NCBI GenBank assembly: GCA_017634675.1
Contig: JAGBMX010000102.1
Span: 1-57,676 of the forward strand
Length of the DNA stretch: 57,676 bases
Direction of reading: 5' to 3'
Origin: Selenomonadaceae bacterium
GTDB taxonomy: Bacteria; Bacillota; Negativicutes; Selenomonadales; Selenomonadaceae
How positions within the stretch are numbered: the stretch's first letter is position 1; each line of letters starts with the position of its first letter. Shown here one piece after another: positions 1 through 57,676 of the stretch. The notes under the pieces are model-generated. The model ran no database searches. It saw only the letters and a program-made list of their open reading frames with translations, and was not told the DNA's origin. The translations under genes were made by a program, and so were the position numbers.

Positions 1-305
1 AGTGCAAATAATCCACTTTTCACCAAAGTGTCCTCTGTCCAGTGAATTGCATCACAAAGTGTACTATTTGCGACATCATAGTCAATAGCAATGTTCTCCA
101 TTGTGCGATACTCACGGTAATACACCAGGAAAGCGCAAAGGCGGTCACGGATAGACAGTTTTGACTTGCGTCCACCTTTGGCATGGTCTTTGTTATATTT
201 TTCTTGGAGAACTTCTTCCATTGCCTCAAATGTCTTCCTAATGACACCATACTTCCGCTGAAATTCCTCATCGCTAAGGCGGTCGATTCGTGCTCTCGTT
301 TCCAT
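1..305 (-). CDS. IS5-family transposase, N-terminal part (partial)
   Basis: An open minus-strand frame starts at ATG 305 and runs off the window edge, giving 101 residues without a stop. The protein begins METRARIDRLSDEEFQ and contains a basic stretch (GGRKSKLSIRDRL). A predicted helix-turn-helix follows (YDVANSTLCDAIHW). This matches the N-terminal DNA-binding domain (HTH_Tnp_4 type) that precedes the DDE domain in IS5-family transposases. A GGGGTGA ribosome site lies just upstream of the ATG. The DDE catalytic part is outside the window, so integrity cannot be judged. Confidence 0.75.
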   Translation of the reverse strand, partial: METRARIDRLSDEEFQRKYGVIRKTFEAMEEVLQEKYNKDHAKGGRKSKLSIRDRLCAFLVYYREYRTMENIAIDYDVANSTLCDAIHWTEDTLVKSGLFA

Positions 306-365
306 AACATCACCCCAGCTTAGTATATCACAAATTTTTTAGTATTACTAGTTTCCGAATAGGTC
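1..365 (-). mobile_element. IS5-family insertion sequence, one end, cut by the window edge
   Basis: The window opens inside an insertion sequence that reads leftward out of view. It consists of the 5' part of a transposase gene (1-305) and about 60 bp of outer end. On the minus strand the outer end begins GACCTATTCGGAAACT at 365, preceded by TTA at 366-368. That would suit the 3-bp TNA duplications of some IS5-family members. The boundary is inferred, because the other terminal repeat lies outside the window. Confidence 0.6.
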
Positions 366-433
366 TAATGAAGCCAAACACAAAATTTTATTTCGTTTAC
401 TATATTTGTATATTATGCGTGTAAAAAGGAAGA

Positions 434-1606
434 ATGAAAATGGAAATCACAAACAACATGAATTATCGCGAATTGGGAAATACGGGGCTTAAGGTCAGCG
501 AAATCGGAATGGGATGCGAAGGATTTGCCGAAAATGATTGCAATATGACTAAAACGCTTTTCGATATCGCCGAAGCTCACGGGGTAAATTATTTTGACCT
601 TTATACATCAAATCCTGACGTACGGCGCGCCGTCGGGGATGCCATGCAAGGACGACGAGAGAAATTTATCGTTCAATCTCATATCTGCTCCGTTTGGCAA
701 GACGGTCAATATAAACGCACCAGAAAACTTGACGAAGTTCAAGAAGGTTTTGAAGAAATGATGAAGCTTTTGCAGACAGATTATCTGGATGTAGGCATGA
801 TTCATTACTGCGATGCGCTTTCGGATTGGGAGGATATAGAAAACAACGGCATTTTGGCGTATGCAAAAGAATTAAAAGCGTCGGGGCGTATTCGTCATAT
901 CGGTCTTAGCAGCCACAATCCTCAAGTCGCTTTAAAATCAGTGGAAAGCGGCGCTATCGAAGTCTTGATGTTTAGCGTTAATCCATGTTACGATCTTCAG
1001 CCGGCATCTGAAGACGTAGAAGAACTATGGGCGGCGAAAAATTACGCCGGAACATTGACGAATATGGATCCGGACAGGGAAAAACTTTACGAAACCTGTC
1101 AACGATTAGGCGTTGGGATTACGGTAATGAAAGCTTTCGGCGGCGGCGACCTTTTGGACGCAAAACTGTCTCCCGCAGGAGCGGCGCTTACGGTGAACCA
1201 ATGTATTCATTATGCGCTTTCCCGTCCCGCAGTATCGGTTGTGTTGGCGGGCGCCCATTCGCCTGAGCAGCTTTTAAATGCTGTCGCTTACGAAAAAGCG
1301 ACGGAAGAAGAAAAAGATTACGCTTCTGCGTTTAAAAGTTTTCCACGCATAAATTGGACGGGACATTGTATGTATTGCAGCCATTGCGCCCCTTGTCCGC
1401 AAAAAATCGACGTGGCTTATGTGACAAAATTTTTGAATTTGGCAATTCATCAGGCAAAAGTCCCAGAAACGGTTCGAGAGCATTACGCCTCCCTTGCCCA
1501 TCATGCGGGAGAGTGTTTAAAATGCGGCGTATGCGAAATCCGTTGCCCGTTTGGCGTAAAAATCAGGGACAATATGGAAAAAGCCAAAGAGATTTTTGGC
1601 TATTGA
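434..1606 (+). CDS. Aldo/keto reductase with C-terminal 4Fe-4S ferredoxin domain
   Basis: A 390-residue cytosolic oxidoreductase. Residues about 10-300 form an aldo/keto reductase TIM barrel (RELGNTGLKVSEIGMG near the start, GMIHYCDAL mid-barrel, HIGLSSHNP after it). The last 80 residues hold two cysteine clusters, CMYCSHCAPCP and CLKCGVCEIRCP, expected to bind two 4Fe-4S clusters. The segment where classical aldo/keto reductases carry the catalytic lysine reads FIVQSHI, as I recall for this Fe-S subfamily. The substrate is unknown. The start is at ATG 434 after AAAGGAAGA, with ATG 440 as an alternative. The gene stands alone between an IS remnant and the tsaE operon, with a terminator after it. 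Confidence 0.85.
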   Translation: MKMEITNNMNYRELGNTGLKVSEIGMGCEGFAENDCNMTKTLFDIAEAHGVNYFDLYTSNPDVRRAVGDAMQGRREKFIVQSHICSVWQDGQYKRTRKLDEVQEGFEEMMKLLQTDYLDVGMIHYCDALSDWEDIENNGILAYAKELKASGRIRHIGLSSHNPQVALKSVESGAIEVLMFSVNPCYDLQPASEDVEELWAAKNYAGTLTNMDPDREKLYETCQRLGVGITVMKAFGGGDLLDAKLSPAGAALTVNQCIHYALSRPAVSVVLAGAHSPEQLLNAVAYEKATEEEKDYASAFKSFPRINWTGHCMYCSHCAPCPQKIDVAYVTKFLNLAIHQAKVPETVREHYASLAHHAGECLKCGVCEIRCPFGVKIRDNMEKAKEIFGY

Positions 1607-1704
1607 TTGGTTGAGATTGGTTGATTTGCCAGCATAATGCAAAAATCACCTTGCAAAGGAAAATTTATGTCCACTAGGCAATTCAAAAATTCTTAACGAC
1701 AAAA

Positions 1705-1746
1705 AAGAGAATCTCGTAAATTTAAGTCGAGATGCTCTTTTTTTAT
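1705..1746 (+). terminator. Rho-independent terminator after the aldo/keto reductase
   Basis: A 12-bp stem with one mismatch (AAGAGAATCTCG / CGAGATGCTCTT) and an 11-nt loop is followed directly by a run of seven T. It separates the aldo/keto reductase from the tsaE operon. Confidence 0.8.
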
Positions 1747-1791
1747 TAAAAATAAAAATAAAAAGCTTTTCTTTCGTTTATTTCAAAATTA

Positions 1792-1800
1792 TGGTACAAT
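1792..1800 (+). promoter_or_regulatory. Candidate extended -10 promoter of the tsaE operon
   Basis: TGGTACAAT matches an extended -10 box (TGn-TACAAT) 42 bp before the tsaE start, downstream of the preceding terminator. The -35 region 17 bp upstream is weak (TTTCGT), so this is a candidate only. Confidence 0.4.
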
Positions 1801-1842
1801 GCAAACAGTTTTATAAAAAAGTTAGATTTACGAAAGGGATTT

Positions 1843-2310
1843 ATGATAAGTTTTACAACGAATTCTGAAAATGAAACAGAAAAAATCGCCGCCATTGTGG
1901 GAAAACATATAAAGAGGGGGACGACGCTTGCCCTCATGGGAGATTTGGGCGCAGGAAAAACCCTTTTTACAAAACACATCGCAAAGACTTTGGAGGTTAA
2001 AAGCGAGGTTACAAGTCCCACTTTTAATTTAATGAACGTTTACGAGGGAATTTGCCCTATTTATCATTTTGATTTGTATCGTTTGGATAATGTTTCGGAA
2101 CTCTATGACATAGGGTTTTACGAATATGTAGAATCCGACGAAGGAATTTCCGTGATTGAATGGGCGGATAAATTCAGAAGCGAACTGCCCGTAAATACCG
2201 TTAATGTTAATTTTGAAGTTTTAGACGAAAACTCAAGAAGAATTTCGTTTTCGGGAAAGGGCGAAATTGCCGAAGATTTGATTGAGATGTTGGGGAAAGG
2301 AATTGATTAG
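1843..2310 (+). CDS. tsaE: tRNA threonylcarbamoyladenosine biosynthesis ATPase TsaE
   Basis: A 155-residue P-loop ATPase that works with TsaB and TsaD to transfer threonylcarbamoyl onto A37 of ANN-decoding tRNAs. The Walker A motif GDLGAGKT lies near residue 30. TSPTFNLMNVY and the HFDLYRL motif are characteristic of the family, and length is normal. The start at ATG 1843 follows GAAAGGGA. It is the first gene of a tight operon tsaE-tsaB-rimI with tsaD behind, a common bacterial arrangement that groups three of the four t6A enzymes. Confidence 0.95.
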   Translation: MISFTTNSENETEKIAAIVGKHIKRGTTLALMGDLGAGKTLFTKHIAKTLEVKSEVTSPTFNLMNVYEGICPIYHFDLYRLDNVSELYDIGFYEYVESDEGISVIEWADKFRSELPVNTVNVNFEVLDENSRRISFSGKGEIAEDLIEMLGKGID

Positions 2311-2312
2311 AC

Positions 2313-2999
2313 TTGCTTGTTTTAGCGCTGGAAACTTCGTCAAAAGTATCTTCCGTAGCCGTTGCGGAGGAAAACAGACTGCTTGCGGAGATAACAAGCG
2401 AGTCAAAATTAACCCACTCAAAAACCCTCGTAGCTCATATAGAAAAGGTTCTCGATCTTGCAAACAAAGATAAAAAGGAACTTGACGCCGTAGCGGTAAG
2501 TTTAGGTCCCGGCTCTTTTACCGGGCTTCGCATAGGTCTAGCGGCGGCAAAAGCTATCGCTTACGCCCTTAATATAAAAATTTACGGCGCTCCGACTTTG
2601 CAATCCTTGGCATATCATTTTGCAGTTCCGAATTTGCGCGTAGTTTCGTTAATGGATGCGCAAAAAGGTATGGTATATAGGGAACATTATAAATTTAACG
2701 GAGGAAAGTTGCAGATTATAGAGCCGCTTTCAGTCGTAAGCGTTGAGGAGGCAAGGCGGGAAGTTTTGTCAAAAGACGAAGATGCGGTTTTGTTGGGTGA
2801 AAAAGCCGCAAAAGTTTACGAAGGTATTGACAAGGGTAAAATATTTCTTGCGCCCTTTTATGAGAGAATGCCCAGAGGGGCGCTTATAGCAAGATACGCT
2901 TTTCAACATTTTGAAAACGAGGATAATTTAATGACTTTGGAGCCTCTGTATGTAAGGCGTTCCGAAGCGGAAGAACTATGGGAGAAGCGTCATGGCTGA
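2313..2999 (+). CDS. tsaB: tRNA threonylcarbamoyladenosine biosynthesis protein TsaB
   Basis: A 228-residue ASKHA-fold protein, the non-catalytic partner of TsaD in t6A synthesis. Family signatures are LVLALETSS at the N-terminus and GPGSFTGLRIGLAAAKAIAYA near residues 65-85. The gene uses a TTG start 2 bp after the tsaE stop, with AAAGGAA inside the tsaE 3' end as ribosome site. Its last 8 bp overlap rimI, so translation is probably coupled. Confidence 0.93.
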   Translation: MLVLALETSSKVSSVAVAEENRLLAEITSESKLTHSKTLVAHIEKVLDLANKDKKELDAVAVSLGPGSFTGLRIGLAAAKAIAYALNIKIYGAPTLQSLAYHFAVPNLRVVSLMDAQKGMVYREHYKFNGGKLQIIEPLSVVSVEEARREVLSKDEDAVLLGEKAAKVYEGIDKGKIFLAPFYERMPRGALIARYAFQHFENEDNLMTLEPLYVRRSEAEELWEKRHG

Positions 3000-3438
3000 C
3001 CCGATTTTTCGAGAAATTGAAGCAAAAGACATTGACGGCGTTTACAAGGTTGAAGAAGCGTCCTTCGCAATCCCGTGGACGAGAGAAGCCATAGAGGATG
3101 CGGCAAAAAGAAATGACACGATTTATCTTGCGGCTGTTCTTGACGAAAAAATAGTGGGATTTATTGGAGCGTGGATTATAGCGGGAGACGCAGAAATTAC
3201 GAATGTGGCGGTACTGCCTGAATTACGAGGGCAAAAAATTGCGTCAAAGCTTATGGCGGCATTTATTGAAAGAGCGAAGTTAAAAGGCGCAACGGCCATG
3301 ACTTTAGAGGTAAGACCGTCAAATATTGCCGCTATCGCCCTTTACAAAAAATTTGGAATGGAAGAAAAAGGTAGAAGAAAAAAATACTATCAGGATAATA
3401 AAGAGGATGCGTTAATTTTCTGGAATACTCAAATATAG
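2992..3438 (+). CDS. rimI: Ribosomal protein alanine N-acetyltransferase RimI
   Basis: A 148-residue GNAT acetyltransferase. The acetyl-CoA site is visible as [17 protein letters not shown] near residue 75, with the C-terminal [13 protein letters not shown] typical of RimI. Family members acetylate the N-terminal alanine of ribosomal protein S18, but related proteins can have other targets. It overlaps tsaB by 8 bp and sits in the common tsaB-rimI-tsaD context. Confidence 0.88.
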
Positions 3439-3478
3439 TTGGTGTTTAGTGAAAAACGTACGATTAGTGTCTAAACCA

Positions 3479-3570
3479 GTTATTAAAGTTTTTTCTCTTT
3501 CTCTTTCTTTGCTTCTTTCTTTCTCTTTCTCTTTTTTTCAAAAAAGAGAAAGAGAAAGAAAGAAGGAACT
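3479..3570 (+). repeat. Paperclip-triplex repeat, copy A (upstream of tsaD)
   Basis: Arm 1 (3489-3510) is T6-CTC-T3-CTC-T3-C-T3, followed by hinge GC. Arm 2 (3512-3537) mirrors arm 1. A 2-nt loop TC leads to arm 3 (3540-3565), which pairs with arm 2 over 26 bp without mismatch. Arm 1 matches arm 3 in parallel for 22 contiguous triplets. Flanks are GTTATTAAAG on the left and GGAACT on the right. It has the same orientation as tsaD, whose start is 26 bp downstream. Confidence 0.9.
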
Positions 3571-3595
3571 TGCGGTAGAAACAACGGTGGAAGTT

Positions 3596-4615
3596 ATGAA
3601 GAATAAAATTGTAACATTAGGCATAGAATCTAGTTGTGACGAAACGGCGGCGGCAGTGGTTTTGGACGGGAGAAAACTTTTGTCCAATATAATATCTACG
3701 CAGATACCGATTCATCAGAAGTACGGCGGAGTTGTGCCGGAGATAGCTTCTAGGAAACATATTACGAGCATTATGCCCGTAATAGACGAAGCTCTTTGTA
3801 AGGCTGAAATAAATCTGGAGCATATAGACGAAATCGCCGTAACTTACGGACCGGGACTTCAAGGGGCGCTTTTGGTTGGGCTGTCTGCGGCAAAAGCGTT
3901 GGCGTTTGCGACGGATAAACCTCTTATCGGAGTAAACCATCTGGAAGGACATATATTCGCAAATTTTTTGAGCGAGCCGAGTTTGGAGCCGCCATTTGTA
4001 TCTCTTGTGGTGTCCGGGGGGCATACGTCTTTGGTGGAGGTTGAAGATTACAATAAATTTTCACTTATGGGCGAAACAAGGGACGACGCGGCAGGCGAGG
4101 CTTTTGATAAAGTGGCGCGGGTGATGGGGCTTCCGTACCCCGGCGGACCTGAAATTGACAAACTTGCAAAAAAAGGCAATCCAATGGCGATTGATTTTCC
4201 GAAGGCTCTCCGAAATAACGGAGATTATGATTTTAGTTTTAGCGGACTGAAATCCGCAGTTTTAAATTACTTAAATCAAAAGAAGTTAAAAAAAGAAGAT
4301 GTGAATAAAGCCGATGTTGCCGCCTCTTTTCAGGAAGCTGTGGTAGAAATATTAACCGAAAAAGCTATGAAGGCGATGGAACGACGAAGAATGAACACTC
4401 TGGTTTTGGCGGGAGGGGTTGCGGCTAACAGCGCATTAGGAGAAAGATTGAAAACCGAAGCAAAAAAGAGAAATTATCGTTATATATCTCCAACATTAAA
4501 TTTATGCACGGACAACGCCGCAATGATAGCTTGCAGGGGCTATTTTCAGGCAAGAGAAGGACATTACAGCGACTTATATTTAAACGCCGAACCGGGGCTT
4601 TCTCTTGTTTATTAA
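3596..4615 (+). CDS. tsaD: tRNA N6-adenosine threonylcarbamoyltransferase TsaD
   Basis: A 339-residue catalytic subunit of t6A synthesis. [14 protein letters not shown] is at the N-terminus, and the metal-binding HxxxH (NHLEGH, H115 and H119) lies ahead of VVSGGHTSL. The conserved GGVAAN and DNAAM motifs follow near the C-terminus. I place the start at ATG 3596 after GGTGGAAG, giving the standard family N-terminus. The frame stays open back to 3449, but that stretch would translate a low-complexity DNA repeat as a Lys/Arg/Glu run and has no family match. Confidence 0.95.
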
Positions 4616-4632
4616 AGGAAACTTCTAAAAAC

Positions 4633-4704
4633 GGTTCTTTTCTTTCTTTTTCTTGAAAGAAAAAGAAAGAAAAGAACCAAAAGAAAGAAAAAGAACTTTA
4701 ATAA
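4633..4704 (-). repeat. Paperclip-triplex repeat, copy B (after tsaD)
   Basis: This copy is reverse-oriented. On the plus strand a 22-bp perfect hairpin (4633-4654 with 4657-4678, loop GA) is followed by a purine tract 4679-4695. The last 17 bases of that tract mirror the hairpin's purine arm. Then comes CTTTAATAA, the complement of the family's left box. Its arm pattern, T2-C-T5-C-T3-C-T4, is unlike any other copy, yet all three arms agree with each other. Confidence 0.85.
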
Positions 4705-4749
4705 AAATGAATATGTAATGTTTATACATAAAATTAAATAAAACGTTGA

Positions 4750-4836
4750 TAAAATTTTTTCTCTATCTTTTTCTTTACTTCTTTCTTTGTCTCTCTCTTT
4801 ATTATAAAAAAGAGAGAGAAAAAGAAAGAAGGAACT
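4750..4836 (+). repeat. Paperclip-triplex repeat, copy C (upstream of argS), decayed
   Basis: Arm 1 (4755-4776), hinge AC, arm 2 (4779-4800), a wider loop and arm 3 (4806-4830) are recognisable but carry several mismatches. Examples are an A interrupting arm 1 and a G in arm 2. The right box GGAACTGAC is intact. Orientation matches argS, whose TTG start lies 27 bp after the element. Confidence 0.8.
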
Positions 4837-4862
4837 GACAATTAATAGAAGGATTGATATAA

Positions 4863-6518
4863 TTGGAAACCAAAGAAAAGATAATAGGAGCGATTAAGAT
4901 TGCCGTTGATAAAGCGGTAGAGGAAGGGCTGTTGCCCGGCGCTGAACTGCCTGAAATTCAGCTTGAGGTGCCGCCGGAAAAGTCCATGGGAGACTTTGCG
5001 ACTAATATCGCTATGCAGTCCGCTAGGGTTATGCGGCAAAATCCCAGAAAAATTGCGGAGATTATCGCAAAAAATCTTGAAGGGGATTGGCTTGAAAAGA
5101 CGGATGTAGCGGGTCCGGGATTTTTGAACATTTATTTAAAATCCAATGTGCTTTACGATTCGTTTCAGAAGATATATGAGAAGGGCGACGAGTTTGGCAA
5201 ATTGCCGCCTAAAAATGCGGGGAAAATTCAGGTTGAATACGTGAGCGCAAATCCAACCGGACCGCTTCATGTGGGACACGGTCGAGGCGCGGCTTTTGGG
5301 AGCGCCCTTGTAAATCTCCTTAGGGCGGCGGGGTATGACGTTGAAAGCGAATATTATATAAACGATGCGGGAAATCAGATGGATAATCTCGCTAAGTCTG
5401 TAAACGCCAGATATTTGGAACTTTTCGGCAAAGACGTAACATTCCCCGAAGACGGCTATCACGGCGCGGATATTGTGGATACGGCGAAACGCATAAAGGA
5501 ACGGGACGGGGATAAATATTTAACTTTGTCGGAAGATGAAAGACTTGAAATTTTTAAAGATTTGGCGTATAAGGAAAAATTAGCGGTTTTAAAAGAGGAT
5601 TTAGAAGATTTTCAAGTTACGTTTAACGTATGGTTCAGCGAAAAGACTCTTCATCCCAACGCCGTAAACGCCGCCGCCGCCGATTTGAAAGCAAAGGGTA
5701 AGGCTTATGACAAGGACGGCGCTCTTTGGTTAAAATCCACCGAATACGGCGACGATAAAGACAGAGTCATATTTAGGGACAACGGAGTTCCCACATATCT
5801 TGCCGCCGATATTGCTTACCATAAGAATAAGTTCGAAAGAGGATTTTCCAAGGTTATAAATATTTGGGGAGCGGATCATCACGGTTATATTTGTCGGGTA
5901 AAGGCAGCCATGACCGCTCTTGGGTTTGATGCGAAAAATCTTGAAATCCTTTTAATGCAGATGGTAAGCCTTTATAGGGGCGGCGAACTCGTCAAGATGT
6001 CCAAACGCACGGGGGAGAGCATAACTCTTAGGGAACTCATGGAGGAAGTCGGAGTCGATGCCGCAAGATATTTCTTCTTAATGCGTTCGGCGGACAGTCA
6101 GCTGGATTTTGATTTAGATCTTGCGAAAAAAGAATCAAGCGAAAACCCCGTTTATTATGTGCAGTATGCTCACGCAAGGATTTCAAGTATTTTGAGGAAC
6201 GCCCCCGACGCAGGGTTAAAGCTTTTGGATAAGCCGAACTTCTCTCTTTTAAAAGAGGAAGAAGAGCAGGATTTAATAAAAAAGATTGCTTCGTTTGAAG
6301 AAGAAATTGACAAGGCTGCATTTGAATATGCGCCGCAACGTATCGCAAAATACGCTTACGATTTGGCGAGCGTTTTCCATAGTTTCTACAATCATTCAAG
6401 AATCGTAGGCGTGGGAGAGGAACTGGGCAACGCCAGACTTGCCTTGGCCGCAACGACGGCGAGGGTAATTAGGTTGGCTCTTAAAATTTTAGGCGTATCT
6501 GCCCCGGAGAAGATGTAG
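4863..6518 (+). CDS. argS: Arginyl-tRNA synthetase
   Basis: A 551-residue class I aminoacyl-tRNA synthetase. The N-terminal additional domain is followed by the HIGH-type motif HVGHGR near residue 136 and the KMSK motif VKMSKRTG near residue 378. The C-terminal anticodon-binding DALR domain ends in ALKILGVSAPEKM. The start is TTG 4863 with AGAAGGA 9 bp upstream. It opens a run of same-strand genes (rpoE, pyrG) with 14-bp and 3-bp gaps, so the three may be co-transcribed. Confidence 0.96.
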   Translation: METKEKIIGAIKIAVDKAVEEGLLPGAELPEIQLEVPPEKSMGDFATNIAMQSARVMRQNPRKIAEIIAKNLEGDWLEKTDVAGPGFLNIYLKSNVLYDSFQKIYEKGDEFGKLPPKNAGKIQVEYVSANPTGPLHVGHGRGAAFGSALVNLLRAAGYDVESEYYINDAGNQMDNLAKSVNARYLELFGKDVTFPEDGYHGADIVDTAKRIKERDGDKYLTLSEDERLEIFKDLAYKEKLAVLKEDLEDFQVTFNVWFSEKTLHPNAVNAAAADLKAKGKAYDKDGALWLKSTEYGDDKDRVIFRDNGVPTYLAADIAYHKNKFERGFSKVINIWGADHHGYICRVKAAMTALGFDAKNLEILLMQMVSLYRGGELVKMSKRTGESITLRELMEEVGVDAARYFFLMRSADSQLDFDLDLAKKESSENPVYYVQYAHARISSILRNAPDAGLKLLDKPNFSLLKEEEEQDLIKKIASFEEEIDKAAFEYAPQRIAKYAYDLASVFHSFYNHSRIVGVGEELGNARLALAATTARVIRLALKILGVSAPEKM

Positions 6519-6532
6519 GAGGAGAAATTTGC

Positions 6533-6859
6533 ATGGATTATTTAACAGCTTCCGAAGCCGATGTGGCTTACGATATCTTAAAGAAGCGAGGCACGGCCGT
6601 TTATTATAAGGATCTTGTGACGGAAGTCATTGAGAAAAAGCAAAAACCCGTGCGCTCCATGTCGGCGGCCATCTCGGAGGTCTATACCCATATAAATATG
6701 GACAGCCGCTTTCACTATGCGGGGGAAGGAAATTGGGACTTAATCGAATGGGCGCCGCCCGAGGTAAAACGTCATACGAGAGTTGCTTCGGGCGAGGGAA
6801 AATCGACTTCAAAATCCTCAAAAAGAAAAGAGACTTTGTTCGAAAGTATTCAGGAGTAA
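6533..6859 (+). CDS. rpoE: RNA polymerase delta subunit-like protein (HARE-HTH)
   Basis: A 108-residue protein whose residues 1-80 resemble the HARE-HTH domain of Firmicute RNA polymerase delta (ASEADVAYDILKKRGTAVYY, INMDSRFHYAGEGNWDLIEW). It then ends in a short basic and acidic tail. The Bacillus delta subunit has a long acidic tail; this one is brief, so effects on RNA polymerase recycling may differ. Its position immediately before pyrG is the conserved rpoE-pyrG order. GGAGG precedes the ATG. Confidence 0.82.
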   Translation: MDYLTASEADVAYDILKKRGTAVYYKDLVTEVIEKKQKPVRSMSAAISEVYTHINMDSRFHYAGEGNWDLIEWAPPEVKRHTRVASGEGKSTSKSSKRKETLFESIQE

Positions 6860-8488
<1,629 letters not shown>

Positions 8489-8544
8489 AACTTGTTTTTA
8501 ATCTTAATGGTAACAATAAAAAAATAAATTAATTAACCGGGATT

Positions 8545-8610
8545 CCAAAGGGCTGCGCCCTTTGGCGGGTGCAGGGCGGCGCCCTGCCGGGGTTTGGGGC
8601 GGAGCCCCAA
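8545..8610 (+). repeat. GC-rich triple-hairpin repeat, copy 1
   Basis: Three short perfect palindromes lie in a row: CCAAAGGGC / GCCCTTTGG (8545-8565), GCAGGGC / GCCCTGC (8571-8587) and TTGGGGC / GCCCCAA (8594-8610), each with a 3-nt loop. The element ends 20 bp before serA, so the serA leader would carry it. Related copies lie at 42485-42554 and, inverted, at 45970-46038. Confidence 0.85.
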
Positions 8611-8629
8611 CAAGACAAGGAGGACGAAC

Positions 8630-10219
8630 ATGAAAATTTTGGCGGCTGACGGAATTTCTAAGGAAGGCATAGCGCTTTTGATGCGGGAGCCTAATTTTGA
8701 AGTTGTCATAAAGGATAAGATTTCCCACGAAGAATTGGTTGATACCATAGGGGAATACGATGCGCTTATGGTGCGCTCGGCGTCTAAGGTTACGGCGGAC
8801 GTTATCGAAAAGGCGAATAAGTTAAAGATTATCGGTCGCGCAGGCGTTGGCGTCGATAATATCGATATTCCCGCCGCGACTGCCAAGGGGATTATCGTTA
8901 TAAATTCGCCGGGAGGCAATACCATAGCCGCAACGGAGCATACTATGGCGATGATGCTTGCGCTTTCAAGACATATTCCCGTTGCAAACGAAACCATGCA
9001 AAAGGGCGAATGGAATCGTAAGAAGTATGTGGGCGTAGAGCTTCGCGGCAAGACTTTGGGCGTTATCGGCATGGGTAGAATCGGTGGCGGAGTTGCAAAA
9101 CGAGCGTTAGCCTTTGACATGAAGGTTATCGCATACGATCCATATATGAACGAGGAGAGGGCGAAAAATTTGGGCGTTCAGGTCGGCTCCTTGCAGGATG
9201 TTATTCGCGAATCCGATTTTATAACCGTGCATATGCCGCTTACCCCTGAAACCAAGGGCATGATTTCCATGAAGGAAATGCGGGAAATGAAAGACGGAGT
9301 CCGTCTTATTAACTGCGCCCGAGGCGGCATTATTGACGAGGCGGATTTAGCGGCTGCCGTCAAAGAAGGAATTGTCGCGGGTGCTGCTATTGACGTATAT
9401 ACAAGCGAGCCTATGGCTGAGGACAATCCCCTTCGCAATGTGCCGGGAATTATTCTTACTCCGCATTTGGGCGCATCTACAGTGGAGGCGCAAATCGGAG
9501 TTTCCGTTGATGTGTCCGAGGGAATTTTAGCGGCGTTAAAAGGCGAGCCGGTGACTACCGCCGTAAATATGGCGCCGGTTTCTAAGCAGGTTATGAAAGT
9601 TTTGTCGCCCTACTTAAACCTCGGGGAACGCTTGGGTTGCACGATTTGTTCCCTTGCGGACGGCGCAATCTCCTCTCTTGAAATCAAATACAGCGGCAAA
9701 ATTACTGAAGTCAACACGGGAATGCTCACAACCGCCATTATTAAAGGTATGCTAAACCCCGTTATGGAACAGGATGTTAATTATGTAAACGCTCCGAAAT
9801 TTGCCGAGGAACGCGAGATTAAAGTGGTTGAAACAAAGGAGAAAGAAGCGAAACACTTCAGATCCCTTGTCAGCGTTGTGGCAAAAACCGGCAAGGGAGA
9901 AGTTGCGGTGGAAGGCACCTTGTTTGGCGACGAGGGACGCATTGTAAAAATTAATAAATTTAGAGTTGACGTGGATCCTCACGCAAGAATTTTGATCTGC
10001 CCGCATATCAACCGTCCCGGCGTAATCGGCACAGTAGGCTCCATCATGGGCGAAGCGAACATAAACATATCGGGAATGCAAGTGGGGCGCACGGAAATCG
10101 ACGGTACAAACCTTATGGTGCTGACTGTAGACAACGATATTCCCTCCGCAATACTTCAAAAAGTAAAAGCCATCGACGGAATTTTTGACGCAAAACTTGT
10201 TAATTTTCATGCGGTATGA
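8630..10219 (+). CDS. serA: D-3-phosphoglycerate dehydrogenase
   Basis: A 529-residue enzyme for the first step of serine synthesis. The N-terminal half is a D-isomer 2-hydroxyacid dehydrogenase with the NAD-binding GMGRIGGGVAKRA and INCARGGIIDEADL. The catalytic His is in LTPHLGAST. An intervening domain and a C-terminal ACT domain (LICPHINRPGVIGTVGSIMG) follow, the long form open to serine feedback. I choose ATG 8630 after AAGGAGG. An in-frame extension to 8594 would start inside the triple-hairpin repeat and is rejected. Confidence 0.96.
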   Translation: MKILAADGISKEGIALLMREPNFEVVIKDKISHEELVDTIGEYDALMVRSASKVTADVIEKANKLKIIGRAGVGVDNIDIPAATAKGIIVINSPGGNTIAATEHTMAMMLALSRHIPVANETMQKGEWNRKKYVGVELRGKTLGVIGMGRIGGGVAKRALAFDMKVIAYDPYMNEERAKNLGVQVGSLQDVIRESDFITVHMPLTPETKGMISMKEMREMKDGVRLINCARGGIIDEADLAAAVKEGIVAGAAIDVYTSEPMAEDNPLRNVPGIILTPHLGASTVEAQIGVSVDVSEGILAALKGEPVTTAVNMAPVSKQVMKVLSPYLNLGERLGCTICSLADGAISSLEIKYSGKITEVNTGMLTTAIIKGMLNPVMEQDVNYVNAPKFAEEREIKVVETKEKEAKHFRSLVSVVAKTGKGEVAVEGTLFGDEGRIVKINKFRVDVDPHARILICPHINRPGVIGTVGSIMGEANINISGMQVGRTEIDGTNLMVLTVDNDIPSAILQKVKAIDGIFDAKLVNFHAV

Positions 10220-12060
10220 TTATGTCTAAGGCAAATTTTAAAAAATGGGGGGCGGCGCTATTTTTAGCCGCCCTTTATTTTTTCCTCCTTATGGTATTTT
10301 ATGTAAATATAGAACAGGATATGGGCGAGGGTTATTACCTGTCGCTTATAGCTCCGGTTCTCTTATGTCTCGTTCTCATCCAATGGGCAAGCGGGAAATT
10401 TCTGTTGTCTCCTTTTATGCTGCCAAACCTTTTGACAGGCTTGTTATGGTGCATGACGTTTCCTCTGCTCTATGAGTGGACATATAAATCTCCGTGGTAT
10501 TTATCGAAAATATGTTACGATTTTATTGTGGGAACGGCGATGATTGTCTTTTTGACAAGTTTCGAAGTTCTTATAATGCGATTTGGAAGAATAAAAATAG
10601 CGGCGGCGATAATGACGGGACTGAACCTTTTGTTTATGGTTGTTCCATTGGTGCAACTCGCTTATTATTCCACCGTGCGCCATTGCCTTTCGCCTGCATC
10701 TTTAATGGCGCTTTATCTTACGAATTATAAGGAGAGTGTAAATTATCTTCAGGCAAGTTTCGGATATTTAGGATTGGCCGTTATTTTTGCAATAACTTTT
10801 TTGGTGCTGTACCTGTTTTATAAGTTTCACGAAGCTTTTGAAAAAAGTATCGCTAAGCAGGAAAAGAGTTTTTCAAAAACTGTTGCGGCGGTAGTTTTAT
10901 CAGTCGCCGCGCTGTTTGTCGGAGCTTATCATTATTTGCCGCAAACATCAATGGCGGAACTCTGGCGAGATGTTACAAATTATGTTGAAAAAACTAAGGA
11001 GTACGAAAAAAATCACGAAAACAGACTTGCAACGCTTGACGTAGATAAAAATTCGACGCTCCCCGCCCTTATGGAAAAGCCGCACACCGTCATTATGGTT
11101 ATCGGCGAATCGGCTTCAAGAAGCTATATGCACGTCTTTACTCCGGATATTCCCTACGAGAATACGCCTTGGATGGAAAAATGCAGGGCAAATGGAGAAA
11201 TATTTTTATATAACAACGTGTATTCTTCGTGGACGCAAACCGTACCCAGTTTGCAAAGGGCATTGACAGAGGAAAGCCAGTATAACGGCAAGGACTTCTT
11301 GGATTCTTGCTCTATAATAGACGTTGCGAAAAAAGCGGGGTATGAAACATGGTGGTTCAGCAATCAAGGACGTTACGGCGAATATGACAGCATTGTCACC
11401 ATGATAGCAAAGGGCGCAGATCACGCATCGTGGAGCGACGATTCTTATCTCTTTTCGGATAAATACGATATGATTCTCATGGAAGAATTAAAAAAGGTTG
11501 ACCCGAATAAAAACAATTTTGTAGTGCTTCATATAATGGGCAGCCATATTTATTACAACAATCGTTATCCGGAGGAATTCATCCGTTGGAAAACCGAAGA
11601 CGGTTCCGGCATGGCGACGGCTCTTGCATCGTACGCCAACAGTATTTTATATACGGATTATTTTTTGGAGCAGGTGTTTAACTACTCAAATGAGCATTTA
11701 AATCTTGCATCGATGATTTATTTTTCCGATCACGGCGAAAATCTCCTGATTTCCCACAACCCGGACGTTTTTAGTTTCGATATGGTTCGCGTTCCGATGA
11801 TGATTTATCTTTCGCCCGATTATAAAAAAATGTTCCCTCAAAAAAGCCGTATGCTAAAATATCGTCAAGGCAGATATTTTACCAACGATATGATGTATGA
11901 CACGATAGCGGGAATACTTTTTGCAAAGTCAAGCCGTTATGATTCCAATCAGGATTTATCGTCGCCCGATTATAAATTCACAAGAGATACGCTTGTTACG
12001 ATGATGGGAGAACATCATTTAACGGAGGATCCAGAGGCGAAACCCGAAGCTGTGGAATAA
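10216..12060 (+). CDS. Membrane sulfatase, phosphoethanolamine transferase-like
   Basis: A 614-residue integral membrane enzyme. Several hydrophobic segments fill residues 10-240, followed by an extracytoplasmic sulfatase-fold domain. The probable nucleophile lies in VIGESASRS near residue 297 and the metal ligands in YFSDHGENL near residue 505. This layout is that of EptA/CptA phosphoethanolamine transferases, which decorate lipid A or core sugars. A lipoteichoic-acid-synthase-type role is less likely given the other outer-membrane markers. The start overlaps the serA stop by 4 bp (ATGA). A second ATG at 10222 is possible. Confidence 0.75.
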   Translation: MIMSKANFKKWGAALFLAALYFFLLMVFYVNIEQDMGEGYYLSLIAPVLLCLVLIQWASGKFLLSPFMLPNLLTGLLWCMTFPLLYEWTYKSPWYLSKICYDFIVGTAMIVFLTSFEVLIMRFGRIKIAAAIMTGLNLLFMVVPLVQLAYYSTVRHCLSPASLMALYLTNYKESVNYLQASFGYLGLAVIFAITFLVLYLFYKFHEAFEKSIAKQEKSFSKTVAAVVLSVAALFVGAYHYLPQTSMAELWRDVTNYVEKTKEYEKNHENRLATLDVDKNSTLPALMEKPHTVIMVIGESASRSYMHVFTPDIPYENTPWMEKCRANGEIFLYNNVYSSWTQTVPSLQRALTEESQYNGKDFLDSCSIIDVAKKAGYETWWFSNQGRYGEYDSIVTMIAKGADHASWSDDSYLFSDKYDMILMEELKKVDPNKNNFVVLHIMGSHIYYNNRYPEEFIRWKTEDGSGMATALASYANSILYTDYFLEQVFNYSNEHLNLASMIYFSDHGENLLISHNPDVFSFDMVRVPMMIYLSPDYKKMFPQKSRMLKYRQGRYFTNDMMYDTIAGILFAKSSRYDSNQDLSSPDYKFTRDTLVTMMGEHHLTEDPEAKPEAVE

Positions 12061-12080
12061 AAAATCGTACCGTTTATAAC

Positions 12081-12153
12081 AAGACTAGATGACCCCCACC
12101 TCTTAGGTGGGGTCTATATCGGAAGAAAGGCGGGAGTTTAAATCTCCCGCCTC
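12081..12153 (+). repeat. Palindromic IS200/IS605-end-like repeat, copy 1
   Basis: Two hairpins lie 20 bp apart: GACCCCCACCTCTTAGG-TGGGGTC (12089-12112) and GGCGGGAGTTTA / AATCTCCCGCC (12129-12151). Similar sequence recurs at 25448-25513 (inverted) and 50627-50658. Palindromes of this kind resemble IS200/IS605 ends or the non-autonomous elements derived from them. That origin is inferred. Confidence 0.55.
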
Positions 12154-12171
12154 TCGGACGTCTTGTTGAAA

Positions 12172-12230
12172 TGCTGACGTATGTAGTTTTTTCTTCTGGC
12201 GAAGAAAAAACTTGAATTAAGGCATTTAAA
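12172..12230 (+). repeat. Short hairpin repeat, copy 1 of 2
   Basis: The sequence GCTGACGTATGTAG leads into a perfect hairpin (TTTTTTCTTC, loop TGGC, GAAGAAAAAA) and then GAATTAAGGCATTT. A diverged copy with the same order of parts lies on the minus strand at 54992-55049, after hemC. Confidence 0.7.
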
Positions 12231-12239
12231 AAAAACAAA

Positions 12240-12289
12240 GCCGCCCGATGAAGATAAAAAAATTATCTTCATCGGGCGGCTCGTTTTTT
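12240..12289. terminator. Bidirectional terminator between the sulfatase and glnQ genes
   Basis: A perfect 18-bp stem (12240-12257 with 12263-12280, 5-nt loop) has a T run on the plus strand (12284-12289). A T-rich run also follows on the minus strand (complement of 12227-12236). It serves the convergent sulfatase and glnQ transcripts. Confidence 0.9.
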
Positions 12290-12291
12290 CA

Positions 12292-13011
12292 TCAAAGCAC
12301 CTTCGACAAAAACGCCTTTGTGCGCTCTTCTTTCGGGTTTTCAAATATGTCTTTGGGCGCGCCTTCTTCGATTATGCGACCGCCGTCAACAAATAAAAGC
12401 CTTGTGCCTACTTCTCTTGCAAATCCCATCTCATGAGTGACCACAACCATAGTCATACCGGAACGGGCAAGTTCCTTCATAACGTCCAACACTTCCCCCA
12501 CAAGCTCCGGATCAAGGGCGGAAGTGGGCTCGTCAAAGAGCATGACCTTAGGATTCATTGCAAGTGCCCTTGCGATTGCAACTCTTTGCTGCTGACCGCC
12601 CGAAAGTTGCTCGGGGTATGCGTTCCATTTATCCGCAAGCCCTACTCTCTCCAAAAGTTCCTGCGCCTTTTTTTCTGCGTCTTCTCTGGAAATTTTTCTA
12701 ACCTTCATGGGAGCTAAGACTATGTTTTCAAGAACATTCATGTGAGGAAAGAGGTTGAACCGTTGAAAAACCATTCCCACTTCGGCTCGAACCTGATTTA
12801 TCTTCGCTTCGCCGGAAATTTCCGTCCCGTCAACGATAATTTGACCCTCGGTAGGCTCTTCCAGATAATTGATACAGCGAAGGAGGGTACTTTTCCCTGA
12901 GCCTGACGGTCCTATAATAACCACGACTTCCTTTGGCGCAACGTGAATATCTATACCCTTTAAGATTTCAAGATCGCCAAAGGATTTTTTTAAGCCTTTA
13001 ATGCTTATCAC
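12292..13011 (-). CDS. glnQ: Amino acid ABC transporter ATPase (GlnQ type)
   Basis: A 239-residue cytoplasmic ATPase of a polar amino acid importer. It shows Walker [10 protein letters not shown], the ABC signature LSGGQQQR, Walker B VMLFDEP and the switch His in VVTHEMG. I place the start at GTG 13011 with GAGGTGG upstream, giving [12 protein letters not shown] as N-terminus; a TTG at 13044 would add 11 unconserved residues. It overlaps the end of glnP by 14 bp, so translation is coupled. Substrate specificity (glutamine versus another polar amino acid) is inferred from the family. Confidence 0.93.
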
Positions 13012-13663
13012 TAACCCGCCACCTCTTTTCCAAATACGCCACAAACCTAGAAATTGAAAGAGTCATTATAAGATAAATAACAGCCACGCTAAGCCAAATT
13101 TCCATAGCTCCGTAAGTTCTGGCTATAATGAGCTGACCATTTCTGGTAAGCTCTTCAAAACCAATGACGGAAACCAACGAGGAATCCTTTAAAAGCGCGA
13201 TAAATTCATTGCCAAGCGGCGGAATTACCCTTCTGAACGCTTGAGGAATTATGATGTAACGCATGGTGTCAACCCATGTCATGCCAAGGGAACGCCCCGC
13301 CTCCATCTGCCCTTTGTCAACGGAAGTAATGCCCGCGCGAAAAATCTCGGCGACATACGCGCCGCTGTTTATGCCGCAAGCCGTTATAGCCGCTATAAAA
13401 GGATCTATACGCTGCCCCGTCAACAACGGAAGGGCAAAATAGATAATAAATATCTGTACCAAAAGCGGGGTGCCGCGGAAAAAATCCACGTACACCGCCG
13501 CCGCATAACGAAGCGGTCTTATTTTGGAAATTCTGGCTATCCCCGCAAAAAGCCCAATAATAATCCCAAGAGTTATAGAAAGCGCCGTTATCTCAACAGT
13601 AACAGCTGCGCCTGTTAAAAGAAGGGGCAGCGAATTTATAACCAAATCAAAGGAAAAACTCAT
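12998..13663 (-). CDS. glnP: Amino acid ABC transporter permease (GlnP type)
   Basis: A 221-residue His/Glu/Gln/Arg/opine family permease. It has about five membrane helices, the conserved [12 protein letters not shown] segment and the EAA loop [22 protein letters not shown] that docks to GlnQ. ATG 13663 overlaps the glnH stop (ATGA), and the gene overlaps glnQ at its other end. The three genes form one transcription unit glnH-glnP-glnQ. Confidence 0.94.
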
Positions 13664-14427
13664 TTACTCGCCCCACCGAACCATCTTTCATATATCTTTT
13701 GATATTCGCCGTTGTCTTTAAGTTTCTTTAAAGCTGCATTTAACTTTTTCTGTAATTCCTCGTTGTCTTTTCTTACAGCCATACCGTAATTTTCTGCGGT
13801 AAGTTTTTCAGGAAGAGCCTTCACGCCCTCGCTATTTGTTTTCTTTATATAGTAATCATTCACCGGGCGATCGTTTATAACGGCGTCCACACCTTTAGCT
13901 TTTAATTCCATGAAACATTCGGATATTACGTTAAAGTTTTTAACGTTGCAATCCTTTATCTTAGAAGCTTCTGTGGAACCTGTGGTGCCGATTTGAGCCG
14001 CAACGCTTTTCCCTTCCAAATCTTTAAAGCCCTTGATATTCTTCTCATCGGAACGAACTACCAAAGTCAAACCCGATTCATAATAAGGATCGGAGAAAAG
14101 CACCTTGCCTTTTCTCTCATCGTTAATAGTCATACCGGAAATCGCAACATCTATATTGCCTGCCTCTAATGCGGGAATAAGACCGTCGAAAGCGATATTT
14201 GAAATTTCAACCTCCATACCCATCTCTTTCGCTAAGGCTCGTATCAAATCCATATCAAAGCCTTGATACTCTTTGTTGCCTTCTTCCTGAAATTCAAAAG
14301 GCGCAAAGTCCGCAGAGCAAGCCGCCTTTAAAACCTTGTCGCCTTTAGCGTTGCCGCCGCAACCTGTAAGCGCTGCCGATATTACAAGCAACCCCGAAAA
14401 AAACAACGCCAAAATTTTCTTGTTCAT
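13660..14427 (-). CDS. glnH: Amino acid ABC transporter substrate-binding lipoprotein
   Basis: A 255-residue solute-binding protein. A lipoprotein signal ends at SAALTGC with the lipidated Cys at residue 23, so the mature protein is membrane-anchored. The bacterial extracellular solute-binding family 3 fold is shown by FAPFEFQEEG, GFDMDLIRALAKEMG and AISGMTINDERKGKVLFSDPYY. The start at ATG 14427 follows GGAGGAAATAAT. An in-frame extension to 14472 has no signal-peptide logic and is rejected. Confidence 0.93.
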   Translation of the reverse strand: MNKKILALFFSGLLVISAALTGCGGNAKGDKVLKAACSADFAPFEFQEEGNKEYQGFDMDLIRALAKEMGMEVEISNIAFDGLIPALEAGNIDVAISGMTINDERKGKVLFSDPYYESGLTLVVRSDEKNIKGFKDLEGKSVAAQIGTTGSTEASKIKDCNVKNFNVISECFMELKAKGVDAVINDRPVNDYYIKKTNSEGVKALPEKLTAENYGMAVRKDNEELQKKLNAALKKLKDNGEYQKIYERWFGGASK

Positions 14428-14458
14428 ATTATTTCCTCCGATAAATCTAACAATTAAC

Positions 14459-14480
14459 CCCCGCAATTTCATGCGAGGGT
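14459..14480 (-). terminator. Weak hairpin between the oadB and glnH genes
   Basis: On the minus strand CCCTCGCA and TGCGGGGG pair over 8 bp (one G-T), loop TGAAAT, then TTAATTGTT. It may attenuate read-through from the decarboxylase genes into glnHPQ. Confidence 0.45.
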
Positions 14481-14490
14481 CAGGATTTAA

Positions 14491-15624
14491 TTACTTAAGC
14501 ATCGCAAGCATGGTGCCTGCGGCGACGGCTGTGCCGATAACGCCGGCTACGTTTGGGCCCATGGCGTGCATCAAAAGGTAATTGCCGGGTTTAGATTTCA
14601 TACCAACCATTTGGCTAACGCGAGCCGCCATTGGAACAGCGGAAACACCGGCGGAACCGATAAGAGGATTTATTTTGCCACCCGTGGCTTTGGACATTAT
14701 CTTGCCGAGAATCAAACCGCCCGCAGTGCCGCCGATAAAAGCAACAAGACCGAGAACGATTATAAGGAGCGTCTCTTTAACAAGGAAACTTTCAGCAGAC
14801 ATGGTCATGCCCGTGCCTGTTGCAAGAAAGATAGTAACCATGTTGCAAAGAGCGTTTTGCGCGGTATCGGAAAGACGATCCATAACGCCGGATTCACGGA
14901 ACAAATTGCCAAGCATAAGGCAACCCAACAACGCCGCAATAGAGGGAAGGAGCAAACTTATAAAGATAGTGGCAACTATCGGGAAAACGATGCGCTCGAA
15001 ACGGGTGACGGGACGAAGGTTTTCCATTGTGATTTCACGCTCTTTTTGAGAGGTAAGCATCATCATAACAGGCGGCTGAATAAGGGGAACCAAAGACATA
15101 TAAGAATACGCCGCAACGGCTATTGCGCCTAAAAGATGCGGGGCAAGCTTCGTCGAAAGATAAATGGAAGTAGGGCCGTCTGCGCCGCCGATAATACCGA
15201 TAGCCGCCGCTTCGTGAACGGAAAATCCCAAAAGCATGGCTCCCGCTAACGCAACAAACACGCCTATCTGCGCCGCCGCGCCAAGCATGAGAGTTATGGG
15301 ACGGGCAAGGAGCGGGCTAAAGTCCGTCATGGCGCCTATGCCTAAGAATATAAGCGGCGGGAAGATTTCAAATTTAATACCGAAGTTGATGGCTTTCATT
15401 ACGTTCATTTCCTCGCCGAAAAAACCGGTGCAAGGAATGTTTGCAAGTATACAGCCAAAAGCTATGGGTCCTAAGAGCAGAGGTTCAAACTCTTTTACTA
15501 TAGCAAGGTACAAGAGTATAAGCCCTACCAAAATCATGATACCGTGGCCTCCGGTGAAAGAGGCAAAACCGCTGTCGTTCCAAACAGATTGGAGGGAGAC
15601 GACAAAAGCGTTTACAAATTCCAT
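14491..15624 (-). CDS. oadB: Na+-translocating decarboxylase beta subunit
   Basis: A 377-residue polytopic membrane protein of the OadB/MmdB/GcdB family. In complete complexes it decarboxylates carboxybiotin and pumps Na+ out of the cell. The conserved intramembrane motif IGIIGGADGPTSIY (Asp149) corresponds to the essential aspartate region of the Klebsiella subunit. The second family hallmark is near the C-terminus (GGTAGGLILGKIMSK, then NPLIGSAGVSAVPMAARV). It lies 12 bp after the gamma-type gene. No carboxyltransferase alpha subunit or biotin carrier is in the window, so the substrate (oxaloacetate, methylmalonyl-CoA or glutaconyl-CoA) cannot be assigned. Confidence 0.92.
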   Translation of the reverse strand: MEFVNAFVVSLQSVWNDSGFASFTGGHGIMILVGLILLYLAIVKEFEPLLLGPIAFGCILANIPCTGFFGEEMNVMKAINFGIKFEIFPPLIFLGIGAMTDFSPLLARPITLMLGAAAQIGVFVALAGAMLLGFSVHEAAAIGIIGGADGPTSIYLSTKLAPHLLGAIAVAAYSYMSLVPLIQPPVMMMLTSQKEREITMENLRPVTRFERIVFPIVATIFISLLLPSIAALLGCLMLGNLFRESGVMDRLSDTAQNALCNMVTIFLATGTGMTMSAESFLVKETLLIIVLGLVAFIGGTAGGLILGKIMSKATGGKINPLIGSAGVSAVPMAARVSQMVGMKSKPGNYLLMHAMGPNVAGVIGTAVAAGTMLAMLK

Positions 15625-15636
15625 CCGTCTACCTCC

Positions 15637-15969
15637 TTAAAAATTCATATTTTGAACGCGCCCCGATTGCTTCCAACCCTCGCGGTTTATGGGGCGAATC
15701 GCCTTTACGGTCCCGTACTCGCCCATTGAGGACAAAGCAGCCATAATAGCCGCTACAACTTCATCGTCGTTCTTTTGTGGAACATTGTCGGGAATAGCAA
15801 CTTCCTGCACGACAGGCGAAGGAGCGGGCGCTTCTTTCGCTTTGGGCTTGGTTGGGTCAATGTAATGAATCAGCTTAATCAAGTACATCAAAGCGATCAG
15901 CACTAGAAATACGACTGTCATATTGATGAGCATGATTATAAATGGGTTGGTTGTAACCGGTTGATGCAT
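15637..15969 (-). CDS. oadG: Na+-translocating decarboxylase gamma/delta-type subunit
   Basis: A 110-residue protein with one N-terminal membrane helix (FIIMLINMTVVFLVLIALMY). A Pro/Ala-rich linker (KAKEAPAPSPVV) leads into a short C-terminal conserved block (DDEVVAAIMAALSSMG). This is the OadG/MmdD pattern of the small assembly subunit. It is followed directly by oadB. ATG 15969 has a GAGGTGA ribosome site. Confidence 0.85.
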   Translation of the reverse strand: MHQPVTTNPFIIMLINMTVVFLVLIALMYLIKLIHYIDPTKPKAKEAPAPSPVVQEVAIPDNVPQKNDDEVVAAIMAALSSMGEYGTVKAIRPINREGWKQSGRVQNMNF

Positions 15970-16280
15970 TTAATCACCTCATTGATATAGTAGCAAATAA
16001 CAAATTAGATTATAACTCATAAAAAAAATTTTTTCCACTAAAATTTTTAAACGGTATCCGCGGGGTTAAATTTTATCATTAACAACAGCACTATTACGGT
16101 GATAATGCCGCTTATGGAAAATCAGCAGCCAGATAATGATAAATATGGATTGACAAATGGTATCACAAAAATTCAAGGGCTGTGAAACAGTCGGTTTTTG
16201 GAAACATCGACATCACAGCCCTTATATTTGCATGCCTTTTCACAACACCATAATTTTTACGACATCCCAATTAAACATTT
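15970..16280. other. Gene-free stretch upstream of oadG
   Basis: This 311-bp stretch lies between oadG and the downstream end of the GltD-like gene, both on the minus strand. On the minus strand a TATAAT box (16009-16014) lies 40 bp before oadG, but no good -35 is seen. The rest holds the terminator at 16167-16223 and AT-rich sequence in which I see no gene. Confidence 0.5.
16167..16223 (-). terminator. Terminator of the GltD-like gene
   Basis: On the minus strand AAGGGCTGTGA and TCACAGCCCTT form an 11-bp perfect stem with a structured 27-nt loop, followed by GAATTTTT. Confidence 0.65.
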
Positions 16281-17498
16281 TTACAAAGTTTCAAGATAAG
16301 CCGCCATATTTTCCGCCGTCTCCTTTGCAGCCCTTGCAGCTTTAACAACGTTCAAAGGTCCCGTTACAACGTCGCCCGCAGAGAAAATTCCTTCGCGGCT
16401 TGTCTGACCTTTTTCATCAACTTCCAACAAACCTCTGTCGTTAGAGTCGAGTCCATGAGTAGTGTTTACAAGTTTGTCCTTAGGACGCTGGCTGACGGCG
16501 ATAATCGTGCTGTCAGCTTCGTGAAGTTCAGGCTCGCCTTCGGATACTAAATTCCCGTTCTCATCGTACTCGCGTTTCACAAACACGGGGCCTTTATCGG
16601 TTATTTCCTTAACGCCCATGCCGTAGAAAATGTCCACGCCGTCGGCTAACGTATATTCGACTTCTCTTTCGCTTGCGCTGGATTTTAACCCTCTAGCATA
16701 AATCGAAACGAATCTTGCGCCTCTACGAAGCGCGGTACGCGCAGCGTCCATAGCGGAGTTGCCCGCGCCTATAACCGCAACCGTATCGCCTAATTCATAA
16801 GCTTCGGGGCTTTGCAGGTAGTCTATCGTATAATGCACATTGCCCAAACTTTCGCCGGGAACGCCCAAACGACGTGCGCGCCATGTGCCGGAGCCGATAA
16901 AGATAGCTTTGTACCCATCACCGAACAAATCGTCAAGATGCAATGCGCCGCCAATCGTCGTATTCGGGCGAATGTGAATGCCAAGCTCCCGAAGTTTCTT
17001 TCCATAACGCTCCAAAAGCGTTCTGGGAAGTCTGAATTCTGGAATACCGTAGCGCATCATGCCGCCGATTTTATCTTTTCTCTCAAAAATCGTCACATCG
17101 TAGCCCTTTTGCGCCAGTACGACAGCCACGACCATACCGGCGGGACCGCTGCCCACAATGGCGACTTTTTTACCCTTTGGCGCTTCCTTTTCAAGCACAA
17201 GTTTTTCAAAGAACGCATCGGAAATATAATGCTCAATACTTGAAATATGTATCGCAGAACCCTTAATTCCCTGCACACAATGACCTTCGCATTGTTTTTC
17301 GTGATCGCAAACAAGGGAACAGAACATACTCATGGGATTATTTGCAAAAAGCATCGCTGCCGCTTCCAAGCCTTTTCCCTCAAGGAACAGTCGAATCATT
17401 TCCGGGATATTCGTCTCAATAGGACAACCCTTCAATCTACACATGGGCTTTTTACACTGCAAGCACCGTTTCGCTTCGTTTATAACGTGAACAGACAT
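16281..17498 (-). CDS. FAD/NAD(P)-dependent oxidoreductase, GltD-like
   Basis: A 405-residue protein resembling the small subunit of glutamate synthase. The N-terminus carries two cysteine clusters (CLQCKKPMCRLKGCP and CSLVCDHEKQCEGHC) for 4Fe-4S binding. The FAD-binding GSGPAGMVVA and a second Rossmann motif GAGNSAMDAA follow. Such subunits pass electrons between NAD(P)H and a partner. No large GltB-like subunit is present here, so it may act with another partner or as a stand-alone oxidoreductase. The substrate is unknown. Confidence 0.82.
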   Translation of the reverse strand: MSVHVINEAKRCLQCKKPMCRLKGCPIETNIPEMIRLFLEGKGLEAAAMLFANNPMSMFCSLVCDHEKQCEGHCVQGIKGSAIHISSIEHYISDAFFEKLVLEKEAPKGKKVAIVGSGPAGMVVAVVLAQKGYDVTIFERKDKIGGMMRYGIPEFRLPRTLLERYGKKLRELGIHIRPNTTIGGALHLDDLFGDGYKAIFIGSGTWRARRLGVPGESLGNVHYTIDYLQSPEAYELGDTVAVIGAGNSAMDAARTALRRGARFVSIYARGLKSSASEREVEYTLADGVDIFYGMGVKEITDKGPVFVKREYDENGNLVSEGEPELHEADSTIIAVSQRPKDKLVNTTHGLDSNDRGLLEVDEKGQTSREGIFSAGDVVTGPLNVVKAARAAKETAENMAAYLETL

Positions 17499-17556
17499 CT
17501 TACTCTCCCCTAATCAATCAAATTGCATAAATTTTCAAACATTTCATTTTTTACAT

Positions 17557-17585
17557 AAGGACGCAAGGAAAACCCTTGCGTCCTT
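17557..17585 (-). terminator. Hairpin after eda
   Basis: A 12-bp perfect stem (AAGGACGCAAGG / CCTTGCGTCCTT) lies between the eda stop and the GltD-like start. The minus strand lacks a strong U run after it, so it may be a transcript end or a processing hairpin. Confidence 0.5.
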
Positions 17586-17594
17586 AATAAATTT

Positions 17595-18239
17595 TTACTT
17601 GCGGGCAGACTCGACCGCCGCAACGAATTTCTTTGCCATCTCTGTTACAGCCGCATAATCGCCCTTCTTTGCGCCCGCCGTCAAACTGCCGCCCGCGCTC
17701 ACCGCAACGCAACCAGCCTTTAACCAATCAGCGGCGTTTTCGGCGTTCACGCCGCCAGAGGGCATAAGCTGCGCCTGAGGAAGAGGTCCGTGAATATCCT
17801 TAATCATATTTAATCCGACAATATCGCCGGGGAAAATTTTGATAATATCCGCGCCCGCCTTCAATGCGTCCACAACACCCGCGGGAGTAAGTACGCCGGG
17901 GCAGGAAACAACGCGATAAAGGTTGCACATCTCAACAACGTCTTTATCAAAAGCGGGGGAAACGATGAATTTTGCGCCCGCAATAATGGCAAGACGAGCG
18001 GTTGTAGGCTCTAAAACGGTACCCGCGCCGATCACAACGCTGTCGTCGTTCGCGTATTTATCCACCAAAGTCTTAATAGCGGTAGGCGCGTCAGGAGTGG
18101 TAAAAGCCAACTCTATAGCCTTAACGCCGCCTGCAATGCAAGCGTCCGCTGTCTTTACGCCGTCTTCCATGGTCTTGCCACGAACAACTGCGACAACGCC
18201 GATACCGGAAAGTTTTTGCATTACTACCGATTTATCCAT
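17595..18239 (-). CDS. eda: 2-dehydro-3-deoxy-phosphogluconate (KDPG) aldolase
   Basis: A 214-residue class I aldolase splitting KDPG into pyruvate and glyceraldehyde 3-phosphate. The Schiff-base lysine lies in IIKIFPGD, the catalytic glutamate in AIELAFTTPDA, and the phosphate site in LMPSGGV. The start is ATG 18239 after GAAAGG; the frame is open to 18317 but the extension has no family match. It is the last step of the uronate route encoded by the genes upstream (kdgK, kduI, kduD). Confidence 0.94.
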   Translation of the reverse strand: MDKSVVMQKLSGIGVVAVVRGKTMEDGVKTADACIAGGVKAIELAFTTPDAPTAIKTLVDKYANDDSVVIGAGTVLEPTTARLAIIAGAKFIVSPAFDKDVVEMCNLYRVVSCPGVLTPAGVVDALKAGADIIKIFPGDIVGLNMIKDIHGPLPQAQLMPSGGVNAENAADWLKAGCVAVSAGGSLTAGAKKGDYAAVTEMAKKFVAAVESARK

Positions 18240-18276
18240 TTTTATCAACCTTTCATTATTAATTGTTTTTATTTCA

Positions 18277-19062
18277 TCACGGCTGTTTACCGATATAAGC
18301 CAAGATACCGCCGTCAACGTAGAGGATATGACCGTTCACAAAATTCGACGCATCGGACGCCAAGAAAATCGCGGGACCCTCCAAATCCTCGGGAGTTCCC
18401 CAACGGTTCGCCGGAGTCTTCGACAAGATAAAGCTGTTGAAGGGATGGCCTTCGGTTCTAAGCGGCGCAGTCTGCGGAGTCGCGATATAGCCCGGGCCTA
18501 TGCCGTTGCACTGAATATTTGCGCTGCCGTACTCGGAGCAAATATTTCTCGTAAGCATCTTTAAGCCGCCCTTAGCCGCCGCATAAGCCGAAACGGTCTC
18601 TCTGCCAAGTTCGCTCATCATGGAGCAGATGTTTATAATCTTGCCGTGACCCTTCTTTATCATGCCCGGAATTACAGCCTTCGATACGATAAACGGCGCA
18701 TTCAAATCAATATCTATAACCTGACGGAATTCTTCCGTACTCATTTCTATCATGGGAATACGCTTGATAATACCCGCATTATTCACCAAAATATCAACGG
18801 TGCCAAGCTCTTTCTCGATGTCTTTCACCATCTTTTGAACTTCGTCTTCTTTGGTAACATCGCAGAAATATCCTTTAGCGTCGATGCCTTCCTTCTTGTA
18901 AGCCTCAACGGCTTCCGCCATGTGCTTCTCGCCGCGGCAGTTAAAAGCTATCTGCGCCCCCGCTTTAGCGTACGCCTTTGCAATCGCAAAACCTATTCCG
19001 TAAGCCGCTCCCGTTACAAGCGCTACCTTTCCTTCAAGCGAAAACTGTTTCAAATAATCCAT
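18277..19062 (-). CDS. kduD: 2-dehydro-3-deoxy-D-gluconate 5-dehydrogenase (SDR)
   Basis: A 261-residue short-chain dehydrogenase. The cofactor motif is TGAAYGIGFAIA, NNAG follows, and the catalytic Ser-Tyr-Lys is seen in ICSMMSELGRETVSAYAAAKGG. It is often annotated as gluconate 5-dehydrogenase. With kduI and kdgK beside it, the natural reading is KduD, converting 2,5-diketo-3-deoxygluconate to KDG. It is separated from eda by 37 bp and preceded by repeat copy D in the same orientation. Confidence 0.87.
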   Translation of the reverse strand: MDYLKQFSLEGKVALVTGAAYGIGFAIAKAYAKAGAQIAFNCRGEKHMAEAVEAYKKEGIDAKGYFCDVTKEDEVQKMVKDIEKELGTVDILVNNAGIIKRIPMIEMSTEEFRQVIDIDLNAPFIVSKAVIPGMIKKGHGKIINICSMMSELGRETVSAYAAAKGGLKMLTRNICSEYGSANIQCNGIGPGYIATPQTAPLRTEGHPFNSFILSKTPANRWGTPEDLEGPAIFLASDASNFVNGHILYVDGGILAYIGKQP

Positions 19063-19090
19063 TTTAGTCTCCTTTTTCTTTAACCGCTAA

Positions 19091-19178
19091 TTTCTTTACT
19101 TTCTTTTCTCTTTCTTTTTTGTAAAAAAGAAAGAGAAAAGAAAGTAACAAAGAAAAGAGAAAGAAAAAACTTTAACAA
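19091..19178 (-). repeat. Paperclip-triplex repeat, copy D (upstream of kduD)
   Basis: On the minus strand it reads left box, arm 1 (complement of 19149-19169), hinge GTTAC, arm 2, loop AC, arm 3. The hairpin is 25 bp and perfect (19096-19120 with 19123-19147). Arm 1 pattern is T6-C-T3-CTC-T4-C-T3, and 21 contiguous parallel triplets are possible. Orientation matches kduD. Confidence 0.92.
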
Positions 19179-19228
19179 ACTCGAACTAATAGTTTAGACA
19201 CAAAACTTAAAATTTGCTCCAAACCCAT

Positions 19229-19312
19229 TATTAAAGTTTTTTTCTCTTTTTTCTTTTGTTACTTTTCTTTTTTCTCTTTTTTTACAAAAAAAGAGAAAAA
19301 AGAAAAGTAAGA
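19229..19312 (+). repeat. Paperclip-triplex repeat, copy E (after kduI)
   Basis: Plus-strand left box ATTATTAAAG is followed by arm 1 (19237-19257, T7-CTC-T6-C-T4). Hinge G and arm 2 (19259-19283, beginning TTAC) lead to loop AC and arm 3 (19286-19310). The hairpin is 25 bp and perfect, with 21 parallel triplets. It faces the 3' end of kduI and stands head-to-head with copy D. Confidence 0.92.
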
Positions 19313-19316
19313 ATTT

Positions 19317-20159
19317 TTATCTCAAATCAGGATTTTTAATATGATCCATGTCGTCGAAAGTTTTGTTCTCGCCGCCCATAGCCCAGATAAAGGTGTAGTT
19401 GGATGTGCCGCAACCCGAGTGAATGCTCCAAGAGGGGCTGATTATCGCCTGTTCGTTTTGCATAACGACGTGACGGGTTTCGGTGGGTTCGCCCATTAAG
19501 TGGAAGACAACTTCGTTTTCGGGAATTTCGAAATAGAAGTAAATCTCCATGCGACGCTCGTGAGTGTGAGAAGGCATCGTGTTCCAAACGCTGCCCGGTT
19601 CTAACGCCGTCATGCCCATGGAAAGCTGGCAGGTTTCCAATACGTCCGGGTGAATGAATTGGTTGATGGTGCGTTTGTTGCTTGTCGCCGCGTCTCCGCA
19701 GGGAACTTTGTTGGCGTCTTTAATGGTGAGAAGTTTTGTCTCGAAAGCGCGGTGCGCCGGCGCGGACACCATATAGAATTTTGCGGGCTTGCCGCTGTCC
19801 TTGCTCTTAAACTTAACTTCTTTCGTACCCATTGTGATATATAAGCAATCCTTATAGCCAAGCTCGTAAGTCTTGCCGTCGGCAGTTATGGAGCCGTCGC
19901 CGCCTAAGTTGAAAATGCCGATTTCGCGACGCTCCAAGATGAACTTTGTGCCGAAATTATGCCAAACATCAATTCCTTTTTCCAAGGGAACCTCGCTGTT
20001 TACGGGCATACAACCGAACGTCACCATGCGGTCAACATGGGAATAAACCGCCGTAACCTCGTCCGCCTTAAAGAGATTTTCTATCAAAAACTCCTTGCGT
20101 ACTTCCTCCGTCGTATATCTCTTAAAATCCTTCTGATTAGCCGAATATCTTATGTCCAT
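19317..20159 (-). CDS. kduI: 5-dehydro-4-deoxy-D-glucuronate isomerase
   Basis: A 280-residue cupin-fold isomerase, the first intracellular step for unsaturated uronates from pectin or glycosaminoglycan breakdown. The N-terminus MDIRYSANQKDFKRYTTEEVR is typical. The zinc ligands fall in MPSHTHERRMEIYFYF (residues about 194-209), with a later His in SWSIHSGCGT. Length is the family norm. It ends 2-3 bp from repeat copy E. Confidence 0.95.
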   Translation of the reverse strand: MDIRYSANQKDFKRYTTEEVRKEFLIENLFKADEVTAVYSHVDRMVTFGCMPVNSEVPLEKGIDVWHNFGTKFILERREIGIFNLGGDGSITADGKTYELGYKDCLYITMGTKEVKFKSKDSGKPAKFYMVSAPAHRAFETKLLTIKDANKVPCGDAATSNKRTINQFIHPDVLETCQLSMGMTALEPGSVWNTMPSHTHERRMEIYFYFEIPENEVVFHLMGEPTETRHVVMQNEQAIISPSWSIHSGCGTSNYTFIWAMGGENKTFDDMDHIKNPDLR

Positions 20160-20178
20160 CCTTCAAAAAACCTCCATT

Positions 20179-21123
20179 TTACTGCGCCATAAATTTTTCA
20201 AGTTTATCCCTTGTGGGAAGCCCCTCGTTATCGCCCGCGACCATGATGGCAAGCGCGCCGATAGCCGCGCCGCGTCTCGCCGCTTCCTTTAAAGATTTTC
20301 CTTCAAGCAGAGCAGAAACCGTACCGACCGCAAAACCGTCGCCTGCGCCTACCGTATCTACGACTTTCTCTACTTTAAAGGAAGGCACGTTAAACTCCTC
20401 ACCGTCTTTTGTCTTGCCATAAGCGCCGTCCGCGCCGCCCAACTTTATGACAACGGATTTTGCGCCTTTGCCGATATAGAAGTCGGCAATTTCTTTGGGA
20501 TTTCTCGTGCCGATTAAAGTTTCGCCTTCGCCTAAGCCGGGAAGAACCAAGTCCGCATTATCCGCCAACTTGTTTAATGTAGTGACCATTTTTTCCTTGT
20601 TAGGCCAAAGCATGGGACGCAAATTCGGGTCAAAGGAAACCGTCGCGCCGTGCGCTCTTGCGTCCTTCATCAAACGCTCCGCCGCCGCGCAGCAAGAATC
20701 CGACAACGCTGCGGGAATACCCGTTACATGAACGTGTTTTATGCCGTCCCATTTAATCTTATCCAAATCCTTCGGGTCAAAATGCGAAAAAGCGGTGTGA
20801 CGGCGATAATTCGCAACAAAAGGATCGTGACCGTCCGTCACCTTCTCTTTAAACTGCATACCCGTCAAATTATCGGGATCCGTCACCACATAAGTCGTAT
20901 CTATACCGCTTGCGTTCAAAAAGTCTATTATATGCTCCCCGATCGGGTCTTTGCCCACTCTGGACACATACGCCATCTTATGCCCCAAGCGGGAAAGCCC
21001 TATGGAAAAATTAACCTCCGCCCCGCAGACGTACTTCGTAAAATGGTTGGCGTCCTTCAAAGCCACAGCCTCGTCCGCCACAAACAACCCCATGGGTTCG
21101 CCAATCGTTAAAACTTCCGCCAT
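20179..21123 (-). CDS. kdgK: 2-dehydro-3-deoxygluconokinase (PfkB family)
   Basis: A 314-residue sugar kinase phosphorylating KDG to KDPG, the eda substrate. The N-terminal EVLTIGEPMGLFVAD and the C-terminal PfkB signature DTVGAGDGFAVG with its catalytic Asp are clear. The KDG assignment rests on its kduI-kduD-eda neighbours, since fructokinases share the fold. It is 19 bp upstream of kduI, so they are co-transcribed. Repeat copy F lies in its leader. Confidence 0.9.
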   Translation of the reverse strand: MAEVLTIGEPMGLFVADEAVALKDANHFTKYVCGAEVNFSIGLSRLGHKMAYVSRVGKDPIGEHIIDFLNASGIDTTYVVTDPDNLTGMQFKEKVTDGHDPFVANYRRHTAFSHFDPKDLDKIKWDGIKHVHVTGIPAALSDSCCAAAERLMKDARAHGATVSFDPNLRPMLWPNKEKMVTTLNKLADNADLVLPGLGEGETLIGTRNPKEIADFYIGKGAKSVVIKLGGADGAYGKTKDGEEFNVPSFKVEKVVDTVGAGDGFAVGTVSALLEGKSLKEAARRGAAIGALAIMVAGDNEGLPTRDKLEKFMAQ

Positions 21124-21155
21124 GCTCTTTCCTCCCGTTTACTTTTAAGTCAAGT

Positions 21156-21243
21156 TCTTTACTTTCTTTTCTCTTTCTTTTTTGTAAAAAAGAAAGAGAA
21201 AAGAAAGTAACAAAGAAAAGAGAAAGAAAAAACTTTAATAATT
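21156..21243 (-). repeat. Paperclip-triplex repeat, copy F (upstream of kdgK)
   Basis: The arms are identical to copy D. The hairpin is 25 bp and perfect (21159-21183 with 21186-21210). Arm 1 is the complement of 21212-21232 with 21 parallel triplets, and the minus-strand left box is ATTATTAAAG. Orientation matches kdgK. Confidence 0.92.
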
Positions 21244-21284
21244 GTTACTGACTAGGATTATTAGTTTTTATTACCAAATCATTT

Positions 21285-22133
21285 TTATACTTCGTTGTAA
21301 ACTTTTTCTATAAACTCTCTTGTTTGCACCGCATTTTCGGGAACGGTATTTTCCAACGTCGCTTCGATTGAAGGTTTGGTTTCTTTCAGGAACTTCAAAA
21401 TCTTATCGTATTTCATATTTCCAGTACCTGCGGCGATAGACACCATTTTGCCGTCCTCAACCTTGAAGTCCTTTAAATGCACGACTTCGATTTCAGGCGC
21501 TAAAAGCTCCATAGCTTCGTCTATCACACATTCCCTGTCCTCATAATTCTCTATGGAAAGAAGATTTACGGGGTCAAATATGATTCTTAAATTCGGAGAC
21601 GCTATTTCATCCAAAACCCGCCTTGCAACTTTGGGGTTCCACACGATATGGTTCCACACAGGCTCTATCGCAAAGAGTACGCCTAATTTTTCGGCGGCTT
21701 CGACTACCGGCGCAACTCCCCTTAAAAAAGCTTGCAGAGCCGTTTCGGTGTGACAGGCTTTTTCGTATGTATACGCTTCGTTAGGCGCGCCGGTCTCCGT
21801 GCCGACTACCGAACAGCCTAAAATCACCGCCATGCGAAGATGAGCTTCATATAACTTTTGCAATTTTCTTACTTCGTTAATATCGGGATGCGCCAGGTTT
21901 TTATAGCAACCCAATACCGCTATATCCACGCCTTCGCCCTCAAAGCTCTTCTTAATCTCCCTTGAAAGCCCCGAGGTGAAGGTTTCGGGCGTCATTTTAA
22001 ACCCCTGCACCGTTTTCCCCAGCGCCAAATGGACACAAGAAAAGCCTTGCTCCCTTGCGTAACCCGCCCGTTCTTTAAGCGTTCCCGCTTTCATGTCGTG
22101 CAGCCTTATCCCAAGCCTAAGCAAAGCTCTCAT
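21285..22133 (-). CDS. Sugar phosphate isomerase/epimerase (xylose isomerase-like TIM barrel)
   Basis: A 282-residue AP-endonuclease-2-type TIM barrel. Probable metal ligands are spread over FAIEPVWNHIVW, IIFDPVNLL, VVHLKDF and SIEATLEN. The family covers isomerases and epimerases of keto-sugars. Its place before kdgK-kduI-kduD-eda suggests a sugar-acid substrate. The SD (AGGAG) abuts ATG 22133, so TTG 22124, nine bases beyond, may be the real start. Confidence 0.8.
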   Translation of the reverse strand: MRALLRLGIRLHDMKAGTLKERAGYAREQGFSCVHLALGKTVQGFKMTPETFTSGLSREIKKSFEGEGVDIAVLGCYKNLAHPDINEVRKLQKLYEAHLRMAVILGCSVVGTETGAPNEAYTYEKACHTETALQAFLRGVAPVVEAAEKLGVLFAIEPVWNHIVWNPKVARRVLDEIASPNLRIIFDPVNLLSIENYEDRECVIDEAMELLAPEIEVVHLKDFKVEDGKMVSIAAGTGNMKYDKILKFLKETKPSIEATLENTVPENAVQTREFIEKVYNEV

Positions 22134-22194
22134 CTCCTATTCTTTTAATCGTAAATCCCGCTCCCTTATATATTCTCCTTTTTTTTCAAATGCC

Positions 22195-22230
22195 CTTCAA
22201 AAATTTTTTTAATTGATAAATTTTTTGAAG
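22195..22230 (-). terminator. AT-rich hairpin after thpR
   Basis: CTTCAAAAATTT pairs with AAATTTTTTGAAG (one bulged T) across an 11-nt loop, between thpR and the TIM-barrel gene. It is a plausible weak terminator. Confidence 0.45.
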
Positions 22231-22268
22231 AATTTTTAAAAATAAAAAAACGAATGGCAATACATTAT

Positions 22269-22784
22269 TTAACGTTTAGCATTAACATTTCCTACAACTT
22301 CGTAAATCATGCCGTTTTTCCCGTGAGTAGATGACATAAGGTAAAGTGAATCAATTTCCTCCGTTCCTTTCGGCAATACTTCCGTCAATTTTTCAATTTT
22401 TCCGTCAAAAATCGCTTTTCGTACTAATGTGATATGGGGAGAAAAACGTTTTCGGTCATATTGTATATTGTTTATGGCCAAAATTCTTCTAACTCGCTTT
22501 ACAGTCGCTTCCATCTCTTCGTTTCTTCGAGTTCCCACCCAATATAAATCCCCAAAATTTCCTATACCGTCCAACTCAACGGTAAACGGAGAAAACGAAA
22601 CGGTTTCCAAAGTTTCTAAAACATAATACGGATCTTTATATTCCCCAATAAAGGCAATGGTCATATGTAAATTTTCCGTCGATACATAATGTCCTTTCAT
22701 CCCCAAAGATTGCCAATATTTTTGAATTCGCGACAATTCATTCAAAATTTTGTCGCTAAATTGTACAGCTATAAATAATCTCAT
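22269..22784 (-). CDS. thpR: RNA 2',3'-cyclic phosphodiesterase (2H family)
   Basis: A 171-residue LigT/ThpR protein. The two catalytic HxTx motifs are HMTIAFIG (about residue 45) and HITLVRK (about residue 125), with the family N-terminus MRLFIAVQFSDKI. It hydrolyses 2',3'-cyclic phosphates on RNA ends; a ligase activity is seen in vitro in relatives. It stands alone between a MITE-like element and the sugar operon. Confidence 0.9.
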   Translation of the reverse strand: MRLFIAVQFSDKILNELSRIQKYWQSLGMKGHYVSTENLHMTIAFIGEYKDPYYVLETLETVSFSPFTVELDGIGNFGDLYWVGTRRNEEMEATVKRVRRILAINNIQYDRKRFSPHITLVRKAIFDGKIEKLTEVLPKGTEEIDSLYLMSSTHGKNGMIYEVVGNVNAKR

Positions 22785-22806
22785 TTGTCCTCCTTAACAT
22801 ACTCAG

Positions 22807-23070
22807 TATAAATTGTTACTATTGACGGGTAGTAAAAAAAGAAAAATATTGCTCTTCATGGTCAACCCTTCCGCCCTTCGGGCACCTCCCCTTTCAGGGG
22901 AGGCTCTCTGATTTCTCATTTTGTGGATATATAATAGAAAAGTTACCTTCACGTTGCCTCCCCTGAAAGGGGAGGGGGACCGCGAAGCGGTGGAGAGGTC
23001 GACCATGAACGGCACTAATTCGCCTTTCGCACCACTATGTTGTATTACCCGTGAATAGTAACTATAAATT
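22807..23070. mobile_element. MITE-like inverted-repeat element with 8-bp target duplication
   Basis: The element 22815-23062 (248 bp) begins GTTACTATTGACGGGTA. It ends with the inverted form, differing at one base. It is flanked on both sides by the direct repeat TATAAATT (22807-22814 and 23063-23070). Inside, imperfect inverted GC-rich blocks are arranged symmetrically, such as CTTCGGGCACCTCCCCTTTC against GAAAGGGGAGG. No coding capacity is seen. It is probably mobilised in trans. It fills most of the thpR-groEL gap. Confidence 0.8.
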
Positions 23071-23117
23071 CATAGAGATAAACAAACAATCTGCGCATGA
23101 GCTTGACTATAAAACCT

Positions 23118-23160
23118 AAAAAAAATCCCGCCCAAAGCAATCGCTTTGAACGGAATTTTT
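23118..23160 (-). terminator. Terminator of groESL
   Basis: On the minus strand AATTCCGTTCAAAGC pairs imperfectly with GCTTTGGGCGGGATT, loop GATT, followed by a run of T. Confidence 0.8.
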
Positions 23161-23172
23161 TAGGAGTTCATT

Positions 23173-24834
<1,662 letters not shown>

Positions 24835-24925
24835 TTACTTTCTTTTTCTCTTTTCTTTATTTATAAAAAAGAAAAGAGAAAAAGAAAGTAACAAAGAAAA
24901 AGAGAAAAGAAAAAACTTTAATAAT
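24835..24925 (-). repeat. Paperclip-triplex repeat, copy G (between groES and groEL)
   Basis: On the minus strand the left box ATTATTAAAG, arm 1 (complement of 24893-24915), hinge GTTAC, arm 2 (complement of 24865-24891) and arm 3 follow in order. Arm 1 pattern is T6-C-T4-CTC-T5-C-T3. The hairpin has one mismatch near the loop. About 23 triplets are possible between arm 1 and the mirrored arms. Orientation matches groEL. Confidence 0.9.
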
Positions 24926-24949
24926 TGGTTTTGCGATGTTGTTAGTCTT

Positions 24950-25231
24950 TTACAATATCGCCAATATATCGCTTTCGCGAACAACTAAGTATTCTTTGTC
25001 GTCTACCTTGACTTCGGTGCCGGAGTATTTTGAGAAGAGCACTTCGTCGCCGGCTTTAACTTCCATTTTGGCACGCTCGCCGTTATCTAAAAGCTTGCCG
25101 GGGCCGGCAGCTATAACTTTACCTTTTTGAGGCTTTTCCTTTGCGGTGTCAGGCAACACAATCCCGCTAGCGGTCTTTACATCGCCCTCCGATACTTCAA
25201 TGACGACTCTTTCGCCTAAAGGCTTAATCAT
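24950..25231 (-). CDS. groES: Co-chaperonin GroES (10 kDa)
   Basis: A 93-residue co-chaperonin that caps Gro[15 protein letters not shown] at the start, [17 protein letters not shown] as the mobile-loop region, and [14 protein letters not shown] are family marks. It is preceded by a CIRCE operator and a sigma-A promoter, so HrcA control of groES and groEL is expected. AGGAGG-like sequence precedes the ATG. Confidence 0.97.
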
Positions 25232-25259
25232 ATCTAATTCCTCCTAAATTTCGAAAATG

Positions 25260-25286
25260 TTAGCACTCTCAATCGCTGAGTGCTAA
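25260..25286. promoter_or_regulatory. CIRCE operator (HrcA binding site)
   Basis: An exact consensus inverted repeat, TTAGCACTC - 9 nt - GAGTGCTAA, lies 29 bp before groES. HrcA binds it to repress heat-shock operons. hrcA itself is not in the window. Confidence 0.97.
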
Positions 25287-25297
25287 ATACAGTGTAT

Positions 25298-25325
25298 AGA
25301 ATACCACTTTTTTTAAAAAAGTCAA
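25298..25325 (-). promoter_or_regulatory. Sigma-A promoter of groES-groEL
   Basis: On the minus strand -35 TTGACT (25325-25320) and -10 TATTCT (25303-25298) are 16 bp apart, immediately upstream of CIRCE. This is the usual layout, with the operator at the transcription start. Confidence 0.75.
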
Positions 25326-25447
25326 TAGGTAAAAGTCAAAAAAACAAAGTTTTTGCAATTTATTTTCAAAGCTTACACAAAATTACCATGTGATTTTTTG
25401 CGATGGGAATGAGAAATCTCCCACAATAAGAGCGATTCGTACAAAGT

Positions 25448-25513
25448 GTCTGTGATTTAAACTCCCGCCGTTTTCGTGTTTAGCCCCACGCCTAAGAGGT
25501 AAGCTAAATCTTA
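25448..25513 (-). repeat. Palindromic IS200/IS605-end-like repeat, copy 2
   Basis: Read on the minus strand, CCTCTTAGGCGTGGGGCTAA and then GGCGGGAGTTTAAATC match the order of parts in copy 1 (12081-12153), without the closing CTCCCGCC. It abuts the stop of the small repeat-protein gene. Confidence 0.5.
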
Positions 25514-25846
25514 TTATACGGTATGCGCGACTATATCCGCCACGCTGTCGGAAATTCTGTTATCGCTTTTGGAGCTTTCCACGATGCGCCGCTGTTCGTC
25601 GGTTAAAAGCGCTTCGCCATCTTCAGCCATCGCCACCAGATCCGCTACGCTGTCCGAAATGCGATTATCGCTCTTTGAATGTTCCACTATAGCCAATTCT
25701 TCAGGGCTTAATCCCGTTTCCTCAGAAGCGGTCGCCGCTCTTTCCTTTTCTGCCTTTGCCTTTTTTTTCTTGTCTTCTTCGTCCTCTTCAAATTCTCCTG
25801 TGAAATACAAAATATTTTTACTTTTATATCTGAAAATCTCACGCAT
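25514..25846 (-). CDS. Unknown small protein with duplicated SKSDNRISDSVAD motif
   Basis: A 110-residue protein that I do not recognise. Residues 1-17 are MREIFRYKSKNILYFTG. Residues 18-44 are a charged Glu/Asp then Lys run. The rest consists of two 30-residue repeats (46-75 and 81-110), each an acidic helix-like lead followed by the identical SKSDNRISDSVAD. Synonymous codons differ between the repeats (AAT CGC versus AAC AGA), so the duplication is old and the peptide is conserved. The start is ATG 25846 after GGAGGAGGA. It has no signal peptide or membrane segment. Confidence 0.7.
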   Translation of the reverse strand: MREIFRYKSKNILYFTGEFEEDEEDKKKKAKAEKERAATASEETGLSPEELAIVEHSKSDNRISDSVADLVAMAEDGEALLTDEQRRIVESSKSDNRISDSVADIVAHTV

Positions 25847-26167
25847 AAAAATCCTCCTCCCCATATATCAATTTCTTTTTCCTTTTATCTGCTTATTTAA
25901 ATTCACCTTGTGTTTGCAATCTCCTTTAATATTTTATTGATTATTTTCTATTTTTTGCTTTTTATTTTTATGAAACAACCGCATTATTGTGTTTCCTTAA
26001 ATTGAATAGTATGTTATAATCTTCTTTGCTATAACAAAATTAAACGTCCCGCACCTTGAGGCGCAGGCGTCTGTCAGAGAAAAAATATATACCGCTTAAC
26101 TAGCTGTTTTACACTGCAAGAGGCGGCAGACTTCTTGTAAATAGAGTTAAGGAAATGGAGTAACGTC
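25847..26167. other. Gene-free stretch between the repeat protein and dxr
   Basis: This 321-bp divergent intergenic region is AT-rich near 25860-26000. A TATAAT box lies near 26016-26021 on the plus strand with a poor -35 (TTTCCT, 17 bp upstream). The last 75 bp form the structured dxr leader listed separately. No small gene was found. Confidence 0.5.
26069..26151 (+). promoter_or_regulatory. Structured leader of dxr, possible cis-acting RNA
   Basis: Three nested stems are visible before the dxr ribosome site: CTTAACT/AGTTAAG (26095 with 26151), TTTACA/TGTAAA (26108 with 26141) and CTGC/GCAG (26114 with 26129). An upstream GTCTGTC (26069-26075) could instead pair with GGCAGAC (26125-26131, one G-U), which would break the inner stem. 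No known riboswitch class was recognised. Confidence 0.4.
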
Positions 26168-27322
26168 ATGAAAAAAATTGCAGTTTTAGGCTCTACCGGG
26201 TCGATAGGCTCGCAAACGTTAGATGTCATCAGAAAAAATCCCGACAAGTTTGAAGTTGTTGCCATTGTTGCGAATAACAGCTATGAGAAATTTTATGAAG
26301 AAATTATGGAATTTCAACCCAAATACGCCGTTATAGCAAGCGAAGAAGCCTATAAAAGATTAAAAGGAGAAAATTTAGGCAAAACAAAACTTTTAACAGG
26401 CAGCGAATCCATCATAAACATTTCTTCGCTTCAAGAAATCGAAATAGTAGTCACCGCAATGGTAGGATTTAGCGGATTGCTTCCCACCGTCGAGGCCATA
26501 AAAGCAAAAAAAACAATCGCTCTTGCAAATAAAGAAACCCTTGTAGTAGCGGGCGAACTCATAATGAATTTGGCAGAGAGGTATAACGCGCCAATACTTC
26601 CCGTTGATAGCGAACATTCGGCATTTTTTCAGTGTCTTAACGGCGAAGACAAAAAATCGGTGGAAAAACTTTTGCTAACGGCTTCCGGCGGACCTTTTCG
26701 CGGCAAGAAAGCAAACGAACTAAAAAATGTGAGCATAAAAGACGTACTCTCTCATCCAACTTGGAATATGGGCGCAAAAATCACAGTCGATTCGGCTACG
26801 CTTGTAAACAAAGGCTTTGAAGCAATAGAGGCAAAATGGTTGTACGATATCAATTACGATCAAATTGAAGTAGTTGTGCACCCGGAAAGTGTTATTCATT
26901 CCATGGTGGAATTTAAAGACGGAACTGTAATAGCAGAACTTGGACAACCGGATATGAGATTGCCCATTCAATACGCTCTTTCTTACCCAAACCGAATTAA
27001 GTCGGATTTTCCTCGACTTGACTTTTTTAAACTTCATTCTTTAACATTTGAAAAGCCTGATACGGAAACTTTTAAAGGGCTGCCACTTGCAATCAAAGCC
27101 GGTAAAACCGGCGGCTCCGCTCCTTGTATATTTAATGCCGCAAATGAAGTAGCGGTAGATGCGTTCTTAAAGAATCAAATCCCCTTTACGAAAATTTATG
27201 AAATAATCGAATCAACTCTTGAAAGTATCCCTCCCACATTTAATATATCTCTGGAAACTCTAATAGAAACAGACAAAGAAGCAAGAGATTTTGCGAAAGA
27301 AAAGGTGGCGCAACATGGCTGA
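26168..27322 (+). CDS. dxr: 1-deoxy-D-xylulose 5-phosphate reductoisomerase
   Basis: A 384-residue enzyme forming MEP in isoprenoid synthesis from DXP and NADPH. The N-terminal NADPH motif is LGSTGSIGSQTLDVI, LANKETLVVAGE follows, and metal and substrate ligands sit in PVDSEHSAFFQ and FRGKKANELK. It is not flanked by uppS, cdsA or other usual MEP-pathway neighbours. Instead its last 8 bp overlap a DAK2-domain gene. GGAAATGGAG precedes the ATG. Confidence 0.96.
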   Translation: MKKIAVLGSTGSIGSQTLDVIRKNPDKFEVVAIVANNSYEKFYEEIMEFQPKYAVIASEEAYKRLKGENLGKTKLLTGSESIINISSLQEIEIVVTAMVGFSGLLPTVEAIKAKKTIALANKETLVVAGELIMNLAERYNAPILPVDSEHSAFFQCLNGEDKKSVEKLLLTASGGPFRGKKANELKNVSIKDVLSHPTWNMGAKITVDSATLVNKGFEAIEAKWLYDINYDQIEVVVHPESVIHSMVEFKDGTVIAELGQPDMRLPIQYALSYPNRIKSDFPRLDFFKLHSLTFEKPDTETFKGLPLAIKAGKTGGSAPCIFNAANEVAVDAFLKNQIPFTKIYEIIESTLESIPPTFNISLETLIETDKEARDFAKEKVAQHG

Positions 27323-28547
27323 AGAAGTTATAACAGGAATGGACTATAAGCTAATGATAGCGGGCGCATATAGCGAATTGTTATTGTCTTATGAAGAGAT
27401 AAATAAAATCGCTCAAACGAAAGAGGGGGGCACGCAGGTATTAAGAACGGTTGCCTCTGCCATCATACCTCTTGCGACTGCAAAAGATACAAGCATAGGC
27501 GGGCTTTCCCGCCGCGCGTCAACGGCAGCGCGTTTAGGAGCGAGAGGCAATTCCGGCGTAGTTGTGTCCGAACTTCTTCGCGGAATATCTAAGGGATTGC
27601 AAGGGAAATACGACGCTACTTCCTCCGAGTTTGGAAAGGCTTTTCAGTACGGAATTTTACACGCTCAGCGAGTTATCAAGGACGGATACGAAGCGCCGAT
27701 TATAACCGTAGCTAAAGCTGTGGCAAAGGGCGCATATCAGCTTGTACGAAAAAGAAGGCCTATTTCTGAGATTTTAACGGCAGCCATCGCCGCAGGACAA
27801 ACTGCAAACGACAATCTTCCAAGCAGGGATTCGGGCGCGCTTCTCATGGTTATCTTTTTAAAAGGCTGCCTAAAAGGACTTGACGGAAATTTTGTCTCGC
27901 CTTATTCAAGTTTAACTCTTCCCATGACCAACGGAGACAGCGTACCTCATCCGAACGAAGACCTTGTCAGGCCGTATTGCGTGCGTTTTCGCGCACGCAA
28001 TCAGAAAATAACCGTGGAAGAAATGGAGAGAGAATTAAAGGACTTCGGTACAAACGCCATAGTTGAGAGGCGAGAGAACGGTATTTTCGCCCATATTCAC
28101 ACGGAACACCCGGGAAATCTCTTGGAATGGGCTGTTGGATTAGGTCCGTTAAGAGAAATACACATAACAAACATGTCAGAACCTCACGCGCTTGGCGTAA
28201 ACAATCCGATAATGCCGGTGGCGCTCATCGCGGCTCCAAGAGACGGAACCGAAGAAGTTTTGCAAGAAGCCGGCGCAACGATTATAGTTAAAAGTCGCAA
28301 AAACCGTCTGCCCTCCGTTGAAGATTTGGTGCTGGCGGCGCACAGCGATTTTGCGGATTCTTATGTGCTTTTGAGTTCCCGCAAGGAAGACGTCATGGTG
28401 TTTCGTCAGGCTAAATATCTCTTGGAGGACAGAGTAGAACTGGTACTTGCCGACACAACCGAAAAAGCGAAAATCGCCGCCAAGGTTTTCAATACGGAAA
28501 AAAGCGCAAAAGAAAATGCCGCCAACATGCTGGCGGCCATATCCTAA
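27315..28547 (+). CDS. DAK2-domain protein, FakA/YloV-like
   Basis: A 410-residue protein. The N-terminal DhaL/DAK2 domain has TAARLGARGNSGVVVSELLRG near residue 75 and DSGALLMVIF near residue 175. A middle domain contains FGTNAIVERRENGIFAHIHT. FakA, which activates fatty acids with FakB carriers, is about 550 residues, so this is a shorter relative missing part of the C-terminus. Its role is inferred only. ATG 27315 (SD AAGGTGG) overlaps the dxr stop by 8 bp, so the two are translationally coupled. Confidence 0.72.
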   Translation: MAEEVITGMDYKLMIAGAYSELLLSYEEINKIAQTKEGGTQVLRTVASAIIPLATAKDTSIGGLSRRASTAARLGARGNSGVVVSELLRGISKGLQGKYDATSSEFGKAFQYGILHAQRVIKDGYEAPIITVAKAVAKGAYQLVRKRRPISEILTAAIAAGQTANDNLPSRDSGALLMVIFLKGCLKGLDGNFVSPYSSLTLPMTNGDSVPHPNEDLVRPYCVRFRARNQKITVEEMERELKDFGTNAIVERRENGIFAHIHTEHPGNLLEWAVGLGPLREIHITNMSEPHALGVNNPIMPVALIAAPRDGTEEVLQEAGATIIVKSRKNRLPSVEDLVLAAHSDFADSYVLLSSRKEDVMVFRQAKYLLEDRVELVLADTTEKAKIAAKVFNTEKSAKENAANMLAAIS

Positions 28548-28571
28548 GGGCTTTGTCCTCAAGCTCCAGTA

Positions 28572-28611
28572 AGGAGCGTTATCCCTTGCGATTGCAAGGG
28601 ATAACGCTCCT
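28572..28611. terminator. Hairpin between convergent DAK2 and mlaE genes
   Basis: A perfect 18-bp stem (AGGAGCGTTATCCCTTGC and its complement) with loop GATT lies between the two stop codons. No long T run follows on either strand. Confidence 0.75.
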
Positions 28612-28631
28612 ACAATTGCAATTATTTATTT

Positions 28632-29396
28632 TTAAAACAGTATGAAAGTTAAAAGGGCGTTGAAGAAAAAAATGGCGACTATAGAAGACACTACCGTTTT
28701 TGTGGTGGCTTTGCCGACGCCTTCCGCGCCGTTTGGAGAGGTTAGACCGTAATAACAACCTAAAACAGCGATTATGCTGCCGAAAATTACGGCTTTTATC
28801 ATGCCCCCGGTCATATCAAAAGCGTTGCAGTACATACTTATGGATGAAAAAAATATGTTGTAACTTATACCGGAATAAAAGACAGCGATAATAAGCCCGC
28901 CCAAAAGACCTATAATATCCCCAAAAACGGTTAAAATCGGAACTACTACCATACAAGCTATCATTCGCGGCACAATTAAATAATCTATTGGATTTACGGC
29001 CATCACCTTTAGCGCGTCAATTTGTTCCGTAACTTTCATTGTGCTGATTTCAGCCGTTATAGCCGACCCTACGCGTCCGGCGCAGACGATGCCCACAAGC
29101 ACGGGCCCAAGTTCGCGACCGATAGCTATCGCTATCACGGCTCCCACAGTTGATTGAGCGCCAAACTTAATAAATTGATCTGCCGTTTGAAGAGTCATAA
29201 CCACGCCGGTAAAAGTAAGAGTTAAACTCACTATCATAAGAGAGTCCACTCCTAAATGCGACATCTGCGCAATTATGGAAGATACGCGAGGACGCGAAAA
29301 AAGTCGCCTTATGGTTTTGGCGTAAAGAATAGTAATAGTTCCAAGGGCTGTCAGCCTATCAAGGGTAAATCTTCCCAACCATTCAAGAAACTGCAT
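28632..29396 (-). CDS. mlaE: MlaE-family lipid ABC transporter permease
   Basis: A 254-residue polytopic permease of the MlaE/YrbE family, which moves phospholipids between inner and outer membranes in diderms. The family core is visible as AGRVGSAITAEISTMKVTEQIDALKVMAVNP (residues about 112-142), with five to six hydrophobic segments. The partner ATPase (mlaF) and MCE protein (mlaD) are not adjacent: rnhA lies divergently upstream. It supports an outer-membrane organism. Confidence 0.9.
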   Translation of the reverse strand: MQFLEWLGRFTLDRLTALGTITILYAKTIRRLFSRPRVSSIIAQMSHLGVDSLMIVSLTLTFTGVVMTLQTADQFIKFGAQSTVGAVIAIAIGRELGPVLVGIVCAGRVGSAITAEISTMKVTEQIDALKVMAVNPIDYLIVPRMIACMVVVPILTVFGDIIGLLGGLIIAVFYSGISYNIFFSSISMYCNAFDMTGGMIKAVIFGSIIAVLGCYYGLTSPNGAEGVGKATTKTVVSSIVAIFFFNALLTFILF

Positions 29397-29460
29397 ATTG
29401 TCACCTCTCCTCCCATTTTATCAATCAAAAGCAAAGAAGTAAACAATTTTTTTAAGGAAG

Positions 29461-30135
29461 ATGAATGTGAAGCAAAAATTTTACGCTGTAAAAGTTGGAA
29501 AAACACCCGGAATTTATAATTCCTGGTCGGATTGCGAAAAAGAAGTCAAGGGATTTAACGGTGCTAAATTTAAAAGTTTTGCAACAAAAAATGAGGCGTT
29601 AAGCTGGCTTGACGGGAAAGATTTTTCAACTGAAACAAATCGCATTGAAACATTAAACGCGGATAGCAATATTGAAACCACCGAAACAAATTTTTTGATT
29701 TATACAGACGGTTCCTGCTTAAAAAATCCCGGAGGCGCGGGAGGATGGGCCGCCATCGTGACGAATACGCATACGGGAGAAATAAAAGAACTCACAGGCG
29801 GAGAAAAGGCAACAACCAACAACAGGATGGAACTGTCCGCGGCGCTATTCGCTTTATCTTCCATAAAAAATCCGTCGACAATAACGCTTGTTACAGACAG
29901 CGAATATCTAAAAAACGCTTTTACAAAAAATTGGCTTAGAAATTGGCAAAAACGAAATTGGAAAACCGCAACCGGCGCCGATGTTAAAAACAGAGATTTA
30001 TGGGAAAAACTATCTTTTGAAGTAAATAGGCATAAAATATATTTCAGTTGGGTAAAGGGACACGCCGGTAATCCGCAAAACGAAAGATGCGATTTTTTGG
30101 CAAAAAACGAGGCGAAGCTAAGAAAAAACAACTAA
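29461..30135 (+). CDS. rnhA: Ribonuclease HI with N-terminal RNA:DNA hybrid-binding domain
   Basis: A 224-residue nuclease removing RNA from RNA:DNA hybrids. The N-terminal viroplasmin-like domain (FYAVKVGKTPGIYNSW) binds hybrids. After a linker, the RNase H domain shows the catalytic acids in IYTDGSCLKNPG, NNRMELSAAL, VTDSEYLKN and the C-terminal NERCDFLAKNEA. ATG 29461 is very close to its SD (AAGGA). GTG 29467 would have better spacing and gives a normal family start. Confidence 0.93.
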   Translation: MNVKQKFYAVKVGKTPGIYNSWSDCEKEVKGFNGAKFKSFATKNEALSWLDGKDFSTETNRIETLNADSNIETTETNFLIYTDGSCLKNPGGAGGWAAIVTNTHTGEIKELTGGEKATTNNRMELSAALFALSSIKNPSTITLVTDSEYLKNAFTKNWLRNWQKRNWKTATGADVKNRDLWEKLSFEVNRHKIYFSWVKGHAGNPQNERCDFLAKNEAKLRKNN

Positions 30136-30280
30136 AACTCCACTCAGAATAATCAAAGCCAATCTTTCATCCACAAAAAAATAAAAATGAAAAATAACAA
30201 ATATTTGAGAAGGAATGTCGGTTTGTCTGTCGAATACTAAGACTAAGTGTAAGTTTGAATTTAAGAAAGGACTGACGGTC

Positions 30281-30613
30281 ATGTATTTTCGCATCAAAAC
30301 CAATTCATACACCTTCGAGAAGGATTTATCCGTTGAAAACTTTGATGCTTACGGCGTCACAAAGCACGTTTACCTTAGAGACGGCGAATTAAAGGAGAAA
30401 GAGTACCCTAAAAGCGCTTTTATCGCATTAGGCGTCGATAAAGCCATGAGTAAAGAACTTGACATTCTCTTTGCCAACAAGGACGCGGACGAAGATCATG
30501 AGATTAATTCGCTTAAAATAGGGGAGCGCAAATTCTATTTCCGTCGCTCCAGTTGTACCATAAATTATCTTAACAACAAGGCGCATATCGTCGTAAAAGC
30601 CAAAGACGAATGA
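30281..30613 (+). CDS. Unknown small cytosolic protein before the chemoreceptor
   Basis: A 110-residue soluble protein without signal peptide or membrane helix, which I do not recognise. It is rich in charged residues and beta-prone segments (MYFRIKTNSYTFEKDLSVENF, KIGERKFYFRRSSCTINYL). ATG 30281 follows AAGAAAGGA. The frame is open to 30215, but the extension lacks an SD. The chemoreceptor gene starts 18 bp after its stop, so the two are probably co-expressed and may act together. Confidence 0.65.
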   Translation: MYFRIKTNSYTFEKDLSVENFDAYGVTKHVYLRDGELKEKEYPKSAFIALGVDKAMSKELDILFANKDADEDHEINSLKIGERKFYFRRSSCTINYLNNKAHIVVKAKDE

Positions 30614-30631
30614 GATAGGAGATGTGTTTTA

Positions 30632-32419
30632 GTGCAGTCGGTGCGAGGAAAGTTAACGGCGATATTTGTCGCTATAGGCGTTATAGCGACGGTTGTCGTG
30701 GGCGGATATTTCATATATGAAACAATAGAAGACAACAATGCGGCAAACGTCGCATACAGGAAGCAGTTACAGGAACAGTACGATAGGGAGATAAGGCTCC
30801 AAACCGAAGGCTTGGTTTCTTCTCTTAACGGCATTTACGATCGCCAAGTGGCGGGAGAACTTACTGAGGCGCAGGCAAAAAAACTTGCCATCGAAGTGAT
30901 GAAGGCTTCCCGTTATGACGAGGGCAAAGGTTATTTCTTTGCTGACGAAAGAGATACGGGTATCTGTATCGCTCACGCAACCCTTCACGGCAAAGTTGAG
31001 GGCAAGATGCGCCAAGACGATCAGGATTCTCACGGCGTATATTATATGAGGGAAATTTTTAAGGCCGCTCTTAGCAGTCCGAACGGCGGGTATTCCGATT
31101 TCTCTTTTCCAAAACCGGGAGAAACTCAAGACCTTCCCAAACGCGGTTATTCCATGGAGTTTAAACCCTACGGTTGGATAATTTGCACCGGCTCTTGGGT
31201 TGATTACATAGATGCGGCGGCTGCCGAACACGCGGCCGCAAACGCAGAAGCGTTGTATAAAAAAATAGCCGTTTCCTGCGCTATTTTGGTTGTGTTGGTT
31301 GTGTTAATGGTCATAGCCGGCATAAAACTTGCGGCAAAATTCGCCGATCCCATCAGCTTTGTTACGAGAAGAATGCAAAGTTTTGCCGACGGCGATTACA
31401 GCAAACAGCCCATTGATCCGTCGTATCGTTCCGGCGATGAATTGGGACAGCTAATCGACGGGCTTGAGGCGTTAGGCGGCAACATGAGAAAACTTCTCCA
31501 CGCAATTCGCGAATCCGCCGAAGAAGTTTCAAAAAATGCTGAGAGCTTAAACGAAATGACGGGGCAATCCGCCGCAGCAAGCAATCAAATTGCAGAATCC
31601 ATTACGGACGTGGCAGGTTCCACCAACAATCAGTTAAGCGCCGTAGACGAAGCCTCCGGCGCAGTCACAGAGCTTGCGGAAAGAATCGGCGCCGTTTCCG
31701 AAAACGCCGAAAAAGCTGCGGAAGAAACAAACGAAGCGACAAAGACCGCAAGAAACGGCAACACGGTCGTTGAACACACTGTTCAAGACATGGGCAGACT
31801 CAGCGAAGTCGTGGGCGAATCGGCAAAGATGGTCAACAACTTAGGCGAGCGTTCGGACACCATAGGAAAAATCACGGACACAATTTCCGGCATAGCGGAG
31901 CAGACGAACTTGCTTGCGCTTAACGCCGCCATCGAAGCCGCCAGAGCCGGCGAAGCGGGACGCGGTTTCGCGGTTGTTGCGGACGAAATCAGAAAACTTG
32001 CGGCGCAATCCGACGAAGCTGCCAATCAGATTTCAAGTCTTATCGGTCAAATTCAAAACGAAACTGCTCAAGCCGTCAGAAGTATGCAAGAAGGTACGGA
32101 TCAGCTTGCATCCACCAGAGCAAGCGTAGAGCAGACGGGCAGGGAATTTGAATCCATCGTGCAGCTTGTGGAAACTATCGCCAATCGCTCGAGACAAATC
32201 GCAGAAGCCTCAAAACGCGCGGCGGGCAATGCGGAAAGCTGTCAAGCCGCTATCGAAAATATCGGTGAGATGAGCAAGAGCGTCGTTTCCAACTCCGAAA
32301 CCGTGTCTGCGGCGACGGAAGAACAAGCCGCCTCCGTTCACGAAATGGCGACAAGCAGTCAGCAACTCGCCAACACCGCCAGCGAACTTCTCAACGAAGT
32401 CGCTAAATTCAAAGTCTAA
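30632..32419 (+). CDS. Methyl-accepting chemotaxis protein with Cache sensor
   Basis: A 595-residue chemoreceptor. One membrane helix lies at residues about 7-30. An extracellular single-Cache domain follows ([32 protein letters not shown]), then a second helix (about 210-232) and a HAMP segment. The signalling domain has the conserved tip [20 protein letters not shown] and [15 protein letters not shown]. Cache domains of this type often sense small carboxylates or amino acids; the ligand is unknown. The start is GTG 30632. A terminator hairpin follows the stop. Confidence 0.9.
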
Positions 32420-32425
32420 AACTCC

Positions 32426-32457
32426 ATCCCCGCGTCTTAGACGCGGGGATATTTTAT
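32426..32457 (+). terminator. Terminator of the chemoreceptor gene
   Basis: An 11-bp GC-rich stem (ATCCCCGCGTC / GACGCGGGGAT) with a short loop TTA is followed by ATTTTAT. Confidence 0.8.
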
Positions 32458-32463
32458 AAAACC

Positions 32464-32550
32464 TTACTTTCTTTTTCTCTTTCTTTTTTGTAAAAAAGAA
32501 AGAGAAAAAGAAAGTAACAAAGAAAAAGAGAAAGAAAAAACTTTGATAAA
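32464..32550 (-). repeat. Paperclip-triplex repeat, copy H (between chemoreceptor and thiE)
   Basis: Reverse-oriented. The hairpin is 26 bp and perfect (32464-32489 with 32492-32517, loop GT). The purine tract 32519-32540 mirrors the purine arm over 22 positions, then CTTTGATAAA. Arm 1 pattern is T6-C-T3-CTC-T5-C-T3. It faces the 3' end of the chemoreceptor gene, opposite to thiE. Confidence 0.92.
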
Positions 32551-32579
32551 CTATTATTGTTACTAAAGGTAATTTAGTC

Positions 32580-33263
32580 ATGAAAAAAAATTTCGATTTA
32601 AAAGCCTATTTGGTAATAGGTCCCGAAAACACGTTAAACCGTCCCGTGGAAGATATTGTATATAGCGCAGTTGAGGCGGGATTTACGATGGTTCAGATTC
32701 GCTCCAAAACCGTTAGCGCAAGAGATATTATTGAATGTACAAGAAAAGCGGCTGACGCTATTAAAAAATCCCAAAATAAGGCTTCGCTAATCATAAACGA
32801 CCGTCTTGATATTTATCTTGCGGCTAAAGACGTGAGAATAGCCGTTGACGGACTCCACGTTGGGCAAAAGGATATTCCCGTCGAAACGGCGAGAAAATAT
32901 TTAGGCAACGATGCTATTTTGGGACTATCGGCAAAATCTCACGAACTTATTGATTATGTGAAAAATGCGGATATTTCCAAAATAGATTATTTCGGCGCCG
33001 GACCTCTCCACGCTACGGCAACAAAACCCGACGCGGGACTTCAAGAAGACGGAACGATTGAAACGAGAGCGTTTGACGAACTTACGGAACTTGCCAAAAT
33101 CAGCAAAATCCCCGTTGCTGTGGGCGGAGGTGTGAAAGCAAGTGATTTACCTGAACTGAAAGCTACGGGCATTTCGGGATTTTTTGTGGTTTCCGCCGTT
33201 GCGGGGGCGAAGGAGCCGTACTTAGCAGCCAGCGAGTTGGTGGAAACATGGGAGAAATCATAA
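32580..33263 (+). CDS. thiE: Thiamine-phosphate synthase
   Basis: A 227-residue TIM-barrel enzyme joining HMP-PP and hydroxyethylthiazole phosphate. Seen: VQIRSKTVSARD near residue 42, GLHVGQKDIPV near 95, GAGPLHATATKPDAG, and VAVGGGVKASD. No TPP riboswitch and no other thiamine genes are nearby, so it may be used for salvage. It overlaps larE by 16 bp. SD AAAGG lies 10 bp before the ATG. Confidence 0.92.
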   Translation: MKKNFDLKAYLVIGPENTLNRPVEDIVYSAVEAGFTMVQIRSKTVSARDIIECTRKAADAIKKSQNKASLIINDRLDIYLAAKDVRIAVDGLHVGQKDIPVETARKYLGNDAILGLSAKSHELIDYVKNADISKIDYFGAGPLHATATKPDAGLQEDGTIETRAFDELTELAKISKIPVAVGGGVKASDLPELKATGISGFFVVSAVAGAKEPYLAASELVETWEKS

Positions 33264-34057
33264 CGAAAAAGCGTTATAACGATCTTTTAAACATTATAAA
33301 AAAGTATGATTCGCTTGCGGTGGCGTTTTCTGCTGGAGTTGATTCCACTCTTTTATTAAAAGCGGCTAAAGATGCGCTTGGCGAAAATGTCATTGCCGTT
33401 ACAGTTATGAGCGATTTTGTCCCAATGAAGGAAATTGAATCGGCAAAAGTTATCGCTAAAGATTTAAACGTCCGTCATATTTTGCTTTCCGTAAGCCCTT
33501 TAGATTTTCCCACAATAGCGAATAATCCCAAGGATAGGTGCTATCATTGTAAACTTGAGATATTTAAAAATATAAAAAAATGCGCCGTAGAAAACGGCGT
33601 AAAATTTGTCGCAGAAGGCTCCAATCTTGATGATACGGAAGATTACCGCCCGGGCATGAAAGCGATAAAGGAACTTGAAATTGTAAGTCCGTTGTTAGAA
33701 GCCAAACTCACAAAAAAGGAAATACGGGAAATTTCAGAAAGCTTAGATTTAGACACATGGAACAAACCTGCCTTGGCGTGTCTTGCCTCGCGTGTACCTT
33801 ATGGGGAAATTATCACAAAGGAAAAATTAAAAAAAATAGAAACTGCCGAAGAAATATTGAACAGTTTTGGGTTCGCGGGAGCAAGACTTAGATTGCACGG
33901 GAGTTTGGCAAGAATTGAAATTTTGCCCGAGGATTTTTCAAAATTTTTCGCTATGAGAATTGAAATCGTAAAAAAACTAAAGGAACTGGGATTTTCATAT
34001 ATAACCTTAGACATTGAAGGATATAGGCGAGGAAGTTTAAACGAGGTGACAAATTGA
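33248..34057 (+). CDS. larE: ATP-dependent sacrificial sulfur transferase LarE
   Basis: A 269-residue PP-loop ATPase (AFSAGVDSTLLLKAA, residues about 23-37) with a CYHCK motif. A cysteine in ACLASRVPYGE occupies the site that donates sulfur to the nickel-pincer cofactor of lactate racemase in the Lactiplantibacillus enzyme. larB, larC and a racemase are absent from the window. It overlaps thiE and mnmA, two other sulfur- or PP-loop-related genes. Confidence 0.9.
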   Translation: MGEIITKKRYNDLLNIIKKYDSLAVAFSAGVDSTLLLKAAKDALGENVIAVTVMSDFVPMKEIESAKVIAKDLNVRHILLSVSPLDFPTIANNPKDRCYHCKLEIFKNIKKCAVENGVKFVAEGSNLDDTEDYRPGMKAIKELEIVSPLLEAKLTKKEIREISESLDLDTWNKPALACLASRVPYGEIITKEKLKKIETAEEILNSFGFAGARLRLHGSLARIEILPEDFSKFFAMRIEIVKKLKELGFSYITLDIEGYRRGSLNEVTN

Positions 34058-35085
34058 AAAAAGTAATCGTGGGTTTATCCGGAGGGGTGGACAGCGCAGT
34101 AACCGCTACGCTACTGAAAAAGGAAGGTTATGAGGCAATAGGCGTTACGCTTATTCAATGCGATTCGTCAGAAATTGCGGCAAATGACGCGGCAAAAGTT
34201 GCGGATGAACTTCATATTTCCCACAGAATAGCGGACGTTCGCGACGATTTTCAAAATTTAATCGAAACTCCTTTTAAAAACGCCTACTTATCCGGCAGAA
34301 CGCCCAATCCCTGCGTCGCTTGCAACCGTTTGGTTAAATTTAAAACTCTGCTTCGTTTGGCGGACGAAATGGACGCGGATTTTATCGCAACGGGTCATTA
34401 TGCGAAAATAATTTCTGATAACGGAGCGTATTTTGTATCAAAGGCAAAAGACGCCGCAAAAGACCAATCTTATATGCTATATCAACTATCCCAAAAGGAA
34501 CTTTCCCGCGCAATTTTTCCGTTGGGAAATTTTACGAAATCGGAAGTTCGCAATATGGCTAAGACGTTCGGCATATCCGTCGCAAGCAAAAAGGATTCGG
34601 AGGATATATGCTTTATTCCTTCGGGGGATTATATTTCTTATATAACGGAAAATCAAAAAAATTTGCCGCCTATAGGAAATTTTGTCAATGAAAGCGGAAA
34701 TATTTTGGGACAACACGAAGGTATTTACCGTTATACCGTTGGGCAACGGAAGGGTTTAAAAATTGCTTTGGGAAAGCCCGCCTATGTAAAAAGCATCAAT
34801 GCGGCAAAGAACGAAGTCGTTTTGGCCGATGATGAGGATTTATACGAGGAAAAAATTTTTGCGGGAGAACTTTATTTTCCACATATCCCGCCAGTGGACG
34901 GCGAAGAATTTTCCGCCGTTGTCAAAATTCGCTATCACCATAAAGGGACACCTGCAAAAATAATAAAGAGCGACGACACGTTAGAAATAAGTTTTGCCGA
35001 GCCGGTACGCGCCCCGGCAAGAGGACAGGCGGCGGTGTTGTACGACGATAAAGGCAAGGTATTGGGCGGAGGATATATTTTATAA
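34054..35085 (+). CDS. mnmA: tRNA-specific 2-thiouridylase MnmA
   Basis: A 343-residue PP-loop enzyme that thiolates U34 of Lys, Glu and Gln tRNAs. Motifs are GLSGGVDSAVTATLL at the N-terminus, the two catalytic cysteines in NPCVACNR and SEDICFIPSGDY, and VGQRKGLKIA. The start is TTG 34054, overlapping the larE stop by 4 bp (TTGA) with GAGGTGA as SD. The stop shares one base with the holA ATG. Confidence 0.95.
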   Translation: MKKVIVGLSGGVDSAVTATLLKKEGYEAIGVTLIQCDSSEIAANDAAKVADELHISHRIADVRDDFQNLIETPFKNAYLSGRTPNPCVACNRLVKFKTLLRLADEMDADFIATGHYAKIISDNGAYFVSKAKDAAKDQSYMLYQLSQKELSRAIFPLGNFTKSEVRNMAKTFGISVASKKDSEDICFIPSGDYISYITENQKNLPPIGNFVNESGNILGQHEGIYRYTVGQRKGLKIALGKPAYVKSINAAKNEVVLADDEDLYEEKIFAGELYFPHIPPVDGEEFSAVVKIRYHHKGTPAKIIKSDDTLEISFAEPVRAPARGQAAVLYDDKGKVLGGGYIL

Positions 35086-36101
35086 TGCAATACGGGGAAT
35101 TTGCGGTTAATTTAAAAAAGTCGCCTATGAAGCAAGTGTTTCTCTTGGCGGGGGACGAGGATTATTATATAGAAAAAGCGAAGAATAGGATTTTAGAACT
35201 CTTAGAGGCAAAAAATGATTTTCAAATTTTTGAAAAAGGAGCCGAAATTTCCGACATAATAATGACCCTTGAAACCCCTCCCTTATTTTCTCCCAAAACC
35301 GTTGTCATCGTAAAAAGCCCAGCTTTTTTCAAAGAGGACGCAAGCAAAACGAAGGATAAAGAGACGGAGCGGTTTATGACGCTCCTTTCCTCAATGCCGG
35401 AATCTAGCTACATAATATTCATTCTAAACGAAAAACCCGACAAGCGGCGAAAAATATATAAATCCATAGAAAAAATCGGACTCATACTTGAAAGCGAGTC
35501 GCCCCGTCCTTGGACAATCGGCGAATGGCTCACGGATAAATTGCGTTCCATCGGCAAAACCTTAGACAAGGACGCTTATCTTTTTTTTATGAACATGATA
35601 AGCGCGATGCAGAAAATATCCCTCGCCTTTTTAGATCAAGAATTTGACAAACTTGCTCTATATACTGACGAAAAACGCATTGACAAAAAGACCATGGAAG
35701 AAGTTTTTTCCTCCGTTCCCGAAGTTTCGTCCTTCGCTATTGTCGACGCTATAAGCGAAAAGGATTTAAACAAGGCGCTTACTCTATTTCATCGAGAAGT
35801 AACAAGCGGCGCGTTTTTGCCTCTCATAATTTCTCTGATAGCAAGACACACAAGACAACTTTTTCAAGCAAAACTTTTGATGAAACAGGGAGTAAGAGGC
35901 AAAGCTCTTGCAAAACCTTTGGAACTTAACCCCGTAATAGCGGAAAAATTAGGAACGGCGGCAAGCCGTTTCGATGAAAAAGATTTGGAAGACGCGCTGA
36001 TTTTGCTTTCCGACGCCGATTATTTGTTAAAGACAGGTCAGTGCGGCAACGAAATTATAGAAGAGATATTAATACTTCTATGCAAAATCAAAACCAATTA
36101 A
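35085..36101 (+). CDS. holA: DNA polymerase III delta subunit
   Basis: A 338-residue clamp-loader subunit. N-terminal MKQVFLLAGDEDYYIEKAKNRIL and the later IFILNEKPDKRRKIYKSIEK are typical of HolA. The C-terminal alpha-helical collar region contains ISLIARHTRQLFQAK. Its start overlaps the mnmA stop by one base. It is followed by repeat copy I. Confidence 0.9.
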   Translation: MQYGEFAVNLKKSPMKQVFLLAGDEDYYIEKAKNRILELLEAKNDFQIFEKGAEISDIIMTLETPPLFSPKTVVIVKSPAFFKEDASKTKDKETERFMTLLSSMPESSYIIFILNEKPDKRRKIYKSIEKIGLILESESPRPWTIGEWLTDKLRSIGKTLDKDAYLFFMNMISAMQKISLAFLDQEFDKLALYTDEKRIDKKTMEEVFSSVPEVSSFAIVDAISEKDLNKALTLFHREVTSGAFLPLIISLIARHTRQLFQAKLLMKQGVRGKALAKPLELNPVIAEKLGTAASRFDEKDLEDALILLSDADYLLKTGQCGNEIIEEILILLCKIKTN

Positions 36102-36190
36102 TAAAGTTTTTTCTCTCTCTTTTTCTTTGCTTCTTTCTTTTTCTCTCTCTTTTTTACAAAAAAGAGAGAGAAAAAGAAAGAAGAAACTAT
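36096..36190 (+). repeat. Paperclip-triplex repeat, copy I (upstream of the galE-like gene)
   Basis: Left box ATTAATAAAG is followed by arm 1 (36107-36128, T6-CTCTCTC-T5-C-T3) and hinge GC. Arm 2 (36131-36155), loop AC and arm 3 (36158-36182) follow. The hairpin is 25-26 bp and perfect, with 22 parallel triplets. Orientation matches the galE-like gene, whose TTG start lies 27 bp on. Confidence 0.93.
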
Positions 36191-36216
36191 CGCAAAAGAG
36201 AAAGGATTGACCCATT

Positions 36217-37158
36217 TTGAACGTGCTGATAACGGGTGGAGCCGGGTTTATAGGTTCCCATTTGGTTAGAACGCTTATCGAATCCGACATCAAGGCCTTT
36301 GTGCTGGATAATCTTTCCACAGGAAGGCGGGAAAACATACCCGAAGATACGCCTTTTTTTGAAATGGATGTTAAGGACGAAGCTTTGGCAGAAGTTATGC
36401 AAAAAGAGGAAATAGACGGCGTTGTGCATCTTGCGGGGCAGACAATGGTTGACGCGTCCATAAAAGATCCTGCAAACGATGCGGACGAGAATATTTTGGG
36501 AATGATCTCCGTGCTTGAAGCGGTGAGGAAAACTTCGGTCAAACGGGTGATATTTTCCTCAAGCGCCGCGGCTTACGGCGACGTTGATCCAAACGAACTT
36601 CCGATACTTGAAAGTCATCCGCTGAATCCTATGTCGTTTTACGGGCTTTCAAAGATAACGGCGGAAAATTATCTTTCACTGTATAATGCGCTTTACGGAA
36701 TCGAATACGTGGTGCTGCGCTTTGCCAACGTATACGGCGAACGTCAGGGCGACGGCGGCGAAGGCGGCGTTATCAGCATTTTTACAAAAAAACTTGCGGA
36801 GAACGAAAACATAACCATTTTCGGTGACGGCGAGCAGACTCGGGATTTTATCTATGCGGGGGATATTGCTCGGGGGATTGCGGCCGCGCTTGAAACCACA
36901 AATATAAATACCGCTTATAATTTATGCGGCGAGACGGAGACAAGCTTGAGGGAACTTGTCAGCGTGTTGTCTAAAATTAAGGGGGAAAATATAATTCCCA
37001 ATTATGCGGAGGAACGGCCGGGAGACATCAGAAGGTCGGTGCTTTCCGCCCAAAAAGCGGAGAGGGGATTGTCGTTTAGGGCAAAAACTCCGTTAAAAGA
37101 TGGGTTGATGAAAACTTTTAAATATTTTGAACAGAGAGTAAAGGAAAAAAATCAATAA
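36217..37158 (+). CDS. NAD-dependent epimerase, UDP-glucose 4-epimerase-like
   Basis: A 313-residue extended SDR. NAD motif is GGAGFIGSHLVRTLIE, the catalytic Ser lies in FSSSAAAYGD, and Tyr/Lys are in SFYGLSKITAENYL. GERQGDGGEGGVIS and DFIYAGDIARG are common in GalE-like enzymes, but substrate cannot be fixed from sequence. The start is TTG 36217 with AAAGGA upstream. No other sugar-nucleotide genes adjoin. Confidence 0.85.
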   Translation: MNVLITGGAGFIGSHLVRTLIESDIKAFVLDNLSTGRRENIPEDTPFFEMDVKDEALAEVMQKEEIDGVVHLAGQTMVDASIKDPANDADENILGMISVLEAVRKTSVKRVIFSSSAAAYGDVDPNELPILESHPLNPMSFYGLSKITAENYLSLYNALYGIEYVVLRFANVYGERQGDGGEGGVISIFTKKLAENENITIFGDGEQTRDFIYAGDIARGIAAALETTNINTAYNLCGETETSLRELVSVLSKIKGENIIPNYAEERPGDIRRSVLSAQKAERGLSFRAKTPLKDGLMKTFKYFEQRVKEKNQ

Positions 37159-37235
37159 AAAATTTTTTACAAGCAGGGTTTTTATAAATTTTGTAGAAAT
37201 AACGATTATGTACTGTGAACTAAGGGGGAATCTTA

Positions 37236-37757
37236 ATGGCAGCTGAAGACGAAATCAGGCAAAAACTACAGTCTTCGATTGACGAGATTGCAAAGTCCAC
37301 ACAGACCGTGTATCATGCGGTGGAACAGGTGGCTCAGATGGCAAGTTCGCTTGCAAAAGCCGGTCAGGAATCTGTGACTATGGCAAAGTTACTGCAAGAG
37401 AAGAACGCCGATACAATAAAAGTTATCGAATTTATAACAAATATTGCGGGACAGACGAATTTATTGGGACTTAACGCGGCTATAGAGGCGGCGCGCGCAG
37501 GCGAGCAAGGTCGCGGCTTTGCGGTTGTTGCGGAGGAAGTCAGGAAACTTGCGGAGCAATCAAGAGAAGCTACGGAAAAAATTCAAGCCACGTTAAACGA
37601 GATGAACCAAGCGGTTGAGGACATCTCCAAATCCATCGAAACAACGGGAAATATCAGCGAACAGCAGGCTGCATCCACAAGGGAAATTACTGACAACCTC
37701 TCGAGAGTTTCACGCGCAGCTGAAGACTTGAAACAGTATATTCAAAATTTGAAGTAA
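37236..37757 (+). CDS. Soluble chemoreceptor signalling domain (mini-MCP)
   Basis: A 173-residue cytosolic protein that is almost only an MCP signalling hairpin. The tip [40 protein letters not shown] is flanked by short coiled-coil helices. No membrane segment, HAMP or sensor domain is present. Full MCP signalling domains are about 250-300 residues, so this is short. It could sense through partners or act as a modulator of the Cache chemoreceptor encoded 5 kb upstream. AAGGGGGAA precedes the ATG. Confidence 0.82.
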
Positions 37758-37763
37758 AACGAT

Positions 37764-37790
37764 CCTGCCGCAATTGCGGCAGGTATTTTT
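37764..37790 (+). terminator. Terminator of the mini-MCP gene
   Basis: A perfect palindrome CCTGCCGCAATTGCGGCAGG is followed by TATTTTT, right after the stop codon. Confidence 0.85.
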
Positions 37791-37848
37791 ATGTTGACCC
37801 CTTCATCGCCTTCTGCAGCGGAGGGGTATTTAAAGGAGATGAAATTAT

Positions 37849-38292
37849 TTGAGAGCTGTTGTAACAAGAGTAAGCGAGGCTTCTGTTGAGATAGAGAAAA
37901 AAATCGTAGGCAAAATCGGCAAAGGATTTTTGGTACTATTGGGCGTCGGCGTCGGAGATACGGAGGAGAACGCCAAACATTTGGCGGAAAAAATCGCTCA
38001 TACCAGAGTGTTTTACGATGAAAACGATAAAATGAACTTAAGTTTGGGCGACGTTGGCGGCGCTCTCTTGATAGTTTCGCAGTTTACCCTATACGCGGAT
38101 TTAAAGAGCAGACGACCGGGATTTACCAAAGCGGCTAAACCCGATATTGCAAAGGATTTATACGAAAAATTTATTGATTACTGCAAAGAATACGGATTTC
38201 AAACAGAACACGGCGAATTTGGCGCAGATATGCAGGTTGCGTCTGTAAACGACGGGCCGGTTACCCTCTTGTTTGATACGGACGAGGTATGA
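37849..38292 (+). CDS. dtd: D-aminoacyl-tRNA deacylase
   Basis: A 147-residue editing enzyme that clears D-amino acids from tRNA. The family motifs SQFTLYADLKSRRPGFTKAA and the C-terminal NDGPVTLLFDT are both intact. The start is TTG 37849 with AAAGGAG upstream. The aminopeptidase gene starts one base after its stop, suggesting co-translation. Confidence 0.94.
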   Translation: MRAVVTRVSEASVEIEKKIVGKIGKGFLVLLGVGVGDTEENAKHLAEKIAHTRVFYDENDKMNLSLGDVGGALLIVSQFTLYADLKSRRPGFTKAAKPDIAKDLYEKFIDYCKEYGFQTEHGEFGADMQVASVNDGPVTLLFDTDEV

Positions 38293-38293
38293 T

Positions 38294-39511
38294 ATGGAAA
38301 AAAATTACGCGTCTCTTGCGGTAAACGTGGGAGTTAATTTGCAAAAAGGGCAAATACTTGTAATACAATCCCCCATAGAATGCGCCGATTTTGCCCGCTC
38401 GGTTGCAAAAGCCGCTTATGAAAGGGGAGCAAAAGACGTTGTTATACTCTGGAACGACGAGCTTTTCGCCAAACTTCGCTTTGAAAAGGCGGATATTTCC
38501 GTTTTCGGAGAATTTCCAGCTTGGAGGAAGGATTGCTTTGAAAGTTACGCGGAAAAAGGCGCGGCTTTTATAAATATCGCCGCAAGCGACCCCGAAATTA
38601 TGCGGGGAGTTGATAAGAATAAACTCTCCCTTTTCAAAAAAACTGCGGGCGGCGCGCTTGTCAATTATAGGGAACGCTTGATGTCCAACAAAAACAGATG
38701 GTGCATTATCTCTCGCCCTACTCGTTCCTGGGCGAAAAAAGTTTTTCCGGACTTAGACGACGAAGCGGCTTTCGCCGCTCTCGAAAAGGCGATATATAAA
38801 GCTACAAGAGCGGACGCGGGAGATGCGGCGGAAAATTGGGCTAAACATACGAAGGAACTGGCGAAAAGGGCGAAGTTTTTAAACGAGCAAAATTTTAAAT
38901 GCCTGCGCTATAAAAATTCCCTCGGCACGGATTTAACCGTGGAGCTTGCAGAGAATCATATTTGGGCGGGTGGCGCGGAAATCGCGGCGGACGGAGTGGA
39001 ATTTGTGGCGAATATGCCCACCGAAGAAGTTTATACCATGCCCAAAAGAGAGGGAACCAACGGCGTCGTATTTGCGACTCGTCCACTGCAATATCAGGGA
39101 AATTTGATTGAGAATTTCACTCTTACGTTTAAAGACGGAAAGGTAGTGGATTTTTCCGCAAAGAAGAACGAAACGCTTTTAAAAGAGTTGCTAAACACGG
39201 ACGAAGGCGCAAGCTTCTTGGGCGAAGTTGCGTTGGTGCCCTTTGATTCCCCCATAAACAACAGCGGCGTTTTGTTTTACAACACATTATTCGACGAGAA
39301 CGCATCTTCTCATTTGGCTCTCGGCAAGGCGTACCCCACCTGCATAAAAGACGGGGAAAGCATGGATTCTGTGACGCTTGTAAAAAACGGAGCGAACGAT
39401 TCTATTTTGCACGAGGATTTTATGATAGGCTCGAAGGATTTGTCCGTGGTGGGCGTAACTCAAGACAATCGCGAAACGCAGGTGATGATTGATGGCAATT
39501 TTGCGTTCTAG
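38294..39511 (+). CDS. M29-family metal aminopeptidase
   Basis: A 405-residue cytosolic peptidase like thermophilic aminopeptidase T. Features are an N-terminal YASLAVNVGVNLQKGQIL and the metal-ligand region NMPTEEVYTMPKREGTNG. LGEVALVPFDSPI and FDENASSHLALGKAYP follow near the C-terminus. ATG 38294 follows GACGAGG; the upstream frame to 38273 overlaps dtd and is not needed. The last 20 bp overlap the next gene. Confidence 0.9.
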   Translation: MEKNYASLAVNVGVNLQKGQILVIQSPIECADFARSVAKAAYERGAKDVVILWNDELFAKLRFEKADISVFGEFPAWRKDCFESYAEKGAAFINIAASDPEIMRGVDKNKLSLFKKTAGGALVNYRERLMSNKNRWCIISRPTRSWAKKVFPDLDDEAAFAALEKAIYKATRADAGDAAENWAKHTKELAKRAKFLNEQNFKCLRYKNSLGTDLTVELAENHIWAGGAEIAADGVEFVANMPTEEVYTMPKREGTNGVVFATRPLQYQGNLIENFTLTFKDGKVVDFSAKKNETLLKELLNTDEGASFLGEVALVPFDSPINNSGVLFYNTLFDENASSHLALGKAYPTCIKDGESMDSVTLVKNGANDSILHEDFMIGSKDLSVVGVTQDNRETQVMIDGNFAF

Positions 39512-40139
39512 CGTGATAATTGCGGTTATCATTATGATAATCTTCCCCTTTAACGCTTACGGCGCAAAGGCTAAAAAAGGCGAAATCCATGAATCGGATT
39601 TTACCTATAAGGGAATTTCTCTGCACGACGACGAGGCGAAGGTTTTGAAAAAATTGGGAAAACCTGTTTATACCAGAGAACGAATGATTTACGGCATAGC
39701 CGTTAAGTACCACGAATACAAAAACGATGTGGCGATAGGAATTTTGCAGAGAAACAACACCGTTGCGGAAATAATTATTGGCGACAAGCGTTACAAAGCG
39801 CGGCGAGGCGTGCGTTACGGAGCCACTTCATATTATATAGAAGAAACTTACGGGAAAAATTCTCGGCAAATGGTGGATGGAGTAACGGAGTACATCTACG
39901 AACGCCCCGGGCATAAGTACGAATATTTAGTGCTTGAACTTGACGGCGAAACCAACAGTTTGAAGAAGATAAAGATAACAAGGCTTCCCATGACGGAAGA
40001 GGCCGCAGATTTAATGGGGGAAGACCCGCTTTTGTCAAACGACCTTTTTGTAATTTTGGCGGGAACAGAGGAGATAGACACCAGCGCTCTTGATAAAACG
40101 AAGCCTAAGCCTGTTAAGGTGCGGGGATTGGAAAAGTGA
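39492..40139 (+). CDS. Unknown exported protein
   Basis: A 215-residue protein with an N-terminal signal peptide (SSVIIAVIIMIIFPFNAYGA, cleavage likely near residue 25). The exported domain is basic and beta-rich (YKGISLHDDEAKVLKKLGKP, GVRYGATSYYIEETYGK), reminiscent of small periplasmic domains but not recognised. ATG 39492 (SD AGGTGATG) is preferred to TTG 39489. It overlaps the peptidase gene by 20 bp and is followed 4 bp later by the metallo-hydrolase. Confidence 0.7.
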   Translation: MAILRSSVIIAVIIMIIFPFNAYGAKAKKGEIHESDFTYKGISLHDDEAKVLKKLGKPVYTRERMIYGIAVKYHEYKNDVAIGILQRNNTVAEIIIGDKRYKARRGVRYGATSYYIEETYGKNSRQMVDGVTEYIYERPGHKYEYLVLELDGETNSLKKIKITRLPMTEEAADLMGEDPLLSNDLFVILAGTEEIDTSALDKTKPKPVKVRGLEK

Positions 40140-40143
40140 GGAT

Positions 40144-40854
40144 ATGAAGATAACATATTTATTAAACAGCGGTTTTATTGTAAAATTAAATCGCTCGCTT
40201 TTGGTGTTCGACGATTTCAACGACCCGTCACATTCGGTGGATGAGGAAATAGAAAAAGGCGATTTTGACAATCTTTATTTTTTCGCTTCTCACGCTCATT
40301 TTGACCACTTCGACCCTCATATATTGAAATATCAAGAGAGTGTCACAAGATACATCTTCAGCAACGATATAAGGCGAACGGTACGGGCGAAGGCGTTTCC
40401 CGCAGAAAAAGTTTCTTACCTAAAAAAATACGACGCTTATTCGGATGAAAATATTGAGGTAACGTCTTACGATTCCACGGATGTCGGGACTTCATTCGCA
40501 GTTGAAACAGAAGGAAAGAGAATTTTTCATGCGGGAGATTTTAACTGGTGGGACTGGGACGGCGAAGAAGCGAAACTCAGGAAATCGGCAAAGTTGGCGT
40601 TTTTCCGTCAAATGGAAAAATTGGAAGGATTAACGTTTGATGTCGTTTTCTTCCCCGTTGACGGCAGGTTGGAAAATTCTGCCGAAAAAGGCGCAAAAGA
40701 ATTTCTGCGACTGACGGACACAAAAGCCTTAATAGCGATGCACCGAGTAGGTTATCCAAAATGGGAGCCTAAAGACGAATTTTTCGTTAAGGAAAAAATT
40801 TTCACATGGTCGCCGATTGAGGCGGGAGAAAGCGTTGAATTGGAGGAAGGTTAA
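40144..40854 (+). CDS. MBL-fold metallo-hydrolase
   Basis: A 236-residue beta-lactamase-fold hydrolase. The metal-binding HxHxDH is seen as SHAHFDHFDP near residue 50, a later ligand in RIFHAGDFNWWDWD, and a third in IAMHRVGYP. It resembles UlaG-like hydrolases; the substrate is unknown. ATG 40144 follows GTGAGGAT. Its stop is immediately followed by the cyclophilin ATG. Confidence 0.82.
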   Translation: MKITYLLNSGFIVKLNRSLLVFDDFNDPSHSVDEEIEKGDFDNLYFFASHAHFDHFDPHILKYQESVTRYIFSNDIRRTVRAKAFPAEKVSYLKKYDAYSDENIEVTSYDSTDVGTSFAVETEGKRIFHAGDFNWWDWDGEEAKLRKSAKLAFFRQMEKLEGLTFDVVFFPVDGRLENSAEKGAKEFLRLTDTKALIAMHRVGYPKWEPKDEFFVKEKIFTWSPIEAGESVELEEG

Positions 40855-41436
40855 ATGAAAAAAATCATTTTAGTTTTACTATGCGTAATTTTAGGCGCCG
40901 GAGCGTTTTTTGTCGCCAACACGAACGGCGACAGCGTATCGGCAAAGGAAAAAGGAGCGAAAAACATGAACAGAATCGCAGTTTTTGAAACCAATATGGG
41001 GACTTTTGAAATTGAACTTTTCGAGGACAAAGCGCCAAACACTGCGAAAAATTTTATAGACCTTGCTCAAAAAGGATTTTATAACGGGCTTATATTTCAT
41101 CGCGTAATAGACGGCTTTATGATTCAGGGCGGAGACCCCGAAGGCACAGGCATGGGCGGTCCCGGTTACACTATCAAAGACGAATTTCACAAGGATTTAA
41201 AACATTCGAGCGAAGGCATTTTATCAATGGCGAACGCAGGACCAAATACGGGCGGTTCTCAATTTTTCATCACCCTTGACAAAACTCCGTGGCTTGACGG
41301 ACATCATGCGGTATTCGGCAAAGTGATAAAAGGCATGGACGTTGTGAAAAAAATCGGCAGAACCAAAACGGGTTTTAACGACAGACCCGTTAAAGACGTA
41401 ATTATGGAAAAAGTTACCATAAAAGACAAGAACTGA
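40855..41436 (+). CDS. Peptidyl-prolyl isomerase, cyclophilin type, exported
   Basis: A 193-residue cyclophilin. An N-terminal hydrophobic signal ([20 protein letters not shown]) precedes the domain, which suggests secretion or membrane anchoring. The domain has [38 protein letters not shown] and [10 protein letters not shown]. It starts directly at the metallo-hydrolase stop and overlaps the next gene by one base. Confidence 0.93.
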
Positions 41437-41693
41437 TGAAAAAAGCGTTTACATACATTCTCCTCTGCGCCGACAACACATTATATACCGGCTGGACGAA
41501 CGATTTAAAATCAAGGCTTATCGCCCACAACGAAGGCAGGGGCGCAAAATACACCAGAAGCCGCCTTCCGTGCAAACTCTTTTACTACGAAGAATTTGAG
41601 GATAAAATATCGGCGCAGAAAAGAGAATGGGAAATAAAACAACTTACCCGAAAGCAAAAATTAGCCCTCGTAAACCTACGAACGAACTTATGA
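41436..41693 (+). CDS. GIY-YIG nuclease-fold protein
   Basis: An 85-residue single-domain GIY-YIG protein of the UPF0213/YhbQ type. The motif appears as YILLCADNTLYTGWTNDL, followed by ARG-equivalent LIAHNEGRGAKYTRSRLP. The catalytic Glu lies in YYEEFEDK. The biological substrate of these small members is not settled. It overlaps the cyclophilin stop by one base. Confidence 0.88.
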   Translation: MKKAFTYILLCADNTLYTGWTNDLKSRLIAHNEGRGAKYTRSRLPCKLFYYEEFEDKISAQKREWEIKQLTRKQKLALVNLRTNL

Positions 41694-41695
41694 TG

Positions 41696-41741
41696 GACAG
41701 CGCTCATCTAATTTTTTATCAAAAATTAGATGAGCGCTGTC
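41696..41741. repeat. Perfect 21-bp inverted repeat after the GIY-YIG gene
   Basis: A 21-bp stem (41696-41716 with 41721-41741) with loop TATC begins 2 bp after the GIY-YIG stop. The stem starts GACAGCGCTCATC. No T run follows on the plus strand, so it is not a textbook terminator. It could be a transcript end, a mobile-element remnant or an operator for the next toxin-antitoxin genes. Confidence 0.7.
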
Positions 41742-41765
41742 TAAGACAAAGAAAGGGTGGGGTAT

Positions 41766-41984
41766 ATGTTTATGACGGTGGAAGGACACTTTAACGGAGA
41801 GAAAATTGTATTAAACGAAAATATTAACCTTACCTACGGACAAAAGGTAATGGTAATTGTGTTGCCTGAAAAAAATGTAAAAAAAAAGATAGATTACGCT
41901 AAATACAGATTGGGAGAAGAAACAAATTTTCCCGCGGACGTGGAAGGATATATAAGGGAGATGCGCGATAATGACAGATTTTAA
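41766..41984 (+). CDS. Putative antitoxin of a PIN-domain module
   Basis: A 72-residue protein. The N-terminal half (MTVEGHFNGEKIVLNENINL after the first residues) is beta-rich like small antitoxin DNA-binding domains. The C-terminal half is charged and helical, as expected for toxin wrapping. ATG 41766 follows GGTGGGG; ATG 41772 is possible. It overlaps the PIN gene by 14 bp, the usual antitoxin-toxin order. The identification rests mainly on this context. Confidence 0.65.
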   Translation: MFMTVEGHFNGEKIVLNENINLTYGQKVMVIVLPEKNVKKKIDYAKYRLGEETNFPADVEGYIREMRDNDRF

Positions 41985-42429
41985 TCGTATATTCATTGAT
42001 ACAAATCCTTTCATCTATCTTTTGGATTCAAAAAATGAATATACGGAGAAAATGGAATTTATTATGGATAAGCTAACGGAAAACGATTGCGTTTTATACA
42101 GTTCTCCTATTACCGTAGCTGAATATATGGTTCATCCGTATAAAGAAAATTGTCCGGAAAAAATAAAACATTTTTTGTCGTTTATAGAAGACGCTAACAT
42201 TAAAATCATCGACATAAATACTGAAATTGCCGCAATGTCTTCCTTAACAAGAGCCAAATACACGGCATTTAAAGGAATGGATTCTCTTCAATTAGCCGCT
42301 GCCGAATACAGTAAATGTGATATGATTTTGACTAACGACAAACAATTATGCCAATATAAGGAAATACATTGTATGATGATAGACGAGTGTTTTCAATATT
42401 TAGCCCTCGTTGACAAAGACGAGGGCTAA
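41971..42429 (+). CDS. PIN-domain toxin (VapC-like ribonuclease)
   Basis: A 152-residue PIN protein. The catalytic acids are visible as IFIDTNPFIYLLD at the start, ITVAEYMVHP (Glu), GMDSLQLAAAEY (Asp) and the final MILTNDKQL (Asp). Such toxins cleave tRNA or rRNA when the antitoxin is lost. The stop is embedded in a hairpin (42400-42429) that also serves as a transcript end. Confidence 0.82.
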   Translation: MTDFNRIFIDTNPFIYLLDSKNEYTEKMEFIMDKLTENDCVLYSSPITVAEYMVHPYKENCPEKIKHFLSFIEDANIKIIDINTEIAAMSSLTRAKYTAFKGMDSLQLAAAEYSKCDMILTNDKQLCQYKEIHCMMIDECFQYLALVDKDEG

Positions 42430-42437
42430 AGTTATAA
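42399..42437 (+). terminator. Hairpin at the end of the PIN toxin gene
   Basis: TTAGCCCTCGT and ACGAGGGCTAA form an 11-bp stem with loop TGACAAAG, overlapping the last codons. The following sequence is AGTTATAAT rather than a pure T run. Confidence 0.6.
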
Positions 42438-42484
42438 TAAAAACTGCTCTGTAGACTTACTAAAAATAATTTTAAAATGGGAGT

Positions 42485-42554
42485 CCAGAGGGCAAAAGCC
42501 CTTTGGCGGGGTCAAGGGGCAGCGCCCCTTGTGGGGTTTGGGGCAAAGCCCCGA
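42485..42554 (+). repeat. GC-rich triple-hairpin repeat, copy 2
   Basis: Three hairpins follow one another: CCAGAGGGC / GCCCTTTGG, CAAGGGGC / GCCCCTTG and TTTGGGGC / GCCCCGA. The order and spacing match copy 1 before serA, with compensating differences in the middle stem. It lies 28 bp before greA. Confidence 0.85.
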
Positions 42555-42581
42555 TTATTTTTTATAAGGAGAGTGGAAATA

Positions 42582-43049
42582 GTGGCTGAAAAACGGGTCA
42601 TGTTGACTAAGGACGGCTATGATAAATTAGTAGAGAAGCTTAATTATTTAAAGAGCGTTCGGCGTATTGAGGTTGCAGAAAGGTTAAAAGCCGCCATCGC
42701 ATTGGGGGATTTAAGCGAAAACTCCGAGTATGACGACGCTAAAAATGAACAGGCGTTTTTGGAAGGCGAAATTTTAGACCTTGAAAAGAAAATAAGGAAC
42801 TCGGATATTATTAAGAGCGAATCCAGCGATACCGTGCAGATGGGAAGTAAAGTTACGGTACTTGATACGGAGCTTGAGGAAGAAGAAACCTACATGGTGG
42901 TCGGTTCCACAGAAGCGGATCCCGACGAGTTTAAAATCTCCAACGAATCGCCTTTGGGTTCGGCTATTTTGGGCGGCAAAAAGGGAAGTATCGTGGAGGT
43001 ACACGCGCCGGCGGGAATTATTAAGTATAAGATTGTAGATATTAAATGA
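42582..43049 (+). CDS. greA: Transcription elongation factor GreA
   Basis: A 155-residue factor that rescues backtracked RNA polymerase. The N-terminal coiled coil includes [17 protein letters not shown] and the tip acids in [16 protein letters not shown]. The C-terminal FKBP-like domain ends [21 protein letters not shown] 42582 (SD AAGGAGAG) gives the family N-terminus. The frame stays open through repeat copy 2 to 42477, an extension I reject. lysS follows closely, a common pairing. Confidence 0.95.
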
Positions 43050-43059
43050 GGTTTTGATA

Positions 43060-44553
43060 ATGAGCGAAGAAAAAGAACTCACGGAAGAAAATTTAAGCGA
43101 AATGCTACAAGTTCGCAGAGACAAGATAAAGACTTACGACGAAATGGGCGTTAAACCCTTCGGACACCGTTTTGACGTAACGCATCACGCTAAGGATGTT
43201 AAGGAAGAATTTGCAAATTTGGAAGGCGAAGAAGAACAGGGCGAGGTCAGTTTGGCGGGGCGCTTGATGGCAATTCGCGGTCACGGGAAGGCGAGTTTTG
43301 CAAGTATTTCCGATAAGACCGGTTCCATACAGGTTTATTTTAAACTTGACGTACTGGGAGAAGAAGCGTATAAGCGCTTTAAAATGCTTGATATAGGCGA
43401 TATTATAGGAATAAACGGTTCTGTGTTTAAGACACGCAGAGGGGAACTTACCGTAAAGATAAAGTCATTCGATTTGCTTTCAAAATCCCTTCGTCCCCTG
43501 CCCGAGAAATTCCACGGTTTAAAAGACGTTGAAATTCGCTATCGCCAGCGTTATCTCGATTTAATAGTAAATCCCGAAGTGCGTGACGCATTTATCGGAC
43601 GCAACAAGACCATAAAAGCGATTCGCGCTTTTTTGGACAGCCACGATTATTTGGAGGTCGCAACGCCTGTGCTCTCAACCTTAGCGGGCGGCGCAGCGGC
43701 GCGTCCTTTTGTTACTCATCATAACGCCCTTGATACGGATTTATATTTAAGAATAGCCACGGAACTTAATTTAAAGCGTCTTGTTGTGGGCGGCTTTGAA
43801 CGGGTTTACGAGATGGGCAGGGTTTTTCGCAACGAGGGCATGGACAACCGTCACAATCCCGAATTTACCACGGTCGAATACTACCAAGCCTACGCTGACT
43901 ACAACGATATGATGAATCTTACCGAAGAACTCGTGCGTTATGCGGCAAAATCCGTGTGCGGCGATACTAAGGTAACGTATCAGGGTACGGAGATAGATTT
44001 TGCAAATTGCAAGCGTATCAGCATGAACGATGCGGTAAAAGAAGCGACGGGACGGGATTTTATGGCTTGCGCCACGGTTGAAGAAGCGAGAGCCATAGCG
44101 GACGAATTGCATATCCCATACGAAGAGCGTCACGGTATCGGCGGGATTTTAAACGCCGCTTTTGAGGAAAAAGTGGAAGAATCCCTTATTCAACCCACAT
44201 TCATCACGGGACACCCGACGGAAATTTCACCGCTCGCTAAACGCAACGAAAAAGACCCCCGCATTACGGACAGGTTTGAACTTTTCGTATACGGCAGAGA
44301 ACTTGCGAATGGCTTTACCGAGTTAAACGACCCAATCGACCAAGAATCCCGTTTTACGGAACAGTTAAAACAACGTGAAGCCGGCGACGACGAAGCGCAC
44401 GTTATGGATAAAGATTTCATCACTGCGCTTGAATACGGACTTCCGCCGACGGGCGGCGTTGGAATAGGCGTTGACAGGCTCGTTATGTTTTTGACGGACA
44501 GCGCATCTATTCGAGATGTGTTGCTGTTTCCGACCATGAAAAATATAGAATAG
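43060..44553 (+). CDS. lysS: Lysyl-tRNA synthetase (class II)
   Basis: A 497-residue class IIb synthetase. An N-terminal OB-fold anticodon domain includes [21 protein letters not shown]. The catalytic core has motif 2 [16 protein letters not shown] and motif 3 [18 protein letters not shown] 43060 has TGAGG at good spacing; the TTG two codons earlier is too close to it. It lies 10 bp after greA. Confidence 0.97.
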
Positions 44554-44557
44554 AAAT

Positions 44558-44590
44558 AAGGCTTCGCCTATATTGTTTGGGTGAAGCCTT
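44558..44590 (+). terminator. Hairpin after lysS
   Basis: AAGGCTTC and GAAGCCTT pair over 8 bp (extended by GCC/GGG) across an AT-rich loop, then AATTTATC. It separates lysS from the queF promoter. Confidence 0.55.
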
Positions 44591-44609
44591 AATTTATCTT
44601 GAAAATTAC

Positions 44610-44639
44610 TTGACACCGCTAAATTATATATGTTACGAT
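44610..44639 (+). promoter_or_regulatory. Candidate promoter of queF
   Basis: A consensus -35 TTGACA lies about 18 bp before a TACGAT -10-like box, 30 bp before the queF ATG. No preQ1 riboswitch was recognised in the short leader. Confidence 0.5.
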
Positions 44640-44665
44640 TTTCAAAAACGCAAAGGAAAGTTTTT

Positions 44666-45151
44666 ATGGACAGAACTGAGGAAAATTTAAAATCGTTAGG
44701 CAAAAAAAGCGAATATGGTTACGGGTACAATCCCGATTTGCTCGAATGTTTTTCAAATAAACATCCCGAAAGAGATTATTGGGTCAAATTTAATATCCCG
44801 GAATTTACGTCTTTATGCCCCATAACGGGACAGCCGGATTTTGCCACGATTTATATTTCGTATATCCCGGATAAGAAATTGGTGGAAAGCAAATCTTTGA
44901 AACTTTACATGGTGAGTTTCAGAAATCACGGGGATTTTCATGAAGATGTGGTAAATATTATATTAAACGATTTGAAAAAACTGATGGAGCCAAAATATAT
45001 AGAAGTGTTGGGAAAATTCTTGCCAAGGGGCGGAATTTCCATCGATCCTTATGTAAACTACGGCAAAGAGGGCACAAAATATGAAACTCTCGCATGGGAG
45101 AGGTTTAAGATGCGCGATTTAATCTTTATGGAGAGGGTTGACAATAGGTGA
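44666..45151 (+). CDS. queF: NADPH-dependent 7-cyano-7-deazaguanine reductase
   Basis: A 161-residue unimodular QueF, reducing preQ0 to preQ1 for queuosine. The nucleophile Cys51 and general acid Asp58 fall in [13 protein letters not shown], followed by [24 protein letters not shown], the family signature. ATG 44666 follows AAAGGAAAG; the frame is open to 44630 but that part is promoter sequence. No other queuosine genes are in the window. Confidence 0.96.
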
Positions 45152-45969
45152 GACAAAAAAGAGTTGCTCTTATAAACGATATTACAGGTTTTGGGCGTTG
45201 CTCCGTCACAGTCGAACTTCCCATACTATCAGCCCTTAAAATCCAAGCCTCCCCTCTTCCCACCGCAATTCTTTCGGTACACACGGGCTTTCCCAATTAT
45301 TTTATGGATGATTACACCGACCGCATGAAGGAGTACATCAAAAGCTGGAGAGCCAACCATATTGAATTTGACGGCATAACCACGGGATTTTTCGGTTCAA
45401 AAGAGCAAATTGACATAGCCATAGATTTTATCCGCGAATTCAGGAAAAAAGGCACCCTCGTTGTCGTAGACCCCGTTATGGGCGACAACGGCAGACGTTA
45501 CGCTTCTTACACCGAAGAGATGTGCAAGGAAATGCAAAAACTTCTGGCGCACGCAGACGTTATACTTCCTAACCTTACCGAAGCGGCGGAGCTTTTAGGG
45601 CAAGCCTACCCCAAAGACGGCGAAATTTCCAAAGAAAAACTTTTAGACATGGCTGAAAAATTATCTCAAAAAGGACCGCAAAAAATCGTCATAACGGGAC
45701 TGCGCGACAACGATACTATCAACAACTTTGTATACGAAAACGGCGAAGGCGCATTTATTTCCACCAAAGCCGTAGGCGGCGACCGCTCCGGCGCAGGAGA
45801 CGCCTTCTCTGCCATAGTAACGGGTAGTCTGATAAACGGTGAAAACTTCAAATCCGCGGTAAAAAAAGCTGCCGATTTCATAAACAAAGCCGTTACCCTG
45901 GCCGAAAACCTAAACCTCCCTTGGAACTACGGTCTTCCCTTCGAAGAATATCTGACGGAGCTAAAGTAG
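45148..45969 (+). CDS. Pyridoxal/pyridoxamine kinase
   Basis: A 273-residue ribokinase-fold kinase of the PdxY/PdxK type. It shows [22 protein letters not shown] at the N-terminus, [12 protein letters not shown], and the anion-hole motif [16 protein letters not shown] near residue 210. These enzymes salvage vitamin B6. GTG 45148 overlaps the queF stop (GTGA). It is followed by an inverted triple-hairpin repeat. Confidence 0.88.
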
Positions 45970-46038
45970 TTGGGACTCTGTCCCAAACCCTGCAAGGGGC
46001 GCTGCCCCTTGACCTCGCCAAAGGGCGCAGCCCTCTGG
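45970..46038 (-). repeat. GC-rich triple-hairpin repeat, copy 3 (inverted)
   Basis: On the plus strand the order is reversed: TTGGGAC / GTCCCAA (45970-45986), CAAGGGGC / GCCCCTTG (45993-46011) and CCAAAGGGC / GCCCTCTGG (46018-46038). It starts right after the kinase stop codon, so it lies in a 3' region, unlike copies 1 and 2. Confidence 0.85.
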
Positions 46039-46087
46039 ACTCCCAGTTGTTGGTTTTGAGCAAAATTTACAATTAGAGCTATAACCA

Positions 46088-46186
46088 GTTATTAAAGTTT
46101 TTTCTTTTCTCTTTTTCTTTGCTTCTTTCTTTTTCTCTTTTCTTTTTTACAAAAAAGAAAAGAGAAAAAGAAAGAAGGAAACTGAC
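46088..46186 (+). repeat. Paperclip-triplex repeat, copy J (upstream of glycosyltransferase)
   Basis: Left box GTTATTAAAG is followed by arm 1 (46098-46120, T6-C-T4-CTC-T5-C-T3) and hinge GC. Arm 2 (46123-46148), loop AC and arm 3 (46151-46176) follow. The hairpin is 26 bp and perfect, with 23 contiguous parallel triplets, the best copy. The right box is GGAAACTGAC. Orientation matches the downstream gene. Confidence 0.93.
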
Positions 46187-46201
46187 CTATAAGAAGAGTG
46201 T

Positions 46202-47146
46202 GTGAAATTGGCAAGGAAGAAAGAGCTTATACCGTGGTTTGTGAGCGTGTTGATACCGACGTTTGAGAGGCCGAAGTTGCTGGAAAAGACGCTGGAGAGC
46301 GCGCTTAACCAGACTTATACGAATTATGAAGTGATAGTAGCAGACAGCAGTAGAGATGAAGACACGCAGGTTTTAATGCATAAGTTTAGGGGCAGCGATA
46401 AGCTTATTTATGTGAGAAACAGGGAAGCTAAGAGTAAAGCGGAGAATTTTCGCGTTTTTGAGGAGCTTGCAAGGGGCGAGTTCTTGCAATGGCTTATGGA
46501 CGACGATATAATTTTACCGAATAAGTTGCAGTATATGATACGTTGTTTTAAACAGGAAAAAAAGGTGCGGATTGTCACTTCAAGACGGGGATTAATTGAC
46601 GAAAAGGGAACGATGCTCGGGCAGATGGGCGCGGAACTTGTGATTGACGGACTCTACGGAGTGTATAAGGGCAGAGAGATAGGGAACGTGATATTGGAAG
46701 ATTTTAAAAATCCTATCGGGGAAGTTTCTGCGGTGCTTTTTCGCTGGCGGGATTTAAGAAATCATTATTTTAATGCGGAATCAAGGGGATATAGAGCCAT
46801 TGCGGATGTCGCCATGTGGCTTGAATTGTTGGAAGGCGGCGGGGAATGCGCCGTGTTTCGAGATCCTTTGAGTTTGTATAGGAGGCACAACGGTCAGGAG
46901 AGTATGCAGCCCGATTATATCTTGCTTTCTAGGATAGAATGGTTCATGCTGGGTACGGATTATTATCTGCGTCGGATTTTTCTCACGCAGTGGAAAGAAT
47001 ACGCAAATCTTTTGTATGCGCTTTTGGCGGAATACGAACGGGATATACAGCCCAGAATTCGCATTTTTAACCGTCAACCGCATTTTGAGGCGTATATGGT
47101 TGCGATAAATGAAATGAAAGATATTTTAAAAAGTCACGGAGGATAA
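46202..47146 (+). CDS. Family 2 glycosyltransferase
   Basis: A 314-residue GT-A fold transferase. The donor-binding start SVLIPTFERPKLLEKTLESALNQTYTNYEVIVADSS and the DxD-like LQWLMDDDIILPNKL are clear. The C-terminal half is unassigned. No membrane segment is seen. Substrate is unknown; it could act on surface polysaccharide or glycans. The start is GTG 46202 with a weak SD (AAGAAGAG). hom follows 4 bp later. Confidence 0.85.
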   Translation: MKLARKKELIPWFVSVLIPTFERPKLLEKTLESALNQTYTNYEVIVADSSRDEDTQVLMHKFRGSDKLIYVRNREAKSKAENFRVFEELARGEFLQWLMDDDIILPNKLQYMIRCFKQEKKVRIVTSRRGLIDEKGTMLGQMGAELVIDGLYGVYKGREIGNVILEDFKNPIGEVSAVLFRWRDLRNHYFNAESRGYRAIADVAMWLELLEGGGECAVFRDPLSLYRRHNGQESMQPDYILLSRIEWFMLGTDYYLRRIFLTQWKEYANLLYALLAEYERDIQPRIRIFNRQPHFEAYMVAINEMKDILKSHGG

Positions 47147-47150
47147 TTTT

Positions 47151-48449
47151 ATGGACAAAACCGTTTATATAGGGCTTCTTGGCGCAGGGACAGTCGGTTC
47201 GGGCGTTATAGAAGTTTTGAATAAGAATGCGTCGGAGATTGAGGCGAGAGTCGGCGCACCCGTTAAAATAAAAAAAGTTTTGGTTAGAGACGTTACGAAA
47301 GCGCGCGATGGGCTTGATAAGTCCGTAGTAACCGATAGTTTTGACGATATTTTAAACGATAAGGATATATCTATCGTGGTTGAGGTCATGGGGGGAATGA
47401 ATCCCGCCAAAGATTATATGCTTCGCGCTTTCAATGCGGGAAAGTGCGTTGTCACCGCCAACAAAGATGTCATTGCCGCGTGTGGAAAAGAGCTTTTTGA
47501 TGCGGCAAAGAAAAATTCGGCGGACTTGCATTTTGAAGCCAGCGTAGGCGGCGGTATTCCGATAATTACGCCTTTAAAACAGAGCCTTACGGCAAATAAG
47601 ATAACCGAGATTATGGGCATTGTAAACGGCACTACGAATTATATGCTCACGAAGATGACGGAATTTGGCGCAGATTATGACGCCGTTTTAAAAGAAGCGC
47701 AAGAGAAAGGTTACGCCGAGGCAAATCCTTCGGCTGACGTGGATGGGCTTGACGCGGCGAGAAAAGCCGCTATTTTGGCATCGCTCGCCTTTAATACCAG
47801 AATAAGTTTAGACGATGTGGCGGTTGAGGGCATTACTAAAATTACGCCCGAAGATATTGCCTTTGCACGAGATTTAGGCTATGTCATAAAATTGCTTGCC
47901 GTGGGGAAAGACATACCTTCAAAGGGAATTGACGTAAGGGTGCATCCCGTTCTTCTTCCCTCCTCTCACCCGCTTTCTGCGGTGAACGGCGTATTTAACG
48001 CTATTTTTGTACGGGGCAACGCCATAGGAGAGGCGATGTTTTACGGACCGGGAGCGGGGTCGCTTCCGACGGCTTCCGCCGTTGTGGCGGATATTATAGA
48101 TACGGCGCGGAATTTGCTGTACGGCGCAGTCGGAAGAATAGGCTGCACCTGTTACGACGAAAAACCGCTTTGCCCCGTCGAGGAAACGGAATCTTCTTAT
48201 TATGTAAGACTTTTGGTTAAAGACGAACCCGGAGCGTTAGGGAATATTGCGACGGCTTTCGGCAAAAACGGCGTCAGCTTAAAATCCGTGGTGCAGACTA
48301 CAAAAGCTGTTAAACATAAGGCAGAAATCGTGGTAATTACCCATTTAGTTAAGCATAAGAATATTTTGGGAACCATAGAACTGCTTAATACGCTGCCGGT
48401 TGTAGACACATTAAAGAACCTTATCCGCGTGGAAAATGAGGAGTGTTAG
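47151..48449 (+). CDS. hom: Homoserine dehydrogenase
   Basis: A 432-residue enzyme of threonine/methionine synthesis. The NAD(P) motif is LLGAGTVGSGVIEVL. ANKDVIAACGKELF and NGTTNYMLTKM mark the catalytic domain, and a C-terminal ACT domain (RLLVKDEPGALGNIATAFGKNGVS) suggests threonine feedback. It is followed at once by thrB, the normal pair. Confidence 0.97.
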   Translation: MDKTVYIGLLGAGTVGSGVIEVLNKNASEIEARVGAPVKIKKVLVRDVTKARDGLDKSVVTDSFDDILNDKDISIVVEVMGGMNPAKDYMLRAFNAGKCVVTANKDVIAACGKELFDAAKKNSADLHFEASVGGGIPIITPLKQSLTANKITEIMGIVNGTTNYMLTKMTEFGADYDAVLKEAQEKGYAEANPSADVDGLDAARKAAILASLAFNTRISLDDVAVEGITKITPEDIAFARDLGYVIKLLAVGKDIPSKGIDVRVHPVLLPSSHPLSAVNGVFNAIFVRGNAIGEAMFYGPGAGSLPTASAVVADIIDTARNLLYGAVGRIGCTCYDEKPLCPVEETESSYYVRLLVKDEPGALGNIATAFGKNGVSLKSVVQTTKAVKHKAEIVVITHLVKHKNILGTIELLNTLPVVDTLKNLIRVENEEC

Positions 48450-48450
48450 A

Positions 48451-49389
48451 ATGGGAGACACAAGGACGGTACGGGTAAAAGTTCCCGCTACTTCGGCAAA
48501 CTGCGGTCCGGGTTTTGACTCCCTTGGCTTTGCCTGTACAATGTACAACGAATTTTCCCTAAAACTTACCGAAAAGGAAGGTTTGAAGTTCGAAATAACG
48601 GGCGATGGCGCCGACGCAATTCCCGCAGACGAACATAATGTGGTGTGGCGCTCCGCGCGGTATCTTTTGGAGCACACGCATTTTGCCAGCGTATATAAGG
48701 GCGGCGTTATAACCATGCACAATATAGTGCCGCTCTCAAGAGGATTAGGAAGCAGCGCGACGGCGATTGTTGCGGGATTAAAAGCGGCTAACGCGCTTAT
48801 AGGCAATCCTTTCGGTAGAAGGGATTTATTGCAATTTGCAACTCGTATCGAAGGGCATCCGGACAACGTGGCGCCCGCGATATTCGGCGGCTTTACCGTT
48901 AGCACCACATACAAAGGACGGGCGCAAACTTTTTCTTTCTTGCCAAAACTTCGACTTACCTTTGTGGCGGCGGTGCCTGATTTTACGTTGCCAACGAAAG
49001 TGGCAAGGGAAGTGTTGCCTGAAACGGTGACGAGAGAGGACGCCATTTTTAACATCAGTCGCGCCGCTATGTTGGTTGCGGCTTTACTGGAAGGCAACGC
49101 GTATTTTTTGAGAAATTCGTTGTACGACGCTATTCACGAGCCTTATCGAATGAAGCTGATACCGGGAATGCAGGAAGTTTTTTACGCCGCAAAAAAAGCG
49201 GGGGCGCTAGGCGCAACGTTAAGCGGCGCAGGTCCGACGCTGATGGCGTACACCCTTGAACGGGACAAAGCGGCGTCGACTGTTGCGGATGCAATGATTA
49301 AGGCGTTTGAGCGAAACGGCATACATGCGAAGGCGCATATTTTGAGTTTAGACACCAGAGGCGCAAGCGTTTTGGGAGGATTTTTATGA
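48451..49389 (+). CDS. thrB: Homoserine kinase
   Basis: A 312-residue GHMP kinase. Family motifs are VPATSANCGPGFDSLGFA at the N-terminus, the ATP loop PLSRGLGSSATAIVAGL near residue 97, and GALGATLSGAGPTLMAY near the C-terminus. ATG 48451 follows GAGGAGTG; the upstream frame inside hom is not used. It overlaps the cca start by 4 bp. Confidence 0.96.
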   Translation: MGDTRTVRVKVPATSANCGPGFDSLGFACTMYNEFSLKLTEKEGLKFEITGDGADAIPADEHNVVWRSARYLLEHTHFASVYKGGVITMHNIVPLSRGLGSSATAIVAGLKAANALIGNPFGRRDLLQFATRIEGHPDNVAPAIFGGFTVSTTYKGRAQTFSFLPKLRLTFVAAVPDFTLPTKVAREVLPETVTREDAIFNISRAAMLVAALLEGNAYFLRNSLYDAIHEPYRMKLIPGMQEVFYAAKKAGALGATLSGAGPTLMAYTLERDKAASTVADAMIKAFERNGIHAKAHILSLDTRGASVLGGFL

Positions 49390-50615
49390 CCGAAGCGGAG
49401 TTTTTGCGTGTGATAGAGGAAAACGGCGGCAAACTTTATATTGCTGGGGGATTCGTGAGAGATGAAATAATGGGCAAGAACCCTCACGATAAAGATTATG
49501 TGATAACGGGTTTCAGCGAGGAAAAATTTTCCTCGCTTTTTTCAAATACAAAAACGACCGGCGCAAAATTTCCCGTATACCGCCTGCCTATCGACCATGT
49601 TTTATCCGAAGTCGCCCTTGCAAGACGAGAGAGAAAAGCCGGCGAAGGTTATAATGGATTTATTCCGAAATTTACCCCGGACATAACCATAGAAGAGGAT
49701 CTGTTCCGACGGGACACCACAATGAACAGTATCGCAAAGGAGTTGCCGACGGGACGGATAATAGACCCCTTTAACGGCGCAAATGATATAAAAAGCAGAA
49801 TAATCCGAGCCACAAGCGAGCATTTTTTGGAAGACCCCGTGCGAGCGCTAAGAGCCGCACGTCAAGCCGCCGAACATGATTTTACAATTGAAGAACACAC
49901 GCTAAACATGATGAAAAAATGTCTTGATGAGCTGCAAAACGAGCCGACGGAAAGATTTTTGGCGGAAATGATGAAAGCTTTAAAGGGAAAGAAACCGTCC
50001 CTTTTCTTTAGGATTTTGGATTTAACCGGGCTGCTTGAGGTAACATTTAAAGAGATAGCAGATTTAAAGGGAAAAACTCAACCTAAAGAATACCATCCTG
50101 AAGGAGACGCTTTTGAACACTCCATGCTGATACTGGATAAAGTCGCATCTAAAACCGAGTCGAAAAAAGCGCGTTTTGCCGCCTTGGTTCACGATTTAGG
50201 CAAAGGACTGACGCCAAAGGAAATGCTTCCCCATCATTACGGACATGAAAAAAGAGGACTTACTGCCTTAAACGAAATGAACAGACGCATAACCCTTCCC
50301 CACGATTTGAAAAAAAGCGCGGGGTTTGTAATAGCGGAGCATATGAGAGCGTCGCGAATGACTAGACCCGGAAAAATCGTATCGCTATTAATGAGCGTAA
50401 AAAAATGCTGCCTTACCCTTGACGATTTTACAGCCGTAATAGAAGCGGACAGCGGCGAATTGCCTATGTTTTTAAAATATGGCGGGGAAATCGTTGACGA
50501 ATTGGAGAAAGTAAAGGGCATAAATGCGCCGGAAAATTTAAAGGGAAAGCAAATAGGTGAGTGGATTTTGTCGGAGCGAATTAGGGTTTACAAGCGAATA
50601 TTAAAATCGTTATAA
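49386..50615 (+). CDS. cca: CCA tRNA nucleotidyltransferase with HD domain
   Basis: A 409-residue class II nucleotidyltransferase. The active-site start is YIAGGFVRDEIMGKNPHDKDYVITG, then RRDTTMNSIA and DPVRALRAARQAAEHDF. The C-terminal half carries an HD phosphohydrolase site (HSMLILDKV and ALVHDLGKGLT). This is like the multifunctional CCA-adding protein, which adds CCA to tRNA 3' ends. ATG 49386 overlaps the thrB stop (ATGA). Confidence 0.9.
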   Translation: MTEAEFLRVIEENGGKLYIAGGFVRDEIMGKNPHDKDYVITGFSEEKFSSLFSNTKTTGAKFPVYRLPIDHVLSEVALARRERKAGEGYNGFIPKFTPDITIEEDLFRRDTTMNSIAKELPTGRIIDPFNGANDIKSRIIRATSEHFLEDPVRALRAARQAAEHDFTIEEHTLNMMKKCLDELQNEPTERFLAEMMKALKGKKPSLFFRILDLTGLLEVTFKEIADLKGKTQPKEYHPEGDAFEHSMLILDKVASKTESKKARFAALVHDLGKGLTPKEMLPHHYGHEKRGLTALNEMNRRITLPHDLKKSAGFVIAEHMRASRMTRPGKIVSLLMSVKKCCLTLDDFTAVIEADSGELPMFLKYGGEIVDELEKVKGINAPENLKGKQIGEWILSERIRVYKRILKSL

Positions 50616-50626
50616 CAAGAATATAT

Positions 50627-50658
50627 CAGAAAGGCGGAAGTTTAATTCTCCCGCCTCA
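50627..50658 (+). repeat. Palindromic IS200/IS605-end-like repeat, copy 3 (partial)
   Basis: TATATCAGAAAGGCGG, AGTTTAATTCTCCCGCC and flanks match the second hairpin of copy 1 at 12115-12153. The first hairpin is missing. It lies 11 bp after the cca stop and abuts the MITE-like element. Confidence 0.45.
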
Positions 50659-50852
50659 GACTGTAGACTTATTATTATTTATTCGCTGAACTCTCCCACC
50701 TACCCCCCTCTAGGAGGGGGGCTTGGTTAGAGGCAATTTAAAATTTTAGGCTCAAAAGCGGTAATCCGAGTGCCTCCCTCCTAGAGGGAGGTGCCCGAAG
50801 GGCGGAGGGAGAGCCATGAAGAGCACAATATTTATTGATTTGTCTACACTCT
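50658..50852. mobile_element. MITE-like inverted-repeat element related to 22815-23062
   Basis: The ends read AGACTGTAGAC at left and the inverse AGAGTGTAGAC at right, followed by similar AT-rich stretches. The interior holds inverted GC-rich blocks (CCCCCCTCTAGG versus CCTCCCTCTAGG). The right interior (GCTCTTCATGG ... CCGCCCTTCGGGCACCTCCC) is clearly homologous to the left interior of 22815-23062. No flanking target duplication was found. It occupies the cca-amidase gap. Confidence 0.6.
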
Positions 50853-50879
50853 GATAAATTATCTTTTCGCATTTTATTC

Positions 50880-50910
50880 TTGATTTTTTTTTCATAAAAG
50901 TAGATAATAT
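50880..50910 (+). promoter_or_regulatory. Candidate promoter of the amidase gene
   Basis: TTGATT and TAATAT are 19 bp apart, ending 35 bp before the TTG start. The spacing is slightly long. Confidence 0.45.
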
Positions 50911-50944
50911 ACAAGTAATTTGTAAATTTTTCGAGGTGGTTTTT

Positions 50945-52144
50945 TTGCGCTTTCTTTCACGGACAATACTTATTTTATTCGTAATTTTATTGATAGTAAG
51001 CGGCGAATCTCTTGCAAAAGATTCGGCAACGGTAACGGGAGTCAGGTTCAGTACGGATAATAATCGTTTGCGGGTGGTAATAGACGCAGATAATCCCGTT
51101 GATATAAGACAAATGGTTTTAAAAAATCCCGTCCGCGTGGTGGTGGATATAAAGAACGCAGTCCTATCCCCCGCAGCCAAAAGAGATATAAATTTGAAAA
51201 GCAAGTTTGGAAACCATCTAAAAGTCGCTCAATTTGACAAAAAGACCGTTAGAGTTGTCATAAATGTTTTAGTGTCAAGTCACAACGCTTTTACTCTCGC
51301 CAATCCGAATCGAGTAGTAATAGACATAGGCGAAACCGAAACGAAGGTTAAAGAGAAGGAGAATTCGGGCGAAAAGGAAAACGGCGAAGTTAAGAAAAAT
51401 AATACGGACGAAAAAAAGAAAAAAGATGTAAAGCAGGAAAAAAATTCCAATAAGGAGAAAGAAGAAAATAATAAAACACGCAAAAAAACCGAAGACACCG
51501 CCCAATACGAAGATTTGACCCCTGTACCGGAGAGCGAATTAGACAAAGAAATCGCCAATTTAACGGGGCTTCACGGTAAAAAAATCGGAATAGACCCGGG
51601 TCACGGCGGCAGCGATGCGGGAGCGGTTGGTCCAACCGGCGCAATGGAAAAAGAGGTAACTCTGGCTATCAGCCTGGAACTAAAAAAGCTCTTGGAAGAA
51701 GAAGGAGCAACGGTAATTATGACGAGGGAGACGGATGTTGAGGTTTCTCCCAAAAAAAATAAGGCAACGGCAACGGAAGAATTGCAAGCCAGAGTCGATA
51801 TTGTAAATGATGCGAAGGTGGATATCTTCCTTTCTATTCACATGGATTCCTTTACAAATCGCACGGCAAGAGGCACAACCGGGTATTATTTCTCAACAGG
51901 CTCCAAAGAGTCCCGCAGCCTTGCGGACAAGGTAAGAGCCAACATTGTCGATGCGCTTGGCACGATGAGTCGCGGTACTCAAACTTGCAATTTTTATGTG
52001 GTAAAACATTCGGATATGCCCGCAACCTTAATTGAAGTCGCCTTTATCTCTCACCCCGATGAAGAAAAGCTCTTGACTTCAAAAGAAGGCGTGAGAAAAG
52101 CCGCCACCGCTATTGCAGACGGTATATCCGATTATTTTGGATGA
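50945..52144 (+). CDS. N-acetylmuramoyl-L-alanine amidase with AMIN domain
   Basis: A 399-residue exported cell-wall hydrolase. A signal peptide (ILILFVILLIVSGESLA) precedes an AMIN domain (residues about 25-130) that targets cell-wall or septal sites. A lysine/glutamate/asparagine-rich linker (about 130-185) leads to an Amidase_3 domain. Zinc and catalytic residues are in IDPGHGGSDAG, AMEKEVT, FLSIHMDS and TLIEVAFIS. The start is TTG 50945, five bases after GAGGTGG; GTG 50936 lies inside that SD. Confidence 0.92.
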   Translation: MRFLSRTILILFVILLIVSGESLAKDSATVTGVRFSTDNNRLRVVIDADNPVDIRQMVLKNPVRVVVDIKNAVLSPAAKRDINLKSKFGNHLKVAQFDKKTVRVVINVLVSSHNAFTLANPNRVVIDIGETETKVKEKENSGEKENGEVKKNNTDEKKKKDVKQEKNSNKEKEENNKTRKKTEDTAQYEDLTPVPESELDKEIANLTGLHGKKIGIDPGHGGSDAGAVGPTGAMEKEVTLAISLELKKLLEEEGATVIMTRETDVEVSPKKNKATATEELQARVDIVNDAKVDIFLSIHMDSFTNRTARGTTGYYFSTGSKESRSLADKVRANIVDALGTMSRGTQTCNFYVVKHSDMPATLIEVAFISHPDEEKLLTSKEGVRKAATAIADGISDYFG

Positions 52145-52147
52145 GAT

Positions 52148-52789
52148 ATGAACTATCCTATTAACTTAAAATTAAGCAATCGCAAATGTCTCGTCGTAGG
52201 CGGGGGACGTGTGGCGGAACGAAAAGTCTTGAAACTTATCCGCGCGGGCGCGAAAGTTACGATTATATCCCCGATTCTCACCGAAAAACTTCATAAACTC
52301 GTAAGCGACGGGGAAATTAAATGGATTGCCGACAATTACAAAAAGAATGCAGCGAAGGGTTTTTTCATTGTGATTGCGGCAACCAACGACGAAGACGCAA
52401 ACAATGAGGCGATATCAGACGCACGCTCATGCGGGGCGATTATAAATGCACCTTCTAATCCCGCAGAATCCGATTTCTTTGTACCCGCCGTTTTAAGGCG
52501 CGGCGATTTAACGGTGACGATTTCAACAGAGGGCGCGTCTCCGGCGTTCGCTAGAGTTATGAAAGAGGAACTTGCAAAGTTTTTACCTGAAAATTTGTCG
52601 GAGTGGCTTGTAAGGCTGCGTAAAATCAGGGAAGAATTAAAAAATACCATTGACGGGTCGAAAAATCGGGAATTTTTTTGGAAAAAAGGCTTAAACGCCG
52701 ATGTTTTAAGACTTTTAAGAGACGGTAAATTAAATGATGCGGAGGTAGAGCTTAGAAATGGCTTTTCTCGTGATAGGTTTAAATCATAA
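52148..52789 (+). CDS. Precorrin-2 dehydrogenase/sirohydrochlorin ferrochelatase family
   Basis: A 213-residue protein like the N-terminal part of CysG and yeast Met8. The NAD motif is VVGGGRVAERKVLKLIRAGAKVTIISP. Asn/Asp-rich IIAPSNPAESDFFVPA-type sequence (here INAPSNPAESDFFVPAVLRRG) and TEGASPAFARVMKEEL follow. It oxidises precorrin-2 and may insert iron to make siroheme. It overlaps hemA by 32 bp, an arrangement common in Firmicute heme operons. Confidence 0.9.
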   Translation: MNYPINLKLSNRKCLVVGGGRVAERKVLKLIRAGAKVTIISPILTEKLHKLVSDGEIKWIADNYKKNAAKGFFIVIAATNDEDANNEAISDARSCGAIINAPSNPAESDFFVPAVLRRGDLTVTISTEGASPAFARVMKEELAKFLPENLSEWLVRLRKIREELKNTIDGSKNREFFWKKGLNADVLRLLRDGKLNDAEVELRNGFSRDRFKS

Positions 52790-54065
52790 AACTGCGCCAA
52801 TATCCGTGCGGGAATGTTTTTCCGTACCTCCTTCAAGAGCCAGAGAAGCCTTGGAGCATATCGGCTCATATGATGGCTTAAAAGAAGGCGTTCTTCTTTC
52901 CACCTGCAACCGCAGCGAATTTTACGCCGTAGCGGAGGATAAAGACGCGGGCTTTGCGTCTATGCGGGAATTTCTCTTTGACTTAACCGGAGCAGACGAG
53001 GGCATGGAGGAATATTTTTTCTCTTATGCGAATAAAGACGCCATAAACCATCTCTTTAGGGTATCTTCAAGTCTTGATTCTCTCGTTTTAGGCGAAGGAC
53101 AGATACTCTCTCAGGTAAAAGCTGCGTATACATTAGCGAGAGAATTGGGCGTAACGGGTACGGAGCTTAATTTATTATTTCACCACGCCATAGCCATAGG
53201 AAAGCGTGTCAGGACGGAAACAAAGATTGCCTTTCAATCGGTATCGGTAAGTTATGCTGCGGTGGAACTTGCGAAAAAGAAATTAGCCGGTTTAACGGGG
53301 AAATGCGCCCTTATATTCGGCGCGGGGAAAATGGCGAAACTTACGGCGGAACATCTGCGCTCGCACGGGCTTAACAAGATATATGTGACGAACCGAAGTT
53401 TTGAAACGGCGAAAAAACTTGCCGATGATATAGACGGCGAGGCTATCCCCGTAAATCAGGCTCTTAAATACGCCGAAGATGTTGACGTAATTGTAACTTC
53501 CACGGGAGCGCCTCATTATGTTATACATTCATGGGACACCCGAAAACTCATGGCAAAACGCAAGCATAGGGAGTTATTTTTCATAGACATAGCGGTGCCT
53601 CGTGATGTCGATCCGGACGTAAGCCAAATCCCCGGAGTTTATCTTTACAACATAGACGCCCTTGAATCGGTTGTGGACGATCATATAAAGGAGCGTCAAG
53701 AAGAAGCCGTAGAAGCTGAAAATATGGTGGCTGAAGAAGTTGAGACGATGACGAAAAAACTTCGCTATCTTTCCTGCCGCCCGCTTATGGCTGAACTTAC
53801 GGATAGGGCGGAAGCAATAAGGGAACGTGAAGTGCGTCGCGCTTTGTCTAAATTTGAAAATTTAAGCGAGGCAGATTTAAAAAATCTAAACAATATGACA
53901 AAAATGATAGTGAGAAAATTGCTGCGTATGCCCATGATGGAACTTAACGCTTCGGCTGGAACTGTCAAGCAGAGTTTCTACATGGCGGCAATGCAAAGTC
54001 TGTTTCGATTAAAAGGGGTAGACACAAGAATTGAAAGAGATGGTTATAGGTACGCGGAAGAGTAA
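52758..54065 (+). CDS. hemA: Glutamyl-tRNA reductase
   Basis: A 435-residue enzyme starting tetrapyrrole synthesis by the C5 route. GLNHKTAPISVRE opens the protein and Cys50 in LLSTCNRSEFYAV is the catalytic thiol. SSLDSLVLGEGQILSQVK follows. The NADPH domain has IFGAGKMAKLTAEHL, and a helical dimerisation domain ends the chain. ATG 52758 is inside the preceding gene; hemC starts before its stop. Confidence 0.96.
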   Translation: MAFLVIGLNHKTAPISVRECFSVPPSRAREALEHIGSYDGLKEGVLLSTCNRSEFYAVAEDKDAGFASMREFLFDLTGADEGMEEYFFSYANKDAINHLFRVSSSLDSLVLGEGQILSQVKAAYTLARELGVTGTELNLLFHHAIAIGKRVRTETKIAFQSVSVSYAAVELAKKKLAGLTGKCALIFGAGKMAKLTAEHLRSHGLNKIYVTNRSFETAKKLADDIDGEAIPVNQALKYAEDVDVIVTSTGAPHYVIHSWDTRKLMAKRKHRELFFIDIAVPRDVDPDVSQIPGVYLYNIDALESVVDDHIKERQEEAVEAENMVAEEVETMTKKLRYLSCRPLMAELTDRAEAIREREVRRALSKFENLSEADLKNLNNMTKMIVRKLLRMPMMELNASAGTVKQSFYMAAMQSLFRLKGVDTRIERDGYRYAEE

Positions 54066-54954
54066 ACTGGCTCTTTGGCAGGCAAATTTTGTAAAAATTA
54101 AATTAGAAGAAAAATATCCGAGGCTAAAGATACGTTTAAAAGAAATTGTCACAAAAGGGGATAAAATATTGGATGCGCCCCTCTCCAAAATAGGAGGTAA
54201 GGGACTTTTCACAAAGGAATTGGAAGAATCCATGCTTAGTGGCGAAATTGACATCGCCGTTCACAGTTTAAAGGATATGCCGACAAAGTTGCCGACGGGG
54301 CTTTCGATTATAGCGGTAACAAAACGGCTTGACTCTGGAGACGCTTTTGTTAGCGATAAGTATAAAAGCATGGACGAACTCCCGCCGGGCGCAAAAATAG
54401 GCACGAGTTCGCTCAGGAGAAAGGCGCAACTTTTACGGGCAAGATCTGATCTTGAAATTGTGAGCCTACGCGGAAATGTAGAAACCAGACTTCGCAAGAT
54501 AACGGAAGAAAATCTCGACGGCGCGGTTTTGGCAGTTGCCGGATTAAAACGGTTAGGCTTTGAAGATAAGATAAGCGAAGTGATTTCAAAGGACATTATG
54601 CTTCCCGCCGTTGGACAAGGCGCGCTTGCTGTTGAAGGAAGAAGAAGCGATAAAGAGGTTATAGATTTGCTTTCATTCTTGAACGACGATGCCACAAAGA
54701 TGGCGACAAAAGCGGAAAGGGCCTTTTTAGCGAGAGTCGACGGCGGTTGTCAAGCGCCCGTTGGGGTTTACGGAGAAGTTTCGGGTAAAAATCTTCATCT
54801 TACGGGCGCAATCGTTTCTCTTGACGGGAAGCGATTGTACCGAAAAGAAGCTGTAGCACCTTTTACTAATGCCGAACATTTAGGGATAAACCTGGCGGAA
54901 GAACTCCTTTCGATGGGTGGAAGTGTAATTTTGAAGGACTTAGGGATATTGTAG
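54031..54954 (+). CDS. hemC: Porphobilinogen deaminase (hydroxymethylbilane synthase)
   Basis: A 307-residue enzyme linking four porphobilinogens. VIGTRKSKLALWQ at the N-terminus, HSLKDMPTKLP, IGTSSLRRKAQLL and the cofactor-binding Cys in DGGCQAPVGVYGE (about residue 240) are all present. The start is TTG 54031 or ATG 54040. It overlaps hemA by 35 bp. The expected next genes (cobA/hemD, hemB) are not here; the accessory tract begins instead. Confidence 0.95.
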   Translation: MKEMVIGTRKSKLALWQANFVKIKLEEKYPRLKIRLKEIVTKGDKILDAPLSKIGGKGLFTKELEESMLSGEIDIAVHSLKDMPTKLPTGLSIIAVTKRLDSGDAFVSDKYKSMDELPPGAKIGTSSLRRKAQLLRARSDLEIVSLRGNVETRLRKITEENLDGAVLAVAGLKRLGFEDKISEVISKDIMLPAVGQGALAVEGRRSDKEVIDLLSFLNDDATKMATKAERAFLARVDGGCQAPVGVYGEVSGKNLHLTGAIVSLDGKRLYRKEAVAPFTNAEHLGINLAEELLSMGGSVILKDLGIL

Positions 54955-54991
54955 CGACGTCGGCAGTTGCGTAAAAAAAGTAACGACATTT

Positions 54992-55049
54992 ATTAAAATG
55001 CCTTAATTCACATCTTTTCTTTACAAGAAGAAAAAATTCACACGTCAGC
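54992..55049 (-). repeat. Short hairpin repeat, copy 2 of 2
   Basis: Read on the minus strand, GCTGACGTGTGAA, a T-rich to A-rich hairpin (TTTTTTCTTCT ... AAGAAAAGA) and GAATTAAGGCATTT match 12172-12230 part by part. Confidence 0.65.
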
Positions 55050-55095
55050 AATAATGGCAAAGTACGGAATTTCTGTACTTTGCCATTATTATTTG
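55050..55095. terminator. Hairpin ending the heme operon, overlapping an Rpn remnant
   Basis: A perfect 16-bp stem (AATAATGGCAAAGTAC and its complement, 9-nt loop) is followed by ATTTGC. Its left half and loop, AATAATGGCAAAGTACGGAA, match the Rpn coding segment at 56799-56818 closely. It is therefore probably a rearranged scrap of a further Rpn copy that now acts as a transcript end. Confidence 0.65.
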
Positions 55096-55343
55096 CTTAC
55101 AAACAGCCAACCACCATGCGGCGTTAATCTGGCTGTGTTTCATACACCCATTAACCCAGCATACTTTTTCCTGTCTATCGCTTTTGCTGTTCTTCCGTGA
55201 ATATTCCACCTACTCGCCAAATACATGACAAAATCTTATTCCACTAAAATGTTACACTTTCCATTGTTATACACCATGCCAATAAAATAAAATGAGAAAT
55301 ACTAATTTTATGGTTTGCGGCGGGAGTTTCTCGCTCTACTTTG
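55092..55343. other. Rpn spacer remnant and gene-free sequence
   Basis: 55095-55139 repeats the spacer found between tandem Rpn genes (ACAAACAGCCAACCACCATG and on). 55140-55226 is the Rpn C-terminal remnant. 55227-55343 is AT-rich and contains GGCGGGAGTTT (55319-55330), a fragment of the palindromic repeat. No further gene was seen. Confidence 0.6.
55140..55226 (-). pseudogene. C-terminal remnant of an Rpn-family gene
   Basis: A 28-codon minus-strand frame ends in AIDRKKYAGLMGV and stop, matching the DRKKYTELMGV end of the intact gene at 55978. Upstream of its ATG there is an in-frame stop, and the preceding residues (MYLASRWNIHGRTAK) are not like the intact Rpn. It is broken or recombined. 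Confidence 0.6.
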
Positions 55344-55547
55344 TTAATTCCAATTTACGTCTTCAAAGGCTATAGTTTCTCCTGCCTCATATTCTTTCAT
55401 TGCTTGTAGGTGCGCCGCTGTATCTTCCGGCGTTTCTATGTCATCAATATCAAGTGGAATAAAACGCTTTACCACTTCAAGCAAAATATGTATGTCATTA
55501 TCAGGTATGGCGTTAATCATAGTTGATAGTTGCATTCTCTCATTCAT
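55344..55547 (-). CDS. Antitoxin of a RelE-type module
   Basis: A 67-residue acidic protein (MNERMQLSTMINAIPDNDIH, then ETPEDTAAHLQAMKEYEAGE, ending FEDVNWN). It overlaps the toxin stop by 4 bp (ATGA) and follows the toxin, the reverse of the usual order but found in HigBA-like modules. A close relative lies at 57241-57447. No DNA-binding domain is obvious. Confidence 0.7.
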   Translation of the reverse strand: MNERMQLSTMINAIPDNDIHILLEVVKRFIPLDIDDIETPEDTAAHLQAMKEYEAGETIAFEDVNWN

Positions 55548-55795
55548 CCGAAAAGACCTCCTTTGTATACATCGCCTCTATTACCTATTTTTTCAATGAT
55601 TATTGTATAATTATCCGGGCAGGAAAATATTATCCGTTTATCTCCTGCCCTTAATCTGAAAAGTTTGCTTTTACCTCGCAAAGGTTTTATATCTCCTCGT
55701 GGTATTCCTTTAATGGCATCTTCGATTAGCTGTTTGCGTTTTGCGTCCATTGCTTCTATTGCTTTTACCGCCTCTTTACTTAATCTTATTTTCAC
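55544..55795 (-). CDS. RelE/ParE-family toxin
   Basis: An 83-residue RelE-fold protein. KIRLSKEAVKAIEAM begins the first helices, IPRGDIKPLRGKSKLFRLRAGDKRIIF is the core strand region, and IIEKIGNRGDVYKGG ends it. Such toxins usually cleave mRNA at the ribosome or poison gyrase. GTG 55795 is preceded by AAAAGGAG. Its upstream sequence is joined directly to a broken Rpn fragment. Confidence 0.85.
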   Translation of the reverse strand: MKIRLSKEAVKAIEAMDAKRKQLIEDAIKGIPRGDIKPLRGKSKLFRLRAGDKRIIFSCPDNYTIIIEKIGNRGDVYKGGLFG

Positions 55796-55812
55796 TCTTT
55801 CACGCTCCTTTT

Positions 55813-55910
55813 ACACAACGATAAAAGCCTGACTTTATCATAAAAATAATGGCAAAATACGGAATCTCGATACTGCTATTTCCCGATGTAGAAGGTTTCT
55901 CCTTTTCTTC
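55813..55910 (-). pseudogene. N-terminal fragment of an Rpn-family gene, frameshifted
   Basis: On the minus strand QYRDSVFCHYF and then DKVRLLSLC match residues about 15-36 of the intact Rpn gene. One base is missing just before (AATAG instead of AATAAG), shifting the frame. The homology stops at LLSLC and sequence of the RelE module begins. The fragment precedes the toxin gene by 18 bp. Confidence 0.75.
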
Positions 55911-55977
55911 TCCCGTCCCTCTACCTTCACCTCAACCCAAAAAGCCAACCCCCATGCGGCGTTAATCTGGCTGTGTT

Positions 55978-56868
55978 TCATACACCCATTAACTCAGTAT
56001 ACTTTTTTCTGTCATCACCGCTTATCTGCAAGGCATCCATTGCTTTTTCTAGTGAAAGATTCATGCTTTTCATCAGCGTTTTTATGCTAAAAAGAATTCC
56101 TTCATTTCTTCCCTCGTTTCTTCCACCTTCCCACGCCTCTTCTTCCCAAGCAACCTTTGCATCGTCTATGTTCCATTCCATTCTTGTCAATGTAAAAACC
56201 TCCTTTGCATTCTCTTCCAAATAATCTTTCATTACCCCATTTTCTATGCAATACTTAACCGCATTCGTTATCGCCTCATCAATCGCCTTGCCTTCTCCAA
56301 CACCAGCTTTCACTTTGCCTACAAAAAAACTATAATCATGCAAATATATACACTTTTCAAGCAACGGTTGCTCTAAACCATAGTTTATATTATATGCCGT
56401 GACTACAAGCTCAATCGAATGTCTATCACCGCCGAAAGCGTCCGACAATCGCATTTCTTTCTTCAACGGCTCATCTTCTTTACCGTTATACAACACTACA
56501 AACTCTGGCACAGGAAACATAATCAGCTTATGTCTATAAAGTTTTCGTTTATCCTCTATAAGATTATTCAAAAGTTCCGTCACATACGATAAACATCTAA
56601 ACGGCATATTATCATTTACTGTGGTTTGATGCTCTACAAGCACCAAAAATCTATCGCCCAACTTACAACTTATATCGTTCTTTTGCGCATTAAAAAATGT
56701 ACCGGGTAAAGTCGTTATCGTAAGGTCTGCGATATCTTTATAATCCGTGTCCAATATCGCGTTACACAACGATAAAAGCCTAACTTTATCCTTAAAATAA
56801 TGGCAAAATACGGAATCTCGATACTGCTTATTTCCTAATGAAAAAAGTTTCTCATTTCCTTCTTCCAC
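55978..56868 (-). CDS. Rpn-family recombination-promoting nuclease (PD-(D/E)XK transposase-like)
   Basis: A 296-residue intact member of the Rpn/YhgA-like putative transposase family. The N-terminal motif is GNKQYRDSVFCHYFKDKVRLLSLCNA. The nuclease core shows FLVLVEHQTTVNDNMPFRCLSYV (E-x-Q) and FVVLYNGKED. The C-terminus is helical. E. coli Rpn proteins are DNA endonucleases that raise recA-independent recombination. I choose GTG 56868 (SD GAGGAG, 5-bp spacing); ATG 56943 lies in the spacer shared by tandem copies. WEGGRNEGRNEG suggests a flexible link before the tail. Confidence 0.85.
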   Translation of the reverse strand: MEEGNEKLFSLGNKQYRDSVFCHYFKDKVRLLSLCNAILDTDYKDIADLTITTLPGTFFNAQKNDISCKLGDRFLVLVEHQTTVNDNMPFRCLSYVTELLNNLIEDKRKLYRHKLIMFPVPEFVVLYNGKEDEPLKKEMRLSDAFGGDRHSIELVVTAYNINYGLEQPLLEKCIYLHDYSFFVGKVKAGVGEGKAIDEAITNAVKYCIENGVMKDYLEENAKEVFTLTRMEWNIDDAKVAWEEEAWEGGRNEGRNEGILFSIKTLMKSMNLSLEKAMDALQISGDDRKKYTELMGV

Positions 56869-56939
56869 ACTTTCTCTCCTCTTCACTTTCACCTCAACCC
56901 AAACAGCCAACCCCCATGCGGCGTTAATCTGACGGTGTT

Positions 56940-57022
56940 TCATACACCCATTAACTCAGCATACTTTTTTCTGTCATCACCGCTTATCTGCAAGGCATTC
57001 ATTGCTTTTTCTAATGATAGGC
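56940..57022 (-). pseudogene. C-terminal fragment of another Rpn-family gene
   Basis: A minus-strand frame LSLEKAMNALQISGDDRKKY continues AELMGV and stops, nearly identical to the end of the intact gene (MDALQISGDDRKKYTELMGV). Just upstream is an in-frame TAG, and the sequence switches to the tail of an antitoxin gene at 57022. The rest of this copy is missing. Confidence 0.8.
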
Positions 57023-57031
57023 TCTATTTTG

Positions 57032-57214
57032 TTAATTCCAATTTACATCTTCAAGTGAAACAAAACGCTTTACCACCGCATTTGTTGATGCGCTGTCCTG
57101 CACCTGCAAAATGGCATAGCCCTTTGAAATACCGATTGCGTTTATTGCGTGTTTGGCGAATTCCTTCCGTTGGCTTCGTCGTCCATCGTAATCGCCTGCG
57201 CAGAAATATCGCAC
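57032..57214 (-). pseudogene. Chimeric antitoxin-tail fragment
   Basis: A 60-residue frame ends FVSLEDVNWN, the same end as the antitoxin at 55344. Its first 45 residues (DYDGRRSQRKEFAKHAINAI ...) have no similarity to antitoxins. It looks like the last codons of an antitoxin joined to unrelated sequence. It is probably not functional. Confidence 0.5.
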
Positions 57215-57240
57215 AAGCAGATTTTGTTGTCTCTATGCTG

Positions 57241-57447
57241 TTAGTTCCAATCTATCATATCATGAGATATTGTTTCACCTGCAGCGTATTCCTTTAGGGC
57301 TAATTCATGAGCAATGATGTCATCCGGTGTCGCTATATCGTCATCTTCCTCATATGATATAAAATGCTTTAAAACCTCAATAACAAGCGGTATTTTTGCC
57401 TCTGGTACAAGTTCTACCATATTTAACATTTGCGCTCTCGCTGTCAT
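57241..57447 (-). CDS. Antitoxin of a second RelE-type module
   Basis: A 68-residue relative of the antitoxin at 55344, sharing EVLKHFI, TPDDIIAHELALKEYAAGET and the WN end. ATG 57447 has a strong GGGAGG site and overlaps the toxin-remnant stop by 4 bp. The antitoxin frame is intact while its toxin is broken, so it may persist as an orphan antitoxin. Confidence 0.68.
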   Translation of the reverse strand: MTARAQMLNMVELVPEAKIPLVIEVLKHFISYEEDDDIATPDDIIAHELALKEYAAGETISHDMIDWN

Positions 57448-57540
57448 AATTGTAACCTCCCTTTATAAACTTCGCCCCTTGATGCTATTTTTTCAATTAA
57501 TACAGTTTTATCATCAGTGTATGAAAAAACTATTCTGAAG
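57444..57540 (-). pseudogene. RelE toxin remnant truncated by an insertion sequence
   Basis: The C-terminal 31 codons (FRIVFSYTDDKTVLIEKIAS, then RGEVYKGRLQL) match the end of the toxin at 55544. Homology stops at 57540, where an IS3-type terminal repeat begins. The N-terminal half is missing from the window. Confidence 0.75.
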
Positions 57541-57676
57541 TGGTAAACTAAAATTGGACATGGAGGGGGTAATTTTTGGACATACGGTGTATACTGTATG
57601 AACAGTACGAAATAATCGTTGGACAGAAATCCTTCCCCATTGAACAGGAGGTTTGCCATGAAGTACACGAAAGAGC
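57541..57676 (+). mobile_element. IS3-family (IS150-group-like) element, left end, cut by the window edge
   Basis: The terminal sequence TGGTAAACTAAAATTGGACA starts with TG and ends TTGGACA, the pattern of IS150-group ends. About 100 bp later a strong SD (AGGAGG) and ATG open a frame of the expected IS3 OrfA type. The element interrupts a relE toxin gene. Confidence 0.6.
57658..57676 (+). CDS. Start of a putative IS3 OrfA transposase (partial)
   Basis: Only MKYTKE is visible before the window ends. The ATG is preceded by AGGAGGTTTGCC. IS3 OrfA proteins often begin with such a basic helix-turn-helix lead. The call depends on the upstream IS end. Confidence 0.45.

Follow-up and report, generated by a model that had tools for sequence, protein, structure and literature searches.

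The intergenic region between groEL and a thpR-like gene in this Selenomonadaceae bacterium contains a compact unit bounded by inverted and direct repeats, and raises the question of what kind of element it is and which enzyme could have moved it. A preliminary description of the locus had proposed a non-autonomous transposon mobilised by an unknown transposase that leaves 8-bp duplications. We find that the unit is a genuine MITE, a non-autonomous DNA transposon without a transposase of its own, and that its probable helper can be named. Coordinates refer to the window, the whole stretch of 57,676 nucleotides that was analysed, unless another locus is given.

Organization of the element

The MITE is 248 bp long (22815-23062) and sits between two minus-strand genes, groEL and the thpR-like gene, at a distance of 30 bp upstream of the latter's start codon (Table 1). 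Exact 8-bp direct repeats, TATAAATT, abut it on both sides, as had been described. The terminal inverted repeats are 26 bp each; the earlier view of them as near-perfect holds for the outer 17-20 bp, with 16 of 17 outermost bases identical between the two ends (GTTACTATTGACGGGTA and GTTACTATTCACGGGTA), but not beyond, where the arms diverge to an A-rich sequence on one side and ACAACATAGTG on the other, so that identity over the 26 bp is 21/26. When the end motif was compared with the whole window at up to three mismatches, the two MITE ends alone were recovered, with 0.04 expected.

The interior contains two GC-rich palindromic blocks in inverted order, and the nesting reported previously is accurate: 22885-22904 and 22956-22975 are 100% complementary over 20 bp. 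Because the inner blocks are inverted and complementary, a single strand can fold over nearly its full length, with a whole-length RNA fold of -120.2 kcal/mol (z -11.9) and a z of -8.3 for the DNA fold. No gene is present inside, again in agreement with the preliminary description, with no stretch of the 248-bp consensus staying free of stops for more than 82 codons. The possibility raised there that the terminal repeats are part of a larger conserved RNA does not apply, as comparison of the whole window with the Rfam families gave no matches.

Table 1. Features of the MITE and its surroundings in the window
Feature	Position	Strand	Remarks
LigT/2'-5' RNA ligase family protein (thpR-like), neighbour gene	22269..22784	-	start codon 30 bp from MITE
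Left 8-bp target duplication TATAAATT	22807..22814	.	
Left terminal inverted repeat	22815..22840	+	against right end: 16/17 over outer 17 bp, 21/26 over 26 bp
Left subterminal arm, A-rich then CTCTTCATGGTCAACCC	22841..22871	+	partial complementarity with right arm
REP-like GC palindrome block A, GCCCTTCGGGC + CCTCCCCTTTCAGGGGAGG	22872..22904	+	
Loop separating the palindromes	22905..22955	.	includes the least conserved part (0.82-0.93)
REP-like GC palindrome block B, CCTCCCCTGAAAGGGGAGG + ACCGCGAAGCGGT	22956..22995	-	inverted relative to block A
Right subterminal arm (GGTCGACCATGAA ... ACTATG)	22996..23036	+	
Right terminal inverted repeat	23037..23062	-	
Right 8-bp target duplication TATAAATT	23063..23070	.	
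Terminator-like hairpin after groEL, between groEL and MITE	23120..23161	-	
GroEL (Cpn60_TCP1), neighbour gene	23173..24825	-	

A multicopy family with 8-bp target duplications

In the host's own assembly (2.6 Mb in 157 contigs, 85% complete), the pattern GTTACTATTNACGGGTA identifies 231 ends at up to two mismatches compared with one for a reversed-pattern control, and 204 compared with none at up to one mismatch. With two ends per copy, the 231 ends would correspond to about 115 copies, or roughly a hundred. For many of the ends listed, a contig end is no further than about 300 bp away, as would be expected if the repeat interrupts assembly.

Target duplications were counted where two ends were separated by 150-520 bp and each had 8 or more bases of flank, which leaves out copies cut by contig ends; the loci examined represent part of the 231 ends. 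Among the 41 distinct complete copies obtained in this way, 20 have exact 8-bp duplications, 30 have them with no more than one mismatch, and 11 have none. As a control, the flanks were re-paired 2000 times, which gave duplications in 0.86 of the 41 copies on average and in 6 at most. The length is specific, with no duplications of 4-7 or 10-12 bp and a single one of 9 bp. To judge by the intact duplications, the family has recently expanded.

A consensus was built from 32 of the 41 copies, chosen by size class and an orientation rule, and these main-class copies share a mean identity of 93.7% with it (range 81.9-98.8%). Size variants include shorter forms of 226-228 bp and longer ones of 400 and 472 bp, the latter enlarged by extra loop sequence that in one instance looks like a further inverted-repeat element; the longer copies (L150 1385-1856, L051 1501-1900 and L151 1141-1540) appear to have other small repeats nested there. 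We also observed tandem arrangements of MITE - 8 bp - MITE with the same 8-bp sequence, at G000:C1:6676 and 6909 (L031, L032) and at G000:C61:9716-10114 (L024), all near contig ends, which may reflect insertion more than once at a single site or an effect of assembly.

An unoccupied target was found for the copy on contig C22 (approximately 6426-6673; L157 1426-1673), which is flanked by the duplication AATAGATT. The joined flanks align through the junction in two congeners, over 733 bases in G001:C405 and over 689 bases in G002:C188 (which has further unrelated gaps upstream), and both contain AATAGATT once and no MITE. Seven loci were aligned to joined flanks in all; these two span the junction, and the alignments of the five others end 12-33 bp before it and are uninformative. 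The case foreseen in the preliminary description, of relatives sharing the sequence and offering no empty sites, is thus not the one encountered. Contigs C22 (L157) and C33 (L158, L012) of the host are paralogous places with similar flanks and a MITE at the same position, where the two congeners are empty, which suggests that the insertion preceded duplication of these places.

At the groEL-thpR locus itself, the fragments recovered from G001 and G002 do not show the two genes side by side. No MITE end was seen by eye in the 321 bp from the end of groEL to the contig start in G002, for which no alignment to the window flanks was reported, or in about 500 bp upstream of thpR in G001, where a different coding stretch follows; a search for thpR in G002 did not find it. 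The proposal of a non-autonomous transposon is nonetheless borne out by the family as a whole, which combines a 248-bp unit lacking a transposase gene with inverted ends, 8-bp duplications of fixed length, many copies and, for the C22 copy, a site that is empty in two relatives.

Ends and deleted derivatives point to IS66

The exact 15-mer end GTTACTATTCACGGG is present in 4 of 380 genomes of the class, which we take to be Negativicutes from the family name Selenomonadaceae: 144 times in the host, 5 and 2 times in the two congeners, and 6 times in G029, compared with five genomes, once each, for the reversed control. G029 (Selenomonadaceae bacterium RGIG5097) is a MAG from roe deer rumen that falls outside the host genus. 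In it, a 614-bp element with MITE-type ends (L060 904-1517) contains a 172-amino acid ORF that matches IS66 transposases over their C-terminal region (PF03050, E 7.5e-7, above cut-off; NF033517, E 1.8e-18, below cut-off as a fragment). A 331-bp element with the same ends (L064 1501-1831) retains the start and last codons of that gene, the start being assigned by its place and open frame rather than by a family match, and two further contigs begin within the last 30 codons of the IS66 gene and run into the same end. All of the IS66 genes lying between identical 15-bp ends in G029 are broken by internal deletion, and these elements look like internally deleted IS66 copies of the sort expected at an early stage in the birth of a MITE. 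The flanks of the 331-bp element match at 0 of 8 positions, giving no duplication, and the contig of the 614-bp element stops at the element's end. Among the 12 testable end pairs listed for the congeners and G029, none has a duplication with one mismatch or fewer, the best having two.

Related ends, of the form GTAACTnTTCA, and 8-bp duplications are also seen in intact IS66 elements with a single ORF. We tested nine reference IS66 loci (8 of the 30 listed plasmid matches and one Selenomonadaceae locus), six of which gave no clear solution for ends together with an 8-bp duplication. The remaining three each match at 8/8 duplicated positions: the Selenomonadaceae element in G004 (end GTAACTGTTCAGTAG, duplication TCAGTGTA), that of Geobacillus plasmid pHTA426 (ends GTAACTATTCAGCCC and GTATCTATTCAGCCC, duplication AACTCGTC), and one from Octadecabacter (end GTAACTCCCAAG, duplication TGTTTTTA). 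The pHTA426 record labels its IS66 transposase as ISGka4-like, a name that, in the excerpt of PMC8024623, is given to an ISLre2-type element; our IS66 assignment makes no use of this name and rests on PF03050 and the measured ends. In the portion of PMC12898284 dealing with ISDge4, a member of the ISBst12 group, the ends are GTGACTACTCAGCA and GTAACTGCTCAGCA with an 8-bp direct repeat CCTCGATG, and 8-bp repeats are listed for two IS66 elements in the corresponding part of PMC3281130. The MITE end GTTACTATTCA can thus be set against GTAACTATTCA and GTAACTGTTCA of intact IS66 elements and, as excerpted, GTGACTACTCA of ISDge4. To the extent that these sources describe it, the ISBst12 group (ISBst12, ISDge4 and the pHTA426 element) shares with the MITE the GTnACTnnTCA end and the 8-bp duplication. 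The MITE differs in having no transposase, where intact elements have a single transposase ORF, and after base 11, where its family reads CGGGTA and the IS66 ends read GCCC, GTAG or GCA.

Since the end sequences and the size of the duplication indicate the same family, we name with good confidence, from sequence comparison, an IS66-family (ISBst12-type) enzyme as the likely transposase. The 8-bp duplications of the preliminary description thus stand, but the transposase need not be an unknown one, because IS66/ISBst12-type elements share both ends and duplication. Very probably, the MITE arose from an IS66 element that lost tnpC, acquired a REP-like core, and was mobilised in trans by a single-ORF ISBst12-type transposase. 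In such a scheme, an IS66-type element would lose tnpC and keep its ends, REP-like GC palindromes would come to fill the middle, IS66 TnpC would bind the GTTACTATTCACGGGTA ends, and the element would be joined to a staggered 8-bp target cut, the repair of which would yield the 8-bp direct repeats; amplification to roughly a hundred copies would have followed in this Selenomonadaceae lineage. We infer the mobilisation in trans by TnpC, the order of these events, and any present or past activity.

A less attractive explanation is that the helper is a transposase of some other IS family that leaves 8-bp duplications, and that the end is shared with G029 by coincidence or later recombination. In its favour, PF03050 has no matches in the host assembly, where no helper gene was found, or in the two congeners, although it is present in 10 of 60 relatives, and genome, phylum and viral-contig searches yielded no intact IS66 element whose end is exactly GTTACTATTCACGGG. 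The IS66 fragment of G029 likewise had no match among 398 phylum genomes at E≤1e-15 or in viral contigs and phage records; nor did the exact 17-mer end in viral contigs, or the MITE in phage records. However, the absence of an IS66 gene is weak evidence because the assembly is 85% complete and repeats assemble poorly, and the helper may simply be missing, lost or unassembled; equally, the helper may be gone and the family now silent. Against a helper from another family, two differently deleted derivatives of one G029 IS66 gene have the same 15-bp end, this end is exact in only 4 of 380 genomes, and intact IS66 elements, including those known from excerpts, also combine GTnACT..TCA ends with an 8-bp duplication. 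We therefore consider it improbable and favour the IS66-type enzyme.

A REP-like core within transposon ends

REP and REPIN elements consist of paired inverted GC-rich palindromes dispersed over many intergenic places. The MITE has paired inverted GC-rich palindromes that are likewise dispersed, but here they lie inside an element with transposon ends. The preliminary description counted the GC-rich blocks as part of the transposon signature; instead, they are a separate, REP-like repeat. Fragments of about 40 bp covering the palindromes alone have matches in many relatives whose genomes are without the end motif, and the MITE has matches at E≤0.001 in 19 of 60 relatives, compared with 5 of 60 for the end motif. 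The palindrome unit (blocks A and B) is also found in 11 Sphingomonas/Sphingobium plasmid records, in up to 11 places in one of them and mostly at 87-93% identity, and in one Deinococcus plasmid. Elements in the congeners retain GC palindromes within similar ends, although the palindrome sequences are different.

Among the 32 main-class copies, agreement with the consensus is 98.7% in the palindromes, 97.1% in the outer 17 bp and 90.9% at other non-terminal positions. None of 10,000 position shuffles reaches the gap between palindromes and the rest, a gap that is seen with all four bases individually, but this is suggestive only, because positions are not independent and the copies share a history.

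Could the palindromes themselves drive the spread, for example through a REP-associated transposase, rather than the IS66-type ends? Sphingomonas plasmids and other Selenomonadaceae do contain the unit without MITE ends, and it is the best conserved part of the MITE; however, the duplications in the host genome lie exactly at the outer ends, and at the host loci examined 80 of 82 palindrome cores have a MITE end no more than 260 bp away, one of the remaining two cores resembling a MITE remnant. This makes palindrome-driven spread very unlikely. A reading of the unit as mainly a structured RNA or a regulatory hairpin, dispersed and retained for a role in the host and with ends that only resemble those of a transposon, would accommodate the strong RNA fold and the higher conservation of the palindromes (0.987 against 0.909), but is contradicted by the 8-bp duplications in most copies and the empty site in two relatives, as well as by the lack of an Rfam match and by interiors that differ between species with the same ends, and we give it scarcely any weight.

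Relation to known MITEs and implications

Both MITEs and IS66 elements are well established, and the family described here adds one more to a known class. MITECca01, an IS982-derived MITE with 169 copies (PMC9769881), and MITEPsy1, a bacterial IS-derived MITE (PMC3189936, which also names REP/REPIN in passing), are, in the excerpts of these sources, similarly shorter than 300 bp, with inverted ends in common with a parent IS and no gene; MITECca01 also shares the high copy number. As far as those excerpts go, the MITE reported here differs from both in its IS66-type ends, 8-bp duplications and REP-like core, and in the absence of the parent from the host assembly. We found no description of an IS66-derived MITE in the open-licence literature, a scope that leaves aside most subscription papers and is not proof of absence.

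The hybrid make-up, with IS66-type ends around a REP-like core, is the one unusual point of this MITE. Tentatively, and with considerable doubt, we suggest that it could be a working chimera, in which IS66-type ends carry a cross-phylum REP-like module (found in Selenomonadaceae and on Sphingomonadaceae plasmids) whose sequence would be constrained for spread of the MITE or for protection of the host; it might act, for instance, as a bidirectional terminator or as a signal formed by folded DNA.

These observations put a name to the probable helper of a MITE of high copy number that had looked orphaned, and pair IS66-type ends with a MITE family, a combination for which the open-licence literature gave us no printed description. 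They also explain in part why the assembly is fragmented, since copies lie at many contig ends. The conserved REP-like core within a transposon provides an example in which the hitch-hiking of one repeat on another can be tested.
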